Below the pieces are notes generated by a model. That model saw only the letters and a list, made by a program, of their open reading frames with translations. It searched no databases and had not been told where the DNA came from. From Natrarchaeobaculum aegyptiacum (GTDB lineage: Archaea > Halobacteriota > Halobacteria > Halobacteriales > Natrialbaceae), in the NCBI RefSeq assembly GCF_002156705.1, contig NZ_CP019893.1, positions 2,418,001 through 2,482,000 of the forward strand: 64,000 nucleotides of DNA, written 5' to 3'. Both the position numbers and the translations under genes were made by a program. Positions 1 to 64,000 of the stretch are shown piece after piece (within the stretch, counting starts at the first letter, position 1; each line of letters begins with the position of its first letter).

Positions 1-1459
1 GCGCGGCCGAGCCGAGTCGGCGCACACCACGGGCTTCGGCGTAATAGTGAGCGAGGAAGGATCCGTCCGGATCGTAGCCCGACAGCAGCATGCTCTCGTC
101 GAGGGCGTCACGGTCGGTCGTCTCGATGCGCGTCTCGCCCTCGTAGGCCTCCTCCTCGTCGGCGATTGCGTGGAACATCTCGCCGGTCTCGGGGACGTGG
201 ACGACCCCCATCACGGGGACGCCGTCGCAGAGCAAGGCGATCGAGATGGAGTAGTTGGGGTTGCCGTGGGCGAAGTTGCCGGTGCCGTCGAGTGGGTCGA
301 TGACCCACTCGTATGCGCTGTCGCCGTCGACGTAGGCGCTCTCCTCGGAGAAAATGCTGTGGTCGGGAAACTCGTTTTCGACGACCGTCTTGATGATCCG
401 ATCGGCCTGGTGGTCGGCCTCGGTGACGATGTCTGACTTGTCGGTCTTGTACTCGACGCCCTCGATCTGGCCGTGGAGCTCCCGCAGGGGTTCGCCAGCG
501 CTCCGGGCGGCCTCGATGGCGATGTCGCGGGCGCGTTCGACGATCGTCGGGTCGCGCTCCCCGATCGTCGGTTGTCCGTCGAGTAACTCCCGCGGCCCCG
601 GGTCGTCGACGTCCCGGGCTCCCCACCCGAGTTTGTCGGTGATCGCCGTGAAGTAGGGGTCGTCGTAACTCGTCCGGACGACGTGGGCCCGCCGCTCGGC
701 ACCGGTCACCTCGATCACGGTGCCCGCCGAGAGGACGTTGTGCGCGCGACCGCCGTCGACGAGCACGCTCGCGGTTCCTCGAGTCACGATCTCGAGGTCG
801 GTCGTCGGGGCGACGACCATCGGTCGGACGCCCATCCGGTGGGTGTGCAGCGGGACGATCTGGAGCGTGTGGTTGTTCACGGGGTAGTGTAACGGCCCCT
901 CGGCAGACAGCGAGATGCCCGTCGAGCCGGTCGGCGTCGACACCGCCAGTCCCGACCCCTCGAACTCGCCGACGTACTCGCCGTCGGCGAACACCTCGAG
1001 CCGGGTCACCTTCCGCTCGAAGGGATTCTCCGGGGGGACGTGCTGGATCATCACGTCGTTGATCCCCGTCGCCCGGAGGCCGCTGGTCTCGACGCGAACC
1101 TGCTGGCGGCTGTCGACGGTCGCTCGTCCCCGGAGTACTTCGTCCAGGGCTGCTTCGAGGTTCTCGATCTCGACGCGTGCGAGGAACGCGAGGGTCCCGG
1201 CGTTGACGCCGAGAATCGGGATATTTCGCGGGGCGAAGGTCTTGATTCCCTCGAGGAAGGTGCCGTCGCCACCGATAGTGACGCCGAGGGTGGCCCGGCT
1301 CTCCTCGTAGACGTCGCCGACGTCGTCTCCGACGCCGACGGCTGCGAATCCGACGTCGCGCTCGTCGGCCCAGTTTCGAAGTCGCTCGAGAGGCTCGTCA
1401 CTGTCGGGGCTCGCGATGGCGATGATCTCGTCGGTGGTCGCAAGACGTCGGCCGTGCAT
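1..1459 (-). CDS. NAD kinase / inositol monophosphatase-family fusion (3' end cut by window edge)
   Basis: The N-terminal half is an NAD kinase domain: GGDGTFL at about residues 63-69, an NAGTLAFLA segment, and a TPTGSTG loop near residue 190. The C-terminal half is an inositol-monophosphatase/FBPase-type phosphatase, seen as an EES segment followed by WVIDPLDGTGNFAHG near residue 385, which carries the metal-binding Asp residues. The kinase would make NADP from NAD; the phosphatase half could act on NADP(H), inositol phosphate or fructose bisphosphate. A methanogen enzyme with NADP phosphatase fused to NAD kinase is known, with the phosphatase first; here the kinase comes first. The ATG at 1459 is chosen because the kinase domain begins right after it and a TATA-like AAAATATGTA lies about 33 bases upstream (1488-1497). 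The frame runs off the left edge, so the C-terminus is missing. Confidence 0.88.
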   Translation of the reverse strand, partial: MHGRRLATTDEIIAIASPDSDEPLERLRNWADERDVGFAAVGVGDDVGDVYEESRATLGVTIGGDGTFLEGIKTFAPRNIPILGVNAGTLAFLARVEIENLEAALDEVLRGRATVDSRQQVRVETSGLRATGINDVMIQHVPPENPFERKVTRLEVFADGEYVGEFEGSGLAVSTPTGSTGISLSAEGPLHYPVNNHTLQIVPLHTHRMGVRPMVVAPTTDLEIVTRGTASVLVDGGRAHNVLSAGTVIEVTGAERRAHVVRTSYDDPYFTAITDKLGWGARDVDDPGPRELLDGQPTIGERDPTIVERARDIAIEAARSAGEPLRELHGQIEGVEYKTDKSDIVTEADHQADRIIKTVVENEFPDHSIFSEESAYVDGDSAYEWVIDPLDGTGNFAHGNPNYSISIALLCDGVPVMGVVHVPETGEMFHAIADEEEAYEGETRIETTDRDALDESMLLSGYDPDGSFLAHYYAEARGVRRLGSAA

Positions 1460-1528
1460 CGTTGACCTCTCTGAGGAGGGCATCGTACATATTTTCTTCC
1501 CCTCTCGGCGTCCGAAAAACTGCGGTAC

Positions 1529-1545
1529 AGATAAATTATATTTGA
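1529..1545 (+). promoter_or_regulatory. TATA-box promoter of the CBS-domain gene
   Basis: AT-rich TAAATTATATTTG in an otherwise GC-rich intergenic region, about 45-60 bases before the ATG at 1590. It fits an archaeal TATA box giving a short leader. The same region serves the divergent gene starting at 1459, which has its own TATA-like box nearer to it. Confidence 0.5.
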
Positions 1546-1589
1546 TACGTTTCGAAACGACTGTATGGGCGAACCACGTCGGGTACCGT

Positions 1590-2045
1590 ATGTCCGTACT
1601 CGAGATCGCTCGAGACACCGTCGTCACCGAAGCGCCGGATACCTCGATCGCAGACGTCGTCCGGACGATGCAACGTGAGTCCGTCGCAAGCGTCGTGATC
1701 GTCGACGACGACGATCCCGTGGGCCTCGTCACCGACCGGGACCTCGCGATGCTCGTCCTGGACGCCGAGTTCGATGCCGAGGAGACGCCGATCTCCGAGG
1801 TCGTGCCGACGAATCTGGTCACTGTCGACGCCGACGCTGGCGTCTACGACCTCGTCCAGTTACTCTCCGAACAGGGGGTCCGCCGGGTTCCGGTGGTCGA
1901 CGACGGCGACCTCGTGGGCATCATCTCGCTCAGCGACGTCGTCGTCTTGCTCGGGATGGAACTCCAGCACGTCGCGACCGCGATCCGGACGGCCGCACCG
2001 GCGTACGAACAGTCTGCCACGTCGTTCTACGACGACCTCGAGTGA
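1590..2045 (+). CDS. CBS-domain protein
   Basis: A 151-residue protein made almost wholly of two CBS repeats. The first holds SVASVVIVDDDDPVGLVTDRDL and the second GVRRVPVVDDGDLVGIISLSDV. A Bateman pair of this kind binds adenosyl ligands (AMP, ATP, SAM) and acts as a small stand-alone energy or ligand sensor in the cytoplasm; the ligand cannot be told from sequence. The start at 1590 is preferred over a longer in-frame reading because the CBS fold begins immediately after it and the TATA box lies just upstream. It is transcribed away from the NAD kinase fusion. The C-terminal tail (about 25 residues, ending FYDDLE) is outside the repeats. Confidence 0.85.
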   Translation: MSVLEIARDTVVTEAPDTSIADVVRTMQRESVASVVIVDDDDPVGLVTDRDLAMLVLDAEFDAEETPISEVVPTNLVTVDADAGVYDLVQLLSEQGVRRVPVVDDGDLVGIISLSDVVVLLGMELQHVATAIRTAAPAYEQSATSFYDDLE

Positions 2046-2104
2046 GCCGCCGACCGTCGCGTCGCGGGCAATCGAATCCACTACTCGAGACTCGATTCGA
2101 CCCG

Positions 2105-2491
2105 CTAGTCGAGACTCGACTCCACTCGAATACTCGAGCCGAGGTACTTCGAGAGCACTTCCGAGACCGACTCGGCGTTGAACGCCTCGAGGTCGTCGGC
2201 GATGGCCTCGCCGAAGGCCTCACGGTAGGCCGTGTCCATCTGGAGCTCACGGAAGGACACTGACTCGACGGGTTCGCCGAGCCAGTCTTCGGCGAGCGCA
2301 CAGGCGTACTCGTGGTCTGCGACCTCGCCGCGCCAGAGGGTATCCCGGAAGAACAGCCAGCCGTGGCTCCCCGGTTTCGGTGCCTCACGAAAGAGCGTCA
2401 CAGTCGTCTCGGCGCTCTCGGGAGCGATCGAGACGGTCTCGTCGACCGCCTCGAGTCGGACCGTCGCGCGGAAGACGTAACGCCCGTCCAC
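2105..2491 (-). CDS. LWR-salt family protein (conserved haloarchaeal, unknown function)
   Basis: A 128-residue soluble acidic protein with a central FFRDTLWRGEVADHEYACALAEDWLGE block. I recognise this from haloarchaeal genomes as the protein called LWR-salt protein after that LWR motif; no biochemical role is known to me. No signal peptide or membrane segment is visible. It lies 4 bases after the stop of the pterin carbinolamine dehydratase gene and on the same strand, so the two are very likely co-transcribed, the only functional hint the context gives. Confidence 0.75.
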   Translation of the reverse strand: MDGRYVFRATVRLEAVDETVSIAPESAETTVTLFREAPKPGSHGWLFFRDTLWRGEVADHEYACALAEDWLGEPVESVSFRELQMDTAYREAFGEAIADDLEAFNAESVSEVLSKYLGSSIRVESSLD

Positions 2492-2495
2492 TTGC

Positions 2496-2786
2496 TTACC
2501 CCTCTCGTTCGCGTCGCTCGGTCTCGATCAGTTCGGCCATCTCGAGGTCCTGGTCTGTGATGCCGCCTGCCTCGTGGGAGGTCAGTCGGATCTCGACGTC
2601 CTTGTAGCCGATGACGATCTCGGGGTGGTGGAACTGTGCCTCGGCGATCTCGCCGACCATCTGCGCGAAGTTGACGCCCTGCAGGTACTCTTCGAACTCG
2701 TAGGTGCGAACGATCTCGTCGCCCTCGCGGGCCCACTCCTCGGGAAGTCCGGCATCGATCTCGTCGTCTGAGAGTACGTCACCCAT
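2496..2786 (-). CDS. 4a-hydroxytetrahydrobiopterin dehydratase (pterin-4a-carbinolamine dehydratase)
   Basis: A 96-residue protein with the family signature: QFHHPEIVIGYKDVEIRLTSHEAGGITDQDLEMAELI, in which the HHPE pair and the later conserved His form the active site. It dehydrates 4a-hydroxy-tetrahydropterin, recycling the cofactor of pterin-dependent hydroxylases; in archaea it may act on other pterins. The frame is open for 11 more codons upstream, but ATG at 2786 (MGDVLSDDEIDAG) matches the usual length of the family. It precedes the LWR-salt gene by 4 bases in an apparent two-gene operon. Confidence 0.9.
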   Translation of the reverse strand: MGDVLSDDEIDAGLPEEWAREGDEIVRTYEFEEYLQGVNFAQMVGEIAEAQFHHPEIVIGYKDVEIRLTSHEAGGITDQDLEMAELIETERREREG

Positions 2787-2888
2787 AGGCGGGCGAACGA
2801 AGCGCATGCAAATAACCATTGTGCCGGCGGCCGGTCGGCTACAATTAACCCTTCTTCGAGCGGCCGAACTCCCTCGAGAACTGTTAGG

Positions 2889-4259
2889 TCAGTCGTCGTC
2901 CGACTCGACTGTCAGCGCCTGTCGGTCGCGCCGCGATTCCTCGTCCTGGACCCGCATCGACGCGTCTTCTTCGTCGAGTTCGGGGTCGAACAACTGGAGT
3001 GCGGTGTTGATCGTGCTCCAGTCGTCCTCGGCGGCAGCCTCACGCAGGCTCTTGGTCGGCGGGGCGAGCAGGTGACTGACTAACGCGTCGGCCATCGAGG
3101 TGACGACCTCGCGCTGCTCGTCGGTAAAGTCGGCGCTTTCTGCGCTCTCGAGTCGGGAGAACGCCGTCTCGAGTTCGCGGCGCTTGAGCCGTTCTGCGGA
3201 CTCGTACATCGCGGCGATGACCTCGTCAGCGCGGGCGCGTTTGTACTGGTCACACAGCAGTGCGTACTCGTAGTCGATCATCGCCTCGACCTCGCGTGCG
3301 GCGTCGGCGCGCTGGGCGCGGGTCTCTTCGGTGATCGTCTCGAGGTCGTCCAGGTCGTAGACGGTGACGTGTTCGAGCGCGTCGGTCGCGGGGTCGACGT
3401 CCCGGGGCTGACCGAGGTCGACGACGACCTGCGCTCGGCTGGCTGCACCGCCGGACGCTCCCCCCCGTTCGAAGTGGTGAGCATCGAGCACCGGGTCGGT
3501 GCTCCCGGTGGCCGTCACGACGACGTCGGCCCGGCCGGTGACCGTCTCGAGCGCCTCGAGCGGGATGCCCTCGGCGTCGACGTCGTCGGCGTCCCGCGCG
3601 AGTTCGGCGGCGAGGTGGTCGGCGTTTTCGGCCGTCCGGTTGGCGATGAGCAGTTCGTCGACGCCGGCGTCGGCGAGGCTCCGGCCGGCGAGTTGCCCCA
3701 TCTCGCCGGCCCCGACGACGAGCGCGGTCGCACCCTCGAGCGCGACGATTTCGCGGGCCTTCCGGGTCGCCGCCGAGCCCAGCGAGACGACACCCTCGTT
3801 GATCGCCGTCTCCGTCCGGGCGCGTTCGCCGACGTGGATCGCCTTGGTGACGGCGGCCTCGAGCATCTCGCCGATACCGTCAGCTGTCCGGGCGTCTTCG
3901 TAGGCGTCTCTGACCTGCCCGATGATCTGATCTTCGCCGACGACGACCGACTCGAGGCCGGCGGCGACACGTAGCAGGTGTTGCAGGCTCTCGTCGTGGT
4001 CGCTCACGATGAGCGCGTCCTCGTCGACGGCCGCAAAGAATCGTTCGAGTGCGGCCTGACCGACCGCTGTATCGGGAGCGACGACGTAGGCTTCGACCCG
4101 GTTACACGTCGAGAGGACGTACGCCTCCTCGACGCCGGGCCTCGAGCAGAGTGACTCGACGCCAGCCTGCTGGCTCTCTGGGCTCGCGACGGCGAGGTCG
4201 TCGACCCCGCCGGACTCGTGTGTAACTCGCGCGCCGATAACGACACCGGCCGATCTCAC
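2889..4259 (-). CDS. hemA: Glutamyl-tRNA reductase
   Basis: A 456-residue enzyme that reduces glutamyl-tRNA(Glu) to glutamate-1-semialdehyde, the first committed step of tetrapyrrole synthesis. The catalytic cysteine sits in VLSTCNRVEAYV (Cys52). The substrate helix DESLQHLLRVAAGLESVVVGEDQIIGQVR follows, then a Rossmann NADPH site (ALVVGAGEMGQLAGRSLADAGV) and a C-terminal dimerisation helix. Its ATG overlaps the stop of the upstream siroheme gene by 4 bases (ATGA), so translation is probably coupled. The long charged C-terminal tail is typical of haloarchaeal versions. Confidence 0.96.
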   Translation of the reverse strand: MRSAGVVIGARVTHESGGVDDLAVASPESQQAGVESLCSRPGVEEAYVLSTCNRVEAYVVAPDTAVGQAALERFFAAVDEDALIVSDHDESLQHLLRVAAGLESVVVGEDQIIGQVRDAYEDARTADGIGEMLEAAVTKAIHVGERARTETAINEGVVSLGSAATRKAREIVALEGATALVVGAGEMGQLAGRSLADAGVDELLIANRTAENADHLAAELARDADDVDAEGIPLEALETVTGRADVVVTATGSTDPVLDAHHFERGGASGGAASRAQVVVDLGQPRDVDPATDALEHVTVYDLDDLETITEETRAQRADAAREVEAMIDYEYALLCDQYKRARADEVIAAMYESAERLKRRELETAFSRLESAESADFTDEQREVVTSMADALVSHLLAPPTKSLREAAAEDDWSTINTALQLFDPELDEEDASMRVQDEESRRDRQALTVESDDD

Positions 4260-4912
4260 GCCCCATCACCACCGGTAGCGAACTGGTCCCCGAGCACGTC
4301 CTCGATCACTTGAGATGTCTTTGGAGTAGCGATACGTAAAGCTGTCCAATGATCCGGCGAACTGGCAACGTCGGCGAGGATCGCCCGTCGCCGTTCGGGG
4401 TCGACCCCGCGTTCTGCGAGTTCCGCCCGGAGTTCTGAACAGACGCTCGCCATCGCTCCCGCTCCCTCGAGCGTGTCCTCGAGTTCCCGTCGCAGGTGTT
4501 TGCTCAGCGCCGGGGCCTGCCCGCCGGTCGAGATGGAGACGACGACGGGATCGTCACGGACGGTGGCGGGGACGACGACGCTGCCCGGATCGCGCGATCC
4601 GGATCGATCGGCGCGGTTTACCAGACAGTGTTGCTCGCGGGCGGCCGTCTCGACTGCGTCGTTGATCGCCTCGTCGTCGGTGGCGGCGACGACGAGCGCT
4701 GGCTCGAGGCGGTCGATCCACTCTGTGACCTCCTCGGAATCGGGGGCGACCCGGACGAGGGAGGCGTCGCCGAAGTCCCGGTCGGCGAACGCGGGACTGA
4801 GAACGATCACGTCCGCCTCCCGAGCGAACCGACGAGCCTTTCGAGCGCCGACCGGACCGCCGCCGAAGACGAGTACCCGGGCGTCGGTGAAGTCGTGGAC
4901 CAGTGGAATCAT
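4256..4912 (-). CDS. Precorrin-2 dehydrogenase / sirohydrochlorin ferrochelatase (siroheme synthase N-domain type)
   Basis: A 218-residue CysG-N/Met8-like protein. The N-terminal Rossmann motif VLVFGGGPVGARKARRF binds NAD, followed by CLVNRADRSGSRDPGSVVVPATV and the sulfate-site region VSISTGGQAPALSKHLRRELE. It oxidises precorrin-2 to sirohydrochlorin and may insert iron. In archaea siroheme is the precursor for heme by the siroheme-dependent route, which fits operon pairing with hemA (4-base overlap). The open frame extends 38 codons further upstream, but ATG at 4912 (MIPLVHDF) is the usual family start, directly before the first beta strand. Confidence 0.9.
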   Translation of the reverse strand: MIPLVHDFTDARVLVFGGGPVGARKARRFAREADVIVLSPAFADRDFGDASLVRVAPDSEEVTEWIDRLEPALVVAATDDEAINDAVETAAREQHCLVNRADRSGSRDPGSVVVPATVRDDPVVVSISTGGQAPALSKHLRRELEDTLEGAGAMASVCSELRAELAERGVDPERRRAILADVASSPDHWTALRIATPKTSQVIEDVLGDQFATGGDGA

Positions 4913-5048
4913 GCGTGTTATGTGGTCGGTGAGTTCGACTGTATCGATCCGACTGCTTTCGTCTGGCCTAGGGCCGGTGAGATAAAAGGAACTCGGCCCA
5001 TTCTGTCCGCGTGGGAACGGCCACACCCGATACCCGCTCGCGCCCGGC

Positions 5049-5100
5049 GTGACGACCCGCCCCAGGGCGGCCAGTCACCAACTCGTCGCTTCGCTCGAGT
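5049..5100. repeat. Double hairpin between siroheme gene and DUF5778 gene
   Basis: Two adjacent inverted repeats fill the region just past the 5102 stop codon. The first is nested: GTGAC (5049-5053) pairs with GTCAC (5074-5078), and inside it CCGCC (5057-5061) pairs with GGCGG (5066-5070). The second is ACTCG (5081-5085) with CGAGT (5096-5100); its loop includes GCTTCGC, whose complement is the very stable GCGAAGC mini-hairpin. It could be a terminator for the leftward DUF5778 gene or a mobile palindromic element like those at 46.4-46.6 kb. Confidence 0.45.
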
Positions 5101-5101
5101 C

Positions 5102-5506
5102 TCAGTCTCCCTCGACGCCCGTGACCTCGAAGCCGAGGTCGCGAATTTCCTCGAGGATCGCCTCGTGGTCGGCGCTCGCCTCGTAGTACATCACGATGTG
5201 GAACGCCCCCTCCCGGAGGAGTTGCTGACACTCCCAGACGAACTCCTCGTCCTCGAGGGTCAGTCCCTGATGCTGGTTCGACGAGAAGTCCGGGTCGTCG
5301 TTGCCCGAATAGACGAAGCAGTCTTTCGGATCGTGTCCGGAGTGTTCGGCCACGATGTCGCCGACGTCGATCGTCGCCTGCATCATCTGGACGTCCTCGC
5401 TTCCGTCGTACTCGGTGTGGACGATCACCCCGTTGAGCTGGATTTCCCCCGGCTCGAGCAACGCTTTCGTCCGCTGGTAGAGGTCGTGGTCGATAACGTC
5501 GGCCAT
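5102..5506 (-). CDS. DUF5778-family conserved haloarchaeal protein
   Basis: A 134-residue acidic soluble protein (MADVIDHDLYQRTKALLEPGEIQLNG to the C-terminus VTGVEGD) that I recognise as a widely conserved haloarchaeal family of unknown function (DUF5778). It contains SGHDPKDCFVYSGNDDPDFSSNQHQGL in the middle and an alpha/beta C-terminal half. No signal peptide, membrane segment or catalytic motif can be named. ATG at 5506 is chosen over the one 8 codons upstream because homologues, as far as I recall, begin with the DLYQRTKALL helix close to the N-terminus. Confidence 0.75.
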   Translation of the reverse strand: MADVIDHDLYQRTKALLEPGEIQLNGVIVHTEYDGSEDVQMMQATIDVGDIVAEHSGHDPKDCFVYSGNDDPDFSSNQHQGLTLEDEEFVWECQQLLREGAFHIVMYYEASADHEAILEEIRDLGFEVTGVEGD

Positions 5507-5694
5507 TGCCCGAGACGAGTCGGCCCGCACTCATAGCGGTCACGATTCCCGGCGCGCCGATCGGACCCCGGCAATCGCGTCCCCGACTCTCGAGAGTCAC
5601 TCTCGATCGCTGAAACGCATTGGTGTGTTGACGAGTATCACGCACAGAGAGTCAAGCGCAAAACACATAGCCGTTCGTTTCGTCCGTTCGAGCG

Positions 5695-6633
5695 ATGAAT
5701 CGCTGGCTCCGTCGGCACGTCGACGCGATCTACGAGCGGGTGCTCTCGAGGGAGATTTCCGGTGCACCGACCCACGTCGCGGTGATTCAGGACGGCAACC
5801 GGCGTTACGCGCGCCGGCGGGGCGGCGACGCCCACGAGGGCCACCGCGCGGGCGCGAAGACGACCGAACGGGTCCTCGAGTGGTGCCAGGAAGTCGGCGT
5901 CGAGGAGCTGACCCTGTACGCCTTCTCGACCGAGAACTTCGAACGGCCGCCCGAGGAGCGCGAACAGCTGTTCGACCTCCTCTGTGAGAAGCTCCGGGAG
6001 TTCGCCGACGCCGACCGTGTCCACGAAAACGAGGTCCGCATCCGGGCCATCGGCGACGTCGAGCGCCTCCCGGACCGCGTTCAGGCGGCCATCGACTACG
6101 CCGACCGACGGACCGGACAGTACGACCAGTTCGTGCTCAACGTCGCGCTGGCCTACGGCGGCCGCACCCAGTTGCTCGAGGCCGCCCGTGGCGTCGCCGC
6201 CGACGTCGACGCCGGCGACCTCGAGCCCGCGGCGATCGACGTCGAGACCATCGAGAATCGCCTCTACGAACAGCCGGTCCGCGACGTGGACCTGATCATC
6301 CGGACCGGGGGCGACGAGCGAACCTCGAACTTCCTCCCGTGGCACGCCAACGGCAACGAGGCCGCGGTCTTCTTCTGTACGCCCTACTGGCCGGAGTTCT
6401 CCAAAGCGGACTTCCTCAGGGCCGTCCGCACCTACGAACACCGCGAGGAGTCCTGGCGTCGCACTCGCGCCCGCCGGGCACTCGCCTTACTCGGTGCTCT
6501 CGGCGAGAGCGACCTGCCCGAGGCCCGGTCGGTCGTCGAGCGCTTCCGGGATTCCCTGCCCTCTGCCGAGCGTCCCACGGAGGAAGACCTCCGGGAACCG
6601 GAACTCGAGGGGACCGAACCCGTCGCCGACTGA
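5695..6633 (+). CDS. uppS: cis-prenyltransferase (undecaprenyl/polyprenyl diphosphate synthase family), catalytic subunit
   Basis: A 312-residue enzyme that chain-elongates isoprenyl diphosphate with IPP in cis geometry to make the lipid carrier (dolichol precursor) for N-glycosylation. All catalytic motifs are present: HVAVIQDGNRRYARRRG with the catalytic Asp33, LTLYAFSTENFERP, and LIIRTGGDERTSNFLPWHANGNEAAVFF with its Arg pair. The C-terminus is extended by about 50 charged residues beyond the usual end. A degenerate paralogue lies at 7648-8253, and a DUF92 membrane protein follows at 8457, so this is a polyprenyl-phosphate neighbourhood. Confidence 0.95.
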   Translation: MNRWLRRHVDAIYERVLSREISGAPTHVAVIQDGNRRYARRRGGDAHEGHRAGAKTTERVLEWCQEVGVEELTLYAFSTENFERPPEEREQLFDLLCEKLREFADADRVHENEVRIRAIGDVERLPDRVQAAIDYADRRTGQYDQFVLNVALAYGGRTQLLEAARGVAADVDAGDLEPAAIDVETIENRLYEQPVRDVDLIIRTGGDERTSNFLPWHANGNEAAVFFCTPYWPEFSKADFLRAVRTYEHREESWRRTRARRALALLGALGESDLPEARSVVERFRDSLPSAERPTEEDLREPELEGTEPVAD

Positions 6634-6698
6634 TCGTACTGGCGAGCGAGGCCGGCATGCGGTGGGTTACGTTCGAAACGGACGGCTGATCGACTCGA

Positions 6699-7568
6699 TC
6701 ACAGGACGAGTAGCAACACGCCGTAGCCCGCCGAACCGGCGACGAACGGCCAGAACCGACTCTCGCGGGTTCGCGGGAGTTCGTCTTTGATCGCGTTGAA
6801 GACGATGCCGCCGGTCAGGAGCGCCAGCAACACGGCAACGGTGGCTGGATTGAGCGCGGTGACGCTTGCGACGGCCGCACCGACGAACACCGACGCGGTG
6901 AGCACCCACCGACCGACCTCCTGATAGGCTGCTCGATGGCGTCCCTCGAGCGCCCTGTCGTTGCCGTAGAGGTGGACGGCCATCGCGACGGCGAAGAGAG
7001 TCACGTTGTCCGCTCCGGTCTCGCCGCCCACCAGCGCGTAACCGATGAAGGCGTTGTAGACGGCGAATCCGCCGACGTGCACCCAGAAGACGGGTTCGAC
7101 GTGTGGCGCGGCAGACCCCAGTTCGCCCTCGAGTGTCTCCGCCACTTGCGCGAGGCGCTCGAGGCCGTAGAACAGCGCCAGCCCGAGGAAGGCGATGGCG
7201 TAGACGTGGTGGGCCGCGAGCGTCCAGTCGACGATCCCGGCGCTCACGTGTACCCCCTCGATGGCGGTCCGTCGCTCGTCGAGTTCTGGAAAGAGGTGGA
7301 CGAACGCGTAGACGACGGAGACGCCGCCGGTCGCAGAGAGCGCGGCGTCCTCGGAAACCCCACTCGAGACGGGGACGTGGTCCGGGAGGAGGTGTGCGAA
7401 CGCGACGACGAACACGAGAACGGGGACGAGTATCGAGTCGGTTCCGATCGCAGTCGTGGCCGTGACAGTCTGGCCGATCAACGACGTGAGCGTCACCGCA
7501 CTGGTGAGGTCGGGGCCAGACTCGAGGAGGACGGAACTTCCAGTCCACACCGCGCACACACGCGCCAT
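6699..7568 (-). CDS. Multipass membrane protein, distantly ZIP-like
   Basis: About 290 residues with seven to eight hydrophobic helices: SILVPVLVFVVAFAHLLPDHV, a HVYAIAFLGLALFYGLERL helix, FWVHVGGFAVYNAFIGYALV, and a C-terminal LLALLTGGIVFNAIKDELPR followed by two more helices. The HLFPELDE and GGIVFNAIKDELP segments recall ZIP metal transporters, but the metal-site residues are not clearly conserved, so transport of a metal is only a guess. An upstream extension in frame to 7706 would overlap the next gene; ATG at 7568 is more plausible. It sits between two cis-prenyltransferase genes, but I see no direct link to them. Confidence 0.7.
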   Translation of the reverse strand: MARVCAVWTGSSVLLESGPDLTSAVTLTSLIGQTVTATTAIGTDSILVPVLVFVVAFAHLLPDHVPVSSGVSEDAALSATGGVSVVYAFVHLFPELDERRTAIEGVHVSAGIVDWTLAAHHVYAIAFLGLALFYGLERLAQVAETLEGELGSAAPHVEPVFWVHVGGFAVYNAFIGYALVGGETGADNVTLFAVAMAVHLYGNDRALEGRHRAAYQEVGRWVLTASVFVGAAVASVTALNPATVAVLLALLTGGIVFNAIKDELPRTRESRFWPFVAGSAGYGVLLLVL

Positions 7569-7647
7569 CTCCGGAGGGGGACGGCCCGTGGGCTGGTCGG
7601 CGTTTCCTTGCGGGTGCCGGGTGGCCCGACGGATATTCGAAACGCGG

Positions 7648-8253
7648 TCACCGGCCAAACCGCCGCGAGCGATTGCAGTACTCCCGGACGGCCCGCAGGA
7701 AGTCACGCTTGCGGAAGTCCCGCCAGTTGACGTCGGTGAAGTAAAGTTCCGAGTAGACCGACTGCCAGATCATGAAATCCGAGAGGCGCTCGGCCCCAGT
7801 CTTGATGACCAAATCGGGCTCGGCAGGGAAGACGAGGTGTTCTTCGACCTGCTGGTCGTCGATCGCCGCCGCCTCGAGGTGACCCTCGTCGACGCGTTCG
7901 GCCAGCGTCTGTACGGCGGCGGTGAACTCGTGTTTCCCACCGAGGCCGATCCCGATCCGGATCGGCGCGTCGGCCTGCGTCCGGTCGTCCGGGCCGCGAA
8001 CGGCAATCTCCCGGGGGGCATCGATCGACTCGAGTTCCCGCCGCAGGGCAGGGACGGCACCGGCATCGAGGACGCTCACGTAGACGGTCACCCGGTCTGC
8101 GTACTCGACGGCCCACTCGAAGAAGTCGGTGAGCGTCTCGTAGGCACCGCGCTCGAGCAGGTCGCGTTCGGTGATGACGAGCGCGACGTGTTCGGGTGGC
8201 TCGGCCTCGTGGCGACGGATGCGGAGGGCGAGGTACCGTTCGTAGAGTCCCAC
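7648..8253 (-). CDS. Degenerate cis-prenyltransferase (NgBR/Nus1-like subunit)
   Basis: A 201-residue member of the undecaprenyl diphosphate synthase superfamily in which the catalytic loop is destroyed: HVALVITERDLLERGAY aligns with HVAVIQDGNRRYARRRG of the neighbour, so the DGNRR motif has become TERDL. The C-terminal fold is retained (VIKTGAERLSDFMIWQSVYSELYF, NWRDFRKRDFLRAVREYCNR) and it ends in RRFGR, an RxG-like tail. In eukaryotes NgBR/Nus1 is just such an inactive partner that supplies the RxG tail to catalytic DHDDS, and a two-subunit enzyme has been described in methanogens. I infer a regulatory partner of the enzyme at 5695-6633. It could instead be a weakly active enzyme. Confidence 0.82.
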   Translation of the reverse strand: MGLYERYLALRIRRHEAEPPEHVALVITERDLLERGAYETLTDFFEWAVEYADRVTVYVSVLDAGAVPALRRELESIDAPREIAVRGPDDRTQADAPIRIGIGLGGKHEFTAAVQTLAERVDEGHLEAAAIDDQQVEEHLVFPAEPDLVIKTGAERLSDFMIWQSVYSELYFTDVNWRDFRKRDFLRAVREYCNRSRRFGR

Positions 8254-8456
8254 GCGAACTGGTTCGATAGCTGACCCTATACCGGTTTCGAGAGCTCTCG
8301 AGCGCCGGAGGTCCTCACGGCGCGACCCTTCCCGGCCCAGTCTCCGGTGACCTCGTCAGGCGTGAAACTTGCTCGAGAGAGCCGTTCTGTCCCGTTTGCG
8401 GCCACGGCCGAGGTTCGGGAACCTTCAAGTAATCGCCACAGAAAGGGACCCGTATC

Positions 8457-9791
8457 GTGACACGACCCGTTCGGCGAGCCACCGTCTTCGCGGTACTCGG
8501 GACGCTCTCGCTCGCCGTTCCGCTGTTCGGCCCGTCGGTCGGCGTCGCACTCGCGGGACTCGTCCTCGCGGGTGCGTTCGTCGTCACCGACGGGCCGCTG
8601 TTCGACGTCCTCGCGTATCCCGGCGACTACGAGGACGGCCGCCTCTACGGTCTCCTCACCTTCGTCCTCGCGGCCGTCGCCCTCGGACTCGTCGCTGTCG
8701 CCTCCTCGATGTCGGTCGCCATCTTCGTTGGCACCGTCTTCCTGGTCGCCTACGGTAACCTCGCCGAGCAACTGGTCCGCAGCCGACGCCCGGACGGCGA
8801 GGTCCTCCAGGCGACCGTCTTCACGCTCGCCGCGGCCGTCGCCGCCGTCGCCGCCCAGTCGATCACCTGGTGGATCGAGGGGGCGGCAATCGAGCCGATG
8901 CTCCCGTCGGCGCTCTTTCTCGCCGCCAGCGGCGCCCTCCTCGCGGCGCTGCTCCGGGACATCCTCTTGCTGTACGACGACCCCATCGTCATGCTCTCGG
9001 TCGGCGTCCTCCTCTGGTTGCTCTCGGAACTCGAGCCAGCCCTCGGTGCCGTCGAGATCGCCGTTGCCCTCGCGGTCACCATCGCGCTCGGCTACGTCTC
9101 CTACGCGCTCGAGACGGCCTCGATCGCCGGGATGCTCACCGGCGTCCTCCTCGGACTCGTGACGATCGTCCTCGGCGGCTACGGCTGGTTCGTCGTCCTC
9201 ATCGCGTTCTTCGCGATCGGCGGCCTCTCGACGAAGTTCCGCTACGACCGCAAGGAGGAACTCGGCGTCGCAGAAGACAACGACGGTGCCCGCGGCAGCG
9301 GCAACGTCCTCGGGAACGCCGCCGTCGCGCTCGCTGCCGTCCTCGGCTACGCCGCCAGTTCGGTCTCGCTGCTACCCGCTGGCCTCGAGGCGGAGCTGTT
9401 CCTCTTTGCCTTCACGGGCTCGATCGCCACTGCGATGAGCGACACGCTCTCGAGTGAGATCGGGAGCATCTACGACCGTCCCCGGCTGATCACCACCTTC
9501 GAACCCGTCGAGCCGGGGACCGACGGCGGGATTACGTGGCAGGGTGAGATCGCCGGGCTCCTCGGGGCGGCCGTCGTCGCCGCTATCTCGCTGGTTCTGT
9601 TCCCGGAAGTCGAGGCACTCGGCGCGGCCATCATCGTCGTCGCCGGCTTCGTCGGGATGACCGTCGACAGCCTCCTCGGGGCGACCCTCGAGGGATCGGT
9701 GCTCGGCAATCAGGGCGTGAACTTCCTCGCGACGCTCTCCGGTGCGATCGTCTGTGCGCTGCTGGTCCTCTCGTTCGCTGTTCTCGGCTAA
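8457..9791 (+). CDS. DUF92-family integral membrane protein (phytyl-phosphate kinase-like)
   Basis: A 444-residue protein with about a dozen membrane helices. The C-terminal half (from about residue 205) is the DUF92 domain: GMLTGVLLGLVTIVLGGYGW, GLSTKFRYDRKEELG, GSGNVLGNAAVA, FTGSIATAMSDTLSSEIGS and GFVGMTVDSLLGATLEG. In plants and cyanobacteria this family includes VTE6, a phytyl-phosphate kinase of prenyl alcohol salvage. The N-terminal half is a further set of helices. Next to two cis-prenyltransferase genes, a role in phosphorylating or salvaging polyprenol is a fair inference. The GTG start at 8457 lies about 25-30 bases after an AT-rich TTCAAGTAATC stretch. Confidence 0.85.
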   Translation: MTRPVRRATVFAVLGTLSLAVPLFGPSVGVALAGLVLAGAFVVTDGPLFDVLAYPGDYEDGRLYGLLTFVLAAVALGLVAVASSMSVAIFVGTVFLVAYGNLAEQLVRSRRPDGEVLQATVFTLAAAVAAVAAQSITWWIEGAAIEPMLPSALFLAASGALLAALLRDILLLYDDPIVMLSVGVLLWLLSELEPALGAVEIAVALAVTIALGYVSYALETASIAGMLTGVLLGLVTIVLGGYGWFVVLIAFFAIGGLSTKFRYDRKEELGVAEDNDGARGSGNVLGNAAVALAAVLGYAASSVSLLPAGLEAELFLFAFTGSIATAMSDTLSSEIGSIYDRPRLITTFEPVEPGTDGGITWQGEIAGLLGAAVVAAISLVLFPEVEALGAAIIVVAGFVGMTVDSLLGATLEGSVLGNQGVNFLATLSGAIVCALLVLSFAVLG

Positions 9792-10063
9792 TCGTCCGCG
9801 ACGATGCGGACGGTCTCGCGTCCGCTCGACGCGTCTCCATCGTGTGCGTCGGTCTCCGTACGGCCCGCTCGATTCGCTCTGGCCCCGCCCGCTGCCCGGG
9901 TATCGTCTCGCGGACTGTCGTCCCCGGCACCGACGGGGGTTCGAATCTCGCTCACGTCCGTGGTTCGGCGCTGGTGGAACGCGGCGACGTTCGTCGCCGC
10001 GAAGAGAACGACTACCCAGACGCCGAGGAGGAACAGTGCGGCCGACGGGGGAGGGGTCATCAC
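9788..10063 (-). CDS. Small single-pass membrane protein, unknown
   Basis: A 91-residue protein with one N-terminal membrane helix (ALFLLGVWVVVLFAATNVAAF, residues 9-29) and a polar tail rich in Asp, Arg and Gly. The tail would face the cytoplasm or the outside depending on topology. I do not recognise a family. It ends 4 bases inside the 3' end of the convergent DUF92 gene. It could be a chance reading frame, but the clean hydrophobic helix followed by an acidic tail favours a real gene. Confidence 0.5.
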   Translation of the reverse strand: MMTPPPSAALFLLGVWVVVLFAATNVAAFHQRRTTDVSEIRTPVGAGDDSPRDDTRAAGGARANRAGRTETDAHDGDASSGRETVRIVADD

Positions 10064-10166
10064 GAGGCCGTCCGTGCTGGGTACGTATGAACGCTACGGT
10101 CGATCCGGTCCGAGCGGATCGCTCGAGGCTCTATACCGGAGAATTGTTGTGTCCAATCGGTCCCGA

Positions 10167-11522
10167 CTACTCGCCGTTTGGCGGCTCCGCCGCGACGTCG
10201 GTGATCGCGTGCACCCGGACGTCGGTCGGTCGCTTCGTGAACTGCCCGAGCGAGCGGGCGACGATCCGCTCGACGCCACGGTCGGCGGCCACGTCGACCA
10301 GTTGCTGGCTCGCGATTCCGTCGAGGACGATCGTCACGGGCGGCTCCGCGAGTTCCTCGAGCGTGTCGGTGACGGCGGCAGCGCCGGTCTCGTCGATCAC
10401 GTCCGCGTCGGCGTCGAGAAACCGGACGCGATCCGTTCCCTCTCGGATGACGTCGCTGGCGTGCTCGTAGACGGTCTCTGGCTCGCGGTCCGTTGCGTCG
10501 TCGGTCTCGAGGTCACCCGCCGACGCGGGCTCTTCGACCTCGACCGTATCCGCATCTGACGGCTCGACAGCCTCCGAACCGGTTGCCGGGCTCGAGCCGT
10601 TCTCGACTCCCTCGATCGAGCGGGCTCGCGGTCCCGACGTGTTCGCGCCGGGGGAGGGGGCGGGAGCCGGCGTGGCGCTGCCGTCGGTGGCCGCGATCGC
10701 CTCTCGCGGTTCGTTCAGACTGGCAACGGTGTCGTAAGGGACCTTGTTCCGGAGCGCGGCGAACAGTTCGTGGTGGTCGAGTTCCTCGACGGAGTCGCCG
10801 GCGGGAGCGAACGCCACGTAGTCGACGTCCCCGACCTGTGAGAGTTCCTCCAGGATGAGGTCACCGCCGCGGTCGCCGTCGAGGAACGCGGTGACGGTGC
10901 GGTGACGGGTGAGTTCGGCGACGGCGTCGGGGACGTTCGTCCCCTCGACGGCGATGGCGTTCTTGATACCGTACTTGAGCAGCGTGAGGACGTCCGATCG
11001 TCCCTCGACGACGATGATCGCGTCGCTGTCGGTCACCCGCGGTCCCGCAGGAAGTCCCTCGTACTCGGTGACGTCCTCGACGCGAACGTGCTCGCGAACC
11101 TCTGCGAGGATTTCGTCGGAGGACATGACCGTGTCGTCGAAGCCGGTCCGAAGCAGTTCCTTGGCGCGTTCGACGACTTCCTTGCGCTTTGCGGCCCTGA
11201 CGTCTTCGATCTCTGCCACCTCGAGGTCGGCCCGGCAGGGACCGACGCGGGTAATCGTCTCGAGGGAGGCAGCGAGCGTGGCGGTCTCGACCTTGTCGAG
11301 GCTGGTTGCGATGGTGACCTCGCCGGTCGACTGGCCCTTGCTGCTCGCGATTTCGACGTCGATGCGACCGACCTTCTGGGACTGACGGAGGTCACGGAGG
11401 TCGAGTTCGTCGCCGAGGAGGCCTTCGGTTTGCCCGAAGATGGCGCCGACGACGTCGCTCCGCTCGACGACCCCGTCAGCCGTGACGTTCGCGTGAATGA
11501 GGTATTTCGAGGTGTCTTCCAT
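10167..11522 (-). CDS. dnaG: Archaeal DnaG primase
   Basis: A 451-residue archaeal DnaG. The N-terminal archaeal domain (MEDTSKYLIHANVTADGVVERSDVVG, LRQSQKVGRIDVEI) is followed by a TOPRIM domain with VVEGRSDV (residues 172-178) and FLDGDRGGDLI, the metal-binding Glu and Asp residues. A 100-residue acidic, low-complexity linker (SPATGSEAVEPSDADTVEVE) joins it to a C-terminal alpha/beta domain. In archaea this protein can synthesise RNA primers and is also found with the exosome, where it helps poly(A)-rich RNA turnover. The frame is open further upstream, but the ATG at 11522 is the conserved start. Confidence 0.95.
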   Translation of the reverse strand: MEDTSKYLIHANVTADGVVERSDVVGAIFGQTEGLLGDELDLRDLRQSQKVGRIDVEIASSKGQSTGEVTIATSLDKVETATLAASLETITRVGPCRADLEVAEIEDVRAAKRKEVVERAKELLRTGFDDTVMSSDEILAEVREHVRVEDVTEYEGLPAGPRVTDSDAIIVVEGRSDVLTLLKYGIKNAIAVEGTNVPDAVAELTRHRTVTAFLDGDRGGDLILEELSQVGDVDYVAFAPAGDSVEELDHHELFAALRNKVPYDTVASLNEPREAIAATDGSATPAPAPSPGANTSGPRARSIEGVENGSSPATGSEAVEPSDADTVEVEEPASAGDLETDDATDREPETVYEHASDVIREGTDRVRFLDADADVIDETGAAAVTDTLEELAEPPVTIVLDGIASQQLVDVAADRGVERIVARSLGQFTKRPTDVRVHAITDVAAEPPNGE

Positions 11523-11699
11523 GGGGGATCTGTCACCGGCGCGACCGGTGACGGGGGGATGCGCGGGGGCGATCCGGTTACCGAAAGGTACGGCCGTGGA
11601 AGGGAAATAGCTGTTGACCCGCCAGATCCGTCGGAGTGTCGGATCGACAGCGTTCGACCGTTCCGGGTCGTGCTCGCCCACGAATCGAACTGCCGTCGA

Positions 11700-12599
11700 T
11701 CAGACGGCCGCCTGCTCCCTGTAGACCGCCAGATACCAGTAGACAGACAGGCCGAGCAGAACGGCCAGTCCCCCGAGGAAGAACACCATCCCGGGAGAGG
11801 AAAGCGAGAAGAACGACTCGACGAGTTCGAGACCGCCGTCGACGACACCTTCTGGTTCCACGTCGTCGGCCGGAGCGTCCGCATCGAGCGCTTCGTCGTC
11901 CGGTTCCGCGACAGGCTCGTCGGCCGGGGCGTCTTCCTCGACGGCTTCGTCCATCGGTGCTGCATCGGCGGCGGCGACGTCGTCTTCGGGTGCGTCGTCG
12001 GCGACGTCTTCGTCGAATGCAGTGACGCCAGCGTCGTCGGCCGCTGGTTCGTCAGGCTCGTCCGGGGCGTCGGTAGCCCTCTCGTATTCGTCGCCCGCTG
12101 GGGCAGGCGCGGCGTCCTCGGTCACTCCCGATCCAGCGGCGTCGAACCACTGGGTGGCACCGTACTGGACGAGCAAACTGCCGCCAGCGAGTGCACCGAT
12201 CGCGCCGATGAGCCGTGAGATGGCCCGTTTCAACTGGGCACCCGTCGACTCGTCACTGGTGACGATCAGCGGCCCGTTCGTCGTCGCGTAAACGCTCATC
12301 TCGTTGCCACGCGAGGAGTACCAGGTGTCGACGACCTCGACCAGTCCCGCGTCCTCGAGCTTTTCGAGGTGGTAGCGGACGTTCTGTATCGAGGAGTCGA
12401 TGGCCTCCGCGACGTCGCTGGGCGTCCCGGGCTCTTCGTCGAGTCTGGCGTAAATTTCCCGGGCGGTCGTCGAGGAGAGCGCGCTGAAGACGGCGTCGGC
12501 GTCCTCGCCCTCGAGATCGACCACGCGTGGTGGCCCCTCCTGGGCGGGCGTCTCAGAGCGGAAGGGAAACAGGCGGGCCATATCGTCGGTTGCTTGCAT
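11700..12599 (-). CDS. Membrane-anchored ArsR-type winged-helix regulator
   Basis: About 299 residues. Residues 30-110 form a winged helix of ArsR type (ADAVFSALSSTTAREIYARL, then IQNVRYHLEKLEDAGLVEVVDTWYSSRG). A hydrophobic stretch (LIGAIGALAGGSLLVQYGATQW) and a C-terminal helix (MVFFLGGLAVLLGLSVYWYLAVY) bracket a 100-residue region very rich in Ala, Asp, Glu and Pro. The protein probably binds DNA while tethered to the membrane and may sense envelope state. The start may be the second Met at 12581, because a GTATAC box lies about 30 bases upstream of it. It lies upstream of dnaG on the same strand but 178 bases away. Confidence 0.85.
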   Translation of the reverse strand: MQATDDMARLFPFRSETPAQEGPPRVVDLEGEDADAVFSALSSTTAREIYARLDEEPGTPSDVAEAIDSSIQNVRYHLEKLEDAGLVEVVDTWYSSRGNEMSVYATTNGPLIVTSDESTGAQLKRAISRLIGAIGALAGGSLLVQYGATQWFDAAGSGVTEDAAPAPAGDEYERATDAPDEPDEPAADDAGVTAFDEDVADDAPEDDVAAADAAPMDEAVEEDAPADEPVAEPDDEALDADAPADDVEPEGVVDGGLELVESFFSLSSPGMVFFLGGLAVLLGLSVYWYLAVYREQAAV

Positions 12600-12754
12600 T
12601 CGCCTGCCGAGGGGTATACGTTTTGTCTTACCTGAAACGTCTGTTTCACCTACCGAAACCGGCAGCCTGCGAACCGATCGGGGCCATCGACACGACTCGA
12701 GCGGTCCCCCGTCGAAAGAAAAGCCTTACTCCGGTCGGTTCCCCAGCCCCGCGC

Positions 12755-13021
12755 ATGCAACGGCTCGAGGTGTGGGGCTGGCTCGTGGTCGCGGTCGTCC
12801 TCTCGGTGCTCGCGATTCCGTGGTTCCTGTGGGGGGATGCGACGACCGTGGTGGGTCTGCCGCTGTGGCTGTGGTGGCACGTCGGGTGGATGGTGCTCGC
12901 CTCCGTGGTCTTCTGGGTATTCACCCGGCGGGGCTGGGGGATCGGCATCGAACCAGACGCGTCCCGGACGTCTCCTGACGGGACCGACCCGCGGACGGAC
13001 GCCGGGGGTGACGGTCGGTGA
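12755..13021 (+). CDS. DUF3311 small membrane protein (symporter partner)
   Basis: An 88-residue protein with two membrane helices (WGWLVVAVVLSVLAIPWFLWG and LPLWLWWHVGWMVLASVVFWVF) and an acidic tail. DUF3311 proteins are almost always encoded directly before a sodium:solute symporter gene, as here: the stop overlaps the symporter GTG by 4 bases (GTGA). They are thought to be small accessory subunits, by analogy with other two-part symporters. ATG at 12755 lies at the foot of the first helix. Confidence 0.85.
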   Translation: MQRLEVWGWLVVAVVLSVLAIPWFLWGDATTVVGLPLWLWWHVGWMVLASVVFWVFTRRGWGIGIEPDASRTSPDGTDPRTDAGGDGR

Positions 13022-14487
13022 CGCTCACGCTCCAGCTGGCGATCATCGTCGGCTATCTCGTGGTGGCCCTGCTGGTCGGGTTACTCGCCTACCGCGTGGC
13101 CGAACGGACCGCAGAGGACTTCTACCTCGCGAGTCGCACCTTCGGGACCGTCGTCTTGCTGTTTACGACCTTCGCGACCCTGTTGTCGGCGTTCACCTTC
13201 TTCGCCGGGCCGAACATGGCCTACCAGCACGGACCGGAGTGGATCCTCGTCATGGGCCTGATGGACGGCATCATCTTCGCGATCCTCTGGTACGTGATCG
13301 GCTACAAACAGTGGTTGCTCGGCCGCCAGCGCGACTACGTTACCCTCGGCGAGATGCTCGGCGACCGCTTTGGCTCCCGCGGTCTTCGGGGACTGGTCGC
13401 CGGCGTCAGCCTCGTCTGGCTCTTTCCGTACGTGATGCTCCAGCAGGTCGGGGCCGGCACCGCGCTCGAGGCGCTGACCGAGGGCGCGGTCCCCTACGCG
13501 CTCGGCGCAGGCCTGATCACCGCGTTCATGATCCTCTACGTCGTCGTCGCCGGGATGCGGGGCATCGCCTGGACCGACACCCTGCAGGGGGCGTTCATGC
13601 TCGTGACGACCTGGGTCGCCCTCCTGTGGATTCTCGCGATCGTCGACGGGCCGACGGCGGCCACGGCGGCACTCGAGGCCGAAGCCGCCGGCCACCTCGC
13701 CCTCGGCAGTGACTTCTACACGCCCCAGTGGATGCTGTCGACGGCGATCGTGATCGGCTTCGGCGTGGCGATGTTCCCGCAGGTCAACCAGCGATTCTTC
13801 GCGGCGGGCTCGCGAACCGTCTTCAAGCGCTCGTTCGCCCTCTGGCCGATCCTCTGTGTGTTGCTGTTCGTCCCCTCGTTCCTGCTCGGTGCGTGGGCTC
13901 GCGGGCTCGACGTGACCGTTCCGGAAGGCGGGAACGTCCTGCCGGCGATGCTCGCAGAGTTCAGCCCCGCGTGGTTCGCCGCCCTCGTCATCGCGGGTGC
14001 GATGGCCGCGATGATGTCTTCGTCGGACTCGATGCTGCTGTCGGGGTCGTCGTACTTCACACGGGACCTCTACCGGCCGTACGTGAACGCCGACCTGACG
14101 GAGCGTCGGGAAGACCTCCTCGCCCGCGTCGGCGTCGTGGTGTTCGCTACCGGTGCGTTTCTCGCGAGCCTCTGGAACCCCGCGACGCTGTTCGAACTCG
14201 GCGACGCCGCCTTCAGTGGCTTCGCCCAGCTCGCCCTGCCCGTGATCGCCGCCCTCTACTGGCGCGGGACCACTCGAGCCGGGATCACCGCGGGAATCCT
14301 CGCGAGCCAGGTGTTCTACCTCTCGAGTCTGTTCGTCGCCGTCGTTCCAGCGACCTACGCGGGCTGGTCCGCCGGCCTCGTCGGGATGGGTGTCGGGCTC
14401 CTCGTTACGGTCGGCGTCTCGCTGGTCACCGCTCCGGCCGCCGAGGAACGCCGGTCGATCTACTTCGAGGGGCTGCGAGCCGATTGA
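13018..14487 (+). CDS. Sodium:solute symporter family transporter
   Basis: A 489-residue SSS-family permease with about 13 membrane helices. Visible family features are AERTAEDFYLASRTFG near residue 30, TLLSAFTFFAGPNMAYQHG (substrate/sodium-site helix 1), YGYKQWLLGRQRDYVTLGEMLGDRFGS-type cytoplasmic loop, AGMRGIAWTDTLQGAFML, FPQVNQRFFAA and IAGAMAAMMSSSDSMLLSGSSYFTRDLYRP. The last two are typical of the PanF/PutP branch. It imports an organic solute with Na+; the solute cannot be read from the sequence. Its GTG start overlaps the DUF3311 gene, so the two are translated together. Confidence 0.93.
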   Translation: MTLTLQLAIIVGYLVVALLVGLLAYRVAERTAEDFYLASRTFGTVVLLFTTFATLLSAFTFFAGPNMAYQHGPEWILVMGLMDGIIFAILWYVIGYKQWLLGRQRDYVTLGEMLGDRFGSRGLRGLVAGVSLVWLFPYVMLQQVGAGTALEALTEGAVPYALGAGLITAFMILYVVVAGMRGIAWTDTLQGAFMLVTTWVALLWILAIVDGPTAATAALEAEAAGHLALGSDFYTPQWMLSTAIVIGFGVAMFPQVNQRFFAAGSRTVFKRSFALWPILCVLLFVPSFLLGAWARGLDVTVPEGGNVLPAMLAEFSPAWFAALVIAGAMAAMMSSSDSMLLSGSSYFTRDLYRPYVNADLTERREDLLARVGVVVFATGAFLASLWNPATLFELGDAAFSGFAQLALPVIAALYWRGTTRAGITAGILASQVFYLSSLFVAVVPATYAGWSAGLVGMGVGLLVTVGVSLVTAPAAEERRSIYFEGLRAD

Positions 14488-14566
14488 GCACGTCTGGCGA
14501 CGAACCGAATCACACTGACGAACCCAACCGCCAGACCGATACGCACATCCGTCGAAGTGGGCACCG

Positions 14567-15169
14567 ATGACCGATCCTCTCCCGGCCGACCTCGCCGACG
14601 CGTGGCGGCCGGTGGCGACCCTGACGGACGAACGCTCGATCGTCGCCGTCTCGATCACCGCCGAGACGACCGTCTACGAACCGGTCGAGCCCCCTGCGAC
14701 CACGCCGGTCGAGGCGTCGCTGCCGCTTCGATCGCTGTTCGTCACCGATCTCTCCGTCTCGCCGTCGCTCTCGACCATCGGCCTCGAACCGACCGGCCTC
14801 CTCTCGGTCGCCACGTCCCAGGCGAAAACCCGCTTCGTCGACGTCGTCGAGGAACGCGGCGTGACCGTCGACGGCGTCCGGGACACCATCGCCTTCGAGA
14901 CCCCCTCCGGTGAGCCCGGCAAGTGGCACGTCCTGGAGGCGACCTATCCACTCGTCGCCGACGAGACACCAGCAGACGCAGACTCGCTCACCGCCGAGGC
15001 CCACGTCGTCGTCTGGCCCACCGACTCGAGTTTCGGCGTCGTCGGCGGGACCCACCCGCTCGAGGCCGTCGACGACCGGCCCGTCGATCCGGAACGCGAT
15101 CGGGACCGAATCGCCCGGCTCGTTCGATCGGTCGGTGGAGACGCGCCCGGCGGGTCGCCGGCGGAGTAA
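14567..15169 (+). CDS. Conserved hypothetical acidic protein
   Basis: A 200-residue soluble, acidic protein with haloarchaeal codon use throughout. I do not recognise a family. It reads as an alternating beta-rich fold (SIVAVSITAETTVYEP, SLFVTDLSVSPSLSTIGLEP, EATYPLVADETPADADSLTAEAHVVVWPTDSSFGVVGGT) with a basic C-terminal helix DRDRIARLVRSV. There is no signal peptide or membrane segment. It follows the symporter gene by 80 bases on the same strand, and the Bat-type regulator follows 100 bases later; neither gives a clear functional link. Confidence 0.7.
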   Translation: MTDPLPADLADAWRPVATLTDERSIVAVSITAETTVYEPVEPPATTPVEASLPLRSLFVTDLSVSPSLSTIGLEPTGLLSVATSQAKTRFVDVVEERGVTVDGVRDTIAFETPSGEPGKWHVLEATYPLVADETPADADSLTAEAHVVVWPTDSSFGVVGGTHPLEAVDDRPVDPERDRDRIARLVRSVGGDAPGGSPAE

Positions 15170-15270
15170 CGGCGGTCGCGCGAGGCGTCCTGTCGTCGTC
15201 CAGTAACGTCGCGGCGAGAAATGCCAGATTACCCGCCACCCTTATTCTCGTCGGGGCAGTGTGCCCGATA

Positions 15271-17280
15271 ATGTGCGAGGAGTGGTCACCGATCGAACGA
15301 GACGCCTCGTCGACTCCGGACGAGCGCGTTTCAGATCGGTCACTCGACGAATCGGATCGACAGCGGCCGCCTGCGCTGGCGGTGCTCGACCGGATCGGCG
15401 ACCCCGTCTACGCCTTCGACGACGACCTGAACGTGACGTACGCCAACGACGCTGCTCGAGCGCTGTTCGGGCTCGCCGCCGGTTGCGCTCGCCCCAACGA
15501 CGCGACTCGAGGTGGTTGCTCACCGCCGTCGCTGTTCGACGAGGCCCACCACCGAGCGCTCGAGCGTGAGCGCCGGTCGCCCCTGACGGTCGATCGATAC
15601 CACGAGGCGTCCGACTCGTGGCTCGAGGCCAGACTGTGGCCGTCAGCGACGGGCGTGACCGTCGAGGTTCGCGACGTCACCGAGCGTAACGACCGCGAGC
15701 GACGGGTCGCAGAAGACGACACGCTCCGGGTGATCTTCGAGGCCGCCCACGACGCGATCGTGCTCGGTGACCACCGGTCGATCACCGAAGCAAATCCAGC
15801 CGCGTGCGAACTGTTCGGACTCGAGCGATCGGAACTGCGCGGCCGATCGTTCGTCGAGTTCGTCGCCGACGACGAGTGCGATATACGCGAGGAGTGGCGG
15901 GACTTCCTCGAGACCGGGCGACGGCGAGATATCCGTCGGCTCGCGCTGGCCGATGGAACCGAACGGGTCGTCGAGTACAACGCCGTCGCGAACGTGGTCC
16001 CCGGGACGCATCTGGCAGTCCTGCGGGACGTCACGGACGCACGCGAACGCGAGCGGGAACTCGAGGAGCAACGTCAGCGACTGGCCGCGCTCAATCACGT
16101 CAACGGGGTCGTTCGTGAGATCAACGCGGCGATCGTCAACGGCTCGACGCGAGACGACCTCGAGACGGTCGCCTGCCAGACGCTCGCTGACTCGCCGTCC
16201 TACGAGTTCGCGTTCGTCGCCGACGTCGATTCGAACGTCGTCACGACCCGCGTCGAGGCGGGCGTCGACGGCTATCTCGAGTCGATCCCGCTCTCGATCG
16301 ACGCCGACGACCCGTCGGGACGAGGACCGATCGGCCGGGCGATTCGAACCCTCGAGGTTCAGGTCACCAACGACGTCCTCGAGGATCCGACGTTTCGACC
16401 GTGGCACGACGACGCCAGGGAGCGTGGCTATGCCTCCGCGGCAGTGATCCCGATCGTCCACGGCGGCGTGCTGTACGGCGTCCTCGGTGTCACGAGCGCC
16501 CGGCCGAACGCGTTCTCCGACGAAGAGCGCGCCGTCGTCTCCCAGCTCGGTGAACTCCTCGGACACGCCATCGCAGCCCAGGAGCGTCGGCGCGTCTTGC
16601 TCGGCGAGACCGTAATCGAACTCGAACTCGTCATCGACGACGCGACGGCGATGTTCGACGGTCCGTCGATGGCTGACCGGATCGTCCAGTTCGACCGGGT
16701 CGTCCGGATCGGCGACGACCAGTACCTCGAGTACGGCTCGACGTCACCGGAAACCTACCCGGAAGTCGAGGAACTGGTCGACTGCGTCCCCCACTGGGAC
16801 GACGTCACGGTACTCGAAGAGTCGGGCGACCAGCTGACGTTCGAACTCGAGATCACTGCGCCACCGATGTTCTCGGTCATCGAGGCCTACGGCGGGTACG
16901 TCGACGCGGCGGCCATCCACGACGGCGATTACATCACGACGATCCTCCTGCCACCGGGGACGGACGTTCGCGCGCTCGTCGCCGAAATCGAGTCGGTCTA
17001 TCCCGGCACCCGGACCCTCGCGCGCCGCCAGCGTAACCTGACGCGGGAATCGATCGCGAAACTGGTCGATCGGCTGACCGCGGACCTCACGCCCCGCCAG
17101 CGGACGGCACTCGAGATGGCCTACGCGACGGGGTACTTCGAGTGGCCCCGAACTACCTCGGGCGAGGAGGTTGCAGAAACTCTCGACGTCACGCCCGCGA
17201 CCTTCCACGAACACCTCCGGACGGCCCAGCGGAAGCTCCTCGACGCACTGTTCGACGAGGGAGAGCGACTCGAGGAGTGA
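15271..17280 (+). CDS. PAS-PAS-GAF-HTH_10 (Bat-type) transcriptional regulator
   Basis: A 669-residue haloarchaeal regulator of the bacterio-opsin activator type. From the N-terminus: PAS 1 (LDRIGDPVYAFDDDLNVTYAN), PAS 2 (VIFEAAHDAIVLGDHRSITEAN), a short coiled coil, a GAF domain (VRTLEVQVTNDVLEDP, VIPIVHGGVLYGVLGVT), a Bat-specific beta domain, and a C-terminal HTH_10 helix-turn-helix (LTPRQRTALEMAYATGYFEWPR, GEEVAETLDVTPATFHEHLRTAQRKLLDAL). The input domains suggest sensing of light, redox or a small ligand. The reading frame is open well upstream, but ATG at 15271 starts 25 codons before the first conserved PAS sequence. Confidence 0.93.
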   Translation: MCEEWSPIERDASSTPDERVSDRSLDESDRQRPPALAVLDRIGDPVYAFDDDLNVTYANDAARALFGLAAGCARPNDATRGGCSPPSLFDEAHHRALERERRSPLTVDRYHEASDSWLEARLWPSATGVTVEVRDVTERNDRERRVAEDDTLRVIFEAAHDAIVLGDHRSITEANPAACELFGLERSELRGRSFVEFVADDECDIREEWRDFLETGRRRDIRRLALADGTERVVEYNAVANVVPGTHLAVLRDVTDARERERELEEQRQRLAALNHVNGVVREINAAIVNGSTRDDLETVACQTLADSPSYEFAFVADVDSNVVTTRVEAGVDGYLESIPLSIDADDPSGRGPIGRAIRTLEVQVTNDVLEDPTFRPWHDDARERGYASAAVIPIVHGGVLYGVLGVTSARPNAFSDEERAVVSQLGELLGHAIAAQERRRVLLGETVIELELVIDDATAMFDGPSMADRIVQFDRVVRIGDDQYLEYGSTSPETYPEVEELVDCVPHWDDVTVLEESGDQLTFELEITAPPMFSVIEAYGGYVDAAAIHDGDYITTILLPPGTDVRALVAEIESVYPGTRTLARRQRNLTRESIAKLVDRLTADLTPRQRTALEMAYATGYFEWPRTTSGEEVAETLDVTPATFHEHLRTAQRKLLDALFDEGERLEE

Positions 17281-17296
17281 CGACGAGTCTGGTGAT

Positions 17297-17306
17297 TTTT
17301 ATACGT
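17297..17306 (+). promoter_or_regulatory. TATA box for leaderless transcript of DUF6293 gene
   Basis: TTTTTATACG at 17297-17306 lies 21-30 bases upstream of the ATG at 17327, the spacing expected if transcription starts at the start codon. It also supports that start over the longer open frame. Confidence 0.6.
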
Positions 17307-17326
17307 ACTGCCTCGCTGGTCTACGT

Positions 17327-18244
17327 ATGCAGACCCACATCGTCCCGGTCGGATTCGACTACGACCGGCTGATTGCGCCGCTGGTCCGCGATCAGATCGA
17401 CGTCGACAGCGTCATCCTCCTCGAGGGCGCCGTCGGGAGCGAGGCCAACGTCGAGTACTCCCGAAACCTCTCACGGAAACTCGAGACGGACTTTCGGAAC
17501 CTGCTGGGTGCCGAGACCGACCGGTTCGTCCTCGAAGACGTCTACGATTACGACGAGGCGTTCGAGCAGGCGTACGACCTGATCACCGACGAACTCGACG
17601 ACGGCAACGAGGTCTGGGTCAACGTCGCCGCGATGCCCCGGACCGTCAGCTTCGCGTTCGCCAACGCCGCTCACTCCCTGATGGTCGAACGACAGGAAGA
17701 TCGCGAGGCCATCCACACCTACTACACCGCTCCCGAGAAGTATCTGGAGACCGAACTCGCCGAGGAACTCCGGGCGGGAATCGCCCTGCTCGAGGATCTG
17801 GCAGCCGGCTGGGCGGCCGACGGCTGCGTCGAAGCGACCGTCGACCGCGATCGGATCGACGACCGACTCGAGAGCGCCCGCGACCTGCTCGCGGAGTTCG
17901 ACGAGCGCGGGACGACGATCGGCGCGAAGGAGATCGACGGTGACCACATCGTCGAGTTGCCGGTCGCCTCGTTCTCGAACGTCAAGCCCTTCGAGGAGCT
18001 GATCCTCTACAAACTCGGCGAGGACGGCGAGTTCGACTCGGTCTCGGAACTCGCGGAATCGCTTGCCCGCGAACTCAACGAGGAGTATACGGACAGCTTC
18101 CGCTCGAAGGTCATCTACAACGTCGACCGCCTCGGCCCCGGGGGCAAGGGATACATCGAGCGCGAGGAACACGGCAAGTCCTACCGAACGCGGCTGTCTC
18201 GGATCGGCGAACTCTGGGTCCGGGCCCACTCGGATAGCGACTGA
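17327..18244 (+). CDS. DUF6293 / HFX_2341-type transcriptional regulator with CARF-like N-domain
   Basis: A 305-residue protein. The N-terminal 150 residues look like a Rossmann-type ligand domain of the CARF kind: HIVPVGFDYDRLIAPLV, then VILLEGAV and WVNVAAMPRTVSFAFANAAH. The C-terminal part is a winged helix (EELILYKLGEDGEFDSVSEL, SFRSKVIYNVDRLGPGGKGYIEREEHGKSYRTRLS). I recognise it as the haloarchaeal HFX_2341 family of predicted regulators. CARF proteins in CRISPR systems bind cyclic oligoadenylates, but no CRISPR array or cas gene is present here, so its ligand is open. Its gene stands alone with its own promoter. Confidence 0.8.
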   Translation: MQTHIVPVGFDYDRLIAPLVRDQIDVDSVILLEGAVGSEANVEYSRNLSRKLETDFRNLLGAETDRFVLEDVYDYDEAFEQAYDLITDELDDGNEVWVNVAAMPRTVSFAFANAAHSLMVERQEDREAIHTYYTAPEKYLETELAEELRAGIALLEDLAAGWAADGCVEATVDRDRIDDRLESARDLLAEFDERGTTIGAKEIDGDHIVELPVASFSNVKPFEELILYKLGEDGEFDSVSELAESLARELNEEYTDSFRSKVIYNVDRLGPGGKGYIEREEHGKSYRTRLSRIGELWVRAHSDSD

Positions 18245-18466
18245 ACACGCGACCAGTAGTCTATCCTGGTGTTCGGGCCCGATCGACTCGGAACAGACGA
18301 CGTGTTCCGGGCCCCAGGAGTCGACCGGACACCCGCGGTCAGGCCCGTCGATCGGCTTCTCGGTGCACTCTGAGTGGCGTCTCGTCGTGCCGGTGGTACG
18401 ACCGTCATAGGTCAGTGTTGCTGAACATTAGTCAACGGTGTGCCCTTCGTCGTGGGAGCCACCACC

Positions 18467-19222
18467 ATGGATGGACAGTCAGTCGGCCAGTACTTCGACG
18501 ACCGATCGGATAGCTACACCCGCGACGTCGGCATCGACGAAATCGAGTCGTCGACGATCGTGGACGGATTCATCGACCCGAATTGTACCGAAGGCGACTG
18601 GCTCCTCGAGATCGGCTGCGGTGACGGGCTGTTGCTCGAGTACGCGCTCGAATCGACGGACGTGACGGAAGGGTATGGGATCGACATTTCGGCATCGATG
18701 TTGCCCGATGGGAACGATGGTCGGGCAGAGTACATTCAGGGGTCGGCGACGGATCTTCCGCTCCCGTTCCAGCCGGAGACGTTCGACTTCGTCGTGATCG
18801 GCGACGTTCTCCACCATCTCGTCGGCGGGACCCGATCGGCGTCGAAAGGGACGGCACAGGCCGTCCTCGTCGAGGCCGCGAACCTGCTGAAGCCGGGGGG
18901 ATACCTCATCGTGAAAGACATCTACTATCACAGCCCTGTTGGTCCCGAGACGCTGACGTCTCACCTGATCTTCTACGGGCTCAAGTACTTCGCCCGAATC
19001 GCCGCACGGATCGACGAACAGGCAGCACCCGGATTGCTCGTCTCCTTTTATACACGCGACGAACTGACGTCGTTGCTCAGCCGGTCGGGAACGACGATCG
19101 TGGCCGAAGAAATCGAGAAGAAAAAGCAGCGTTCGATACCGAGACGCTTGCTGATCGGCGAATCGGGGTGTATTCGGCTGTACGCCCGACGAGAAGAGCG
19201 GTCTCGTTTTCGAGAGGAGTAG
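18467..19222 (+). CDS. Class I SAM-dependent methyltransferase
   Basis: A 251-residue methyltransferase. Motif I is LLEIGCGDGLLLEYAL (SAM-binding glycine loop), motif II the GYGIDISASML strand, motif IV DFVVIGDVLHHLVGG, and the post-motif region LLKPGGYLIVKDIYYH. This layout matches small-molecule methyltransferases of the Methyltransf_11 type (UbiE/lipid-like); the substrate is unknown. ATG at 18467 is chosen over a GTG nine codons earlier because alignment begins with the short N-terminal YFDDRSDSY helix. Base composition is slightly lower in GC than its neighbours. A PfkB-type kinase gene follows 79 bases later on the same strand. Confidence 0.88.
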   Translation: MDGQSVGQYFDDRSDSYTRDVGIDEIESSTIVDGFIDPNCTEGDWLLEIGCGDGLLLEYALESTDVTEGYGIDISASMLPDGNDGRAEYIQGSATDLPLPFQPETFDFVVIGDVLHHLVGGTRSASKGTAQAVLVEAANLLKPGGYLIVKDIYYHSPVGPETLTSHLIFYGLKYFARIAARIDEQAAPGLLVSFYTRDELTSLLSRSGTTIVAEEIEKKKQRSIPRRLLIGESGCIRLYARREERSRFREE

Positions 19223-19301
19223 CCAGAGCGAGTGCTGTATTCGAACCGTTCGTCAGAATAGTCGTCTCATAGTTACGAGCCACCACGTCTATCTGGCAGT
19301 T

Positions 19302-20282
19302 ATGACAGGTTCACCGGCGATCGTTTCGGTGGGCAGTGCACTGCTCGACGAACAGTATCTGGTCTCGAACTTGCCGAGACCGGATGCCGGGGCGTTCGTC
19401 CGTGAAGAATCGGTCGCCTTTGGCGGGGTCGCCGCAAACGTCGCGGTTGCGGTTTCACGGCTCGGCCACACAAGCGGCATCGTCGCCCGCCTCGGTAACG
19501 ACGACATCGCGGAGATGGTCACGTCCGACCTCCACGAGGAAGGCGTCGAAATCGATCGACTCCGTCGGAGTGACGACGAACGATCGACGTACTGTATGGT
19601 CTTTCGGGACCCTGACGGCGAACGAACGATCGTCACCAGAAGCGGCGCTGCCAGTGCCCTGCGACTGACCGACGACGACGTGTCGTACCTCCGGTCTGCC
19701 GACGTCGTCTTCGCAAACGGATTCTGTCCGGACGACGTTACCAGGACGGTCTCGAGGCTCGCCGCCGAGGGAACGATCCGACTGGCGTTCGATCTGGCGA
19801 GCCCGCTCGACGCGCTCGCTGGCCGGGCCACCAGCCGGGAAACGGTCGACGGACTGCTGTCGGAGGTGTCCCTGTTCGTCGCAAACGAGGCGTCGATCCG
19901 GTCGTACCTGGGAACTGATGGCAGGGATGCAGTCGAACGGTTGCGTCACCGTGGCGTTCGTCGAGGTGCTCTTACGCAGGGTGAAGACGGTGCCCTGCTC
20001 TGGACCGACGAGCCAGACAGCGCGGTCGTCGACGTTCCTGCACTCGACGTCGACGTCGTCGATACGACGGGGGCAGGCGATGCGTTCGTCGCTGGATTGC
20101 TCCATCGGTGGCTACTCGAGGGCGATTCACTCCAGTCCGCAGCAGAGTTCGCGACTGCTGGGGCAGGGTACAACTGTACCGAACCGGGCGCACGTGGCGG
20201 GATGGTCAGCGAGAAACGGATCGCCCGTCTGGTACGGGACGAATTGCAGCAGCGACGAGACACCGGCACGCAGGACTCATGA
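19302..20282 (+). CDS. PfkB-family (ribokinase-like) carbohydrate kinase
   Basis: A 326-residue ribokinase-fold kinase. The N-terminal signature is FGGVAANVAVAVSRLG and the C-terminal one DVVDTTGAGDAFVAGLL, whose Asp is the catalytic base and whose glycines form the anion hole; a VANEASIRSYLG segment and GALTQGEDGALLW precede it. It phosphorylates a sugar or nucleoside with ATP; the substrate cannot be assigned. It follows the methyltransferase and ends 88 bases from the convergent M50 protease gene, so it lies next to, but on the opposite strand from, the candidate peptide-modification operon. Confidence 0.9.
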   Translation: MTGSPAIVSVGSALLDEQYLVSNLPRPDAGAFVREESVAFGGVAANVAVAVSRLGHTSGIVARLGNDDIAEMVTSDLHEEGVEIDRLRRSDDERSTYCMVFRDPDGERTIVTRSGAASALRLTDDDVSYLRSADVVFANGFCPDDVTRTVSRLAAEGTIRLAFDLASPLDALAGRATSRETVDGLLSEVSLFVANEASIRSYLGTDGRDAVERLRHRGVRRGALTQGEDGALLWTDEPDSAVVDVPALDVDVVDTTGAGDAFVAGLLHRWLLEGDSLQSAAEFATAGAGYNCTEPGARGGMVSEKRIARLVRDELQQRRDTGTQDS

Positions 20283-20370
20283 CCGAACGCTCTCCGGGCG
20301 GACTCCGACGACTCGAGTGTGATGCCGGCACCGGTGGTCGGCCAGTCCAGTTTCGGCGTCGACAACCGGC

Positions 20371-21357
20371 TCAGACGACTCCGAAGACCGTCGCCAGAAT
20401 CACGACGTTGAGTACCACGAACACGACCGTGAAGACGACCACCAGGAGCGCGTACGCCGCTGGCCACGAGGTCGTCAGATCCCGCAGGTCGCGGAACCCC
20501 CGACTGCGCAGGTTGTGCCACCCCATCGCGTCCACGAGGATCCAGTAGCCGTCGCCCTCGAGCAACGGGTTGAGCACGAAGACGGCTCGAGCGGCGATCA
20601 CCAGCGCGAGAAAGCCGAGGATCGGCTGGCCGGGAACGACGACGAACGCGAGGGCGAAGCCGGTCGCGACGACGACGTCGGCGAACGGGCCCGCGGCGCT
20701 GATCCAGATCCGGACGTTGCGCGGACACTGCCAGGCGTCGGTCGTGCGCGTGATGATCGCCGGGATCACGCCGTTCAGGAGACCGAACCGGATCGTTGGA
20801 TCGAAGTACCGACGACTCGGGACGTAGTGACTGGCCTCGTGGATCGCGATGGAGCCGAGTAACACCGGGAGCACGACCAGTGCGAGCCCGGTGCCGAACT
20901 CGAGGTCGGCGGGTAGCGCCCGGATCTCCGGCCACCGGACGGTGATCGCGGCGGCGAAGACGGCAACGGTCGCGGCGAAGAGCCCGAAACGCGGTGCCAG
21001 TCGGATGTCCTCGGGCGTCTCGTGGTGGGCGACGTCCTCGCCGGGCCGGAGGTACCCCTCCTCGTACAGCAACGCGACCGTTCGCCGGACGCGCTCGTCG
21101 TGCGTTGACGGGTCTGTCCTCCCGTCTGCGAGGTCGCGCAACTGCCCGAAAAACGCCGGATGGACGCGCTTGTAGTCTCCCTCGTCGGATCGGAGCCACG
21201 TGGTTTCGTCAGTCTCGCCCCACGTGAAGCCGAATCCCTCCCGAAAAAGGGACTCGAGCGACGGGTCGATATCGGGGTCCGGACTCGGTTCCGCGTCGGG
21301 ACCGGCGCTCGGATCGTGACTGGAATCGGAGTCGTTATCGGTCACCGGTTCGGTCAC
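20371..21357 (-). CDS. M50-type membrane metallopeptidase with N-terminal PqqD/RRE-like domain
   Basis: A 328-residue protein with two parts. Residues about 40-108 resemble a PqqD-type RiPP recognition element: TWLRSDEGDYKRVHPAFFGQL followed by LADGRT and a two-helix region ending EEGYLRP. After a 30-residue acidic N-terminal tail and this domain come five or six membrane helices with zinc-site motif IHEASHYV (HExxH, residues 173-177) and NPLLEGDGYW (263-272), the third ligand region of site-2-type proteases. Such RRE-M50 proteins are found in peptide-maturation clusters, where they cleave or export a modified peptide. It follows the ATP-grasp gene by 6 bases. I infer it trims or secretes the peptide encoded at 22544. 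Confidence 0.85.
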   Translation of the reverse strand: MTEPVTDNDSDSSHDPSAGPDAEPSPDPDIDPSLESLFREGFGFTWGETDETTWLRSDEGDYKRVHPAFFGQLRDLADGRTDPSTHDERVRRTVALLYEEGYLRPGEDVAHHETPEDIRLAPRFGLFAATVAVFAAAITVRWPEIRALPADLEFGTGLALVVLPVLLGSIAIHEASHYVPSRRYFDPTIRFGLLNGVIPAIITRTTDAWQCPRNVRIWISAAGPFADVVVATGFALAFVVVPGQPILGFLALVIAARAVFVLNPLLEGDGYWILVDAMGWHNLRSRGFRDLRDLTTSWPAAYALLVVVFTVVFVVLNVVILATVFGVV

Positions 21358-21363
21358 GCTGGC

Positions 21364-22341
21364 TCACCTCACGTCCCCGCTCCGTTCGATTCCGTTCCCA
21401 CCCTCGGCCGGCCCAGCGAGTAACGCCGCGAGCGCACCCGCGACGTCCGTCCCGGCTCGTTCGTCGAACGCCGCGAACATCGGCGACGGGTTCGCCTCGA
21501 GCACCCGGTGGCCGTCGTCCCCGACGACGACGTCGACGCCCGCGAACGACAATCCGAGCGTGTCTGCAGCGGTCACGGCGTCCTCGGTGATCCCGTCGGC
21601 GAGCTCGGCGCGAGGAATCCGTTCGACGTCGTGATCTGCTGCGCGGTAGTCCAGTTCCTCGGAAATAATTCGTGCAGCGGCGACGGCCTCGCCGTCGACG
21701 ACGAAGATCCGCACGTCGTCGCCCTCGACCCGTTCCTGAAACTGCACCGGCGAGTTGGCCAGCAGTGAGAGCCGCCCATCGGAGAGATCGTCGACCTCGA
21801 GTGTGGCGGCGTGGCCCCCGCCGCTGACGGGCTTGTAAACGATTTGCTCGAGGCGATCGGCGAACGCCCGAACGGCACCGGGATCGCTCGTGGTCAGCGT
21901 CTCTGGTACCGGGACGTCGGCAGCGGCGAGCTGGGAGAGCTGCCACGGCTTGCGCGTGTGTACTCCCTGACTCTCGAGGGGGTTGACCATGCGAACGCCG
22001 CGGCGATCGAGCACGTAGAGCATCGACTCGAGGACGGCCTGATGCTCGCGCAACTGATTCAACAGCGAGTACGGACGCTCCTCGAGTTCGTCGCGGTACT
22101 CGGGCAGTCGGGGATTGAGTGCGAAGTTCCGGAGATAGACCGTGTGAACGTCCGTGCCGTCGACGACGGTCCCGTCGACCTCGAGGCGAACGTCCGGGCC
22201 GCGCTGGCGCATCGAGAGCGCTCCGTCGCCCGGCCAGTCGTCGGCGTCCCAGACGTGCGTCTCGACGTGCCGACCCTCGAGTTCGCGTTCGACGGCGGTC
22301 AGTTGTGGATCCGAGCGTGGACCGAGTAGGAGTACGCCCAT
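21364..22341 (-). CDS. RimK/graspetide-ligase-like ATP-grasp enzyme
   Basis: A 325-residue ATP-grasp ligase. The central ATP site is IVYKPVSGGGHAATLEVDD, then VQFQERVEGDDVRIFVVDG, and the Mg-binding C-terminal loop HRVLEANPSPMFAAFDERAG (EANPSP at about residues 282-287). The N-terminal domain has the LNPRLPEYRDELEERPYSLLNQ region seen in RimK-like and microviridin-type ligases. Such enzymes join carboxylates to amines or hydroxyls; in graspetide pathways they tie Asp/Glu side chains of a precursor peptide to Thr, Ser or Lys. The gene is first in a two-gene operon with the RRE-M50 protease and has a TATA box 27-33 bases upstream. Glutamylation of another protein is an alternative role. Confidence 0.88.
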   Translation of the reverse strand: MGVLLLGPRSDPQLTAVERELEGRHVETHVWDADDWPGDGALSMRQRGPDVRLEVDGTVVDGTDVHTVYLRNFALNPRLPEYRDELEERPYSLLNQLREHQAVLESMLYVLDRRGVRMVNPLESQGVHTRKPWQLSQLAAADVPVPETLTTSDPGAVRAFADRLEQIVYKPVSGGGHAATLEVDDLSDGRLSLLANSPVQFQERVEGDDVRIFVVDGEAVAAARIISEELDYRAADHDVERIPRAELADGITEDAVTAADTLGLSFAGVDVVVGDDGHRVLEANPSPMFAAFDERAGTDVAGALAALLAGPAEGGNGIERSGDVR

Positions 22342-22543
22342 TCGTCTGTATACTTACGGATAGGATGTATAAATTTAGTGCTGCATTTCCGTCTGTATCT
22401 TTCGGTTATTCGGCGATACTGGTTTCCTCAGGGGGTGTATGGTCGTATCTCGTTAATCTGGACCGGTTCTGGACTTCTGATTAGGAGAGTGAACGAACTC
22501 CATAATTATTTAGTGAAAAAAGTTATAAACTAACTTCGCGTCG
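22342..22543. promoter_or_regulatory. Divergent promoters of the ATP-grasp operon and the precursor peptide gene
   Basis: A 200-base AT-rich gap. Leftward, TATAAAT at 22368-22374 lies 27-33 bases from the ATG at 22341, so that transcript is leaderless. Rightward, TTATAAA at 22523-22529, preceded by the purine-rich GTGAAAAAAG, would start transcription near 22550. A 9-base direct repeat CGTCTGTAT occurs at 22343-22351 and 22390-22398, bracketing the leftward TATA box, a possible regulator site. The two units are probably controlled together. Confidence 0.6.
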
Positions 22544-22681
22544 ATGGTAATGGATATGGACTCAGAAACTGACGAGCCGATCCACTTCGTCGAAGACCTC
22601 GAAGAACGATCGAACGCGACGACCACCGGTGACGTCGTAACGACGATGGCGACGGGCGAGTGTCCCGAGAAGTGCTGGTAA
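22544..22681 (+). CDS. Candidate RiPP precursor peptide (45 aa)
   Basis: A short open frame of 45 codons. The N-terminal half is acidic and leader-like (residues 11-21 EPIHFVEDLEE) and the C-terminal half is Thr-rich (NATTTGDVVTTMATG) ending GECPEKCW. The pattern leader + Thr/Asp/Glu-rich core + fixed short tail fits a substrate for ATP-grasp macrocyclisation; the CxxxC pair could form a disulfide or be a recognition tail. With the TATA box at 22523-22529, transcription would begin near the third codon (ATG at 22550), so the true peptide may be 43 residues. A T6 run at 22712-22717 follows as terminator. It lies divergent from the ATP-grasp/M50 operon. I know no named family for it. Confidence 0.7.
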   Translation: MVMDMDSETDEPIHFVEDLEERSNATTTGDVVTTMATGECPEKCW

Positions 22682-22711
22682 CGAACGGTCGAACCGCACC
22701 CCGGACTCGCA

Positions 22712-22717
22712 TTTTTT
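22712..22717 (+). terminator. T-run terminator after the precursor peptide gene
   Basis: Six consecutive T residues about 30 bases past the peptide stop codon, in GC-rich surroundings (CTCGCATTTTTTGACC). Archaeal RNA polymerase ends transcripts at such T-tracts without needing a hairpin. Confidence 0.45.
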
Positions 22718-22821
22718 GACCAGAACGACGGTACCCGTTCACGTTACGGAGACGCCAGTCTCTGGCTCCACGACGGAGGCCCCATCGACAAGAGACGGCT
22801 GCCGACGACCTCGATTCCGAC

Positions 22822-23880
22822 TCATTCGAAGTGGATTAGCGGTTTGATGATTCCATCTTCCTTGTTGTCCATCAGTTCGAACGCCGCTTCGATCTCGTCG
22901 AACTCGAACTCGTGGGTCGTCATCTCTGTCGGGTCGACCCGGTCGTTCTCGAGCAGCCGAAGCAGCCGTTCGATGCGGAGTCGACCGCCCGGACAGAGGT
23001 CGGTGACGATGTCGATCTCGGCCATGCCGACGCCCCACTCCTCGCGGGGGATGTGGCGGAACTCACCCTCGCCGTGGTAGCCGACGTTCGAGACGGTTCC
23101 GCCGGGCTTGACGGCCTTGATGCAGTCCTGGAAGGTCTGATCCGTTCCCAGTGCCTCGATGGCGGCGTCGACGCCCTCGCCGTCGGTGAGTTCCACGATC
23201 CGCTCGACGGGATCGTGCTCCTGGAAGTCGACGACGTGATCCGCACCGTAGGTCCGGGCGAGTTCCTGGCGTTTCTCGACCGTCTCGACGGCGATGATCT
23301 CGCCTGCGCCCTGTAGTTCTGCTCCCTTGGTCGCCATCAGCCCAACTGGTCCCTGCGCGAAGACGGCGACGGTGCCACCGACCGGAATGGCCGCGTTTTC
23401 GGCAGCCGCGAAACCAGTCGTCATCATGTCGGTCGTGTACAGTGCCTCGTGGTCGCTGACGTCGTCGGGGATGTGTGCCAGATTCCCGTCGGCGTCGTTG
23501 ACGTGGACGTACTCCGCGAACGTCCCGTCTTTGACGTTCGCGAACTTCCAGCCGCCGAGGGCCTGGTTCGACTGGGACGCGTGCCCGTCCTGTGCGGCCC
23601 TCGAGCTCCAGTCCGGCGTGATCGCCCCGACTGCAACGCGGTCACCGGCTTCGAAGTCGGAGACCGCGTCGCCGACCTCCTCGACGACGCCGACGACCTC
23701 GTGACCGAGCGTGAGGTCCTCCCGGTCGCCGATCGCACCGTGAACGGTGTGACAGTCCGAGGTGCAGATCAGTCCCTGCGTCGGTTTCAAGATGGCGTCC
23801 GCCGGCCCCGGCTCCGGCGGCTCTTTCTCGGTGATCCCCGTTTCGCCGACCTCTTCCATGACGAACGCTTTCATGCTCAT
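22822..23880 (-). CDS. Zinc-dependent alcohol dehydrogenase (secondary-alcohol type MDR)
   Basis: A 352-residue medium-chain dehydrogenase. Catalytic zinc ligands are visible as Cys in GLICTSDCHTVHG, His in LTLGHEVVGVVEEVG and Asp in YTTDMMTTGF, the Cys-His-Asp set of Thermoanaerobacter/Clostridium isopropanol dehydrogenase. The structural-zinc cysteine cluster is absent, as in that branch. The Rossmann turn is FAQGPVGLMA, with a Glu after the second strand (IIAVETVEK), which suggests NAD rather than NADP. It would interconvert secondary alcohols and ketones. Start at 23880 (MSMKAF); the next Met two codons later is equally possible. Monocistronic. Confidence 0.93.
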   Translation of the reverse strand: MSMKAFVMEEVGETGITEKEPPEPGPADAILKPTQGLICTSDCHTVHGAIGDREDLTLGHEVVGVVEEVGDAVSDFEAGDRVAVGAITPDWSSRAAQDGHASQSNQALGGWKFANVKDGTFAEYVHVNDADGNLAHIPDDVSDHEALYTTDMMTTGFAAAENAAIPVGGTVAVFAQGPVGLMATKGAELQGAGEIIAVETVEKRQELARTYGADHVVDFQEHDPVERIVELTDGEGVDAAIEALGTDQTFQDCIKAVKPGGTVSNVGYHGEGEFRHIPREEWGVGMAEIDIVTDLCPGGRLRIERLLRLLENDRVDPTEMTTHEFEFDEIEAAFELMDNKEDGIIKPLIHFE

Positions 23881-23968
23881 GACTCGCTATCTCGCGACGC
23901 CGTCGATTCGCAAAAAGCTTTCAGCGACTCCCCTCCGGTAGTCGTCGCGTCGGCCCCGCCGCCATCGG

Positions 23969-24751
23969 TCACTGTGTGCCTTCCGAGTGGACGACCACCG
24001 CGAACGGGTCGTACCCGTCCTCGAGCAGCACGCGTGCGATCCAGCCGGATATCCAGGCCAGCGCGTTGAGTGCGTGGAACGTTGCGAGCAAGAGGACGAT
24101 ACCGAACGCAGCGGCCACGAGGGCCGACGAGAACGTCGTGATCTCCCAGTAGCCGACGGTGAAGACGGCCTCGAAGCCCACCAGCAGGTAGTTCCAGCCG
24201 AGATACAGTGACTGGTGGATCTCCGGGGCGCGATCGGTCACGACGCCGACGTACAGTCCCTGCCTGTCGTAGTACAGCGGAAGCGCGAGCATGCTCATCC
24301 CCGTCGAGAACCCCGTTACAGCGACCACGAACGAGACGAGTCCGAGCACGAACTTCACGGGGAGGTACAGCACCGCCGTCCAGGTCCTGTAGTCGGTCAC
24401 CAGCGACCAGAGCCTGTCGCGGCCGCGGTCACCGGTGAGGTCGGTGCGCGGTTCGACGTCGACGGGGAGCACGGTCGTCGTCAGCCAGCGCTCGAACCCG
24501 GCCAGCCCGAGCGCGAGTGCGATCGTGATCGCGAGCACGGGAATCCCGACGAGGAAAATTGCGAGTCCAAGTCCGACTGAGAGCCCGACCACGAGGAAGA
24601 CGACGTACGCGAGCCCGAGGGGGAACGCGAGCAGCACGTAACAGAGGTTCAGGTAGGTCTGGCGCTCGAGCGGGACGCCGACGAACCGCGCCACGCCGGA
24701 CCCGATTCGGCCGAACCGGCCGTCGGCGTCCGTGGGCGCTGCGCGTGCCAT
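23969..24751 (-). CDS. Sensor-domain membrane protein
   Basis: About 260 residues with six to seven membrane helices: TYLNLCYVLLAFPLGLAYVVFL near residue 35, GLGLAIFLVGIPVLAITIALALGLAG, LYLPVKFVLGLVSFVVAVTGFS, ending with FGIVLLLATFHALNALAW. The block 'TY.NL.Y.LLAFPLG..YF..LV...S.GL.....GIP.L' matches the haloarchaeal/actinobacterial 'putative sensor' family, often the membrane input of two-component systems; no kinase domain is attached here. ATG at 24751 is supported by a TATA-like GTTTATGTA about 29 bases upstream. A second copy of the family lies at 25996, across a regulator gene. Confidence 0.85.
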   Translation of the reverse strand: MARAAPTDADGRFGRIGSGVARFVGVPLERQTYLNLCYVLLAFPLGLAYVVFLVVGLSVGLGLAIFLVGIPVLAITIALALGLAGFERWLTTTVLPVDVEPRTDLTGDRGRDRLWSLVTDYRTWTAVLYLPVKFVLGLVSFVVAVTGFSTGMSMLALPLYYDRQGLYVGVVTDRAPEIHQSLYLGWNYLLVGFEAVFTVGYWEITTFSSALVAAAFGIVLLLATFHALNALAWISGWIARVLLEDGYDPFAVVVHSEGTQ

Positions 24752-24908
24752 TTCGGTCGGGAGTGCCTGACCTGCATACATAAACGTTCGCCTCGAGTTG
24801 TCGAGCCGACAGCTCGTCTGCGGGTGTTTACGCTGTTCCCGACGAGGGTTCGCCCACCAATGTCCACGCCGGGTGAATCGACCAGTGACTCTTTCGTCTC
24901 CCCGTCGA

Positions 24909-25274
24909 ATGTCGGCACTGATGGGCGACGACGCTGACGCAGACGTCGACGTCGTCGAGGTGCTCAGCGACGAGTACGTCCGGACGATCCTCACACAGAC
25001 CCGCGAGGAACCAAAGTCCGTCGACGCGCTAAGTGACGCCTGCGAGGCCGACCCCTCGACGATCTACCGTCGCGTCAGACAGCTCCAGGCAGTCGATCTC
25101 ATCGAGGACCAGCAGCAACTCGACCCCGGCGGGCACCACTACAAGGTCTACAGCGCCCGACTCGAGGAAGTGCGGATCCGACTCGCCGAAGACGGCCTCG
25201 AGGTCGACGTCGACAGGACGCCCACCGAATCGGCAGCCGATCGCTTCACCAGACTCTACGAGGGTTTCAAATGA
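24909..25274 (+). CDS. ArsR-type winged-helix regulator
   Basis: A 121-residue winged-helix protein: VEVLSDEYVRTILTQTREEPKSVDALSDACEADPSTIYRRVRQLQAVDLIEDQQQ, then a wing (DPGGHHYKVYSARLEEVRIRL). The recognition helix is PSTIYRRVRQLQ. It is of the haloarchaeal ArsR/HTH_20 kind usually paired with small membrane proteins. Its stop overlaps the next start by 4 bases (ATGA), so it is translated with 25271-25627. ATG at 24909 is chosen; a second ATG at 24921 is possible. It probably regulates this cassette and the flanking sensor genes. Confidence 0.87.
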   Translation: MSALMGDDADADVDVVEVLSDEYVRTILTQTREEPKSVDALSDACEADPSTIYRRVRQLQAVDLIEDQQQLDPGGHHYKVYSARLEEVRIRLAEDGLEVDVDRTPTESAADRFTRLYEGFK

Positions 25275-25627
25275 CCGGGAGTATCGGCGCGCTACAGGGA
25301 GGCCGCCCGCTCGAGGTGACGACGCTCCAGCAGGTCACGGGCGGGTCGCCGGCGGTCGTCCTGCTGGTGTTCCTCGCCTTGCTCGTCGCCACGGTGCTCT
25401 CGCTGTACCTCGCCGTCCGGCTCTATCGGGGCTACCGACGCGGTGGCGGCACCGGGATGCTCCTGCTCGGCACCGGGCTCGTCCTGCTCACGACGGTGCC
25501 GATGGTGCTCCGGCTGGCGCTGTCGAACGTGGGAGCGATCGACCCGGTCTGGCGTGAGGTGCTGGCGACGGCTATCCAGTTGCTCGGCCTCGTCCTCATC
25601 CTGGGGGTGGTCTATGGTCGTCGCTGA
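25271..25627 (+). CDS. Small three-helix membrane protein (DUF7521-like)
   Basis: A 118-residue protein with three membrane helices: AVVLLVFLALLVATVLSLYLAVRLYRGYRRGGG, MLLLGTGLVLLTTVPMVLRLAL and ATAIQLLGLVLILGVVYG. The RLYRGYRR basic loop after the first helix recurs in the next gene (AYQGYRRND), so the two are diverged paralogues. Haloarchaeal genomes often carry such pairs after a winged-helix gene (DUF7521, as I recall); no function is known. Overlaps upstream by 4 bases and downstream by 14. Confidence 0.8.
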   Translation: MTGSIGALQGGRPLEVTTLQQVTGGSPAVVLLVFLALLVATVLSLYLAVRLYRGYRRGGGTGMLLLGTGLVLLTTVPMVLRLALSNVGAIDPVWREVLATAIQLLGLVLILGVVYGRR

Positions 25628-25898
25628 TCCCGCGGTCGTGCTGTTCGCGACCGCGTTCGCGACCGCCCTCGTCGGGACGGGGGTTGCCTGGCTCGCCTAC
25701 CAGGGCTATCGGCGCAACGACAGCGACGCGATGCGCTACCTCGCGGTCGGGATCGCCCTCATCACCGTCGGCCCGTTCGTCGTCAGCTACGTCCTCTCGC
25801 CGGTCGCCGAACTGTCTGACGCGGCGACGCTCCTCGGCGTCCTCCTGGCGAACGTCGCCGGTCTGCTCGCGATCCTCTACTCACTCGAGGGGACCTGA
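25614..25898 (+). CDS. Small three-helix membrane protein, paralogue of preceding gene
   Basis: A 94-residue protein with three membrane helices (VVLFATAFATALVGTGVAWLAYQGYRRN, YLAVGIALITVGPFVVSYVL, LGVLLANVAGLLAILYSLEGT) and the same layout as 25271-25627, including the YQGYRRND loop. The ATG at 25614 lies inside the previous gene, a 14-base overlap in another frame, which implies translational coupling. It is the last gene of the regulator/membrane-protein operon. Confidence 0.8.
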   Translation: MVVADPAVVLFATAFATALVGTGVAWLAYQGYRRNDSDAMRYLAVGIALITVGPFVVSYVLSPVAELSDAATLLGVLLANVAGLLAILYSLEGT

Positions 25899-25995
25899 CT
25901 TCGCTTTTAAGAGTTTCGCCGAGTGGACGGGCCGACAACTCGGTTTCCCTCTTTAGGGACCTGTCCGTCGACGTCTCGATCGGGGATTCAGACCC

Positions 25996-26637
25996 ATGAC
26001 GACCGATCAGCAACCTCACGCGAACCGATCTGCCGGACGGCCCCTCCTTCGGGGGGTCCTGACGGCACCGATCGACCCCTGGACGTACCGCTCGCTCGCC
26101 TACCTGCTGCTGGCGTTCCCGCTGGCGATCCTGTATTTCGTCGTCCTCGTGACGGGCGCATCGATGACTCTCGGCCTGAGCATCACGCTGCTCGGCCCGC
26201 TCGCGTTTCTGGCGACCCTCCTGGCGATCCTCGCGCTGGCCTGGCTCGACGCCGCAGTGACCGACGGGCTGCTCGAGGTGGACGTCACGACGACGTTTCC
26301 CGAGACCGGGGAAGGGATCGTCGCGTTCGTGCGCGAGTTGCTCCTCGGACCGGAGACCTGGCTCGGCGCGGTCTACGTGCTGTGGAAGACGGTGCTCGGG
26401 TTCGTCGCGTTCGTCGGAATCGTCGTCGGTCTGTCGCTGGCCGCGAGTCTCCTCGTCGCGCCACTGTATTACGGCGAGCACGTCGTCGTCGGCTGGTACC
26501 AGGTCGACACGCTCGTGCGAGCGCTCCTCGCGGCCGCCGGTGGCGTGGTCGTCGGCTACCTCACGCTGTCGCTGGTGAACCTCACCGGACACCTGTCGGC
26601 CGTCGTCGCCGAGGGACTGCTGCCCGAGACGGCGTGA
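25996..26637 (+). CDS. Sensor-domain membrane protein (second copy)
   Basis: A 213-residue protein with about five membrane helices. TYRSLAYLLLAFPLAILYFVVLVTGASMTLGLSITLLGPLAFL matches the opening block of the protein at 23969-24751, so it is a paralogue, shorter by one or two helices. YVLWKTVLGFVAFVGIVVGLSLAASLLVAPLYY matches the later part. No output domain is attached. Its upstream gap carries a TTTAAGAG and TCTTTAGGG AT-rich patch near 25910-25960, a possible promoter. Together with 23969 it flanks the winged-helix cassette. Confidence 0.83.
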   Translation: MTTDQQPHANRSAGRPLLRGVLTAPIDPWTYRSLAYLLLAFPLAILYFVVLVTGASMTLGLSITLLGPLAFLATLLAILALAWLDAAVTDGLLEVDVTTTFPETGEGIVAFVRELLLGPETWLGAVYVLWKTVLGFVAFVGIVVGLSLAASLLVAPLYYGEHVVVGWYQVDTLVRALLAAAGGVVVGYLTLSLVNLTGHLSAVVAEGLLPETA

Positions 26638-26763
26638 GCGAGGATTATTGCTCGAGACGGCCTGATCGAGCCGTTCCGTTTTCTCGCCGCTCGAGTCTGG
26701 TCGGCTGACGCCGAGAAAACGTAGGCTGAAAACTGCTTGAAACCCGTGGACGCTCGCGGCCGA

Positions 26764-27597
26764 CTACTCGAGCGTCGTGAGCGTGACCCGGCCGGTCGAC
26801 GTCTCCACCCGGAGTGCCGGGCCGCCGTCGCCGAGCGTTCCCCGCACGCGGTCGTCATCGCGGTCGACGTCGGTCAGCTCGAGGTCGCCGACGTCGATTC
26901 GACCGGTGCTGGTTTCCACGTGGAGGTCGGCGTCGACGTCCGGCCCGATCGCCGCATCCACGCGGCCGGTGTTCGTCGCGATCGTCGTGTCGCCGTCGAT
27001 CGCCGGCACGTCGACGCCCACCCGGCCGGTGCTCGTCCGGACGTCCTCGAGGGCGTCGACGTTGCGAACCTCCACGCGTCCGGTGTTCGTAGTGACCCCA
27101 ACTGCGCCGTCGACGTTCGCGACGTCGACGCGGCCCGTGCTCGTGTCGACTGCGAGGTCGCCGACGACGTCCCGAACCGTCACGCGACCCACGCTCGTCC
27201 TGATCGTCTCGAGGGCGACGTCACGCGGAACGTCGGCGTCGATGTTCATCGTCGGGCGACTCTGGAACCAGCCCTCGTTGCCGTCCCACTCCGACCGAAG
27301 CTCGAGGAGGTCGTCTGCGCGATCGGTCCGGAGGGCGAGTTCCTCGAGGTCGGTCCTGATCGAGCTGGATTGCTTCTCGAGCTCGAGGTGGATCTCGTCG
27401 GCGTCGTTGCCGACGACCGTGATCCGGCCCGCCTCGCCACGGATCGCGACCGTCTCGGCGTCGTCGGGATCGATCGTCTCCGATCGCTCCAGTCGCTGGC
27501 CGACGAACGGCGTCATGCCGCTACAGCCGGCGAGCGCTGCGGACCCCGTCGCCGCGATCCCACCGAGCAGCGATCGTCGAGTCGTATCTGGCTGCAT
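26764..27597 (-). CDS. DUF4097-type beta-repeat lipoprotein
   Basis: A 277-residue exported lipoprotein. The N-terminus is a Tat-lipoprotein signal: TTRRSLLGGIAATGSAALAGCSG, with twin Arg and lipobox Ala-Gly-Cys. The rest is a right-handed beta-helix-like repeat of the DUF4097 kind; TxTGRV recurs about every 19-22 residues (STGRVDVAN, NTGRVEVRN, STGRVGVDV, NTGRVDAAI, STGRIDVGD, STGRVTLTT). Such proteins sit on the outer face of the membrane; function is unknown. ATG at 27597 (MQPDTTRRS) is chosen over an ATG four codons earlier because it gives the normal short Tat n-region. Confidence 0.88.
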   Translation of the reverse strand: MQPDTTRRSLLGGIAATGSAALAGCSGMTPFVGQRLERSETIDPDDAETVAIRGEAGRITVVGNDADEIHLELEKQSSSIRTDLEELALRTDRADDLLELRSEWDGNEGWFQSRPTMNIDADVPRDVALETIRTSVGRVTVRDVVGDLAVDTSTGRVDVANVDGAVGVTTNTGRVEVRNVDALEDVRTSTGRVGVDVPAIDGDTTIATNTGRVDAAIGPDVDADLHVETSTGRIDVGDLELTDVDRDDDRVRGTLGDGGPALRVETSTGRVTLTTLE

Positions 27598-27729
27598 ATG
27601 CGAATTCACGGGGGCGACCTACGTCAATCCAGACGCGGGGCTGTCGGTCGCCCAATCGACCCCCGAAATTTATGAGGGGCAGCCAGTTCCGTCGTGGGGT
27701 TGCTTAAGTCGTCAGGACGGCACCCTCGC

Positions 27730-30700
27730 TCACGAACCGACGCGCTCGAGCACCCGTTCTCTGAGCACGAGCAGGCTCGGGAGCACCGTCACGCACGCGA
27801 CGAACGCGAAAATGATGCTCAGGCCGGTGACGAGGCCGAATCGCTGGAGCGGCGGCGCGAGCGCCAGCGCGAGCACGCCGAATCCCGCGGCGGTCGTCGC
27901 TGCACTCCCGAGCAGGGCCCCGCCGGTGCCGGTGATCGTCGCCTCGAGGGCGTCGGTGACGGTCCCGTGACGGTCGCGCTCGACGACGTATCGCTCGCCG
28001 AGGTGGATGCTGTAGTCGACGCCGAGGCCGATGGCGAGGCTCGTGATGACGGCCGTCTCGCTGTTGAACGGCACGTCCAGCACGGCCATCGTCCCGAGGA
28101 GCCACGCCAGCGCGGCGACGACGGGTGCGAGGGTCACGAGGCCGAGCGAGAGCGCCCGGTGGCGGACCCAGTAGAGGATCGTAAGGAACGCGCCGATCAC
28201 GACGAGCGTCACGGCGAACGCCTGCACGAGCGTCTCGAGCAGGGCGTCCTGTACGACCGCGGTCGTGACGGGCCCACCGGTCGCGACGGCCGTCACCGCT
28301 GGCTCGTCGCCGTCGGTGGTGCCGGTCTCGACCTCGCCAGCGATCCCTCGCACGTCCTCGGCGACCGTCTGGGCGGGCGCGTCGCCGCGAACCGAGACGA
28401 CGAGCCGTGCGGAGTCGTACGTCCCCTCGTCGGTCCGCTCGAGGATGCTCGTGGCGGCCTCGTCGTCGGCCTCGTAGAGCAGGTCGTACAGGCCCTCGAG
28501 GTCCTCGTCCGGGACGCCGTCGCCGGTCGTATCCCGCTGTGCGAGGCCGTCGGCGACCGTCTCGTTCGTCTCGGCGACGTCCTCGATGACGGTGAGCGGG
28601 CCGTCGACGGCGGCCGTTCCATCGGCGCGGGCGTCGATGGTCGTATTCTCACCGGTGGTGGCCTCTGCTCGAGCGTCCTCGATCGCTGCAAGCAGGGCCG
28701 GGTCGGTCACGTCCCCGCGTATCAGGATCTGGGCCTGCGAGTCCGGGTCCTGGAAGTTGTCTCCGAGGTAGGTGACGTCGTCGCTGATCGTGTAGGTGTC
28801 CGGCTCGAGCGGCCCGGGAAGATACGAGGCCCACTCGGGCGCGTCCTCGGGGAGGAAGTCGGCCTCGTTGAACTCCGTGTCGATGCCTGTCGCGCCGTAG
28901 GCACCGCCGACGGCGAGCAGGAGGGCGACGAAGACGACCACGAACGGTGCCCGCCGGGCCAGCGCGACGCCGCCGCCGAGGATGCTGTTGATCGGCCCCG
29001 GCGTCACCCCGAAGGCGGGCTTGGCCCGATCCCGGTCGAATCGCTTCTCGAGCAGGCCGTCGACTTCGACCTTGAGCGCGGGGACGAGGACGCCGAAGGC
29101 GACGAACGTGGCGAAGATCCCACCGGCGCTGAGGACGGCGAAGTCCTGGATCGCCGGCAGCGGGCTGACGACGTTCGAGAGGAAGCCGATACCCGTCGAG
29201 AACGTCGCCGCCGCGAGTGCGAGCACGACGCCCCCGAGTCCGAGTACCATCCCGGTCCGGACGCCGCGGGCCACCCCGGCCTCGGCGGACGCGGACTCGC
29301 CGTTCGAGTCGGCTGCGGCCCCGTCGGTCGAATCAGCCGCGGATTCGTCGCCCGGGTCGCCCCCGATCCCGAGCGTCCCCGCACGGGCCTCCCGGTACCG
29401 CATCACGACGTGCAAGGCGTAGTCGATCGAGAGCCCGATCAGCAGGAACGGCACCGCGATCAGGAGCTGGCTGGTCGGGATCTCGAGCCAGCCGAGCAGG
29501 CCAGCGAGCCAGACCATGACGACGCCGATTCCGACGAGACCGACGAGGACGTCGACGACGTCCCGGTAGGTAATTCCGAGGATGCCGAGGACGAGCACCA
29601 GCGCGACGGGCGTGATGATGGCGAAGCTGTCTCCCACGGCGTTCGACGTGATCTCGTCGGTGATTGCCTGGCCGAAGACGAAGCCGCCGTCGTCGGTGTC
29701 GCCTCCGTCACCGTTTGCACTGTCACCGCCCCCGTTGCCGGAACCGTCGCCGCTGCCACCGCCGAACCGCTCCTCGAATAGCGAATCGATCTCGAGTTGA
29801 GCCGCCGCGATCGGTTCGGGGACGCCGTCGTCGTCATCGTCCGCGTCGGCCTGGTCCGCGTCGGCTTCGTCGCCTGCCTCGGCCCCGCCGTCGGCTCCGT
29901 CGCTCCCCGACGCGCCGTCAGGAACCTCGTGAAAGACGAACGTTACCCGGGACTCGGCAGTCGTTTCGTCGGGATCGTAGTCGTCGGAGACGAACGCCGT
30001 AACGTCGTCTCCGCCCGCGCCCGGCGTGGCGGTCGGGCTGGACTCCCCGTTGCCAGACCCATCGTCCGGACCGGCGAGGTCGCCCTCGAGCACGTCCGCC
30101 ACGAGCGTCTCGACTTCGTTACCAGACCGGGTCTCGAGTGCTTCGCGCTGTTCCTCTATCGTCGGACCGTCGTCGTCCGCGAACTCCTCACGATCCGCTT
30201 CCAGCGCGTCGAAGTCCTCCTCGAGTGCGTCGAACTCGTCTTCGAGCAGCCCGACCGTTCCGGCGGCGTAGATCCCTTCGAGGGCTGTTTCCACCTCCTG
30301 GTACCCGGGAGTCGCTTCGGGGTCGTCGGTCGCCTGCTCGATCCCGACGAGCGCCGACTCTAGACCGCGGCCCTCCCGGGCGATCTCCTCGTATTCGGAC
30401 GCCGCTTCGTCGTCGAGCTCGGCGGCCGTCACGGCGTCCTCGACGACGGCATCGAATTCCGCCTCGAGGTCGTCGCTCGCCTCCTGATAGGTGGGATCGG
30501 TCTCGTTGGCCGTTGCGTTCAGCTCCTCGAACGCACGCTGGAGTTCTCGACTCTCGTCGAGTCCCGTCTCGAGTGCGTCGCGTCGGTCCTCGAGATCCGC
30601 CTGTCGCTCACCGAGTTCCTCGCCACGCTCCTCGAACGCCGCGACTCTGTCCTCGGTGTACGCCGCAGTCCCGACGACGGCCTCGAGGCCAACCATCTCG

Positions 30701-31032
30701 TCGACCGTCGCGTTTACCGATTCGTTCGCACGGATGTCCTGCTGGAGGGCCAGTCCGTCGAGGAGTGACTCGCGGGTCAGGACGTCACCGCCGTCCTCGC
30801 GGACGACGATCTGGGTGATCTCCCGGTCGTCTTCCTCGTAGGCTGCTTCGACGTACTCGAGGGCTGCCTGTTCTTCGGAGTCGGTCTCGAACTCGCCGAT
30901 GCCGGCGTCTTCTGTCTCCGTGACGACGGCGCCGGTTCCGACGACTGCTGTCAGGAGGAAGACGACGACGAGGACGAGTTTGCTCCGGGCGACCAGCACC
31001 TCGGCGTAGCGGTCGGCGCGGTCACTGCTCAT
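27730..31032 (-). CDS. MMPL-family RND transporter
   Basis: An 1100-residue RND-superfamily exporter with a duplicated 6+6 helix design. The N-terminal helix (KLVLVVVFLLTAVVGTGAVV) precedes a large external region of about 430 residues that is coiled-coil rich (EERGEELGERQADLEDRRDALETGL). The first sterol-sensing-like bundle has GLSIDYALHVVMRYREA and the second GLGVDYSIHLGERYVVERD; the GxxxDY Asp residues are the proton relay of this family. A low-complexity Gly/Asp/Ser segment (GGGSGDGSGNGGGDSANGDG) precedes helix 2. It probably exports lipids or hydrophobic compounds. The pilin-like gene lies upstream, 135 bases away. Confidence 0.93.
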   Translation of the reverse strand: MSSDRADRYAEVLVARSKLVLVVVFLLTAVVGTGAVVTETEDAGIGEFETDSEEQAALEYVEAAYEEDDREITQIVVREDGGDVLTRESLLDGLALQQDIRANESVNATVDEMVGLEAVVGTAAYTEDRVAAFEERGEELGERQADLEDRRDALETGLDESRELQRAFEELNATANETDPTYQEASDDLEAEFDAVVEDAVTAAELDDEAASEYEEIAREGRGLESALVGIEQATDDPEATPGYQEVETALEGIYAAGTVGLLEDEFDALEEDFDALEADREEFADDDGPTIEEQREALETRSGNEVETLVADVLEGDLAGPDDGSGNGESSPTATPGAGGDDVTAFVSDDYDPDETTAESRVTFVFHEVPDGASGSDGADGGAEAGDEADADQADADDDDDGVPEPIAAAQLEIDSLFEERFGGGSGDGSGNGGGDSANGDGGDTDDGGFVFGQAITDEITSNAVGDSFAIITPVALVLVLGILGITYRDVVDVLVGLVGIGVVMVWLAGLLGWLEIPTSQLLIAVPFLLIGLSIDYALHVVMRYREARAGTLGIGGDPGDESAADSTDGAAADSNGESASAEAGVARGVRTGMVLGLGGVVLALAAATFSTGIGFLSNVVSPLPAIQDFAVLSAGGIFATFVAFGVLVPALKVEVDGLLEKRFDRDRAKPAFGVTPGPINSILGGGVALARRAPFVVVFVALLLAVGGAYGATGIDTEFNEADFLPEDAPEWASYLPGPLEPDTYTISDDVTYLGDNFQDPDSQAQILIRGDVTDPALLAAIEDARAEATTGENTTIDARADGTAAVDGPLTVIEDVAETNETVADGLAQRDTTGDGVPDEDLEGLYDLLYEADDEAATSILERTDEGTYDSARLVVSVRGDAPAQTVAEDVRGIAGEVETGTTDGDEPAVTAVATGGPVTTAVVQDALLETLVQAFAVTLVVIGAFLTILYWVRHRALSLGLVTLAPVVAALAWLLGTMAVLDVPFNSETAVITSLAIGLGVDYSIHLGERYVVERDRHGTVTDALEATITGTGGALLGSAATTAAGFGVLALALAPPLQRFGLVTGLSIIFAFVACVTVLPSLLVLRERVLERVGS

Positions 31033-31167
31033 CGATCGTCTCGCGCAAGTTGTCGGTGAGTACGGGGGACGGGGACAGTCCCTGGTGGCTCATCGGCACA
31101 GCGTCCGCCACGATCACGGAAAACGCTTGCCCCGAACGAAGTGGCGTACGTGCGGCCGTGAGGGTCC

Positions 31168-31614
31168 TTAGGCGGTGGTTTCGTAGAGGACTGCGGATCG
31201 ATCGCTCCCGTCTGCGTGCCAGACAACCTCGAGGTCGACCGTACTCGAGTCGTCGACGCAGACCGTCGCCCGATCCCCGGACCGGACTTCGCCGTCGCCG
31301 ACGCCGTGAGTCTCGTAGCCGTTCGGCTTCGCCCACGACCCCGTGAGCGCTTTGTCCGCGGACTGGAGAGACAACTCGTCGGCGGGAACCGTCTCACCCG
31401 CCCGGTGGACGACCGTGACTTCCGTCCCCGCGCAGGTCCCCGTCTCGGTGGTGAACGCGGCCATCGGGGCCGGTTCAGCCAGGTGCTGGTCGCTCACGTC
31501 GACGGCGTACACCGCGACGACGCCGGCCAGGAGGACCGTGATCGCGAGCAGCAACGCGACGCCGACGACGGGCGTCACCCCCCGCTCTCCGTTCGGACTC
31601 GAGGACAGTCGCAT
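31168..31614 (-). CDS. Type IV pilin-like protein (archaellin/pilin N-terminal domain)
   Basis: A 148-residue protein with a class III signal: after the basic NGERG comes VTPVVGVALLLAITVLLAGVVAVYAVDVSD, the hydrophobic helix that forms the pilus core after cleavage by the prepilin peptidase before it. The rest is a beta-rich exposed domain with two cysteines (GTCAG and ATVCVDD), possibly a disulfide. It resembles the single-domain haloarchaeal pilins that mediate adhesion. It stands between the MMPL gene and the alpha/beta hydrolase with no other pilus gene in view. Confidence 0.85.
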   Translation of the reverse strand: MRLSSSPNGERGVTPVVGVALLLAITVLLAGVVAVYAVDVSDQHLAEPAPMAAFTTETGTCAGTEVTVVHRAGETVPADELSLQSADKALTGSWAKPNGYETHGVGDGEVRSGDRATVCVDDSSTVDLEVVWHADGSDRSAVLYETTA

Positions 31615-31762
31615 ACGACGAACTGTCTCGATACTCGACCGTTGTTATCGGCGCGCTACCCATCGGTACCCGGACGCTACCCTCTCGAAAGCAGTTCCAG
31701 ACGGCCGATACGGGGGCCCTACCGGCTCGAGACGGCAGCTCGAGACCGATCGAGCGAGCGGT

Positions 31763-32557
31763 TCACGTCCCCGCGTCCACGTTCCGAACGAACCGTCGAA
31801 CGACGTTCGTGAACGTCTCCGGCCGGTGGAGGTTGCAGACGTGGCCGACGCCCTCGAGGACGATCACGTTCGCGTCGCCGGCGGCCGCGGCGTGTTCGCG
31901 TTCGCCGCTGCGCATGATCTTGTCGCGTTCGCCGTTGACGACGAGCACCGGACCCTGGTAGGCCTCGAGTCCCGCCCGGACGTTCCGGCCCCCGAGATCG
32001 GGGCCGGGCGTGCCGAACTCACGCGGAAAGATCCCCGACTCGAGGATCTCCCGTTCGTGCTCCGGCGAGAGGTCCCGGTTCCGAACCCATCGCGTTCCGA
32101 GCCGCTGGATCCCGCGCTCGACGAGGTCGCTGCGGGTCGCCAGGCGTGCGACGGCACCGGTCGCCCTCGTCAGGAGGTTCATTCCCCGGACGGGATTCGC
32201 GCTGCTCCCGACGATCACGAGGCCGTCGACGTTCTCGGGTTTCCGGCGCGCGTACTCCGTGATCACGTAGCCCCCGAGCGAGAGGCCCACGAGGACCGCA
32301 CTCCCGTCGGCCTCCGACTCGAGTACGTCGTCGAGCAGCGCGAGGGCCGGCGCGAGGTCGAACGACTCGTCGGACCGGGTCCCGTGTCCCGGCAGGTCGG
32401 GGGCGATCACGCGGTACTCTTCGGAGAGGGCGTCGCGCTGGGGTGCCCACAGCGTCCGGGTGAACATCGCGCCGTGGACGAAGACGATCGGACGCGCGTC
32501 TGGCGGGCCGGCGACGTCGACGCCGCGGATCGTCGCCGAGGCAGTCGTGTCTCCCAT
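31763..32557 (-). CDS. Alpha/beta hydrolase
   Basis: A 264-residue alpha/beta-hydrolase. The oxyanion loop is VFVHGAMFTRTLW, the nucleophile elbow VGLSLGGYVITEY (Ser), the acid is probably Asp in VNGERDKIM, and the catalytic His is in GVGHVCNLHRPETF. A helical cap lies between. It resembles esterase/3-oxoadipate enol-lactonase-type members; the substrate is unknown. The frame is open for 71 more codons upstream, but ATG at 32557 (MGDTTASATIRG) starts directly at the first strand. Confidence 0.9.
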   Translation of the reverse strand: MGDTTASATIRGVDVAGPPDARPIVFVHGAMFTRTLWAPQRDALSEEYRVIAPDLPGHGTRSDESFDLAPALALLDDVLESEADGSAVLVGLSLGGYVITEYARRKPENVDGLVIVGSSANPVRGMNLLTRATGAVARLATRSDLVERGIQRLGTRWVRNRDLSPEHEREILESGIFPREFGTPGPDLGGRNVRAGLEAYQGPVLVVNGERDKIMRSGEREHAAAAGDANVIVLEGVGHVCNLHRPETFTNVVRRFVRNVDAGT

Positions 32558-32900
32558 ACGACGACCACACGGGACTTCACGTCGTAGTGGTGGTGCCGGC
32601 AGATGAACCTCGGGCGGCCGTTCGACGCCGGGGACGGTGAACGCGAAACACCTAACACGGTTCCACGTGGTACCGTTCTGTATGCGCGATACCGTCACGG
32701 TCGTGGCGATTCCCGTTGGCCGGCCGTGCGACGCCGTATTCGTAGGGGCCTCGTAGCCCCGCCTTTCCAACCCCGTTTCGACGGATGTATTGTCCCCGAC
32801 CGAATTTCACCGAGCAACGACCAGTAGCAGCTATGGACTACCGATCACCGCGATACGACCGACCGACGCACCGACGACGCCCTCGCCGGGTGGTGAGAGC
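32558..32900. other. Intergenic region before valS with a near-perfect palindrome
   Basis: A 343-base gap without a credible gene. The main feature is GGTTCCACGTGGTACC at 32659-32674, a 16-base near-palindrome (one mismatched pair) around CCACGTGG, with AAC and GTT flanks extending the symmetry. It could be a regulator operator for the divergent hydrolase and valS genes. Reading frames in the rest have unlike-protein composition. Confidence 0.4.
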
Positions 32901-35639
32901 ATGAGTATGGACACCCCGGAATCCGAATCCGAGTCCGACGAGGGCCCCGGCCTCGAGGGCGGGTACGATCCCGACGCCGTCGAGTCGCGCTGGCAGGACC
33001 GATGGGTCGACGAGGAGGTCTACGCCTACGAGAGCGATCCCGAGCGTGACCCGAACACGGTCTACGCGATCGATACGCCGCCGCCGACGGTCTCGGGCAG
33101 TCTGCACATGGGTCACCTCTACGGCTCGACGCTGCAGGACTTCGCCGCGCGCTTCCAGCGGATGGCCGACGGCGAGGTGCTGTTCCCGTTCGGCTACGAC
33201 GACAACGGAATCGCGAGCGAACGACTGACCGAGGAAGAACTCGACATCCGCCACCAGGACTACGAGCGCCGGGAGTTCCAGGAACTCTGCCGGGAGGTCT
33301 GCCAGGAGTACGAGGCGGAGTTCACCGAGAAGATGCAGGACCTCGGGACCTCGATCGACTGGAACTCGACGTACAAGACGATCGAGCCCCGCGTCCAGCG
33401 CATCTCACAGCTCTCGTTTATCGACCTCTACGAGCAGGATCGTGAGTACCGCAAGAAGGCACCGGCGATCTGGTGTCCAGAGTGTGAGACCGCGATTTCG
33501 CAGGTCGAGATGGAAGACGACGAGCGCGGCTCGCACTTCAACGACATCGCGTTCGAGGTGGCCTCAGACGGCACCGACCGAGAGGAGTTCGTTATCTCCA
33601 CCACGCGACCCGAACTGATCCCCGCCTGTGTCTCCGTCTTCGTCCACCCCGACGACGAGGACAATCAGGACCTGGTCGGCGAGACCGCTCGCATCCCGAT
33701 CTTCGGCCACGAAGTGCCGATCATTGCCGACGAGCGCGTCGACATGGAGAAGGGGACCGGCGTGGTCATGTGCTGTACCTTTGGCGACCAGAAGGACATC
33801 GAGTGGTACCAGGCCCACGACCTCCCGCTCCGGGTCGCCATCGACGAGTCCGCGACGATGACCGACCTCGCCGGCGACTACGAGGGAATGTCCACCGAGG
33901 AAGCCCGCGAGGCCATCGTCGAGGACCTCGAGGAAGGAGGCTACCTCCGTGACCGCTGGGAGATCACCCACGCCGTCGGCGTCCACGAGCGCTGTGACAC
34001 GCCCGTCGAGTATCGCGTCTCCAAACAGTGGTACGTCGAAATCCTGGACCACAAGGAGGAATACCTCGAGGCCGGCCGGGAGATGGACTGGCACCCCGAG
34101 AAGATGTTCACCCGGTACAAACACTGGATCGAGGGCCTCGAGTGGGACTGGCTCATCTCCCGACAGCGCGACTCGGGGATTCCGTTCCCGGTCTGGTACT
34201 GTACGGAGTGCGATCACGAGATCCTCGCGGAGAAGGAGAACTTGCCGGTCGACCCGCTCTCGGACGACCCGCCGGTCGACGTCTGTCCGGAGTGTGGAAA
34301 CGACGAGTTCGAGCCCGAAGAGGACGTCTTCGACACCTGGGCGACGTCGTCGCTCACCCCGCTCATCAACGCTGGCTGGGACTGGGACGAGGAAGCCGAG
34401 GAGTTCACGATGGCGAAGCCGGAGCTCTACCCGTTCGACCTCCGCCCGCAGGGCCACGACATCATCTCGTTCTGGCTGTTCCACACCGTCGTCAAGTGCT
34501 ACGAGCACACCGGCGAGGTGCCGTTCGACGCGACGCTGATCAACGGCCACGTGTTAGACGAGAACAGAGAGAAGATGTCGAAGTCGAAAGGCAACGTCGT
34601 CGCGCCCGACGAAGTGCTCGCCGACTACCCCGTCGACGCCGTTCGCTTCTGGGCCGCCAGCGCCGCCGTCGGTGACGACTTCCCGTATCAGGAGAAAGAC
34701 CTGCGCGCGGGCGAAAAGCTCCTTCGAAAGCTCTGGAACGCCTCGAAACTCGTCGACACGCTGGCACCCGCCGATCCGGACGAACCCGACGACCTCGAGC
34801 CGATCGACCGCTGGCTGCTGGCCGAACTCGACGACGCGACCGCCGAACTGACCGACCAGTTCGAAAACTACGAGTTCGCGAAGGCCCGCGACCGCCTGCG
34901 GACGTTCTTCTGGAACACCTTCTGTGACGACTACCTCGAGATCGCCAAGGGTCGGGAGGACAACCCGTCGACCCAGTACGCGCTCCGGACGGCCCACCGG
35001 ACCTTCCTCGAGCTGTGGGCGCCGTTCCTGCCACACGTGACGGAGGAGATCTGGCAGGCCGTGTATGCTGGCGAGGCGCCACGCGCCTCGGACGAATCGA
35101 GCGGAGAGCGGAGCGAGCCGCGAGACGCTGGCGAGGGAGCCCTCGAGGAGACGAGCATCCACCTTCGCGAGTGGCCCGAACCGCAGGGCTACGAGGCTGA
35201 CCTCGAGGCCGGCGAGACGGCGATGGAGGTCATCTCCGCGCTCCGACGCTACAAGAGCGAAAATCAGCTGCCGCTGAACGCCGACCTCGGATCGGTGTCC
35301 GTCTTCGGGGCCGTCGAGGGCTTCGAGGACGCCATCCAGCAGGTGATGCACGTCGAGCAACTGACCGTGCTCGAAGACGAGCCGGAAGTGACCACCGAGG
35401 TCGCCTCGATCGACCTCGACTACTCGACTCTGGGTCCGAAGTTCGGCGCGAAAGTCGGCGAGATCGACGACGCGATCGACGCCGGTGAGTACGAAATTGA
35501 CGACGAAGCCGACGTGCTCCGTGCGGCCGGCGAAAAACTCGAGGCTGACCTCTTCGAGGTCGACCTCGAGCGCACCTACTCGGGCGAGGGCGAGATGATC
35601 GAAACCGAATCCGCCGTGGTCGTCCTCGAGGACGCCTGA
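32901..35639 (+). CDS. valS: Valyl-tRNA synthetase
   Basis: A 912-residue class I synthetase that charges tRNA(Val). The HIGH motif is SGSLHMGHLYGSTLQDF near residue 70, the KMSKS motif is REKMSKSKGNVV near residue 560, with the editing domain between them (TTRPELIPACVSVFVHPDDED). Zinc-site cysteines appear in WCPECETAISQ, WYCTECDHEI and CPECGND. The anticodon-binding domain lies at the C-terminus. ATG at 32901 gives an acidic N-terminus (MSMDTPESESESDEGP) directly before the conserved VESRWQDRWV. The only oddity is a 20-residue insertion near residue 725, in the linker of the anticodon domain, described separately. Confidence 0.97.
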   Translation: MSMDTPESESESDEGPGLEGGYDPDAVESRWQDRWVDEEVYAYESDPERDPNTVYAIDTPPPTVSGSLHMGHLYGSTLQDFAARFQRMADGEVLFPFGYDDNGIASERLTEEELDIRHQDYERREFQELCREVCQEYEAEFTEKMQDLGTSIDWNSTYKTIEPRVQRISQLSFIDLYEQDREYRKKAPAIWCPECETAISQVEMEDDERGSHFNDIAFEVASDGTDREEFVISTTRPELIPACVSVFVHPDDEDNQDLVGETARIPIFGHEVPIIADERVDMEKGTGVVMCCTFGDQKDIEWYQAHDLPLRVAIDESATMTDLAGDYEGMSTEEAREAIVEDLEEGGYLRDRWEITHAVGVHERCDTPVEYRVSKQWYVEILDHKEEYLEAGREMDWHPEKMFTRYKHWIEGLEWDWLISRQRDSGIPFPVWYCTECDHEILAEKENLPVDPLSDDPPVDVCPECGNDEFEPEEDVFDTWATSSLTPLINAGWDWDEEAEEFTMAKPELYPFDLRPQGHDIISFWLFHTVVKCYEHTGEVPFDATLINGHVLDENREKMSKSKGNVVAPDEVLADYPVDAVRFWAASAAVGDDFPYQEKDLRAGEKLLRKLWNASKLVDTLAPADPDEPDDLEPIDRWLLAELDDATAELTDQFENYEFAKARDRLRTFFWNTFCDDYLEIAKGREDNPSTQYALRTAHRTFLELWAPFLPHVTEEIWQAVYAGEAPRASDESSGERSEPRDAGEGALEETSIHLREWPEPQGYEADLEAGETAMEVISALRRYKSENQLPLNADLGSVSVFGAVEGFEDAIQQVMHVEQLTVLEDEPEVTTEVASIDLDYSTLGPKFGAKVGEIDDAIDAGEYEIDDEADVLRAAGEKLEADLFEVDLERTYSGEGEMIETESAVVVLEDA
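35067..35136. repeat. 60-base in-frame insertion in valS flanked by 10-base direct repeats
   Basis: GCTGGCGAGG occurs at 35067-35076 and again at 35127-35136, exactly 60 bases apart, so one copy plus the 50 bases between is an in-frame gain of 20 codons. Inside, CGAGGCGC (35073-35080) and GCGCCTCG (35084-35091) form an 8-base-pair stem with a 3-base CAC loop, and GCGG pairs weakly with CCGC further on. The encoded segment is rich in Ser, Glu, Arg and Asp and falls between WQAVYAGEAP and EETSIHLREWP. It looks like a target-site-duplicated palindromic element tolerated in a coding region. Confidence 0.6.
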
Positions 35640-35992
35640 TCGTTCACGAGGATTCGTCCGGTCTATTGTCGTTCGGTACCGGCGATTCGCCGCCTGGGTG
35701 TCGATCGCCGGTAACACGCTCCAATGATCCGTATCAGGCGCTGGCTACTCACTCGAGTCGCGATGGGCGCGGTCGCTCGCTCGAGTCGTGGTCGGTGTGA
35801 GTTGCAGCGTTCCCGATCCCATTCGAACGTGACGATCACGCCGATGAGACTGAGTATGTGGACGGACGATCAGACTGTGTGTCTAGTTCGGGAAAAGTTA
35901 TAATAGGTTGCGCCCATTCGTGACCGTGCTCTGCTGAAGTCGTTCGTCGCCGATCGGTCGCGAGCAGTCGCGTAAGCCGAGTACGGAGCACC
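35640..35992. other. Intergenic region between valS and DUF7344 gene
   Basis: A 353-base gap. A clear TATA box, GTTATAATAGG (35897-35907), lies about 90 bases before the ATG at 35993, giving a leader of about 65 bases for the winged-helix gene. The first 60 bases after valS hold no clear T-run. I see no gene, RNA structure or repeat in the remainder. Confidence 0.4.
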
Positions 35993-36352
35993 ATGCCTAC
36001 CGATACTACGACTGTGGACCCCTCCGGAATCGACGCGCAACTGCCGACCGACGTCGTCTTCGACCTCCTGTCAGACGCGCGTCGACGCTACGCCCTGTAC
36101 TACCTCTCCCAGCGCGTCGGCGCGATCACGCTCGAGGAGCTCGTTGACGGCGTCGTTCACCACGAGGGACCGGTGACCGACGACCAGTTCGTCGACGTCA
36201 CGCTGTCGTTCCAGCACAACCACCTCGGGAAGCTCGTCGACGCCGGCGTCGTCCGATACGAGCCTGCGACGACCCGGATCGACCGCGAACCTGCCGCGAC
36301 CGCGCTCGACCCTTACCTCGAGCTGGTTTTCGACGGTGGGGCCAGTTCGTGA
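35993..36352 (+). CDS. DUF7344-type winged-helix protein
   Basis: A 119-residue haloarchaeal winged-helix domain protein: DVVFDLLSDARRRYALYYLSQRVGAITLEELVDGVVHHEG (first helices), then FVDVTLSFQHNHLGKLVDAGVVRYEPATTRI (recognition helix and wing). This 'LL.D.RRRY.LYYL' opening is the haloarchaeal DUF7344 pattern found in small putative transcription regulators. There is no membrane segment or ligand domain. It is preceded by a TATA box and a 65-base leader and converges with the acidic repeat protein at 36401. Confidence 0.75.
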   Translation: MPTDTTTVDPSGIDAQLPTDVVFDLLSDARRRYALYYLSQRVGAITLEELVDGVVHHEGPVTDDQFVDVTLSFQHNHLGKLVDAGVVRYEPATTRIDREPAATALDPYLELVFDGGASS

Positions 36353-36400
36353 ACTAAATCGGCTCTCGAGGTGGTCGAGCCCATCTCGAGAGTTTCCAGA

Positions 36401-36952
36401 TCAGCTGTCCGAATCGGAATCGGAATCTGTGTCGCCGTCGTCGGAGTCCGAGTCAGTGTCGCCGTCGTCGGAGTCCGAGTCAGTGTCGCCGTCGTCGGAG
36501 TCCGAGTCAGTGTCGCCGTCGTCGGAGTCCGAGTCGGCATCCGACTCGAGCCGACCGTCCTTCTCGCCGTCTCGTTTTGGTGTCTCGGCTGATTCACCGA
36601 TTCGGTCCCGACGCTGGTCCGGATCGGGTTCGACTCCGTCGTTCGAACTCGTATGCGACGTCTTCGAGTCGTTGTTGCTATCGTCGTCGGATGTGGACCG
36701 CTGTGAGTCGTGCGAATCGGGTCCGACTTCGGCTCCGACCGAATACAGGACGAGGGGCGGGCCGACGTAGGACACGATCGCCACCGCAGCAAAGAGCGGA
36801 TCGATGAAGATCAGGAGCCCGAAGATCGCGAGTGCTGCAGCCGACGCGGTGTGAATCGCCGAAGAGGTGTACTCTCGGTAGAACGCCCAGAACCCACGGA
36901 CCCACTGCTTGATCGTTCGTTCGCGGGCCAGTCCGAGGATGGGCAGTGGCAC
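36401..36952 (-). CDS. Two-helix membrane protein with acidic Asp/Ser repeat tail
   Basis: A 183-residue protein. The first 70 residues carry two membrane helices (ASAAALAIFGLLIFIDPLFAAVAIVSYVGPPLVLY) after a basic amphipathic start. The rest is a very acidic, unfolded tail; its end is four to five copies of DSDSDDGDT, encoded by a 27-base tandem repeat. I know no family by name, though haloarchaea often have such small membrane proteins with low-complexity tails. The tail may bind cations or hold the protein at a surface. It converges with the DUF7344 gene. Confidence 0.75.
   Translation of the reverse strand: MPLPILGLARERTIKQWVRGFWAFYREYTSSAIHTASAAALAIFGLLIFIDPLFAAVAIVSYVGPPLVLYSVGAEVGPDSHDSQRSTSDDDSNNDSKTSHTSSNDGVEPDPDQRRDRIGESAETPKRDGEKDGRLESDADSDSDDGDTDSDSDDGDTDSDSDDGDTDSDSDDGDTDSDSDSDS
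36429..36536. repeat. 27-base tandem repeat, four copies, in the acidic tail
   Basis: Four almost identical 27-base units start at 36429, 36456, 36483 and 36510 (each beginning GTGTCGCCGTCGTCGGAGTC on the + strand); only the last unit departs, in its final bases. Because the unit is nine codons, copy-number change keeps the frame, so the tail can vary in length by slippage. Confidence 0.9.
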
Positions 36953-37037
36953 ACCCGTGGTACGCTCTCGACGACCAAGAGCCCTCAGTCAGGACGCCCT
37001 GAACGAGCAGGCTGCACCCGTGAAACTGCGACGTGCT

Positions 37038-37736
37038 TCACCCAATGCGGGCGTATTCACACAGTTTAACCCGCGTCGCGAGGGCGAGAAAGAGCGCGAG
37101 CAACGTGAACGTGACCTCGCCAGCGGCGACGACGCCGAGTGCGTCGGCACCGAGGAACATCGGTTCGTCCTGTGGAACGGGAATCGTCGTGTGGTGGACG
37201 CCGTGTGGCCCTTCGAGCACCGGGACGAAGTAATCGACGAGCAGGTTGCTGGTGTACCAGACGAGCGCGACAGCGACTGCCCAGATGGGAAAGTCGGTGA
37301 TCCGGTGGAGTACCAGCGCCTGCACGACCATCGCGAGGTGGCTCCAGAAGAGAAACTGGTACATCAGCGGATGGGTCTGGGCCGCGTAGGTCTCGTAGAA
37401 CACCAGTAGCGTGTACGGCGTCCATAGTCCGAGGATGATATTCCCAAAGAACGCCAGCGCGGTGAGCCACGGCAGTTCGTGGCCGAGTTTCCACGCGGCG
37501 ATGGCGAGTGCGATCAGGAGCGTCGCCATCGGGCTGTCGGGCACCCACGGCCACATCGCCATCGGCGTCGCCTCCAACTGGTGGGCATAGTACCAGAACC
37601 CGAAGGCCGTCCCCGCGAGGTTGATGGCGACGACGAGCCACGCGAATCGCAGCCCGAGGTCCTCGATCCGCTTCGGGACCGGTGCGAGATACCGGGGAAG
37701 TGGATCGCGATCGGAGATCCGACTCGAGCCAGCCAT
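37038..37736 (-). CDS. DUF1405 integral membrane protein
   Basis: A 232-residue protein with six to seven membrane helices (FAWLVVAINLAGTAFGFWYYAHQL, ATLLIALAIAAWKLG, LTALAFFGNIILGLWTPYTLLVFY, HLAMVVQALVLHRITDFPIWAVAVALVWYTSNLLVDYF, EVTFTLLALFLALATRV). The GFWYY and GNIILGLWTPY segments and the length match the archaeal/Bacillus DUF1405 (YpjA-type) family of unknown function. A single ATG at 37736 starts the frame. It diverges from pdxS with 121 bases between. Confidence 0.85.
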   Translation of the reverse strand: MAGSSRISDRDPLPRYLAPVPKRIEDLGLRFAWLVVAINLAGTAFGFWYYAHQLEATPMAMWPWVPDSPMATLLIALAIAAWKLGHELPWLTALAFFGNIILGLWTPYTLLVFYETYAAQTHPLMYQFLFWSHLAMVVQALVLHRITDFPIWAVAVALVWYTSNLLVDYFVPVLEGPHGVHHTTIPVPQDEPMFLGADALGVVAAGEVTFTLLALFLALATRVKLCEYARIG

Positions 37737-37857
37737 TGGCCGAGGTGACGAGGGGGGCGTGTAAAACGCTAGTGGTCGTGGACAGTCCCTCGAGTTGACC
37801 GACGGGAGGCTGTGCCCAAAGGATACGCGTAAGTGCGGTCACTCCTAACCCGGTGAT

Positions 37858-38766
37858 ATGACCGACGAAACCGATCTCGAGGACCTTCGACGCGGCACGG
37901 ACCTCGTCAAGCGTGGCTTTGCTCAGATGCAGAAAGGCGGCGTCATCATGGACGTCGTCGATCCCGAACAGGCCCGCATCGCCGAGGAAGCAGGTGCGGT
38001 CGCCGTGATGGCGCTCGAAGCCGTTCCGGCTGACATCCGCAAGCGCGGCGGCGTCGCCCGGATGGCAGATCCCGCGGACGTCGAGGAGATCGTCGACGCC
38101 GTCTCGATCCCGGTGATGGGCAAAGCTCGTATCGGCCACACGAAAGAGGCCCAGATTCTCGAGGCCGTCGGCGTCGACATGATCGACGAAAGCGAGGTTC
38201 TCACGCCGGCTGACGACGCCTACCACATCGACAAGCGCGACTTTACCGCGCCGTTCGTCTGTGGTGCCCGGAACCTTGGTGAGGCGCTACGCCGAATCGA
38301 GGAGGGCGCGGCGATGATCCGCACCAAGGGTGAAGCGGGAACTGGCGACGTCAATCAGGCCGTCCACCACCAGCGGACGATCAAAGGCGAGATCCGCCGC
38401 CTCGAGGGCATGAGCCACGAAGAGCGCGAGGCCTACGCCCGCGAGATCGAAGCCCCGGCCGAACTGGTTCACGAGACCGCCGAGATGGGCCGGCTTCCAG
38501 TGGTGAACTTCGCCGCGGGTGGCATCGCGACGCCCGCCGACGCCGCGCTGATGATGCACCACGAGTGTGACGGCATCTTCGTCGGCAGCGGCATCTTCGG
38601 TGCCGAGAACCCGCCCGCGATGGGTGAGGCGATCGTCGAGGCCGTCAACAACTGGGACGACCCCGAGGCGCTCGCCGAAATCTCGAAGAACCTCGGCAAG
38701 GGCATGAAAGGCGACGCGAACGTCGACCTGCCCGAAGAAGAGAAACTGCAGGGTCGCGGCGTCTGA
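37858..38766 (+). CDS. pdxS: Pyridoxal 5'-phosphate synthase lyase subunit PdxS
   Basis: A 302-residue TIM-barrel enzyme that makes PLP from ribose 5-phosphate, glyceraldehyde 3-phosphate and ammonia. Highly conserved segments are [70 protein letters not shown] and [17 protein letters not shown]; the lysines that bind the sugar are in the RIGHxKEA-type regions. It needs the glutaminase PdxT for ammonia; no pdxT is in this window. The gene is monocistronic, with an ATG at 37858 that follows GTGAT. Confidence 0.96.
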
Positions 38767-38894
38767 ACCGGCACGCGGTTCGCCGGTCGCCCATCTCCGC
38801 TTTCTCTTCCCGATCTCCTGCCTACTCCGTGAGCGTCCGCCGTCCCGCTGGCTCCTCGCATTTCGACCCGGAAAACCACACGCTCGATTGCTGG

Positions 38895-40067
38895 TCAGTC
38901 GTCCGCCGACGTCTCGGCTTCCTCGCCCAGCAGTTCGTCGCGGTGTTCGTCGAGCAGCGGCGCGCGACCCCGGGGCTTCGGCGGCGTCTCGGTCATCTTG
39001 ATCGGGTTGCCGGCGATCTCGACGTCGGTGTCGGCACCCGGCTGTTCGACGGGCACGAGCATGTCGCGGGCGTGGACGTGCTCGTCCGCGAAGATCTCCT
39101 CGGTCGTCTGGACCGGCGCGGCCGGCACCCGACCCTCGAGACTCGAGACCAGTTCGTCGTTGGTCTGTTCGATCGCCCACTTCTCGAGTTCGACGCGGAG
39201 TGCGTCGCGGTTCTCGAGGCGTTCTGGCGTGGTCGGGTACTCTTCTGCGAGGTCCTCACGGTCCATCACGTCGCAGAGTTCTTTCCAGTGGCGGTCGTTG
39301 AACGCCGCGATGACGGCGTAGCCATCGTCGGTCTCGAAGGCGTCGTACGGGAACAGCGTCGGGTGGGAGTTCCCGCGTCGGGTCGGGGCCTCGCCGTGGT
39401 AGGACTGCTGGTAGATGGCGCGCTCGGTGAAGCTGATCATCGAGTCGTACATCCCGGTGTCGACGTACTGGCCCTCGCCGGTCTGCTCGCGGTGGTTGAC
39501 GGCTGCGAGGATGCCGATGCAGTTCAGGGTGGCGGTGAAGAGGTCGCCGACGCCGGGGCCGGTCTTCGTCGGTGGCCCATCTGGCTGGCCGGTAGTCTCC
39601 ATGACGCCGCCCAGCGCCTGGGCGATGAGGTCGAACGACGGCTGACCCTGGCGATAGGTCTCGCCGGTTCGTGGGTCACCAAAGCCGCGGATCGAGGAGT
39701 AGATGAGCTGGGGATTGTACTCTGTGAGCGTCTCGTAGCCGAGGTCGTACTTCTCCATCGTGCCCGCACGATAGTTCTCGACCACGACGTCTGCGGTCTC
39801 GACGAGCGAGAGAAAGTCCTCGCGGTCCGCTTCGTCACCGAGGTTGAGCTCGATACTCTTTTTCCCGCGGTTGACGCTCTGGAAGTACCCACCGTAGGCT
39901 TCCTCCTCCGGATCGTCGACGAACGGGGGGTTCGACCGGATCATGTCGCCACCCGGTCGTTCGACCTTGACGACGTCAGCACCCATGTCTGCGAGTAACA
40001 TCGTACAGTACGGGCCGGCTAACACCTGGGTCAGATCCACGACGCGCAGATTCGACAGCGCTCCCAT
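38895..40067 (-). CDS. mct: CaiB/BaiF CoA transferase, probable succinyl-CoA:mesaconate CoA-transferase
   Basis: A 390-residue class III CoA transferase: MGALSNLRVVDLTQVLAGPYCTMLLADMGADVVKVERPGGD, VNRGKKSIELNL, the catalytic-Asp region GQPSFDLIAQALGGVMETTGQPDGPP and NPIKMTETPPKPRGRAPLLDEHRDELL. In the methylaspartate cycle such an enzyme moves CoA from succinyl-CoA to mesaconate, the step between the ammonia-lyase and the hydratase. The assignment rests on its position, divergent from and 170 bases before the glmS-glmE-mal-mch-lyase genes. ATG at 40067 is preferred to the longer frame (to 40136) because it begins the conserved region. Confidence 0.9.
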   Translation of the reverse strand: MGALSNLRVVDLTQVLAGPYCTMLLADMGADVVKVERPGGDMIRSNPPFVDDPEEEAYGGYFQSVNRGKKSIELNLGDEADREDFLSLVETADVVVENYRAGTMEKYDLGYETLTEYNPQLIYSSIRGFGDPRTGETYRQGQPSFDLIAQALGGVMETTGQPDGPPTKTGPGVGDLFTATLNCIGILAAVNHREQTGEGQYVDTGMYDSMISFTERAIYQQSYHGEAPTRRGNSHPTLFPYDAFETDDGYAVIAAFNDRHWKELCDVMDREDLAEEYPTTPERLENRDALRVELEKWAIEQTNDELVSSLEGRVPAAPVQTTEEIFADEHVHARDMLVPVEQPGADTDVEIAGNPIKMTETPPKPRGRAPLLDEHRDELLGEEAETSADD

Positions 40068-40121
40068 ACTCTGACCGGAACCGACACTGCGCCAAAAACC
40101 TTTACCATCGATCATGAGGAT

Positions 40122-40213
40122 GTGGTGTCGTACCACTGGGATGTGTTGGTGTCACATTGGGCCGATGTAAGGGAATTTAAGGTGTATTATCATGGAAGAT
40201 CATTAGGTTTATC
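40122..40213. promoter_or_regulatory. Divergent regulatory region of the methylaspartate-cycle genes
   Basis: Between the mct and glmS starts lie two inverted repeats: GTGGT-GTCGT-ACCAC (40122-40136) and TGTG-N7-CACA (40142-40156), about 20 bases apart centre to centre, a layout expected of a dimeric regulator. A TATA-like TTTATC at 40208-40213 stands 28-33 bases before the ATG at 40241, so glmS is probably leaderless. Confidence 0.45.
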
Positions 40214-40240
40214 ACCGAGTCCATCATGGTTCCGGATACG

Positions 40241-40681
40241 ATGTCCCAAACGGTCGTCCTCGGCGTGATCGGCTCTGACGCTCACGTCGTTGGCATCACC
40301 ATCTTGGAGCAGGCTCTCAGTGCAGCTGGATTCGACGTCGTCAACCTCGGCGTCCAGACCTCTCAGGAGGAGTACGCCGAGGCCGCCGTAGAATACGACG
40401 CCCAGGCTGTACTGGTCTCCTCGCTCTACGGCCACGCCGAGCAAGACTGTCAGGGATTCCACGAGGTCCTCGAGGATGCAGGCGTCGAGGCGGTCACCTA
40501 CATCGGCGGGAACCTCGCCGTTGGCCAGGACGACTGGGCCGAGACCCGACGCACGTTCGAGGAACTCGGATTCGATCGCGTCTTCGACTCCGAGACCGAC
40601 CCCGAAGACGCCATCGCAGCACTCCGGGCCGACCTCGACATCACATCGACCGAGTCGGAGCGAGCGACGATCAGTTCCTAG
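40241..40681 (+). CDS. glmS: Glutamate mutase sigma (S) subunit
   Basis: A 146-residue B12-binding subunit of glutamate mutase. The cobalamin motif is LGVIGSDAHVVGITILEQ (DxHxxG), followed by VNLGVQTSQEE, LVSSLYGHAEQDC and TYIGGNLAVGQDDW, the base-off binding set. With the GlmE subunit and adenosylcobalamin it rearranges L-glutamate to threo-3-methylaspartate. The ATG at 40241 is preferred to one 5 codons earlier (40226) because of the TATA box spacing and because family members begin right before the first strand. GlmE follows 18 bases later. Confidence 0.95.
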   Translation: MSQTVVLGVIGSDAHVVGITILEQALSAAGFDVVNLGVQTSQEEYAEAAVEYDAQAVLVSSLYGHAEQDCQGFHEVLEDAGVEAVTYIGGNLAVGQDDWAETRRTFEELGFDRVFDSETDPEDAIAALRADLDITSTESERATISS

Positions 40682-40699
40682 ATGTGGATTCGTAACTAG

Positions 40700-42133
40700 A
40701 TGATACGAGACGAACGTATACCATCCGACGAGCTACGGCGTATCGACGAGGAGATCAGGTCCAACTGGGAGACTGGGGCGGACGTCGACTTCGAGGAAGC
40801 CATCGAGTACCACGAGTCGCTGCCCGAGCACAAGCGATTCGCGGACGTCCTCGAGTCGGCGGACAAACCCCTCTTGCAGCCACGAGCCGGCGTCCCCCGA
40901 CTCGACGACCAGATCGAACTGCTCGAGTACCTCCACCGTGAGGGCAAGGCGGACCTCCTGCCGACGACCATCGACTCCTACACGCGTGACAACGAGTACG
41001 AGAAGGCCCAGCAGGGCCTCGAGAAGGCCCGTGAAACGGGCGACGACACCCTGAACGGCTTCCCGGCCGTCAACCACGGGGTCGAGGGCTGTCGGAAGCT
41101 CATCGACGCGATCGACGCGCCGATCGAAGTTCGCCACGGCACCCCCGACGCCCGCCTGCTCGCCGCGATCACCTTCGCCGGCGGGTTCCAGAGCTTCGAG
41201 GGCGGCCCGATCTCCTACAACATCCCCTACACCAAGCGCCACGGACTCGAGGAGACGATCGAGCGCTGGCAGTTCGTCGACCGGCTCGCAGGTGCCTACA
41301 CCGAACGGGGGATCCGGATCAACCGCGAGCCGTTCGGCCCGCTCACGGGGACGCTCGTGCCTCCGTCGATCGCCATCGCCGTGATGCTGGTCGAGGGGAA
41401 ACTCGCCGCCACGCAGGGTGTGCGATCGATCACGCTCGGCTACGGTCAGGTCGGCAACGTCGTCCAGGACGTCGCGGCGCTGAACGCGCTGAAGAAACTG
41501 GGCAACGAGTACCTGCCCGACGAGGTCGTCGTCACCACCGTCTTCCACGAGTGGATGGGTGGATTCCCACCGGACGAGGCTCGCGCCAACGGCGTGATCA
41601 GCCTCGGCGGCATGACCGCCGCTATCGCTCGACCGGACAAGGTCATCACCAAGTCACCCCAGGAGTTCCAGGGCGTCCCGACCAAGGAGGCAAACGCCTC
41701 CGGGCTCCGAACCACCCGGCAGGTCATCGACATGGCCATCGAACAGAAGATCGACATCGACGGCATCGAAGAGGAACAGGACCTCATCGAGCGCGAAACG
41801 CGCTGTCTGATGGACACGATCTTCGAACACGGCGACGGCGACGTCGTCCAGGGGACGCTCAAGGCCTTCGAATCCGGTGCACTCGACGTCCCCTTCGCAC
41901 CCAGCGACAGCGCGAAAGGCGCTGTGCTCCCTGCTCGAGACGACGACGGCCGCGTCCGAATCTTCGAGTGGGCCGACCTCGAGATGGACGACGAGATCAA
42001 AGAGATCCACAAGGCGCGACTCTCACAGCGTGCGGATACCGAGGGTCGCGAGCAGTCGTTCCGGATGGTTGCAGACGACGTCGACGCGATCAGCGACGGA
42101 AAACTCATCGGTCGCCCACAGGGAGGTGCCTGA
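40700..42133 (+). CDS. glmE: Glutamate mutase epsilon (E) subunit
   Basis: A 477-residue TIM-barrel subunit of glutamate mutase. Family blocks are LLQPRAGVPRLDDQIELLEYLHREGKADLLPTTIDSYTRDN, GFPAVNHGVEGCRKLIDAID, GTPDARLLAAITFAGGFQSFEGGPISYNIPYTK and PLTGTLVPPSIAIAVMLVEGKLA; the Arg residues that hold glutamate fall in these blocks. It generates methylaspartate by a radical carbon shift when joined with GlmS. It has normal length, and its TGA stop lies 1 base before the next ATG. Confidence 0.96.
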   Translation: MIRDERIPSDELRRIDEEIRSNWETGADVDFEEAIEYHESLPEHKRFADVLESADKPLLQPRAGVPRLDDQIELLEYLHREGKADLLPTTIDSYTRDNEYEKAQQGLEKARETGDDTLNGFPAVNHGVEGCRKLIDAIDAPIEVRHGTPDARLLAAITFAGGFQSFEGGPISYNIPYTKRHGLEETIERWQFVDRLAGAYTERGIRINREPFGPLTGTLVPPSIAIAVMLVEGKLAATQGVRSITLGYGQVGNVVQDVAALNALKKLGNEYLPDEVVVTTVFHEWMGGFPPDEARANGVISLGGMTAAIARPDKVITKSPQEFQGVPTKEANASGLRTTRQVIDMAIEQKIDIDGIEEEQDLIERETRCLMDTIFEHGDGDVVQGTLKAFESGALDVPFAPSDSAKGAVLPARDDDGRVRIFEWADLEMDDEIKEIHKARLSQRADTEGREQSFRMVADDVDAISDGKLIGRPQGGA

Positions 42134-42134
42134 G

Positions 42135-43412
42135 ATGGAGATTACTGGAATTTACGCCACGCCCGGCTTCTCCGGGTTCTACTTCGACGACCAGCGCGCG
42201 ATCAAGCAGGGAGCCGAGCAGGATGGCTTCACCTACGAGGGCGACCCCGTCACCGACGGCTTCGACGAGATCCGTCAGGCCGGCGAATCGATCGTCGTCG
42301 AGGTCGAGCTCGCCGACGGCACCGTCCACCGCGGGGACTGTGCCGCAGTCCAGTACTCTGGTGCAGGCGGGCGTGACCCGCTGTTCACCGCCGAGGAATA
42401 CGTGCCCGTGATCGAAGGCCCCGTCGCCGACGAACTCGTCGGCCGCGACGCGACGACGTTCCTCGCGAACGCAGACGCCCTCGAGGAGATGGACGTCGAC
42501 GGGACCCGCCTGCACACTGCGATCCGCTACGGCGTCTCCCAGGCGCTGCTGGCCGCTTCGGCCCACGCCGAGGGGACGACGATGACCGACGTGATGGCCG
42601 ACGCACTCGGCACCGAACCGGCGACCGAACCCGTCCCGGTGTTCGGCCAGTCCGGCGACGACCGCTACGTCAACGCCGAGAAGATGTTCATCAAGGGCGT
42701 TCCCGTCCTCCCACACGCGCTCATCAACAGCGTCGAGAAGATCGGTGAAGACGGCGAAACGCTGGTCGAGTACGTGGAGTGGCTCACCGACCGCTCACAG
42801 GAACTCGGACCCGACGGCTACGAGCCACGATTCCACATCGACGTCTACGGCATGATCGGCGAGATCTTCGGTGCGCCGTACGACCGCGAGGAAGTGGTCG
42901 ACTACTTCGCCGCACTCGAGGAGGCCGCCGCGCCGTTCTCGATTCAGATCGAGGGACCGATGGACGTCGGCAACCGCGAGGACCAGATTGCGGCGATGGT
43001 CGAGCTGCGCGAGGGGCTGGCCGACGCCGGCGTGAACGTCGACATCGTCGCCGACGAGTGGTGTAACACCTTCGAGGACGTGCAGGCGTTCGTCGACGCC
43101 GAAGCCGCAGACCTCGTGCAGGTGAAGACGCCCGACCTCGGCGGCATCCACCGCAGCGGGCAGGCAGTCCGCTACTGCGAGGGGACCGACACCCGCGCGT
43201 ACCTCGGTGGCACCTGCAACGAGACGGACGCCTCCGCACGGGCCTGCGCGCACGTCGCACTCGCGACCAGCGCCGCACAGGTGCTCGCCAAGCCCGGCAT
43301 GGGCTTCGACGAGGGTTACATGATCGTCGAAAACGAGATGCGCCGAACCGTCGCGCGACGAGCGCGCGAACAGCAGCTATCCGACACCGACGAAATTACC
43401 GCAGATGACTGA
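42135..43412 (+). CDS. mal: Methylaspartate ammonia-lyase
   Basis: A 425-residue enolase-superfamily enzyme that removes ammonia from 3-methylaspartate to give mesaconate. Family features are TPGFSGFYFDDQRAIK at the N-terminus, FHIDVYGMIGEIFG, QIEGPMDVGNREDQ, ADEWCNTFEDVQ and the catalytic-Lys strand DLVQVKTPDLGGIHRSGQAVRYC; the metal-binding Asp/Glu residues are in the barrel strands DVYG, IEGP and ADEW. The ATG at 42135 starts 1 base after the glmE stop; upstream frame is out of family. It overlaps the hydratase gene by 8 bases, so translation is coupled. Confidence 0.95.
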   Translation: MEITGIYATPGFSGFYFDDQRAIKQGAEQDGFTYEGDPVTDGFDEIRQAGESIVVEVELADGTVHRGDCAAVQYSGAGGRDPLFTAEEYVPVIEGPVADELVGRDATTFLANADALEEMDVDGTRLHTAIRYGVSQALLAASAHAEGTTMTDVMADALGTEPATEPVPVFGQSGDDRYVNAEKMFIKGVPVLPHALINSVEKIGEDGETLVEYVEWLTDRSQELGPDGYEPRFHIDVYGMIGEIFGAPYDREEVVDYFAALEEAAAPFSIQIEGPMDVGNREDQIAAMVELREGLADAGVNVDIVADEWCNTFEDVQAFVDAEAADLVQVKTPDLGGIHRSGQAVRYCEGTDTRAYLGGTCNETDASARACAHVALATSAAQVLAKPGMGFDEGYMIVENEMRRTVARRAREQQLSDTDEITADD

Positions 43413-44466
43413 CTGGACCGATCCCGACACGTTCGCACAGGCACTCGAGTGCGTCGAGACGAAAGAGAAGGGCAACTGCTTCGAGGACTTCGAGGAGGGG
43501 GACGTCATCGAACACGACCCCGGGCTGACCCTCACGAAGTTCGGCAACGAACAGTGGATGAGCCAGACGCTCAACCACGACCCGGCCTACTGGCGGCCCG
43601 ACGTCGCCGCCGACCGCGGCTTCGACGAACCGCCGATCCACCCCGACTACCTCACCGCCGCGACGCTCGGCATCACCGTCGAGGACCTGAGCGAGAAGGG
43701 TGGGTACTTCCTCGGCCGGACCGACGTCCGCTTCGCGAAAGACGCCGTCTACCCGGGCACCGACATGTACGTCGAGAGCGAGGTCGTCAACACCGCCTCC
43801 TCGAGTTCCCGTCCACAGTACGGCATCGTCTCCTGGCGCACCCGCGCGAAGGACCTCGAGACCGACGACCTCCTGCTGTCCTACGAGCGGACGAACATGA
43901 TTCCGCGGCGGGAACCGCTCGAAACGGACGGCGGATCTGCAGCCACCGAGGAGGAAAGCGACGACGGCAGCCTCCCCGAAACGTTCGTCACTCCCGACGG
44001 TGGCTACTTCGAGGACTTCGTCGCCGCACTCGAGGCCGCCGAATCCGAGAACGCAGCGGTCGCCTACCGCCACGAACGCGGCCGTACCCAGGACGACGTC
44101 ACGGTCGCCCAGTTGCCGCTCGCGACGCTCAACACCGCCAAACAGCACCACAACGTCGACGTGATGGCCGACTCTCCCTCGGGCGACATCGTCACCTACG
44201 GCGACGTCACCCGTTCGACCGCACTGGGCCACGCCCGCTCGGACGAACGGACCTGGCGCGAGGTCGGCTTCGACGACGAATCGTTCCACACGTTCGTCAC
44301 CCCCGGCGACACTGTCTACGCGTTCACGCGCGTGCTCGAGGCAGACGACGAGGCCTCGAGCGACGAGGCCGGAACCGTCCGCTTCCAGCACATCGCGTTC
44401 AACCAGGACGACACTCCGGTCTACTCGGGGACACGAATCGCGGAGATTCGAAAGCGTTCTAACTAA
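43405..44466 (+). CDS. mch: Mesaconyl-CoA hydratase
   Basis: A 353-residue double hot-dog MaoC-type hydratase. The first half has FEDFEEGDVIEHDPGLTLT, PIHPDYLTAATLGITVEDLSEKGGYFLGRTDVRF and VYPGTDMYVESEVVN; the second half repeats the fold (DVMADSPSGDIVTYGDVTRSTALGH, FVTPGDTVYAFTRVLE). Each half thus has a D-H type active site region, one likely decayed. It adds water to mesaconyl-CoA to give beta-methylmalyl-CoA. It overlaps the ammonia-lyase gene by 8 bases; the lyase follows 72 bases later. Confidence 0.92.
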   Translation: MTDWTDPDTFAQALECVETKEKGNCFEDFEEGDVIEHDPGLTLTKFGNEQWMSQTLNHDPAYWRPDVAADRGFDEPPIHPDYLTAATLGITVEDLSEKGGYFLGRTDVRFAKDAVYPGTDMYVESEVVNTASSSSRPQYGIVSWRTRAKDLETDDLLLSYERTNMIPRREPLETDGGSAATEEESDDGSLPETFVTPDGGYFEDFVAALEAAESENAAVAYRHERGRTQDDVTVAQLPLATLNTAKQHHNVDVMADSPSGDIVTYGDVTRSTALGHARSDERTWREVGFDDESFHTFVTPGDTVYAFTRVLEADDEASSDEAGTVRFQHIAFNQDDTPVYSGTRIAEIRKRSN

Positions 44467-44538
44467 CACGATCGAACGTGACAAACGACTGCTGAACCAC
44501 AGGCAGCCACCGACATCAGACTTCACCAGACCATACAG

Positions 44539-45588
44539 ATGACAGACGACACCGACATCCGACTCTGCCGAACCTTCCAGACCGCACCGGCCGCCGTTCC
44601 CAAAGACGACTCGGCGAAGTACCTCCGCTCGGGCCTCGAGGCCGAGGGCTTTCAGGCACCCGACTGGCTCGTCCCCGACATGGAAGACGGGACTGCCCCG
44701 GACATGAAAGACGAAGGGCTCGAGAACACGATCGAACTGGTCCCCCAGTCCGACTTCCCCGGTGAGATCTGGCCCCGCGTCGAGTGGAGCTACGAGGACG
44801 AGTCGTTCCGCGAGCGCGGTCGCGAGCAGATCGACCGCCTCGTCGGCGAGATCGGCGACGAGATCGACGGCGTCGTCATCCCCAAGGTCGGCCGCCTCGC
44901 CGACGTCAAACGCGCCGCCGAAGCGGTTGCCGAAGCCGAGGCCGAACACGGCCAGCCCGACGGCTCGATCGGCATGTCGATCATCGTCGAGACCGGTCGT
45001 GCGCGGTCTGACCTGCGTGACATCGCCAAATTCGGCGCGGACTCACGGCTCACCGCACTCGTCTTCGGTCCTGTCGACTACGCCGCCGAACTCGGCGCTC
45101 GCGACCTCGGTGACGGCCGCCCACGCTGGGACGGCCTGCTCGAGCGTCTCTCGAACGAGGCCAGCGCCGGTGACCTGCTCTCGATCGGCGGCCCGTTCGA
45201 CGACCTGTTCAAGGAACGCGCCGGGCTGACCTACTACAACGCCGATGCCTACGCCGACCAGGTCGAACACGAAGCTCACCTCGGGCTGGACGGCTCCTGG
45301 TCACTGTACCCCAAACAGACGATCCAGGCGAACACCGTCCACATGCCCACGCCCGAGGAGTTAGAGCGCGACGTGAGCAAGATCGAGCGCTTCAACGAGG
45401 CCAAGCGCGAGGGCACCGGCGCCGTCACGCTCGACGGCCAGATGGTCGACGAAGCGACGTTCAAGGTCTTCCGCAACACCATCCTGCAGGTTCGGGCCAT
45501 CGACGAGACGCGGCCCCAACAGACCGAGGAGTACTACGACGCCGACTTGCTCGAGCGCGCTCGCGACCTCGAACTGTCCTATCGGTAA
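44539..45588 (+). CDS. HpcH/HpaI-family beta-methylmalyl-CoA lyase (CitE1-type)
   Basis: A 349-residue CitE-like aldolase. The metal-site motif is VPDMEDGTAPDMKDEGL, with EIWPRVEWSYED, GVVIPKVGRLADVKRA and GMSIIVETGRARSDLRDIA forming the barrel strands. It cleaves beta-methylmalyl-CoA to glyoxylate and propionyl-CoA, the step that makes glyoxylate in the methylaspartate cycle. A second CitE paralogue in haloarchaea acts as malyl-CoA thioesterase; position at the end of the mutase-mal-mch operon favours the lyase. It is 72 bases downstream of mch, with an AT-poor gap. Confidence 0.9.
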   Translation: MTDDTDIRLCRTFQTAPAAVPKDDSAKYLRSGLEAEGFQAPDWLVPDMEDGTAPDMKDEGLENTIELVPQSDFPGEIWPRVEWSYEDESFRERGREQIDRLVGEIGDEIDGVVIPKVGRLADVKRAAEAVAEAEAEHGQPDGSIGMSIIVETGRARSDLRDIAKFGADSRLTALVFGPVDYAAELGARDLGDGRPRWDGLLERLSNEASAGDLLSIGGPFDDLFKERAGLTYYNADAYADQVEHEAHLGLDGSWSLYPKQTIQANTVHMPTPEELERDVSKIERFNEAKREGTGAVTLDGQMVDEATFKVFRNTILQVRAIDETRPQQTEEYYDADLLERARDLELSYR

Positions 45589-45791
45589 GTCGCCGCGGAT
45601 CGACCGGCTCGCGTCCGTTTTCTATCGGACAGTAACCGCGAGTCAGGAATCGGTACCTCGCGGATCCCTCTCGGGAGACGGCCACGCTCGAGTGTCGAGG
45701 ACACGTCGTTGCAGCCTCGAGTACGCGAAGGAGACGGTGTTCTGGGTAGACAGCAGTAAAACAATAGTGGACGTCGAACGAATTGAAATCT

Positions 45792-46007
45792 ATGGCGTTT
45801 ACCACCGACGAGGAACCGAAGAGCGATCACGTGTTTATCGTAGAGATGGGGGCGCTCCTGTTACTGCCGCCGATCGTACTGGGGCTGGGTCTCGCTGCGG
45901 TAAGCGGCGTGGAAAACTTTCTGCCGGGGTTCGGGATCGGGGCAATCGTCGGCGTGGGTGCCGCTAAACTCAGGAACGAAATTCGCGGTGCCCGCACCGG
46001 ATCGTAG
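45792..46007 (+). CDS. Small two-helix membrane protein, unknown
   Basis: A 71-residue protein: a short polar start (MAFTTDEEPKSDHVFIVEM), a helix GALLLLPPIVLGLGLAAVSGV, and a Gly-rich second helix FGIGAIVGVGAAKL, then a basic tail. I do not recognise a family. A TTG codon three codons upstream could also start it, but the ATG at 45792 lies about 25-30 bases after an AT-rich AAAACAATAGT box. It lies just left of the IS605-type element and ends before its left hairpin. Confidence 0.6.
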   Translation: MAFTTDEEPKSDHVFIVEMGALLLLPPIVLGLGLAAVSGVENFLPGFGIGAIVGVGAAKLRNEIRGARTGS

Positions 46008-46400
46008 GCTTACGGCGACAGCCGGGTCGCTGTTGCGCGACGCGCAGCGTGCTCCCGGTTTCGCTACCGAGCGGATCCGGTTTCCGCATCTACAGGCGGA
46101 GCAGGCCGAGTGCCTCGGGGCTAGACCCCGAGGGTGAAGGCCGTAAGCCTCGCTAAACGTGTTCCGTTCGCACGATATACTGCTCAATCGTATCGGTCGA
46201 AACATCCCCTGCCGTCCCAACGTAGTACGATCCCTCCCAGAACCCACCGCTCCACAGATACTCCTCTAAGAACGGTTCGTGCTGTTCCCACATCTCCCGC
46301 GTCGTGATGCTCTTGACCGTTCGCACAATCTCGCTCGGTGCGTGCTTCGGGTGGGCTGACAGGAACAGGTGTACGTGGTCGGGGGAGATGTGGAGTCGTT

Positions 46401-46444
46401 CGAGAGACTTCGTCTCTCGTGATCACGAAAATCTTCGATTTTCG
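46401..46444. repeat. Double mini-hairpin insertion in tnpA, copy 1
   Basis: Two back-to-back hairpins: 46401-46419 is CGAGAGAC-TTC-GTCTCTCG and 46426-46444 is CGAAAATC-TTC-GATTTTCG, joined by TGATCA. On the minus strand both have a GAA loop closed by C-G, the pattern of extra-stable DNA mini-hairpins. They interrupt the transposase frame with TGA. Stem sequences differ between the two, so pairing rather than sequence is conserved. Confidence 0.8.
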
Positions 46445-46539
46445 GACGACGACAATATCTCATACCCGTACTCGTCACACACGTCGCGGAAACTCGCTTC
46501 CAGCGACTCCTCGATTGGTTCGAGAATCGCGTGGCGGTA

Positions 46540-46590
46540 CTAAGCGGGATCTTCGATCCCGCGAGGTACGCAAAGCTTCGCTTTGCTTGA
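46540..46590. repeat. Double mini-hairpin insertion in tnpA, copy 2
   Basis: A 51-base insertion. Hairpins are 46544-46562 GCGGGATC-TTC-GATCCCGC and 46570-46586 GCAAAGC-TTC-GCTTTGC, separated by seven bases. On the minus strand the second contains exactly GCGAAGC, the classic ultra-stable DNA hairpin. The insertion falls between the Lys and Tyr codons of a conserved transposase motif and brings a TAG stop. It has the same two-hairpin build as 46401-46444. Confidence 0.82.
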
Positions 46591-46751
46591 CTTCGGACAC
46601 CACACGAAGTGGTAGTTGACGTTGTACACCGTGTGGTTCGACCGCTTCTCGCCCACACCTACCAATACAACGACCAATCAGAAGTGTTCTTTGAGTTGAC
46701 TCATAGACTACCTCCAGTAAACTTTTAAGCGCGGAGGAACAAGGGGTAGAC

Positions 46752-46895
46752 GTGACGAAGCAACTCAAGGTATCCGACACCGTGTACGACAACCTTGACG
46801 AACTCAAGGACGAGGAGGGGCACACGAGTTTCGACAGCGTACTCCGCACGCTCCTCCTTCACTACCGTCACGTCCAACCCAACGACCAAGAATGA
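46752..46895 (+). CDS. Small ribbon-helix-helix (antitoxin VapB-like) protein of the IS element
   Basis: A 47-residue protein from a GTG start: TKQLKVSDTVYDNLDELK followed by GHTSFDSVLRTLLLHY. The beta strand KQLKVSD and two helices fit a MetJ/Arc-type ribbon-helix-helix DNA-binding fold, as in VapB-like antitoxins. Similar small ORFs precede TnpB in other haloarchaeal elements, as I recall. Its stop overlaps the TnpB start by 4 bases (ATGA), so it is translated with TnpB and may repress the element's promoter. A short AT-rich AACTTTTAAGC (46720-46730) lies about 25-30 bases upstream as TATA box. Confidence 0.75.
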   Translation: MTKQLKVSDTVYDNLDELKDEEGHTSFDSVLRTLLLHYRHVQPNDQE

Positions 46896-48169
46896 CCAAC
46901 GAACAGGTTCTCGTCAAAACACTGGACTTCCAACTCGACATCCAGAGTGACAACGAGGGCCTGTTGTACGACGCCTCACTTGAAGCCCGACGAGTGTACA
47001 ACGAAACCATCCGTCTCGCCAAGCAAGGCGTGGACTGGGACGACATCCCCGACCGAGTAGCCGACGACGCCGACCTCGTGAAGAACACGACTCAGCGCGT
47101 CGTTGCCAAAGCACTTGGCGCGATGGAGAACTACTACGAGTACGACGATTTCGGACTCCCGAGTCACACCAAGGACGGTGCGTACCCGCTTCGTGCGAAC
47201 TACGAGGAAGGGTACAACCTGTCGCTCACTGACGACGGTGACGTGTCGTTCCGCATCAGCGCGAAGCCCTACAAGCACGTCAAGGGTGTTCTCGAAGGCG
47301 ACGACGCCCACCTCGACGTTCTCAAAACCGCACTCGAAAGCGACGAGTGGAAGATTGGAACGGCGGAAGCTCTGTTCCACAACGACAACGCTGAGTTGCA
47401 CGTCAACGTCACCAACACCGAGCAGACCGTCCGAGACAAGCAGGACTCACGAACGGTCGTCGGTGTGGACGTGAACGAGGACAACGTAGCGTTGACCGCG
47501 CTCTCCAAGGGTGGCGTCGAGGACACGTTGGTTATCGACTTTCCCGAAATCAAGTTCGAGCGCCACCGCTACTTCACGATGCGGAAGCGCGTGCAAAACG
47601 CGGGGAAGCAGAGTATGCACGACACGCTAGAAGGACGTGAGGAACGGTTCGTCCGCGACAGACTCCACAAGGTGAGTCGTCACATCGTGGAGTGGAGCCG
47701 TCAGTTCGAGAAACCGTGTATCGTCTTTGAAGACCTCAAAGAGATGCGCGACAGTATCGACTACGGCACGCGGATGAACCGACGCTTGCACCACCTCCCG
47801 TTCCGCTTCCTTCAGTTCTATACGTCGTACAAGGCGTCGTTCGGAGGGATTCCGACTGGCTGGATTGACCCGTACAAGACGAGTCAACGGTGTCCGCTGT
47901 GCGGCCACGCCGAGCGAGCGAACCGCAACAAGAAGCGGTTCAAGTGTCGGTCGTGTGGGCATCAAGACCACAGCGACCGTGGTGCAAGCGTCAACATCGC
48001 CGTGAAAGGCATCGAGAAGCATCAGGACTGGAATGTGCCTGCTCTCAACAGCCTTCCTCAAGTGCGGAAGGTGCGACGGCAGGCATCGGGGGCCGTGGAC
48101 GCCCCGACCGTGACCCACGACGCCGTTCGAGGCTATCAGACCGATGGTATCGTGGGAGTGTCCGATTAA
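46892..48169 (+). CDS. tnpB: TnpB RNA-guided endonuclease (IS1341/IS605 type)
   Basis: A 425-residue TnpB, ancestor-type of Cas12. The split RuvC active site is complete: Asp193 in VVGVDVNEDNVAL, Glu280 in CIVFEDLKE, and Asp362 in HSDRGASVNIA. The zinc finger has four cysteines (CPLCGH, residues 334-337, and CRSCGH, 352-355). The N-terminal half holds the wedge/REC-type domain. TnpB uses an RNA copied from the element's right end to cut DNA at the donor site, keeping the element in the population. All catalytic residues are kept while TnpA is dead. It overlaps the preceding small ORF by 4 bases. Confidence 0.95.
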   Translation: MTNEQVLVKTLDFQLDIQSDNEGLLYDASLEARRVYNETIRLAKQGVDWDDIPDRVADDADLVKNTTQRVVAKALGAMENYYEYDDFGLPSHTKDGAYPLRANYEEGYNLSLTDDGDVSFRISAKPYKHVKGVLEGDDAHLDVLKTALESDEWKIGTAEALFHNDNAELHVNVTNTEQTVRDKQDSRTVVGVDVNEDNVALTALSKGGVEDTLVIDFPEIKFERHRYFTMRKRVQNAGKQSMHDTLEGREERFVRDRLHKVSRHIVEWSRQFEKPCIVFEDLKEMRDSIDYGTRMNRRLHHLPFRFLQFYTSYKASFGGIPTGWIDPYKTSQRCPLCGHAERANRNKKRFKCRSCGHQDHSDRGASVNIAVKGIEKHQDWNVPALNSLPQVRKVRRQASGAVDAPTVTHDAVRGYQTDGIVGVSD

Positions 48170-48202
48170 ACCACGGGAAGCCTCGGGGCTTGACCCCGAG
48201 GC
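48040..48202 (+). ncRNA. Predicted TnpB-associated guide RNA (omegaRNA/sotRNA) region
   Basis: In haloarchaeal and other TnpB elements a sense RNA overlaps the 3' end of tnpB and ends at the right end of the element, with the guide copied from the flank just beyond. Here the region from within the last tnpB codons to the hairpin GCCTCGGGG-CTTGA-CCCCGAGGC (48180-48202) is the candidate scaffold. The 5' end is a guess; only the position rule and the terminal hairpin support it. The guide would be the roughly 16-20 bases after the element's end. Confidence 0.4.
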
Positions 48203-48304
48203 GGTTCACCGGAGATACCGATCGAATCGTCGGCCGCGTTCGATTGCCGAGAAAAATAATTGATAAGGGTACCGGACTGTCACAGAGTTTGAGAGGGACG
48301 AATG

Positions 48305-48310
48305 TTATAA
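48305..48310 (+). promoter_or_regulatory. TATA box of the halocin-like gene
   Basis: TTATAA at 48305-48310, 30-35 bases before the ATG at 48340, consistent with a short or absent leader. The surrounding 100 bases are AT-rich compared with the window. Confidence 0.55.
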
Positions 48311-48339
48311 TGTTGATCTGATAGCTATTCAGTTTTTGT

Positions 48340-49269
48340 ATGTCCAATCAGAACGATAGGATTTCGCGCCGGAACGTACTACGAAAGAGCGTGATAGGGG
48401 CTGGTCTCGGCACCGTCGGTCTTGCACAGACGGCTGCCGCCTGGGAGGACACCGATCCGACAGAGATCAGAGACGTGCGAAAATCGGACGAGGTGCAGGC
48501 GATTCTCGACGAATTGGATTACAACGGTTCGATCGCCGCAAACGCGGTCGAAAAGCGAGTGGACAGCGATCTCCCGGCCGAAGAGGACGTAGCGATCACT
48601 ACGTACCGAGCCGAACTCGACGCCGGGACGCTCTATTACGTCGCGCTCGAAACCCCCATCGCGATCTTCAATTTCGATCGGGACGGAGCGGAACTTTCGA
48701 AGAGAGCACGGCAGCGAATCGACGAGCGATTCCACGGGCTGCCGACCGATTCGAACGTGAGTATCCACGCTCGCGACGGAACCGTCTCGGTCCGTCGAAC
48801 GGCGACGGAAGCCGAGCGGGAACGAGTCCTCTCTAAGATATCGAGCGACGAGCACGATAACGCGGTAGTAGTCGCCGAGTCCGGCCTCGACGGGTTCGTC
48901 GTCAACCTCGTCTACGCTGACGACGGCGAAGTCGAGTCCGTAGGCGTGTACACCGCAGTTCCGGAGACCGACGTCGCCCTCGAGACGGAGGCGCTCGACG
49001 AAGAGATCGATCTCACGGTCGAGTTCGTCGAAACGACGACGCTCGAGGACGAAATCCTTCCGCAAATGAACGGCTGTGGAGGGATTTGCTTAGACTGTGC
49101 GGAGTCGATCATTTTCGAGATACTCGGGCGCTGTCGATGGTGTACGTCGGTTTGTTACGTCGGAATGACGCCCCAGGGAGCGGTCGGGTGTATCGGATGC
49201 GTACTCCTCTTCTGTTCGTCGTTGTTGACGACGACGAACTGTGCGTTGTGCGCAGATTGCATCGATTGA
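48340..49269 (+). CDS. Halocin C8-like precursor (Tat-exported, 12-Cys C-terminal peptide)
   Basis: A 309-residue preproprotein. The N-terminus is a Tat signal (SRRNVLRKSVIGAGLGTVG, ending AAA). The middle (about residues 35-243) is a soluble acidic domain, at the position that in the halocin C8 precursor becomes the immunity protein HalI. The last 66 residues (244-309) hold 12 cysteines in a hydrophobic, Gly-rich segment (GCGGICLDCAES, CRWCTSVC, GCIGCVLLFC, NCALCADCID), like the 10-Cys microhalocin C8. The mature peptide would be cut off and secreted to kill related archaea, while the middle domain protects the producer. No separate processing or transport gene is adjacent. Its base composition is lower in GC than the neighbours, suggesting recent gain. 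Confidence 0.8.
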   Translation: MSNQNDRISRRNVLRKSVIGAGLGTVGLAQTAAAWEDTDPTEIRDVRKSDEVQAILDELDYNGSIAANAVEKRVDSDLPAEEDVAITTYRAELDAGTLYYVALETPIAIFNFDRDGAELSKRARQRIDERFHGLPTDSNVSIHARDGTVSVRRTATEAERERVLSKISSDEHDNAVVVAESGLDGFVVNLVYADDGEVESVGVYTAVPETDVALETEALDEEIDLTVEFVETTTLEDEILPQMNGCGGICLDCAESIIFEILGRCRWCTSVCYVGMTPQGAVGCIGCVLLFCSSLLTTTNCALCADCID

Positions 49270-49317
49270 GCGCGATACCAAAGCCCGGGGACGTTCCCAC
49301 CACCATAGCGGTGAGGA

Positions 49318-49360
49318 TGGGGTTTGAACCACGGTCGGAGCGAACTCCTCGCTGGTTCAA
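49318..49360. repeat. Palindromic element beside tRNA-Ser
   Basis: A nested inverted repeat: GTTTGAACCA (from about 49320) pairs with TGGTTCAAC about 25 bases later, and inside it GGAG and CTCC enclose a CGAA loop. It lies between the halocin-like gene and the tRNA and translates on the + strand into a spurious MGFEPRSERTPRW-type ORF. The GGAG-CGAA-CTCC core resembles the GAA-loop hairpins found in tnpA. Confidence 0.4.
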
Positions 49361-49429
49361 CTTCCACCGTCTCGTCTTCTCGCTCGCGATACGTCTCGCT
49401 CAGATCGTCGTGTGGTGCTCGTGAGAAGA

Positions 49430-49513
49430 CGGTGGGGAGGGGATTCGAACCCCTGAGGCTTGACAGCCACCTGCTCTCAAGGCAGGCGCGTTAGGCCGCT
49501 TCGCTACCCCACC
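49430..49513 (-). tRNA. tRNA-Ser (anticodon UGA)
   Basis: The minus-strand gene begins GGTGGGG (49513-49507), pairing with CCCCACC (49437-49431), then discriminator G at 49430, as expected for Ser. U8 and A9 follow the stem. The anticodon arm is CCTGC-CTTGAGA-GCAGG, so the anticodon is UGA (Ser, UCA codon). A long variable arm (TGGCTGTCAAGCCT, class II) and a T-arm AGGGG-TTCGAAT-CCCCT complete it. The CCA tail is not encoded. The length is 84 bases. Confidence 0.93.
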
Positions 49514-49560
49514 TCACCTCTCCCTACCCCGCCGTCTCAAAAAGGGTTATCGGTCTCGAG

Positions 49561-50364
49561 TCACCGACGCTCGACCGTCCCACCGCCACCGATCGACAGC
49601 CCAAGCTCGTCGACGACCGCCGCCGTCGCTTCTCCACCCGGCCGAGCAGCCACCTGTCGGGCCTCGAGCGTGGCGATCGTCGCACACAGCCCCGACTCGG
49701 TGGCGATCGTCGGGACGGACTGGGCGAGGCCCAACTGCAGGCCCGCTTTCTCGGCCCGATTGGCGAGCGTCTGGAGTTCCCGCTCCGGTCGTGCGTAGGC
49801 GTCCGTGAAATCGACCGGCTCGGTAAACCCCGCGAGGTAGGTCCGCCCGCCAGCCGAGGGTCCGAGGACGACGTCGTACCGACGTAGACTCATCGCCGCG
49901 CTGTCGATCTCGGTGCGACCGACCAGCGACGCGGTCGGGTCGAGGACGGCGACGCTATCGGCACCCTCACGCTCGAGGAGGTGGGTGACCGTGTTGCCGA
50001 TCCGGGCTGACCGACTCGAGCCGACCTGGCGTTCGAAGCGGATCGGCCTGTCATCGTCGTTTTCGCCCTCGCCCTCGAGATCGAAACCCAGAGCGTCTTC
50101 GACCAGCGTGCAGACCGCTGCTTTCGCATTCGTGTTCGATTTCCCGTCGTCGTCTGCTTCCTCGTCGTTCGCGTCGGGGAGCGTCTCTTCGTCGCGGTAG
50201 TTGACGAGGAGGTCGCCACCGCTTGCGACGGCGGCGGCGCAGACGTCCTTCACGGCCCCCTCGTAGAGCCGGACTGCATCGCCGGGTGTGAGGCGCGTCT
50301 CTTCGACGAGCGAGGGACAGACCAGTCCAGCACGGGGCGGATCGACCGGAACGACGACGATCAT
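49561..50364 (-). CDS. DUF2064-like nucleotide-sugar-transferase-fold protein
   Basis: A 267-residue protein that begins with VVVPVDPPRAGLVCPSL and TRLTPGDAVRLYEGAVKDVCAAA, which resembles the opening of DUF2064 proteins (GT-A fold transferases, also near CofC). SAAMSLRRYDVVLGPSAGGRTYLAGF would be the Asp/Gly-rich site loop, although the usual catalytic Asp pair is not obvious. A low-complexity acidic insert (DANDEEADDDGKSNTNAK) interrupts the domain. The start at 50364 is preferred to one 32 codons further up, since the first strand begins right there. The assignment is tentative. Confidence 0.6.
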   Translation of the reverse strand: MIVVVPVDPPRAGLVCPSLVEETRLTPGDAVRLYEGAVKDVCAAAVASGGDLLVNYRDEETLPDANDEEADDDGKSNTNAKAAVCTLVEDALGFDLEGEGENDDDRPIRFERQVGSSRSARIGNTVTHLLEREGADSVAVLDPTASLVGRTEIDSAAMSLRRYDVVLGPSAGGRTYLAGFTEPVDFTDAYARPERELQTLANRAEKAGLQLGLAQSVPTIATESGLCATIATLEARQVAARPGGEATAAVVDELGLSIGGGGTVERR

Positions 50365-50492
50365 AGCGCAAGCTGGGGGACCACGACTCTTGAACGCGAT
50401 GCTTCGGGGACCGCTGCCGGTACCGTCGAACGGTCGTCGGAACCCCATCGAAACGCGCATGAATTATAGTGTCCCACTGCGACGCCTGAAAT

Positions 50493-50711
50493 ATGGATGG
50501 ACGAACCCTCTCGAGTATCGGCCTCGTCGGCAGCGCGATCGTCGTCGTGACCGTGCTGTTCGGGATCTACGGTTTCATCACGCTGCTCGATGCACCGAGT
50601 GAACTGCTCGCACCGGCGATCGGTACCCTCGTGGTAACGATCCTCGTCGTCGGTGCGCTGGCCACGCTCGGGTCGCGGTCCAAGCGCTGGCGAGAAAATC
50701 CCTACTGGTAA
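50493..50711 (+). CDS. Small two-helix membrane protein, unknown
   Basis: A 72-residue protein with two membrane helices: SIGLVGSAIVVVTVLFGIYGFITLL and LLAPAIGTLVVTILVVGALATLG, then a basic tail SKRWRENPYW. No family is recognised; small proteins of this form are common in haloarchaea. A TATA-like TTATAGTG (50464-50471) stands about 25 bases upstream of ATG 50493. It diverges from the DUF2064-like gene and converges with the UDG gene. Confidence 0.7.
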   Translation: MDGRTLSSIGLVGSAIVVVTVLFGIYGFITLLDAPSELLAPAIGTLVVTILVVGALATLGSRSKRWRENPYW

Positions 50712-50758
50712 CCGGTGTCGCTCTTCGGTCGCATTTTCACCACCGCAGTCGAAACCGC

Positions 50759-51376
50759 TCACCGACCGCGTCGTCCCTTCGTCTGCCGATAGTCACTCGC
50801 CATCAGCGACGCGAACGCCTCGAGCCACGCCTGCGTCTGCTCGTCGGTCTGTGCCCGCGGGTCGATCATCGGTACGAGTTCGAACCCTCGACCCCTGATC
50901 CGCTCGCCGTGGACGTCCGGCAACTCGAGTTCAGTGACCGGTCTCGTCGTGTACGTTCGGCCCAGTTCGGCGAGCGCCCGCTCGCCGACGGGGATCAGGA
51001 TCTCCGGATTGAGCATTCGAATTTCGGCCTCGAGGAAGGGGTCGCAGGCGTCGACCTCCTCGTCGGTTGGCGGTCGCTCCGGGTGGCGACACCGCGTGAG
51101 CATCGTCACGTAGACGTTCTCGAGTTCGGGCCGCTCCGGCGGTGTGGTCGCGTCACAGAGTGCCAGCCGCTCGAGGAGTCGTCGAAGCGTGGTTCCCGCG
51201 TCCGTCTCTCCCCCATCCGACGACTGCGGCTCCGCGAGTGGAACCCCCACCTCGTCGGCCCCACGACTCGGTCGCTCCACGACGACGCAAAAGTCCGCCG
51301 TCACGTCGCCGTAGCCGTGGACGACCTGCGTGCGCGTCTCACAGAGTGCCGGACAGTTTCGACACTCTTCGTCCAT
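50759..51376 (-). CDS. Uracil-DNA glycosylase superfamily protein (Fe-S type)
   Basis: A 205-residue glycosylase-fold protein of the haloarchaeal UDG type. The N-terminus has ECRNCPALCETR, whose cysteines with a later one (TMLTRCRHPE) look like the iron-sulfur ligands of family 4/5 UDGs. The loops are AEPQSSDGGETDAG (site 1 region) and LNPEILIPVGERALAEL; the C-terminal DPRAQ lies where the HP(S/A)P motif usually sits, so that motif is weakened. It removes uracil from DNA in base-excision repair, if active. The ATG at 51376 starts the FeS region. Confidence 0.82.
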   Translation of the reverse strand: MDEECRNCPALCETRTQVVHGYGDVTADFCVVVERPSRGADEVGVPLAEPQSSDGGETDAGTTLRRLLERLALCDATTPPERPELENVYVTMLTRCRHPERPPTDEEVDACDPFLEAEIRMLNPEILIPVGERALAELGRTYTTRPVTELELPDVHGERIRGRGFELVPMIDPRAQTDEQTQAWLEAFASLMASDYRQTKGRRGR

Positions 51377-51476
51377 CCCGTACGGATTCGACCGGGTAGG
51401 CTGACTCGAGTCCACACGCGAATCTGGTCGGGGACGATCAAAAGGAGTCGGTCCTGCAACGTGGCAGTGTCCGTCG

Positions 51477-52523
51477 TTACCGCTCCGGGGACACACTCTG
51501 TCGGTGGACGATTCCCGTGTTGTTGGCGACGTTCTCCGTAATCTCCCTGAACGCCTCGCCCGTGTCGACGTCTGCGAGGACGACCGGTTTTCCATCGTCG
51601 CCGCCCTCCCGCACGGCCGGGTCGAGCGGGACCGAGCCGAGGAACGGCAACTCGTGGGTCTCGGCGAACTCCTCGCCGCCGCCAGTGTCGAAGATGTCGT
51701 GGTGACTGCCACAGTCTGGACAGGCGAACGTCGACATGTTCTCGACGATGCCGAGGACGACCGTCTCGTGAGTCGCGAACATCTCGAGTCCCTTTCGGGC
51801 GTCGTCGAGTGCGACGTCCTGTGGGGTCGTAACGACGACGGCACCCGTCACGGGCATCGTCTGGAGCATCGTCAACTGGGTGTCACCGGTCCCCGGCGGC
51901 AGGTCGACGACGAGGTAATCCAGGTGCCCCCACTCGACGTCCTCGGTCAACTGCGTGATAACCTTGTGGACCATCGGGCCGCGCCAGATGACCGGATCGT
52001 CCTTGCCCGTGAGGAATGCCATGCTCATCAGCTTCACGCCGTACTTCTCCGGCGGCACGAGCGTCTCGTCTTCGGTCGCGCCCGGCGGCTCGTCGGCGTC
52101 GACCATCCGCGGGACGTTCGGCCCGTAGACGTCGGCGTCGAACAGCCCGACGCGCGCACCGAGTTGAGAAAGCCCTGCCGCGAGGTTGACCGCGACCGTC
52201 GACTTACCGACGCCACCTTTGCCCGACGCGACGGCGATGACGTTCTTGACGTTCGGCAACACCTGATCTTCTCCCGGCAGATCGTCGCGATCCGGAATGC
52301 TCGCCGTGAGGTCGGCTTCGAGGCCTGCTGCCTCGAGTTTACGACGGACTGCCGCGGCGATGTCGGACTCCGTTGGCGAGTACGGTGCCCCGAGTGCGAG
52401 GTCGACGCGGGCCGTCTCGTCGTCGACCGCGAGCTCGTTGATCAATCCGAGCGAGACGATGTCGTCACCGAGCTCCGGATCTTCGACCTCCCGAAGACGG
52501 TCTCGAACCGCGTTTTCATCCAT
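51477..52523 (-). CDS. Mrp/ApbC-family P-loop ATPase (Fe-S cluster carrier)
   Basis: A 348-residue Mrp/NBP35 protein. An N-terminal MIP18/DUF59 domain (VRDRLREVEDPELGDDIVSLGLI) is followed by the ATPase: Walker A AVASGKGGVGKSTVAVNLA, switch GLFDADVYGPNVPRM, and DYLVVDLPPGTGDTQLTML, with cysteines in TFACPDCGSHHDIF that carry the bridging cluster. It assembles and passes on iron-sulfur clusters. The ATG at 52523 is the family start; the longer frame lacks similarity. It lies 100 bases upstream of the UDG gene on the same strand. Confidence 0.95.
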   Translation of the reverse strand: MDENAVRDRLREVEDPELGDDIVSLGLINELAVDDETARVDLALGAPYSPTESDIAAAVRRKLEAAGLEADLTASIPDRDDLPGEDQVLPNVKNVIAVASGKGGVGKSTVAVNLAAGLSQLGARVGLFDADVYGPNVPRMVDADEPPGATEDETLVPPEKYGVKLMSMAFLTGKDDPVIWRGPMVHKVITQLTEDVEWGHLDYLVVDLPPGTGDTQLTMLQTMPVTGAVVVTTPQDVALDDARKGLEMFATHETVVLGIVENMSTFACPDCGSHHDIFDTGGGEEFAETHELPFLGSVPLDPAVREGGDDGKPVVLADVDTGEAFREITENVANNTGIVHRQSVSPER

Positions 52524-52599
52524 GGTTACAGGGTACTGTCGGGCGTCGAAAAGGGTTGTGTTCGATTCACACCGCCTCATCTCAGCCACCACTCCCGAC

Positions 52600-52941
52600 T
52601 CAGGCCTGAAAGTCGAACCGCGGCCCGCCGTAGGTCGGCGGATCGGGCTCGAGTTCGACACCCTGTTCGTAGCGAACGAAGTTCAGGTAATACGGACGGC
52701 CACAGCCCTCGATTTCGTTTCCATCGAGATCGGTGACGGGGTCGTCTTCGCCACACAGAAAGGCGATTCCGTCGGCGTCCTCGAGATCGTCGTCGCCCGG
52801 CCGGGCGTACTCCCAGCCAGCCTGCTGACGGGTCGTGACGGATCGGTCAGCGAGGTCCGGCGTGCGCTCGACGCTCGTGACGGCACCGCAGTGCGGGCAG
52901 GTGTAGCGTACGGTGACGGTTGCGGTGTCCTCGTCGGTCAT
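52600..52941 (-). CDS. Zinc-ribbon hypothetical protein
   Basis: A 113-residue acidic protein with RYTCPHCGAVTSVER near residue 15 and FLCGEDDPVTDLDGNEIEGCGRPYY further on, so CxxC plus C...C make a likely zinc site. The C-terminal RYEQGVELEPDPPTYGGPRFDFQA is an ordered tail. I know no named family. The start at 52941 (MTDEDTATV) begins shortly before the first strand; the open frame upstream is not protein-like. It is monocistronic, upstream of mrp on the same strand. Confidence 0.72.
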   Translation of the reverse strand: MTDEDTATVTVRYTCPHCGAVTSVERTPDLADRSVTTRQQAGWEYARPGDDDLEDADGIAFLCGEDDPVTDLDGNEIEGCGRPYYLNFVRYEQGVELEPDPPTYGGPRFDFQA

Positions 52942-53017
52942 CGCCCGTCCTAGGGTGGCGACGATCAAAAGTCCGGTCCCGAACGGGAAACTCGACGACC
53001 CGATCACCACCCTGCGG

Positions 53018-53272
53018 TCAGTCTCGCCTCGAGAACCTCGCAGCGAGCAGTGCCAGCGCCAGCGTGATCGCACCGACGGTAATCTGGACTCCGTACCCGG
53101 GGATACCGTCGGCCGGTTCGACTGCTGCCTCGAACGCGACAGTGTCGGAGTCGTCCGCATCGAGGCCCATCGACTGCGCGTCGGCGACCTCGTCATCGAT
53201 CAGACGCTCGAGTTCGGTCTCGTCGGTGCCACGATCGCTGGTCGACGGCCCAGCACAGGACGGTGCTGGGGC
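53018..53272 (-). pseudogene. C-terminal remnant of a PGF-CTERM surface protein
   Basis: On the minus strand the frame directly after the MFS stop codon reads ETELERLIDDEVADAQSMGL, then AAVEPADGIPGYGVQITVGAI and a hydrophobic TLALALLAARFSRRD stop. That PGYG plus hydrophobic helix plus basic end is a PGF-CTERM-type sorting tail removed by archaeosortase. There is no start codon before it, only the MFS TGA in the same frame, so it is a fragment whose N-terminal part is lost, or less likely a tail reached by readthrough. Confidence 0.55.
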
Positions 53273-54580
53273 TCAGGCGTAGGCGTCGAACTCCTTTCCG
53301 AAGACGAAGAAGTAGGCCGTCCCGACGATGCCGATCACTGCGGCGACGGTGAAGGCGAGTTCGGGGGTAGCGAACTCCCAGAGGGCACCGCCGAGGGCGG
53401 CACTGGGAATAACGATCGTGTTCCTGATGAGGTAGTACGCACCCGCCACGCGCCCGCCGGTATCGCGTTCTGCCGGGCCGACGATCAGCGCCTTGTGCGA
53501 GGGGAGGCCGGCGAACCGGAGTCCGGAGAACGCGAAGAGGGCGGCGACCACCAGCGCGCTCGTGGGTGCGTAGATCAGCAATACCGGGAAGATGGCGTAG
53601 ACGGCGAAGCCGAGGCCGACGACGGGTTTCAGGCCGACGGACTCGGCTACCTTGGCGGCCGGGGCCATCACGAGCAAGGCGACGAGCATCTCGAGGCCGA
53701 GCAGGAGGCCGAAGAAGACTTCGGGGCTGAGGTAGATCCCGAAGAGGGTTGCGTCGACCTCGAGGTGGCGGGTAACGACGATGACGAAGAAGATGTAGAC
53801 CATACCGTTGGCGAAGCGCACGAGGGTATCACCGACGAGTAATGGACGGAGTTCCGGCGGGAGGTCTCGCAGGTCGTCGAGGACTTGCCCGACGCCCTCG
53901 AACTCCTTGCCGATGGTGTCCTCGCTGGCGTCGTAGAGGACGTGCTGGGCGACGGTCGCGAACGCGCCGAAGACGACGGCGACGACGAGCACGAACAGGA
54001 AGCCGGGGAGGACGTCGCCGCCGCCGACGTAGAGCAAGCCAGCGGCGATCAGCGGGCCGACGAGGAAGGCCGTCCGCCGGAAGGTCTCGGTGCTCGCGAA
54101 CCCGCGGGCGAGCCTCGAGGGGGGGACGCTCTGTTTGACGATGGCGTAGGTGGCTCCCAGTCCGAAGGACTTCCAGCCCTGTGCCAGCACGAGACCGACG
54201 AAGATCCAGATCCAGGGTTCGACGGCGACGGGGCCGAGATTGATCGTGCCAACGAGTGGGGCGACCAGCCAGACCAGAAAGCCGAGCGTCGAGACGAATC
54301 CGAACAGTGTGAGGGCGACCCGCGAACCGATGCGATCGGAGAGTGCACCGCCGGGGTAGGGGTAGAGCGCGCTGATCACGTTGCCGAAGGTGCCGTAGAG
54401 CCCGATGACGAACGTACTCGCCCCGAGGACGGCCATGTACTCGGGGAGGTACCGGCTGGTCATCTGGAACCCGAGACTGAAGGCGAACATCGCGACCGAG
54501 AGGACGAGGACGTCCCGTTGCAGGGAGAAGAACTGGCGGAACGGGTCGAGCGCGTCGGGCGTTTCTCCCTCGGTTGCCAT
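53273..54580 (-). CDS. Major facilitator superfamily transporter
   Basis: A 435-residue MFS permease with twelve membrane helices. The N-terminal half has the MFS loop GGALSDRIGSRVALTLFG (between helices 2 and 3), and FASTETFRRTAFLVGPLIAAGLL lies in helix 5-6. The second half has ALLVMAPAAKVAESVGLKPVVGLGFAVYAIFP and RFAGLPSHKALIVGPAERDTGGRVAGAYYLIRNTIV. The latter block is common in sugar or drug exporters of archaea; the substrate is not known. The ATG at 54580 precedes the acidic N-terminus of the family. Confidence 0.92.
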   Translation of the reverse strand: MATEGETPDALDPFRQFFSLQRDVLVLSVAMFAFSLGFQMTSRYLPEYMAVLGASTFVIGLYGTFGNVISALYPYPGGALSDRIGSRVALTLFGFVSTLGFLVWLVAPLVGTINLGPVAVEPWIWIFVGLVLAQGWKSFGLGATYAIVKQSVPPSRLARGFASTETFRRTAFLVGPLIAAGLLYVGGGDVLPGFLFVLVVAVVFGAFATVAQHVLYDASEDTIGKEFEGVGQVLDDLRDLPPELRPLLVGDTLVRFANGMVYIFFVIVVTRHLEVDATLFGIYLSPEVFFGLLLGLEMLVALLVMAPAAKVAESVGLKPVVGLGFAVYAIFPVLLIYAPTSALVVAALFAFSGLRFAGLPSHKALIVGPAERDTGGRVAGAYYLIRNTIVIPSAALGGALWEFATPELAFTVAAVIGIVGTAYFFVFGKEFDAYA

Positions 54581-54666
54581 ACGGCCGCCTATTCGTCGAG
54601 GATCAATAAGGCTCCGTACCGTCTCGGAGCCAGTCGCTCGAGCGAGTGCCACTCACTCGAGGGACC

Positions 54667-55062
54667 TCAGCCGTTGGCGTCGGTCACCGTCACCGAGACC
54701 GTCCGCGTCCGCGGGCCATCGCACTCGAGCAGGAAGACCGACTGCCAGGTGCCGAGTGCGAGGTCGCCGTTTCTGATCGGGACGGTCACGTCCGGGCCGA
54801 ATAGCGCCGCGCGGAGGTGTGAATCGGCGTTGCCGTCGAGTTCGTCGTGGGCGTGGCCCTCGTCGGGGACGAGGTCGCCGAGAAACGTCTCGACGTCGTC
54901 GCGCAGTCGCGGTTCGTTTTCCTGGACGACGAGCGCGGCCGTCGTGTGCGTGACGAACGCCGTCGCGAGTCCCGACTCACAGCCGTCGGGGACGGCGGCT
55001 TCGACCTGTGCGGTCACGTCGACGGTCGTCAGCCGTGCGTCGGTGTCGACGGTGAACTCCAT
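54667..55062 (-). CDS. YjbQ-family (UPF0047) protein
   Basis: A 131-residue protein with the family blocks SGLATAFVTHTTAALVVQENEPRLRDDVETFL, GHAHDELDGNADSHLRAALFGPDVTVPIRNGDLALGTWQSVFLLECDGPR. The His cluster binds a metal. Members have weak thiamine-phosphate synthase activity, but their cell role is unsettled. Normal family length; ATG at 55062 follows a short upstream gap. Confidence 0.94.
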   Translation of the reverse strand: MEFTVDTDARLTTVDVTAQVEAAVPDGCESGLATAFVTHTTAALVVQENEPRLRDDVETFLGDLVPDEGHAHDELDGNADSHLRAALFGPDVTVPIRNGDLALGTWQSVFLLECDGPRTRTVSVTVTDANG

Positions 55063-55179
55063 ACTGACCAGTCGTGTCCCAGCGGCCCGTGCGTTTCGGT
55101 TGCACGCCGTTGTCTGGCGGCCAGTGGTGTCTCAGTCACCACACCCGTGACTCAGGGGTCAGAACGCAGGACTCGGGAC

Positions 55180-55782
55180 TCAGCGCTCGAGGTGCTCGAG
55201 AACGGCCGCTGCCCGCTCCCTGACGCTCGCGTTCGGATCGTCGGTCGCGAGGTCTGTGAGTCGCTCTCGCATCGACTCGAGGCTCGTTTCCGTCTCCGTC
55301 GCGAGGTGTTCGAGGATCCTCGCGCCGGCGGCTCTGGCGGCCGGATCGTCGCTCTCGAGGGCGACCGCGGCCGCGTCGACGTGATCTGTGAGGGCCGTCG
55401 GGCGATCGCCTGCGACGGCCTCGAGCGCCCGGACGAGCGCGGGCGTGGCGTCGTCGGTCGGGTTCTCGAGGACGAACGCTACGATTTCGTCGACCGACGG
55501 TGCGACGTCGGCTGGCGAGTACGCAGCTAGCGTCGCGAGACAATCGGCGATTTCCGTGTGACACTCGAGGTCGTCGGCGAGCAACGAGCGAAGTTTCGGC
55601 ACGGTCGGCAGGCAGGCGTCGGGTGCGTCCTCGACGTGAGCGACGACGTCGGCGACGGCTGCCCGTCGCTCGCTCGCCACCTCGCTGTCGAGCCGGGCCA
55701 GTATCGACGGCAGGTCGACTGACGACCCTCCCTGCTTCCCGACGGCATTTCCCCCATCCATCTCGTCCGATCCATGAGACAA
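55180..55782 (-). CDS. HEAT-repeat protein
   Basis: A 200-residue all-helical protein. Repeats of about 35-40 residues (SEVASERRAAVADVVAHVEDAPD, KLRSLLADDLECHTEIADCLATLA, SDDPAARAAGARILEHLATETETS, DPNASVRERAAAVLEHLER) match the HEAT/PBS-lyase-like pattern used for protein binding. No catalytic residue is seen. It stands alone between yjbQ and spoVR; the gap to spoVR holds no gene. A run of repeated GACTCAGG/ACTCGGGACTCAG words follows its 3' end (55130-55180). Confidence 0.8.
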   Translation of the reverse strand: MSHGSDEMDGGNAVGKQGGSSVDLPSILARLDSEVASERRAAVADVVAHVEDAPDACLPTVPKLRSLLADDLECHTEIADCLATLAAYSPADVAPSVDEIVAFVLENPTDDATPALVRALEAVAGDRPTALTDHVDAAAVALESDDPAARAAGARILEHLATETETSLESMRERLTDLATDDPNASVRERAAAVLEHLER

Positions 55783-55935
55783 GATAGAGAAAAGTCTTCC
55801 GACTGTTTAGTTCACGACTGCTGACGAGTAATCGGGATCGTCGGAGGGCGACGAGGCCGGGCCCGACGTGGCCACCGCTCGAGGTGCGAGGACTCAGTCG
55901 AAGATCCGAACGGGTGATGGGGAGCGTCCCGAGCG

Positions 55936-57963
55936 TCAGGCCAGCCACTCCTCCGGTTTCGTGTCGTAGTCGACGTCGTCGGCTGCGAGGTGTTCGACGT
56001 CGCTCCACGGGACGTCTTCCATCGTCACTTCCTCGCCGTCGTATCGGATGAGCTTCCCGCGTTCTTCGGGTTCTGGCTCGCGGTTGCGCCGCCGTGCGAC
56101 TTCGACGTCGTGTTCGTTGACCTCCTTGACGATCGTCAGGAGGTTCACCGGTCGGCCCCAGAGTTCGAAGATCCGCTTCAGGGTCTCTCGAGCCTGCCCG
56201 AGGTCGAGCATGACGCCGTTGTACTGGTGGCCGAGCAGGAGTTCGTTGGCGTTGTTGTAGTTGCCGTCGTAGACCGCAATTGTCGGTTTCCCGAAGTTGG
56301 TGAACTGCAACAGCAGCTTCTTCTTGACGTCTTCGGCGGCGTCGCTCGCGACGTGGAACTGGCCGGTGGCCTTCGAGTGCTCGTAGGTGAAGTAGTTGTT
56401 CTCGGTGATGAACTCCTCCGTGAGGAACTCGTCTAAGAAGGTCACGTCGTTGTGGCTCTCCCGGACGTCGTAGAGGCGATCCCAGCCCGCGGTGAACTCG
56501 ACGTCAGCGAGCGCTTCCTCGACGCTCTCGTAGCGGGCGTCGTCGAAGAGGTACCGGCCGATCCGCTCGAGATCCTGCTGGCTCACCCGGGAGAGGAACC
56601 CACGGTTGTGTCGCTTGACCAGCGAGTAGTGCCGGCGTGCCAGTCCCTCGTCGGTCAGCACCTTCCACGGGTACTTCGCGAGGTCAATTTCGCCGTCGCG
56701 GGCGGCCTCGAGCGCCTCCTGATCGACCCAGTCGTCGGGAACGTCCTCGAGTTCGTCGAACGAGTCGGCGTCGATCGAGGCGATGGCTTCCGGCGGCTCG
56801 AGCTGGGCGAGGACGTCCTCGAAGTCGACGACCTCGGTGAGGTTGCGCCAGGAGATGCCCTCGACGCGGAGCAAGCGTTCGAGGACTTCACGGCGGTTCG
56901 TCGTGTTCTCGACGTACTCCCAGAGTTCCATCCCGAGGCTGTAGGGGTTGAGGCCGCCAGAGCCGAGTACCTTCGCCATGTGGTCGGCGTAGTTCAGGAA
57001 CTCGTCGTCGCCGGCGAAGCGCTCGTCGGTCATCATCGTCGACTCCCAGTAACTTGCCCATCCCTCGTTCATCACCTTGGTCATCTTCTGGGCGGCGAAG
57101 TAGTAGGCCTCCGCGCGCATCATGTCGAGGACGTCCCGTTGCCAGGGTTCCATCTCGACGGCACGCTCGGACTCGCCGTCGTACTGTTTGCCGTGTTCGC
57201 GCAGGAACGCCAGCACGTCTTTCTGGGGCTCCTCGGGGAAGGTGACCTGCTCGTCTCCCTCCTCGAGTTTCTCGAGCCACTCCTCGTCGAACACCTCGCC
57301 TTTGATCTCCTCGGAGAGGTCGAGTTCGTCGAGTTGTTCCGCGAGGTCGGCGTCGATCGCGTCGACGGGGCCGTCGACCTCGAGTCGACGCTCGAACACC
57401 CGGTGCTGGTCGATGTTGTCCTCTAAGCTGAGGCAGTGGTCGATCCACTTTTCGACCTCGGCGCGGTCGATGTCGGGGTCGCGCATGTAGCGGTCGATCG
57501 CCCGGGCGTGGCGCTCGAGCATGGCCGCGGCGTTTACCTGCGCTTCGTCCGCCTGACCGCTCGTGAACAGACCGAACCACTCGTTTTTCGCGAAGAAGTC
57601 GGAGTGGGCTTCGACGTGCGTGATGACGGCCTTCTGGTCGGCGACCGTGTTCGACTCCTGGAGGAACGCGTGAGCGGGGTTGTCGTTGTTGACGATTTCG
57701 AAGGCCTTCCCGCCGGTGTAGCGGCCCTGTTTCTGCTGGCGGTCGTACTGCATTCCCCACCGCCAGTGGGGGTACCGCGACTGGAACCCGCCGTAGGCGA
57801 TGAGTTCGTTCATCTCGTCGTAGTCGACGATCCAGTACTTTACCGGGTACGGTTCGAGACCGAGTTTCTGTGCCAGGTTTCTGGCCTCCGTGACCGGTTC
57901 CTCGAGGTCGCCGGCGATGGCTTGCTTTCGGTACCTGTCTGCGTTGGTCGTTGGCTTACTCAT
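55936..57963 (-). CDS. SpoVR-family protein
   Basis: A 675-residue protein. The N-terminus ([81 protein letters not shown]) is the conserved SpoVR block, with [17 protein letters not shown] and [18 protein letters not shown]. In bacteria SpoVR helps make the spore cortex; in archaea it is always near PrkA and DUF444 genes and its job is unknown. It overlaps the DUF444 gene by 8 bases. ATG at 57963 (MSKPTT) is 3 codons inside the open frame. Confidence 0.95.
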
Positions 57964-59281
57964 TAGTCTCACTCTCGGTCGAGAGAATCTCGTAGATCGC
58001 GTCGGTGACGTCGGCTTCGCCGTTGACGTAGGCCACCGCGACGTCTTCGGAATCGGGGCCGAAGTGACGCTCTAACTCCTCAGCGTGGGTCGCGTTGATC
58101 GCGTTCCCGCTTGGCTGGGTCTCGACGTAGGCGTGGAGGTTGGCGTCGATCTCTTCCATCATGGGGATGACGCGCTCTTCGGTGTCGTTGCTCGAGTTCT
58201 CGGAGTCGCCCGCGGCGAAGACGTAGCGGTTCCACTCGCTCCAGGGGTACTCCTCCAGCAATTCGGCGGCGAGTTCGTACGCACTCGAGATCTTGGTGCC
58301 ACCGCCGCTTCTGATGCCGAAGAAGTTCTCGCGCTCGACCTCCCAGGCGTCGGCGTCGTGGGCGATGTAGACGAACTCGGCGTTGTCGTACTTGCCCTGG
58401 AGGTACCAGTCCAGCGGCGTGAACGTGCGCTCGACGAGTTCGCGTTTCTTCTCGCGCATCGAGCCGGAGACGTCCCGGATGTTGACGACGACGACGTTCT
58501 TCTCTTTCTCCTCGATGATCTCGGGATAGCGGTAGCGTTCGTCCTCACGGCGGAACGGGACGTGTTTGATCCCCTCGCGGCGGATCTGTTGCTGGACGCT
58601 CTGGCGGTCGACGTTGTCCTCGACTTCTTCGATCGAGGACCACGTGCCGCGTTCGTCGGCGACCTCGTCGTGGGCCTCTTCGATCCAGGCCATCGAGACG
58701 GGCAGGTTCTCGCCGCGGGCCCACTCGAAGACGTCGCGGGGGGTGATCCCCTCGACCTTGCAGACCTCACGGACGAAGTCCTCGTCGAAGTCCATCGCGA
58801 GTTTGCGCTTGAGTCCCTCTTTGAACATCCGCTCGAAGTCGAGGGTGCTGTCCGGGCCGGTTCGCGTCAGGTCGGTGAACGGTCCTTCGGTCTCCTCGAC
58901 GACCGTCTTCCCCTTGGGTTCCAGGTCGAGACCCAGTTCCTCGTCGAGTTCCTGAGCGAACTCCTCGGGGTCCATCTCGTAGTACTCGTGTTCGCCGCCT
59001 TCCTCGCCGGGTTCACCATCCTCGCCGTCGCCGTCGCCCGGCTGGGGCTGTGGCTGGCCGACCGGCTGCCCGACGTCCGGCGTGTCGCCGTCGCCCTGCC
59101 CGACGCCGCCCTTGTCGCGCTGGTCGTACTCGAACTCCGGAAGCGAGACGATCTTGACAGGGATCTGGATCTGGTTCGGCCGTCCGCCGCCCAGGTCGCC
59201 GTACTGAATGAAATCAGCCAGGTCCTCGCGTCGTTTCTCGCCCACTTCGCGGAATCGCTCGAGGTCGTCTCTCAGTCCCAT
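57956..59281 (-). CDS. DUF444 / YeaH-YhbH von Willebrand A-domain protein
   Basis: A 441-residue protein with an N-terminal helical region, a Gly/Gln/Asp-rich low-complexity stretch ([30 protein letters not shown]) and a C-terminal VWA domain whose metal site is [21 protein letters not shown] (DxSxS). In bacteria YeaH works with the YeaG/PrkA kinase under starvation and stress. The gene overlaps spoVR by 8 bases and lies 49 bases after prkA. Confidence 0.93.
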
Positions 59282-59330
59282 GTGTTCTCACCCCCGACGT
59301 TCCGGGGTTGGGTCGATGTCGTGTTCATCG

Positions 59331-61616
59331 TCAGTCCCATCGGTAGCTCACCTGTCCCATGACGTGTCTGCTGGTCAGTTCGGCCGACGCCTCGCTGTAG
59401 TCGAACTCCTCGACCATCGTCTCGAGTGTCGCCTCCTTGACGCTCTCTGTCTCGGTCCCGCTCGGCGGGTCGTCCCACTGCCGGGGGTCGACGTCCTCGA
59501 ACGTTCGCCTGACGTCCTCCCAGTCGTGGCTCTCGAGGACGGCCTTGATCACCGGGATCGCCGTCAGGTCGACGTCTTCGACCGAGAAGTCCTCGTCGCG
59601 GTGTTCCCACGCGTGGCGATTCAGGGAGGTGATCACCTTCTCCCGGCGGAAGTTTCGGACGCTCTCGTGTGGGTGATTCCCCTCGTAGTCGTCTTCGCCG
59701 AACCGGCCGAGGTGTTCGACCTCGAAGAGCTTCATCTTCAGCGGGTCGGGTTCGACGCGTTCGCCGCGGTCGTTGTACAGCGGTTCGTCGGTCTCCCAGG
59801 CGTAGACGTGTTCGACGTACTCTGCGACGGTCTCCTCGTCGACGCGTTTGTCGTGCATGATCGCCTCGATGACGTCGGCTTCCTGCCGGTCGTAGACGTA
59901 GTTCTTGACCGGGACGACCCGGTTTTCGAACTCGGAGCGCTCGCCGGTCGAGAACACCGGTGCAGTCGAGAGCCCCTCGGCCATCGCGTTCAGGACGTCC
60001 CGGGGCATGACGACGTCCTCGACGGGCAGGTCGGCGTGGTGGCGGTCGAGGTCCGTCTGGACCAGTTCCGCGAGCGCGTCCCGCGTGTAGGTGACCGGAA
60101 TGCCGTGGTCGCCGTCGTCTCCGTCGTCGTCGAAGTCGAACGCCTCCTTCTCGAGTCGGTTGTCGCCTTCCTGCAGATAGCCCTGATCGTAGATCAGCGC
60201 CTTGTCGACGAGGTCGAGCCCGTTGGGCAGGTCGGTCTCGTCGAGCCGCGTGACGACCGCGTAGAGTGCCGCGGCCTCGATGGCGTGGGGGGCGAACTCT
60301 CGCGTTCGGGTCTCGCCGTCCTGCCCCCTGATCGTCACGGACACCGGTTCCCGAATCCGTGACTCGAGTTCGTCGTAGGTATCTGCCTCCCAGACCTCGG
60401 TCTCGTTTGTCAACTCCCGACGGATGAGTTCACACTCGAGGCTCAGGTTGGTGAGGTAGCCGAACTGGTGTTTGTCCAGCCGGCGTTTGAGCGCCTTCAG
60501 CGGGTCCGTGCCGTTGCGATCGGCGTGCTGGTTGAGCTGGGCCTCGAGGTCGGGGTTCGAGATGATCAGTAACTGGGTGTCGACGTCCATCCCGATGCCT
60601 TTGTCCAGTTTTACCGACTGCTCGTCGGGGACGTTCAGCAGTTTCTGCAGGAGGTCTGCGTGCTGGGCGGCGTCTTCGACGATGGTGAGGACGCCGTTGC
60701 CCTGCGAGAGGACGCCGTCGTAGCTGAACGCCTGTGGGTTCTTGCGCCCGCGCGAATCCAGTTCCTGGAGCATGCCGTGCATCCACGACCCGACGAGCCG
60801 TTCCTTGGGGCGGCCGTCGTCCTCGCTGTGGAGAACGCCGACGCCTTGGCCCACGTCGACGACGTAGTTCTTCACGCGCAGGTGGTCCTCGTCGATGATC
60901 GCCGAGAACAGTTCGTCTTCGCCGGCCCGGCGGTATCGTTCCTCTAAGTATTCGTAGGCCTCCCGGGAGAACGGGTCGAGGTCGGTGTCGACCCGGACGG
61001 GGACGTGATCCTCGAGGTCCGCGTTCAGGTCCTCGAGAATGCGTTCGCGGACCTCCTCGGGGAAGACCGACAGCGGGTGGACCTGCACGGGACTCTCGTA
61101 CCAGTGCTGTTCGTCGGCCGCGGTGGGGTCGCCGCCGTAGCTCAGGCCGCGTTCGCCGGCGGTGGCGGTCGTGACGTTCCACTCGACGGTGTAGCGCCGA
61201 CCAGCGGGGGTCTTCGAGTACTCCCGGAGGCCGTTGACCAGACACCGTTTGAGTTCGGATTTCCCGGTGGCGGTGGGGCCTTCGAACCAGATGATCTTCT
61301 CGTCTTTCGCTCGCCCGGCCGCGATCGACCGGAGGTCGTCGACGAACCGATTCAGCACCTCGGTGTTGCCGAGAATGGCGTGTTCGCCACCGTTGTGCGG
61401 ATCGTCGAAGAATCGGTAGCGTTCTTTCTCCTCGCCTTCTTCGACCACCGTTCGCGTGCCGGCGGCCTCGATCGCCTCGAGTAAGTACTTCGAGGCGTGG
61501 GAGGCGATCGTCGGGTTTGCGAAGAGCCGGTCGACGTAGGTCGAGACGTCCATCGGCTCCTCGTACGTCTCCTCGAGCGTGCGATCGGCCGCGGAGACGT
61601 AGTCTCTGTCTGTCAT
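59331..61616 (-). CDS. PrkA-family serine protein kinase (second copy)
   Basis: A 761-residue PrkA-type protein with an AAA+ ATPase domain (Walker A IIWFEGPTATGKSELKRCLVN, residues about 107-127; Walker B region VLTIVEDAAQ) and a C-terminal kinase-like domain. PrkA/YeaG acts as a stress-linked kinase or protease in bacteria. It is a paralogue of the upstream gene with about 70 more residues and a Gly-poor, Asp-rich insert (FDFDDDGDDGDHGIP). It begins 1 base after the upstream gene's stop codon. Confidence 0.92.
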   Translation of the reverse strand: MTDRDYVSAADRTLEETYEEPMDVSTYVDRLFANPTIASHASKYLLEAIEAAGTRTVVEEGEEKERYRFFDDPHNGGEHAILGNTEVLNRFVDDLRSIAAGRAKDEKIIWFEGPTATGKSELKRCLVNGLREYSKTPAGRRYTVEWNVTTATAGERGLSYGGDPTAADEQHWYESPVQVHPLSVFPEEVRERILEDLNADLEDHVPVRVDTDLDPFSREAYEYLEERYRRAGEDELFSAIIDEDHLRVKNYVVDVGQGVGVLHSEDDGRPKERLVGSWMHGMLQELDSRGRKNPQAFSYDGVLSQGNGVLTIVEDAAQHADLLQKLLNVPDEQSVKLDKGIGMDVDTQLLIISNPDLEAQLNQHADRNGTDPLKALKRRLDKHQFGYLTNLSLECELIRRELTNETEVWEADTYDELESRIREPVSVTIRGQDGETRTREFAPHAIEAAALYAVVTRLDETDLPNGLDLVDKALIYDQGYLQEGDNRLEKEAFDFDDDGDDGDHGIPVTYTRDALAELVQTDLDRHHADLPVEDVVMPRDVLNAMAEGLSTAPVFSTGERSEFENRVVPVKNYVYDRQEADVIEAIMHDKRVDEETVAEYVEHVYAWETDEPLYNDRGERVEPDPLKMKLFEVEHLGRFGEDDYEGNHPHESVRNFRREKVITSLNRHAWEHRDEDFSVEDVDLTAIPVIKAVLESHDWEDVRRTFEDVDPRQWDDPPSGTETESVKEATLETMVEEFDYSEASAELTSRHVMGQVSYRWD

Positions 61617-61617
61617 A

Positions 61618-63690
61618 TCAGGTGTCGATCTCTGCTTTGGCGACCTCCGCGCCGGCGAACTCGAGGACTTCCTTGGCTCCCTCCTCGGAGTAGCCCTGTT
61701 CGATCAGGGCGTCGATCCACGCCGAGCGCTCGTCGTCGTCGAACTCCTGGGCGCTGACCAGCGCGGAGAAGTTGATGTTGTGTTTCTTGTCCTCCCAGAG
61801 TTTGCGCTCTAACGCGCGGCGCAGGCGCTCGTTGTCCTGCGGGTTGAACGCCTCGCCTTCGCGGGCGCGCCGGGAGACCCAGTTCGAGACTTCCTGGCGG
61901 AAGTCGTCCTTGCGGTCCTCGGGGACGTCGAGTTTCTCCTCGACGCTGCGCAGGAACGTCTCGTCCGGTTCCTGCTCGCGCCCGGTCAACTCGTCTTCGA
62001 TCGTGTCGTCGTCGATGTAGGCCATCACGTGGTCCATGTACTTCTCGCCCTGACGCTGGATCTCGTCGACGTCGTAGGCCAGCGCGTGACGGACGTCCTC
62101 GATGGCGCGCTCGCGGTACTCCTCGCGCACGGTCTCGAGGTAGCGGTAGTACTTCTCGAAGTTGTCCTCCGGAATGGAGCCGTGGTGCTCTAAGTTCTCC
62201 TCGAAGAAGTTGAACACCGTCAGCGGCGAGAGGAATCCACGCGAGCGGTGCTTGCTGTCCATGATCGCCTCGGCGATCTCGTCGCCGATGAATCGTGGGG
62301 AGATGCCGACCATCCCCTCGCCGATTTCGGCCTTCTGGGCGGCTTCCTCGCGGAGTTTCTTCACGTCGACGTCGTCGCCCTCGTCGATCTCGCCGTTGTA
62401 GGCTTTCGCCTTCGAGAGGAGGTCGACCGTCTCCGCGTCGGGTTCTTCGATGCGGGTGAGGACGCCGAACAGGCCCGCCATCTCTAAGGTGTGGGGCTCG
62501 ACGTTGATGTCGGGAACGTCGGCGTTGGAGAGCATCTTGTCGTAGATGCTGGCCTCGTCTTCGTAGCTGAGGACGTACGGGAAGTCGATTCGCTTCGTCC
62601 TGTCGTTGAACGCCTCCATCTTCTCGTCGCCTTTCTTGTCCTTGTACTCGGGCATGTTCGTCCGCCCGACGATCACCTGGTCGATGTCGATCCGGGGGTT
62701 GTTCTTGGGCTTGATGGTCTGCTCCTGAGTGGCGTGGAGGAAGTCGTAGAGGAACTCTCGCTGGAGTTTGAGCAGTTCCTCCCCGGAGAAGATGCCACGG
62801 TTGGCGTTACAGAACGCTCCCGAGTAGTCGAACGCGCGCGGATCGGACTCGCCGTAGATGGCGATCTTCGAGTAGTTGACGTCGCCCGTCAACTCGGTTT
62901 CGTCCTGATTCTTCTTGTCTTTCGGCTCGAAGGTCTCGATCCCCTGACGCTTGTTCTCGTCGGCGATGAAGCGGACGATCTCGACGTGATTCTCTAGGAC
63001 CTGCTGGAGGTCGTCGTCGTAGTACGCCAGCAGTTTGTCCATGTAGAACTCGCTTTCGGGGTCGAGTGCCTGCTCGTTCTGGATGGTGTAGGGCGCATCG
63101 AGGCGCTCGTTCAGATCCTCGATCACCCGCTGGCGCTGCTCGAGCGGCAACAGGACGAGCGGATCCTGATTCATCGGCGACCGGACGACGTCGTCTGCGG
63201 GATCCTGGTCTTTGATGACGTCACAGAGGTTCGTCCACCGGAAGGTGTACATCCGCCCCTCCTCGCGGAGCGTGTAATCCTCGAAGTAGTTCCGAACCTG
63301 TTTGTCGAAGTGAGACTTCCCGGACCCGACCGGACCGAGCAGCAATTTGATACGGCGTTCCGGCCCGAGTCGACGGGCACCTGATTTCACCTTGTTGACG
63401 AACTCGTGGATCGACTGGTGAATCACCTTCCCGTAGAAGGTGTTCTCGCCGTCGTGGAGGGGATCTTCGCTCGCGAGTCGGTACTCGACGACTCCTTCTG
63501 TCTCGTCGTAGGTGGTCCCGTAGTAGTCGAACATGTCCGCGACGCGCTGGTGAGCGTTGCGGGCGACTTTCGGGTCCTCGTAGACCTCCTCTAGGTACCA
63601 GTCGAACGACTTGGTTTCCCGCAGGTCCGCGGGCATCGATTCCTTGTATGCCGTACTGAGCTTCTCGAGCGTCTCGATGTCACCGGTCAT
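61618..63690 (-). CDS. PrkA-family serine protein kinase (first copy)
   Basis: A 690-residue PrkA protein. Walker A is LLLGPVGSGKSHFDKQVRNYF; the sequence goes on with RGIFSGEELLKLQREFLYDFLHATQE and GRTNMPEYKDKKGDEKMEAFNDRTKRIDFPYVLSYEDEASIYDKML, which are strongly conserved in the family, and the C-terminal domain MDHVMAYIDDDTIEDELTGREQEPDETFLRSVEEKL matches PrkA's kinase end. It is the first gene of the leftward operon prkA-prkA-DUF444-spoVR. Confidence 0.95.
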   Translation of the reverse strand: MTGDIETLEKLSTAYKESMPADLRETKSFDWYLEEVYEDPKVARNAHQRVADMFDYYGTTYDETEGVVEYRLASEDPLHDGENTFYGKVIHQSIHEFVNKVKSGARRLGPERRIKLLLGPVGSGKSHFDKQVRNYFEDYTLREEGRMYTFRWTNLCDVIKDQDPADDVVRSPMNQDPLVLLPLEQRQRVIEDLNERLDAPYTIQNEQALDPESEFYMDKLLAYYDDDLQQVLENHVEIVRFIADENKRQGIETFEPKDKKNQDETELTGDVNYSKIAIYGESDPRAFDYSGAFCNANRGIFSGEELLKLQREFLYDFLHATQEQTIKPKNNPRIDIDQVIVGRTNMPEYKDKKGDEKMEAFNDRTKRIDFPYVLSYEDEASIYDKMLSNADVPDINVEPHTLEMAGLFGVLTRIEEPDAETVDLLSKAKAYNGEIDEGDDVDVKKLREEAAQKAEIGEGMVGISPRFIGDEIAEAIMDSKHRSRGFLSPLTVFNFFEENLEHHGSIPEDNFEKYYRYLETVREEYRERAIEDVRHALAYDVDEIQRQGEKYMDHVMAYIDDDTIEDELTGREQEPDETFLRSVEEKLDVPEDRKDDFRQEVSNWVSRRAREGEAFNPQDNERLRRALERKLWEDKKHNINFSALVSAQEFDDDERSAWIDALIEQGYSEEGAKEVLEFAGAEVAKAEIDT

Positions 63691-64000
63691 GGTTTGGAGT
63701 GTGGTGCCCCCGTAGTCGGTCGTCGGTTTCCGCTCGTCGGACGTCGGCTGCGGGAAGCGCCGTAGCGACGAGCCACGCCACTCCGAGAGCCCGGGGAGCC
63801 GGACGCGAGCGGCGAGCGGTCTCCCGTCGGCTGGTGGGCGGTCCGCAGCGACCCCCAGTTTGGGCGGCAGCGAACGATCGTGTCATGTGTGAACTATCAC
63901 CACTCATCGGTGTGCGAGCCTCGCGTCGACGAACTCGCACGACCTGCACCGGGGACGGGCGCTGAGTGGATCGGTCCGGCGAACGGATACCGATAGTATT
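63691..64000. other. Right-edge intergenic region upstream of the prkA operon
   Basis: A 310-base stretch holds the promoter of the leftward operon; no strong TATA box stands out in the expected position, and the region is GC-rich. Short frames on both strands (for example a 88-codon Arg-rich one on the + strand) have unlike-protein composition. I see no gene, RNA or repeat here. Confidence 0.35.

Follow-up and report, generated by a model that had tools for sequence, protein, structure and literature searches.

A candidate graspetide-type RiPP cassette with an RRE-like M50 protease in the haloarchaeon Natrarchaeobaculum aegyptiacum

We found that an ATP-grasp ligase, an M50 protein and a short peptide encoded side by side in Natrarchaeobaculum aegyptiacum form a discrete, self-contained unit, as is seen in which genes it contains and how they are inherited together, in homology, in intact catalytic motifs and in the selection acting on the peptide. 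This unit is probably a RiPP cassette of the graspetide type, in which the ligase would make Thr-Glu esters in the core of the peptide and the RRE-M50 protein would capture the leader, cleave it and release the product. The window (the whole stretch of DNA that was analyzed; 64,000 nucleotides) is part of a 3.93 Mb haloarchaeal chromosome. The positions of the genes, the 6-base spacer between the two enzyme genes, and the 45-codon ORF divergent from them (22544–22681, + strand) are as given in the first-pass annotation (Table 1), and its proposal that the three genes constitute one modification pathway is supported by the leader-type peptide beside 21 of 21 intact pairs and by a ligase of the synthetase branch.

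Table 1. Features of the cassette, in positions of the window.
Feature	Position	Strand	Basis
Precursor peptide gene, 41 aa	22556..22681	+	Same-leader homologues beside the enzyme pair at all intact loci and at one ATP-grasp-only locus; purifying selection
Precursor: leader MDSETDEPIHFVEDLEERSN, core ATTTGDVVTTMATGECPEKCW			Additional in-frame ATGs 5' at 22544 and 22550
Conserved leader box of the precursor, HFVEDLEERSNA	22583..22618	+	Codon block and alignment
Core TT-x4-E motif (TTMATGEC), proposed Thr-Glu ester site	22640..22663	+	In 9/9 clade-A precursors
Graspetide synthetase-like ATP-grasp ligase, 325 aa	21364..22341	-	TIGR04187 match; PsnB nearest by sequence and fold; D270/E282/N284 invariant
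Predicted intramembrane M50 (site-2-type) metalloprotease with N-terminal RRE-like domain, 328 aa	20371..21357	-	Zinc motifs, NF041824, fold match
Likely N-terminal RRE-like domain of the M50 protein, residues 45-107	21037..21225	-	Predicted topology; co-linearity with archaeal PqqD-M50 fusions
Divergent intergenic region, A+T-rich	22342..22555	.	TATA-like stretches in both directions, read from sequence

The M50 protein was detected in 9 of 149 relatives and, upon searching the order, in 17 of 392 genomes. All 21 intact M50 genes found in haloarchaea, including the one in the window, adjoin an ATP-grasp gene, and at each of these 21 loci a leader-sharing peptide of 30–47 residues is encoded 20–256 bp from the pair; an extra locus with an ATP-grasp gene and without an M50 gene supplied a 22nd precursor. 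Neither an M50 gene sitting elsewhere nor an ORF missing from relatives, both of which the first-pass annotation had named as evidence against a shared pathway, was encountered, the ORF lying beside the pair in every related intact-pair genome found. Since the peptide ORF is found in both orientations and either upstream of the ATP-grasp gene or downstream of the M50 gene, its association with the pair is not an accident of a single inherited arrangement. Named genera with related loci include Halopiger, Halovivax, Natronolimnohabitans, Halorussus, and Halocatena. The distances measured for one enzyme track those for the other (r = 0.91; 0 of 5000 permutations), a correlation that shared species history alone could raise, and where paralogous cassettes reside within one genome (e.g., L030 and L031) both proteins pair with the same outside relatives. 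A comparison of the 22 loci for a third conserved gene yielded nothing that recurred beyond local synteny apart from the ATP-grasp and M50 genes. No exporter or immunity gene was conserved across these loci; the M50 protein may thus effect release, as has been proposed for EpeP (PMC10885120), or general exporters may do so. The cassette had no defence-system match in PADLOC and no match among phage records or viral contigs, and a defence system and a virus-borne origin, respectively, were rejected on these grounds.

In the window's family, the cassette is flanked by a gene for an HFX_2341-type regulator on one side and by an MMPL transporter gene on the other. In a congener (G003) that lacks the cassette these two genes are only 35 bp apart, which represents a clean empty site, and at another locus (L026) the insert between the same flanks consists of the peptide, ATP-grasp, and M50 genes alone. 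In one genome (G022), all that remains is a 63-residue remnant of the M50 protein. In the window, further genes besides the cassette also sit between these two flanks. Within the divergent intergenic region, a TATA-like stretch, GTTATAAA (22522–22529), faces the peptide gene and another, TGTATAAA (22366–22373, read on the - strand), faces the operon; both are putative promoter elements. As the former lies ~30 bases upstream of the start at 22556, the peptide transcript may be leaderless.

The short ORF is a real gene under purifying selection. Precursors from the 22 loci have a common leader, HF(I/V)E..L...(E)ExRx(N/S/Q), and comparison of a 12-codon leader block among nine precursors revealed 149 synonymous versus 36 non-synonymous pairwise codon differences, with third positions holding 165 of 209 base changes. 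A chance ORF was ruled out by this selection and by the homologues with the same leader beside the pair. Because the closest homologue begins with MDSETDE, the ATG at 22556 is the more probable start; this retains the gene predicted in the first-pass annotation and shortens its product to 41 residues. A search with the window peptide alone recovered it in seven genomes having the pair; two further matches were weak (E = 0.002 and 0.007) and lay inside longer open frames of 168–177 codons. No family was matched in an NCBIfam scan of ten precursors, the gene tables for plasmids of Halocatena salina and Halorussus salilacus contain no entry for the peptide gene, and a PsnA leader, sought in the PDB for comparison with these precursors, was not found there. 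The precursor is devoid of a hydrophobic membrane stretch.

The ATP-grasp enzyme belongs with the graspetide synthetases and not with RimK or F420 ligases. The solved protein nearest to the window protein by sequence was PsnB (165 bits; E = 1.8e-47), compared to 58 bits for PruB and 41 bits for RimK (E about 1e-9), which speaks against the clustering with ribosomal S6 or F420 ligases that had been considered at the outset; using the family profile, PsnB reached 247.8 bits. The predicted model (mean pLDDT 88.9) had PsnB as its best fold match (TM 0.82), followed by PruB, AMdnB, and MdnC, with LysX and RimK lower, and for a clade-B member (see below) PsnB was again the best match by a wide margin. 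The best curated NCBIfam family was TIGR04187, ATP-grasp ribosomal peptide maturase, which was matched by all 26 homologues; the window protein scored 108.4 bits, below the curated cut-off of 350 for membership in this GRASP_SAV_5884 subfamily. D270, E282, and N284, the metal-binding positions of ATP-grasp enzymes, are invariant in the 26 homologues. A RimK-like Pfam domain is present and RimK-family models match, every equivalog scoring below its cut-off. In the ATP-grasp tree, clade A is separate from clade B; PsnB and PruB cannot be placed in this tree because their branches are too long.

The M50 protein is a predicted site-2-type intramembrane protease with intact catalytic motifs: HExxH (173–177) and NPxxxGDGY (263–271) are invariant or nearly so, and H173, E174, H177, and D269 are invariant in 21 M50 proteins. 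The Pfam M50 score of the window protein is below the gathering score. All 21 members match the daptide protease family NF041824 (window protein: 60.5 bits; curated cut-off: 300) and 15 of 21 match the epipeptide protease family NF058609, for which the window protein is far below the curated cut-off. The predicted model (pLDDT 88.9) comprises an N-terminal b1-b2-b3-a1-a2-a3 domain, the topology of an RRE, at residues 45–99, followed by a helix bundle. A whole-model fold search matched the protease part alone, the best match being the site-2 protease of Methanocaldococcus jannaschii (probability 0.99, though with E = 0.03). Direct sequence tests for PqqD (Pfam, a PqqD profile on the own genome, and hhalign to genuine PqqD) were all negative, as was a PDB search with the RRE-like domain alone, in which the low-E matches were designed repeat proteins that are hit by many weak pieces. 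Distant archaeal M50 proteins (L092–L095), two of which adjoin B12-binding radical SAM enzymes and so have a different context of peptide modification, carry a PqqD domain that scores above the cut-off in two of them, and the haloarchaeal M50 family aligns co-linearly with three of the four (hhalign probability 99.6; residues 47–321), through the PqqD domain. Because of this co-linearity we accept the RRE-like reading of the N-terminal domain as likely, not proven; the PqqD-like domain recognized in the first-pass annotation is therefore backed by predicted fold and co-linear homology and not by direct sequence detection.

The 22 precursors fall into clade A (n = 9), which consists of the window's family plus three loci belonging to a second family, and clade B (n = 13), which is mainly from Halorussus. 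TT-x4-EE is the core motif of plesiocin. TT-x4-E is present in 9 of 9 clade-A cores, four of them having TT-x4-EE (variants: TTMATGEC, TTTVVGEC, TTLATGEC, TTMALGEE, TTLAVGEE, and TTMAMGEE), and in one clade-B core (L051), and in the window's clade this pattern fits putative plesiocin-like Thr-Glu ester hairpins. Three precursors (L028, L047, and L048) have a second element, T-M-A-C-(F/Y)-E, and the C-terminal end ETGC. In the window's subclade TT-x4-EE has Cys where its second Glu would be, and a pair of nested esters would therefore have to involve E38 or D26. Clade-B cores are short and very diverse: four (L029, L050, L052, and L055) have no Asp/Glu after the leader box, the core of L050 being NTVVSTPITWFGG, and L032 has Asp/Glu solely before its Thr residues. 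The pattern of Thr/Ser/Lys before Asp/Glu is seen in the window and in all of clade A, whereas the cores of these five, out of 13 clade-B precursors, preclude the customary donor-before-acceptor link. With 5 of all 22 precursors unable to form the normal link, the label "graspetide-like" from the first-pass annotation has good grounds in the window's clade, whereas for the Halorussus clade it may or may not apply. Its expectation of a short ORF beside the pair in other haloarchaea, with a conserved leader and a variable core, was borne out, but the CPxxCW tail is not conserved: wider clade A conserves the leader and TT-x4-E, precursor C-termini are not conserved, and the tail CPEKC(W/S) is limited to one subclade of five precursors. 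The tail ECPEKCW is thus present in the window, whose precursor belongs to this subclade, and was rejected as a family signature.

In the mechanism that we propose, whose ester links, cleavage site, export, and activity we infer, a 41-residue precursor, its leader acidic (HFVEDLEERSN) and its core rich in Thr, would be made and bound at the leader by the PsnB-like ligase. The ligase would use ATP to phosphorylate the core residue E35 of TT-x4-E, and perhaps also E38 or D26, and the hydroxyl of a core Thr (T29, T30) would attack to form one or two esters between side chains, each with a loss of 18 Da, in a hairpin. The RRE-like domain predicted in the M50 protein would then capture the leader, the intramembrane zinc site would cut near the EERxN box, and the product would be released at or through the membrane, with the M50 protein standing in for the C39 peptidase-transporter found in many bacterial clusters. 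The released peptide would be small and rigid and would act extracellularly, where analogy suggests a role in inhibiting serine proteases or in antagonism.

The five clade-B precursors whose cores are unsuited to this link, yet retain the leader, the box, and downstream Thr/Ser, favor a RiPP cassette with another ligase chemistry: linkage of acidic residues immediately ahead of or within the E-x-R-x-N box to downstream Thr/Ser (acceptor before donor), activation of the C-terminal carboxylate, or addition of an amino acid. Much as in pearlins, the M50 enzyme would then free a C-terminal product. RimK and similar ATP-grasp relatives ligate amino acids. In pearlin pathways, the M50 proteases TglG and TmoG release C-terminal amino acids (PMC10885120). 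We nevertheless consider such a chemistry unlikely for the family as a whole, given that the ATP-grasp enzyme is far nearer to PsnB than to RimK in both clades, that the C-termini, unlike those of pearlin scaffolds, are not conserved, and that TT-x4-E is kept throughout clade A. For the Halorussus-type cassettes by themselves it is a somewhat better, though still doubtful, prospect that the ligase applies a non-standard chemistry (acceptor-before-donor or C-terminus activation) to Asp/Glu-free cores while one RRE-M50 protein does both recognition and release.

Two readings without a secreted RiPP were also weighed. The cassette could be a signaling or stress-response module in which the M50 enzyme cuts an acidic, possibly cross-linked peptide that is not secreted, as in regulated intramembrane proteolysis; the lack of a conserved exporter or immunity gene, the resemblance of the M50 core to site-2 proteases, and the neighboring HFX_2341-type regulator in the window's family are in keeping with this. 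We regard it as very unlikely, however, since the regulator belongs to the insertion site and is present also without the cassette, and since the precursor lacks a hydrophobic membrane stretch and has a core whose strong variation between clades resembles that of secreted RiPPs. Alternatively, a housekeeping glutamate ligase (ribosomal S6, F420, or lysine-pathway type), to which the RimK-like Pfam domain and the matching RimK-family models could point, might lie beside an unrelated site-2 protease with the ORF being incidental. This has hardly any likelihood: the pair is patchy (17/392 genomes) and moves as a unit with the peptide, the peptide codons are under purifying selection, and a housekeeping RimK or F420 ligase was ruled out by the affinity to PsnB and by two other RimK-like genes (34–35% identity) elsewhere in the genome.

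Among known systems, the graspetide-type cassette most resembles the plesiocin pathway (PsnA, PsnB), with which it shares the nearest solved ATP-grasp enzyme by sequence and fold, a single synthetase, and the TT-x4-E(E) motif. It differs in its archaeal host, in having one or two short motifs where plesiocin has four repeats, in the Cys that replaces the second Glu in the window's subclade, in the strongly divergent clade-B cores, and in a likely RRE-M50 protease instead of a peptidase-transporter. The enzymes of the microviridin group (MdnB/MdnC, PruB, and CdnC) are of the same ATP-grasp class and include the next-best fold matches, whereas microviridins have the leader PFFARFL (PMC8939145) and a different core, and other export genes are usually found near characterised graspetides. 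The daptide (NF041824), epipeptide (EpeP/YydH-LiaK; NF058609), and pearlin (TglG/TmoG) proteases are homologous intramembrane zinc proteases, but scores are far below their cut-offs and the partner here is an ATP-grasp enzyme rather than a daptide, radical SAM, or pearlin enzyme. The PqqD-M50 fusions of archaea outside the haloarchaea (L092–L095) have the domain order predicted for the haloarchaeal M50 protein, co-linear over residues 47–321; no ATP-grasp ligase of the haloarchaeal family was found near them, and another modification chemistry is expected. Graspetide group 36 likewise comprises clusters in an archaeal lineage, known from prediction only, but this lineage is Thermoprotea and the clusters co-occur with a chromosome-segregation-like protein and not with an M50 protease (PMC13097080).

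A 2022 survey of graspetide neighborhoods listed 18 common associated families with no M50 protease among them, called the leader-cleaving enzyme unknown, and noted protease inhibition as the activity of every graspetide characterised up to that time (PMC8939145). In a 2026 survey of >20,000 predicted graspetides, an archaeal group is mentioned only in Thermoprotea, and unnamed proteases are nearby in groups 26, 30, 32, and 40 (PMC13097080). A review of proteases ties M50 enzymes to epipeptides and pearlins, not to graspetides (PMC10885120), and a paper on archaeal RiPP mining reports lanthipeptides, its main text being without "graspetide" or "ATP-grasp" (PMC12144867). We found no haloarchaeal graspetide or graspetide-linked M50 protease described in the article texts searched, and some of these loci may have been listed earlier in supplementary lists.

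Characterised RiPP products from archaea are very few, and in the work consulted the ones identified are lanthipeptides (PMC12144867). The cassette is compact and transferable, with precursor genes that annotation missed in Halocatena and in the Halorussus plasmid records, and it looks like a new archaeal branch of a cross-linked peptide family known mainly from bacteria. Its ATP-grasp ligase is linked directly to a likely RRE-M50 protease, which is a candidate for the enzyme that trims graspetide leaders. With the TT-x4-E set, graspetide chemistry could be tested directly at high salt, and the acceptor-free cores raise the question of whether these ligases carry out another reaction.

The genes flanking the cassette in the window, encoding an HFX_2341-type regulator and an MMPL transporter, lie 35 bp apart in the congener that has no cassette. 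In the window the same flanks also enclose further genes, including those for a methyltransferase, a PfkB kinase, an alcohol dehydrogenase and a sensor-like membrane protein, so that insertions seem to accumulate at this intergenic position.

Locations of genes next to the cassettes
Locus	Position	Feature	Arrangement
Window	18440-20282 and 22822-27609	further genes	between the cassette flanks
L049 (Halocatena salina plasmid)	6680-8038	452-aa protein, no NCBIfam match	same strand as M50 gene, directly after it

At three other loci the cassette is decayed or incomplete. At L034 (G022), an M50 remnant of 63 residues lies beside an MMPL gene, and at L033 (G097) the ATP-grasp match carries an in-frame stop and the M50 gene is truncated, suggesting cassette loss at both loci. 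L032 (G128:C9) holds an ATP-grasp gene and a leader-type precursor without an M50 gene; since the same genome has a full cassette at another locus (L029), a single protease may serve two precursors. The 452-aa protein following the M50 gene of the plasmid-borne cassette had no match in NCBIfam and is possibly the product of an accessory gene.

Three Halorussus cassettes (L056, H. ruber; L057, H. salilacus; L058, H. halobius) carry two tandem, strongly diverged ATP-grasp genes, faced by a single M50 gene with the precursor in between. Both enzymes may modify one peptide here, as the two ligases of microviridin biosynthesis do.

The genome of N. aegyptiacum also encodes a genuine PqqD-family RRE (L076, G000:C1:1944791; 103 aa, 72 bits), and because a 167-aa protein resembling the lasso-peptide B2 protease is encoded downstream, this locus suggests a second RiPP cluster unrelated to the cassette. 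At L093 and L094, from other families of the same phylum, B12-binding radical SAM enzymes directly adjoin PqqD-M50 fusion proteins; these loci probably represent a different archaeal RiPP type that shares the PqqD-M50 protease architecture.
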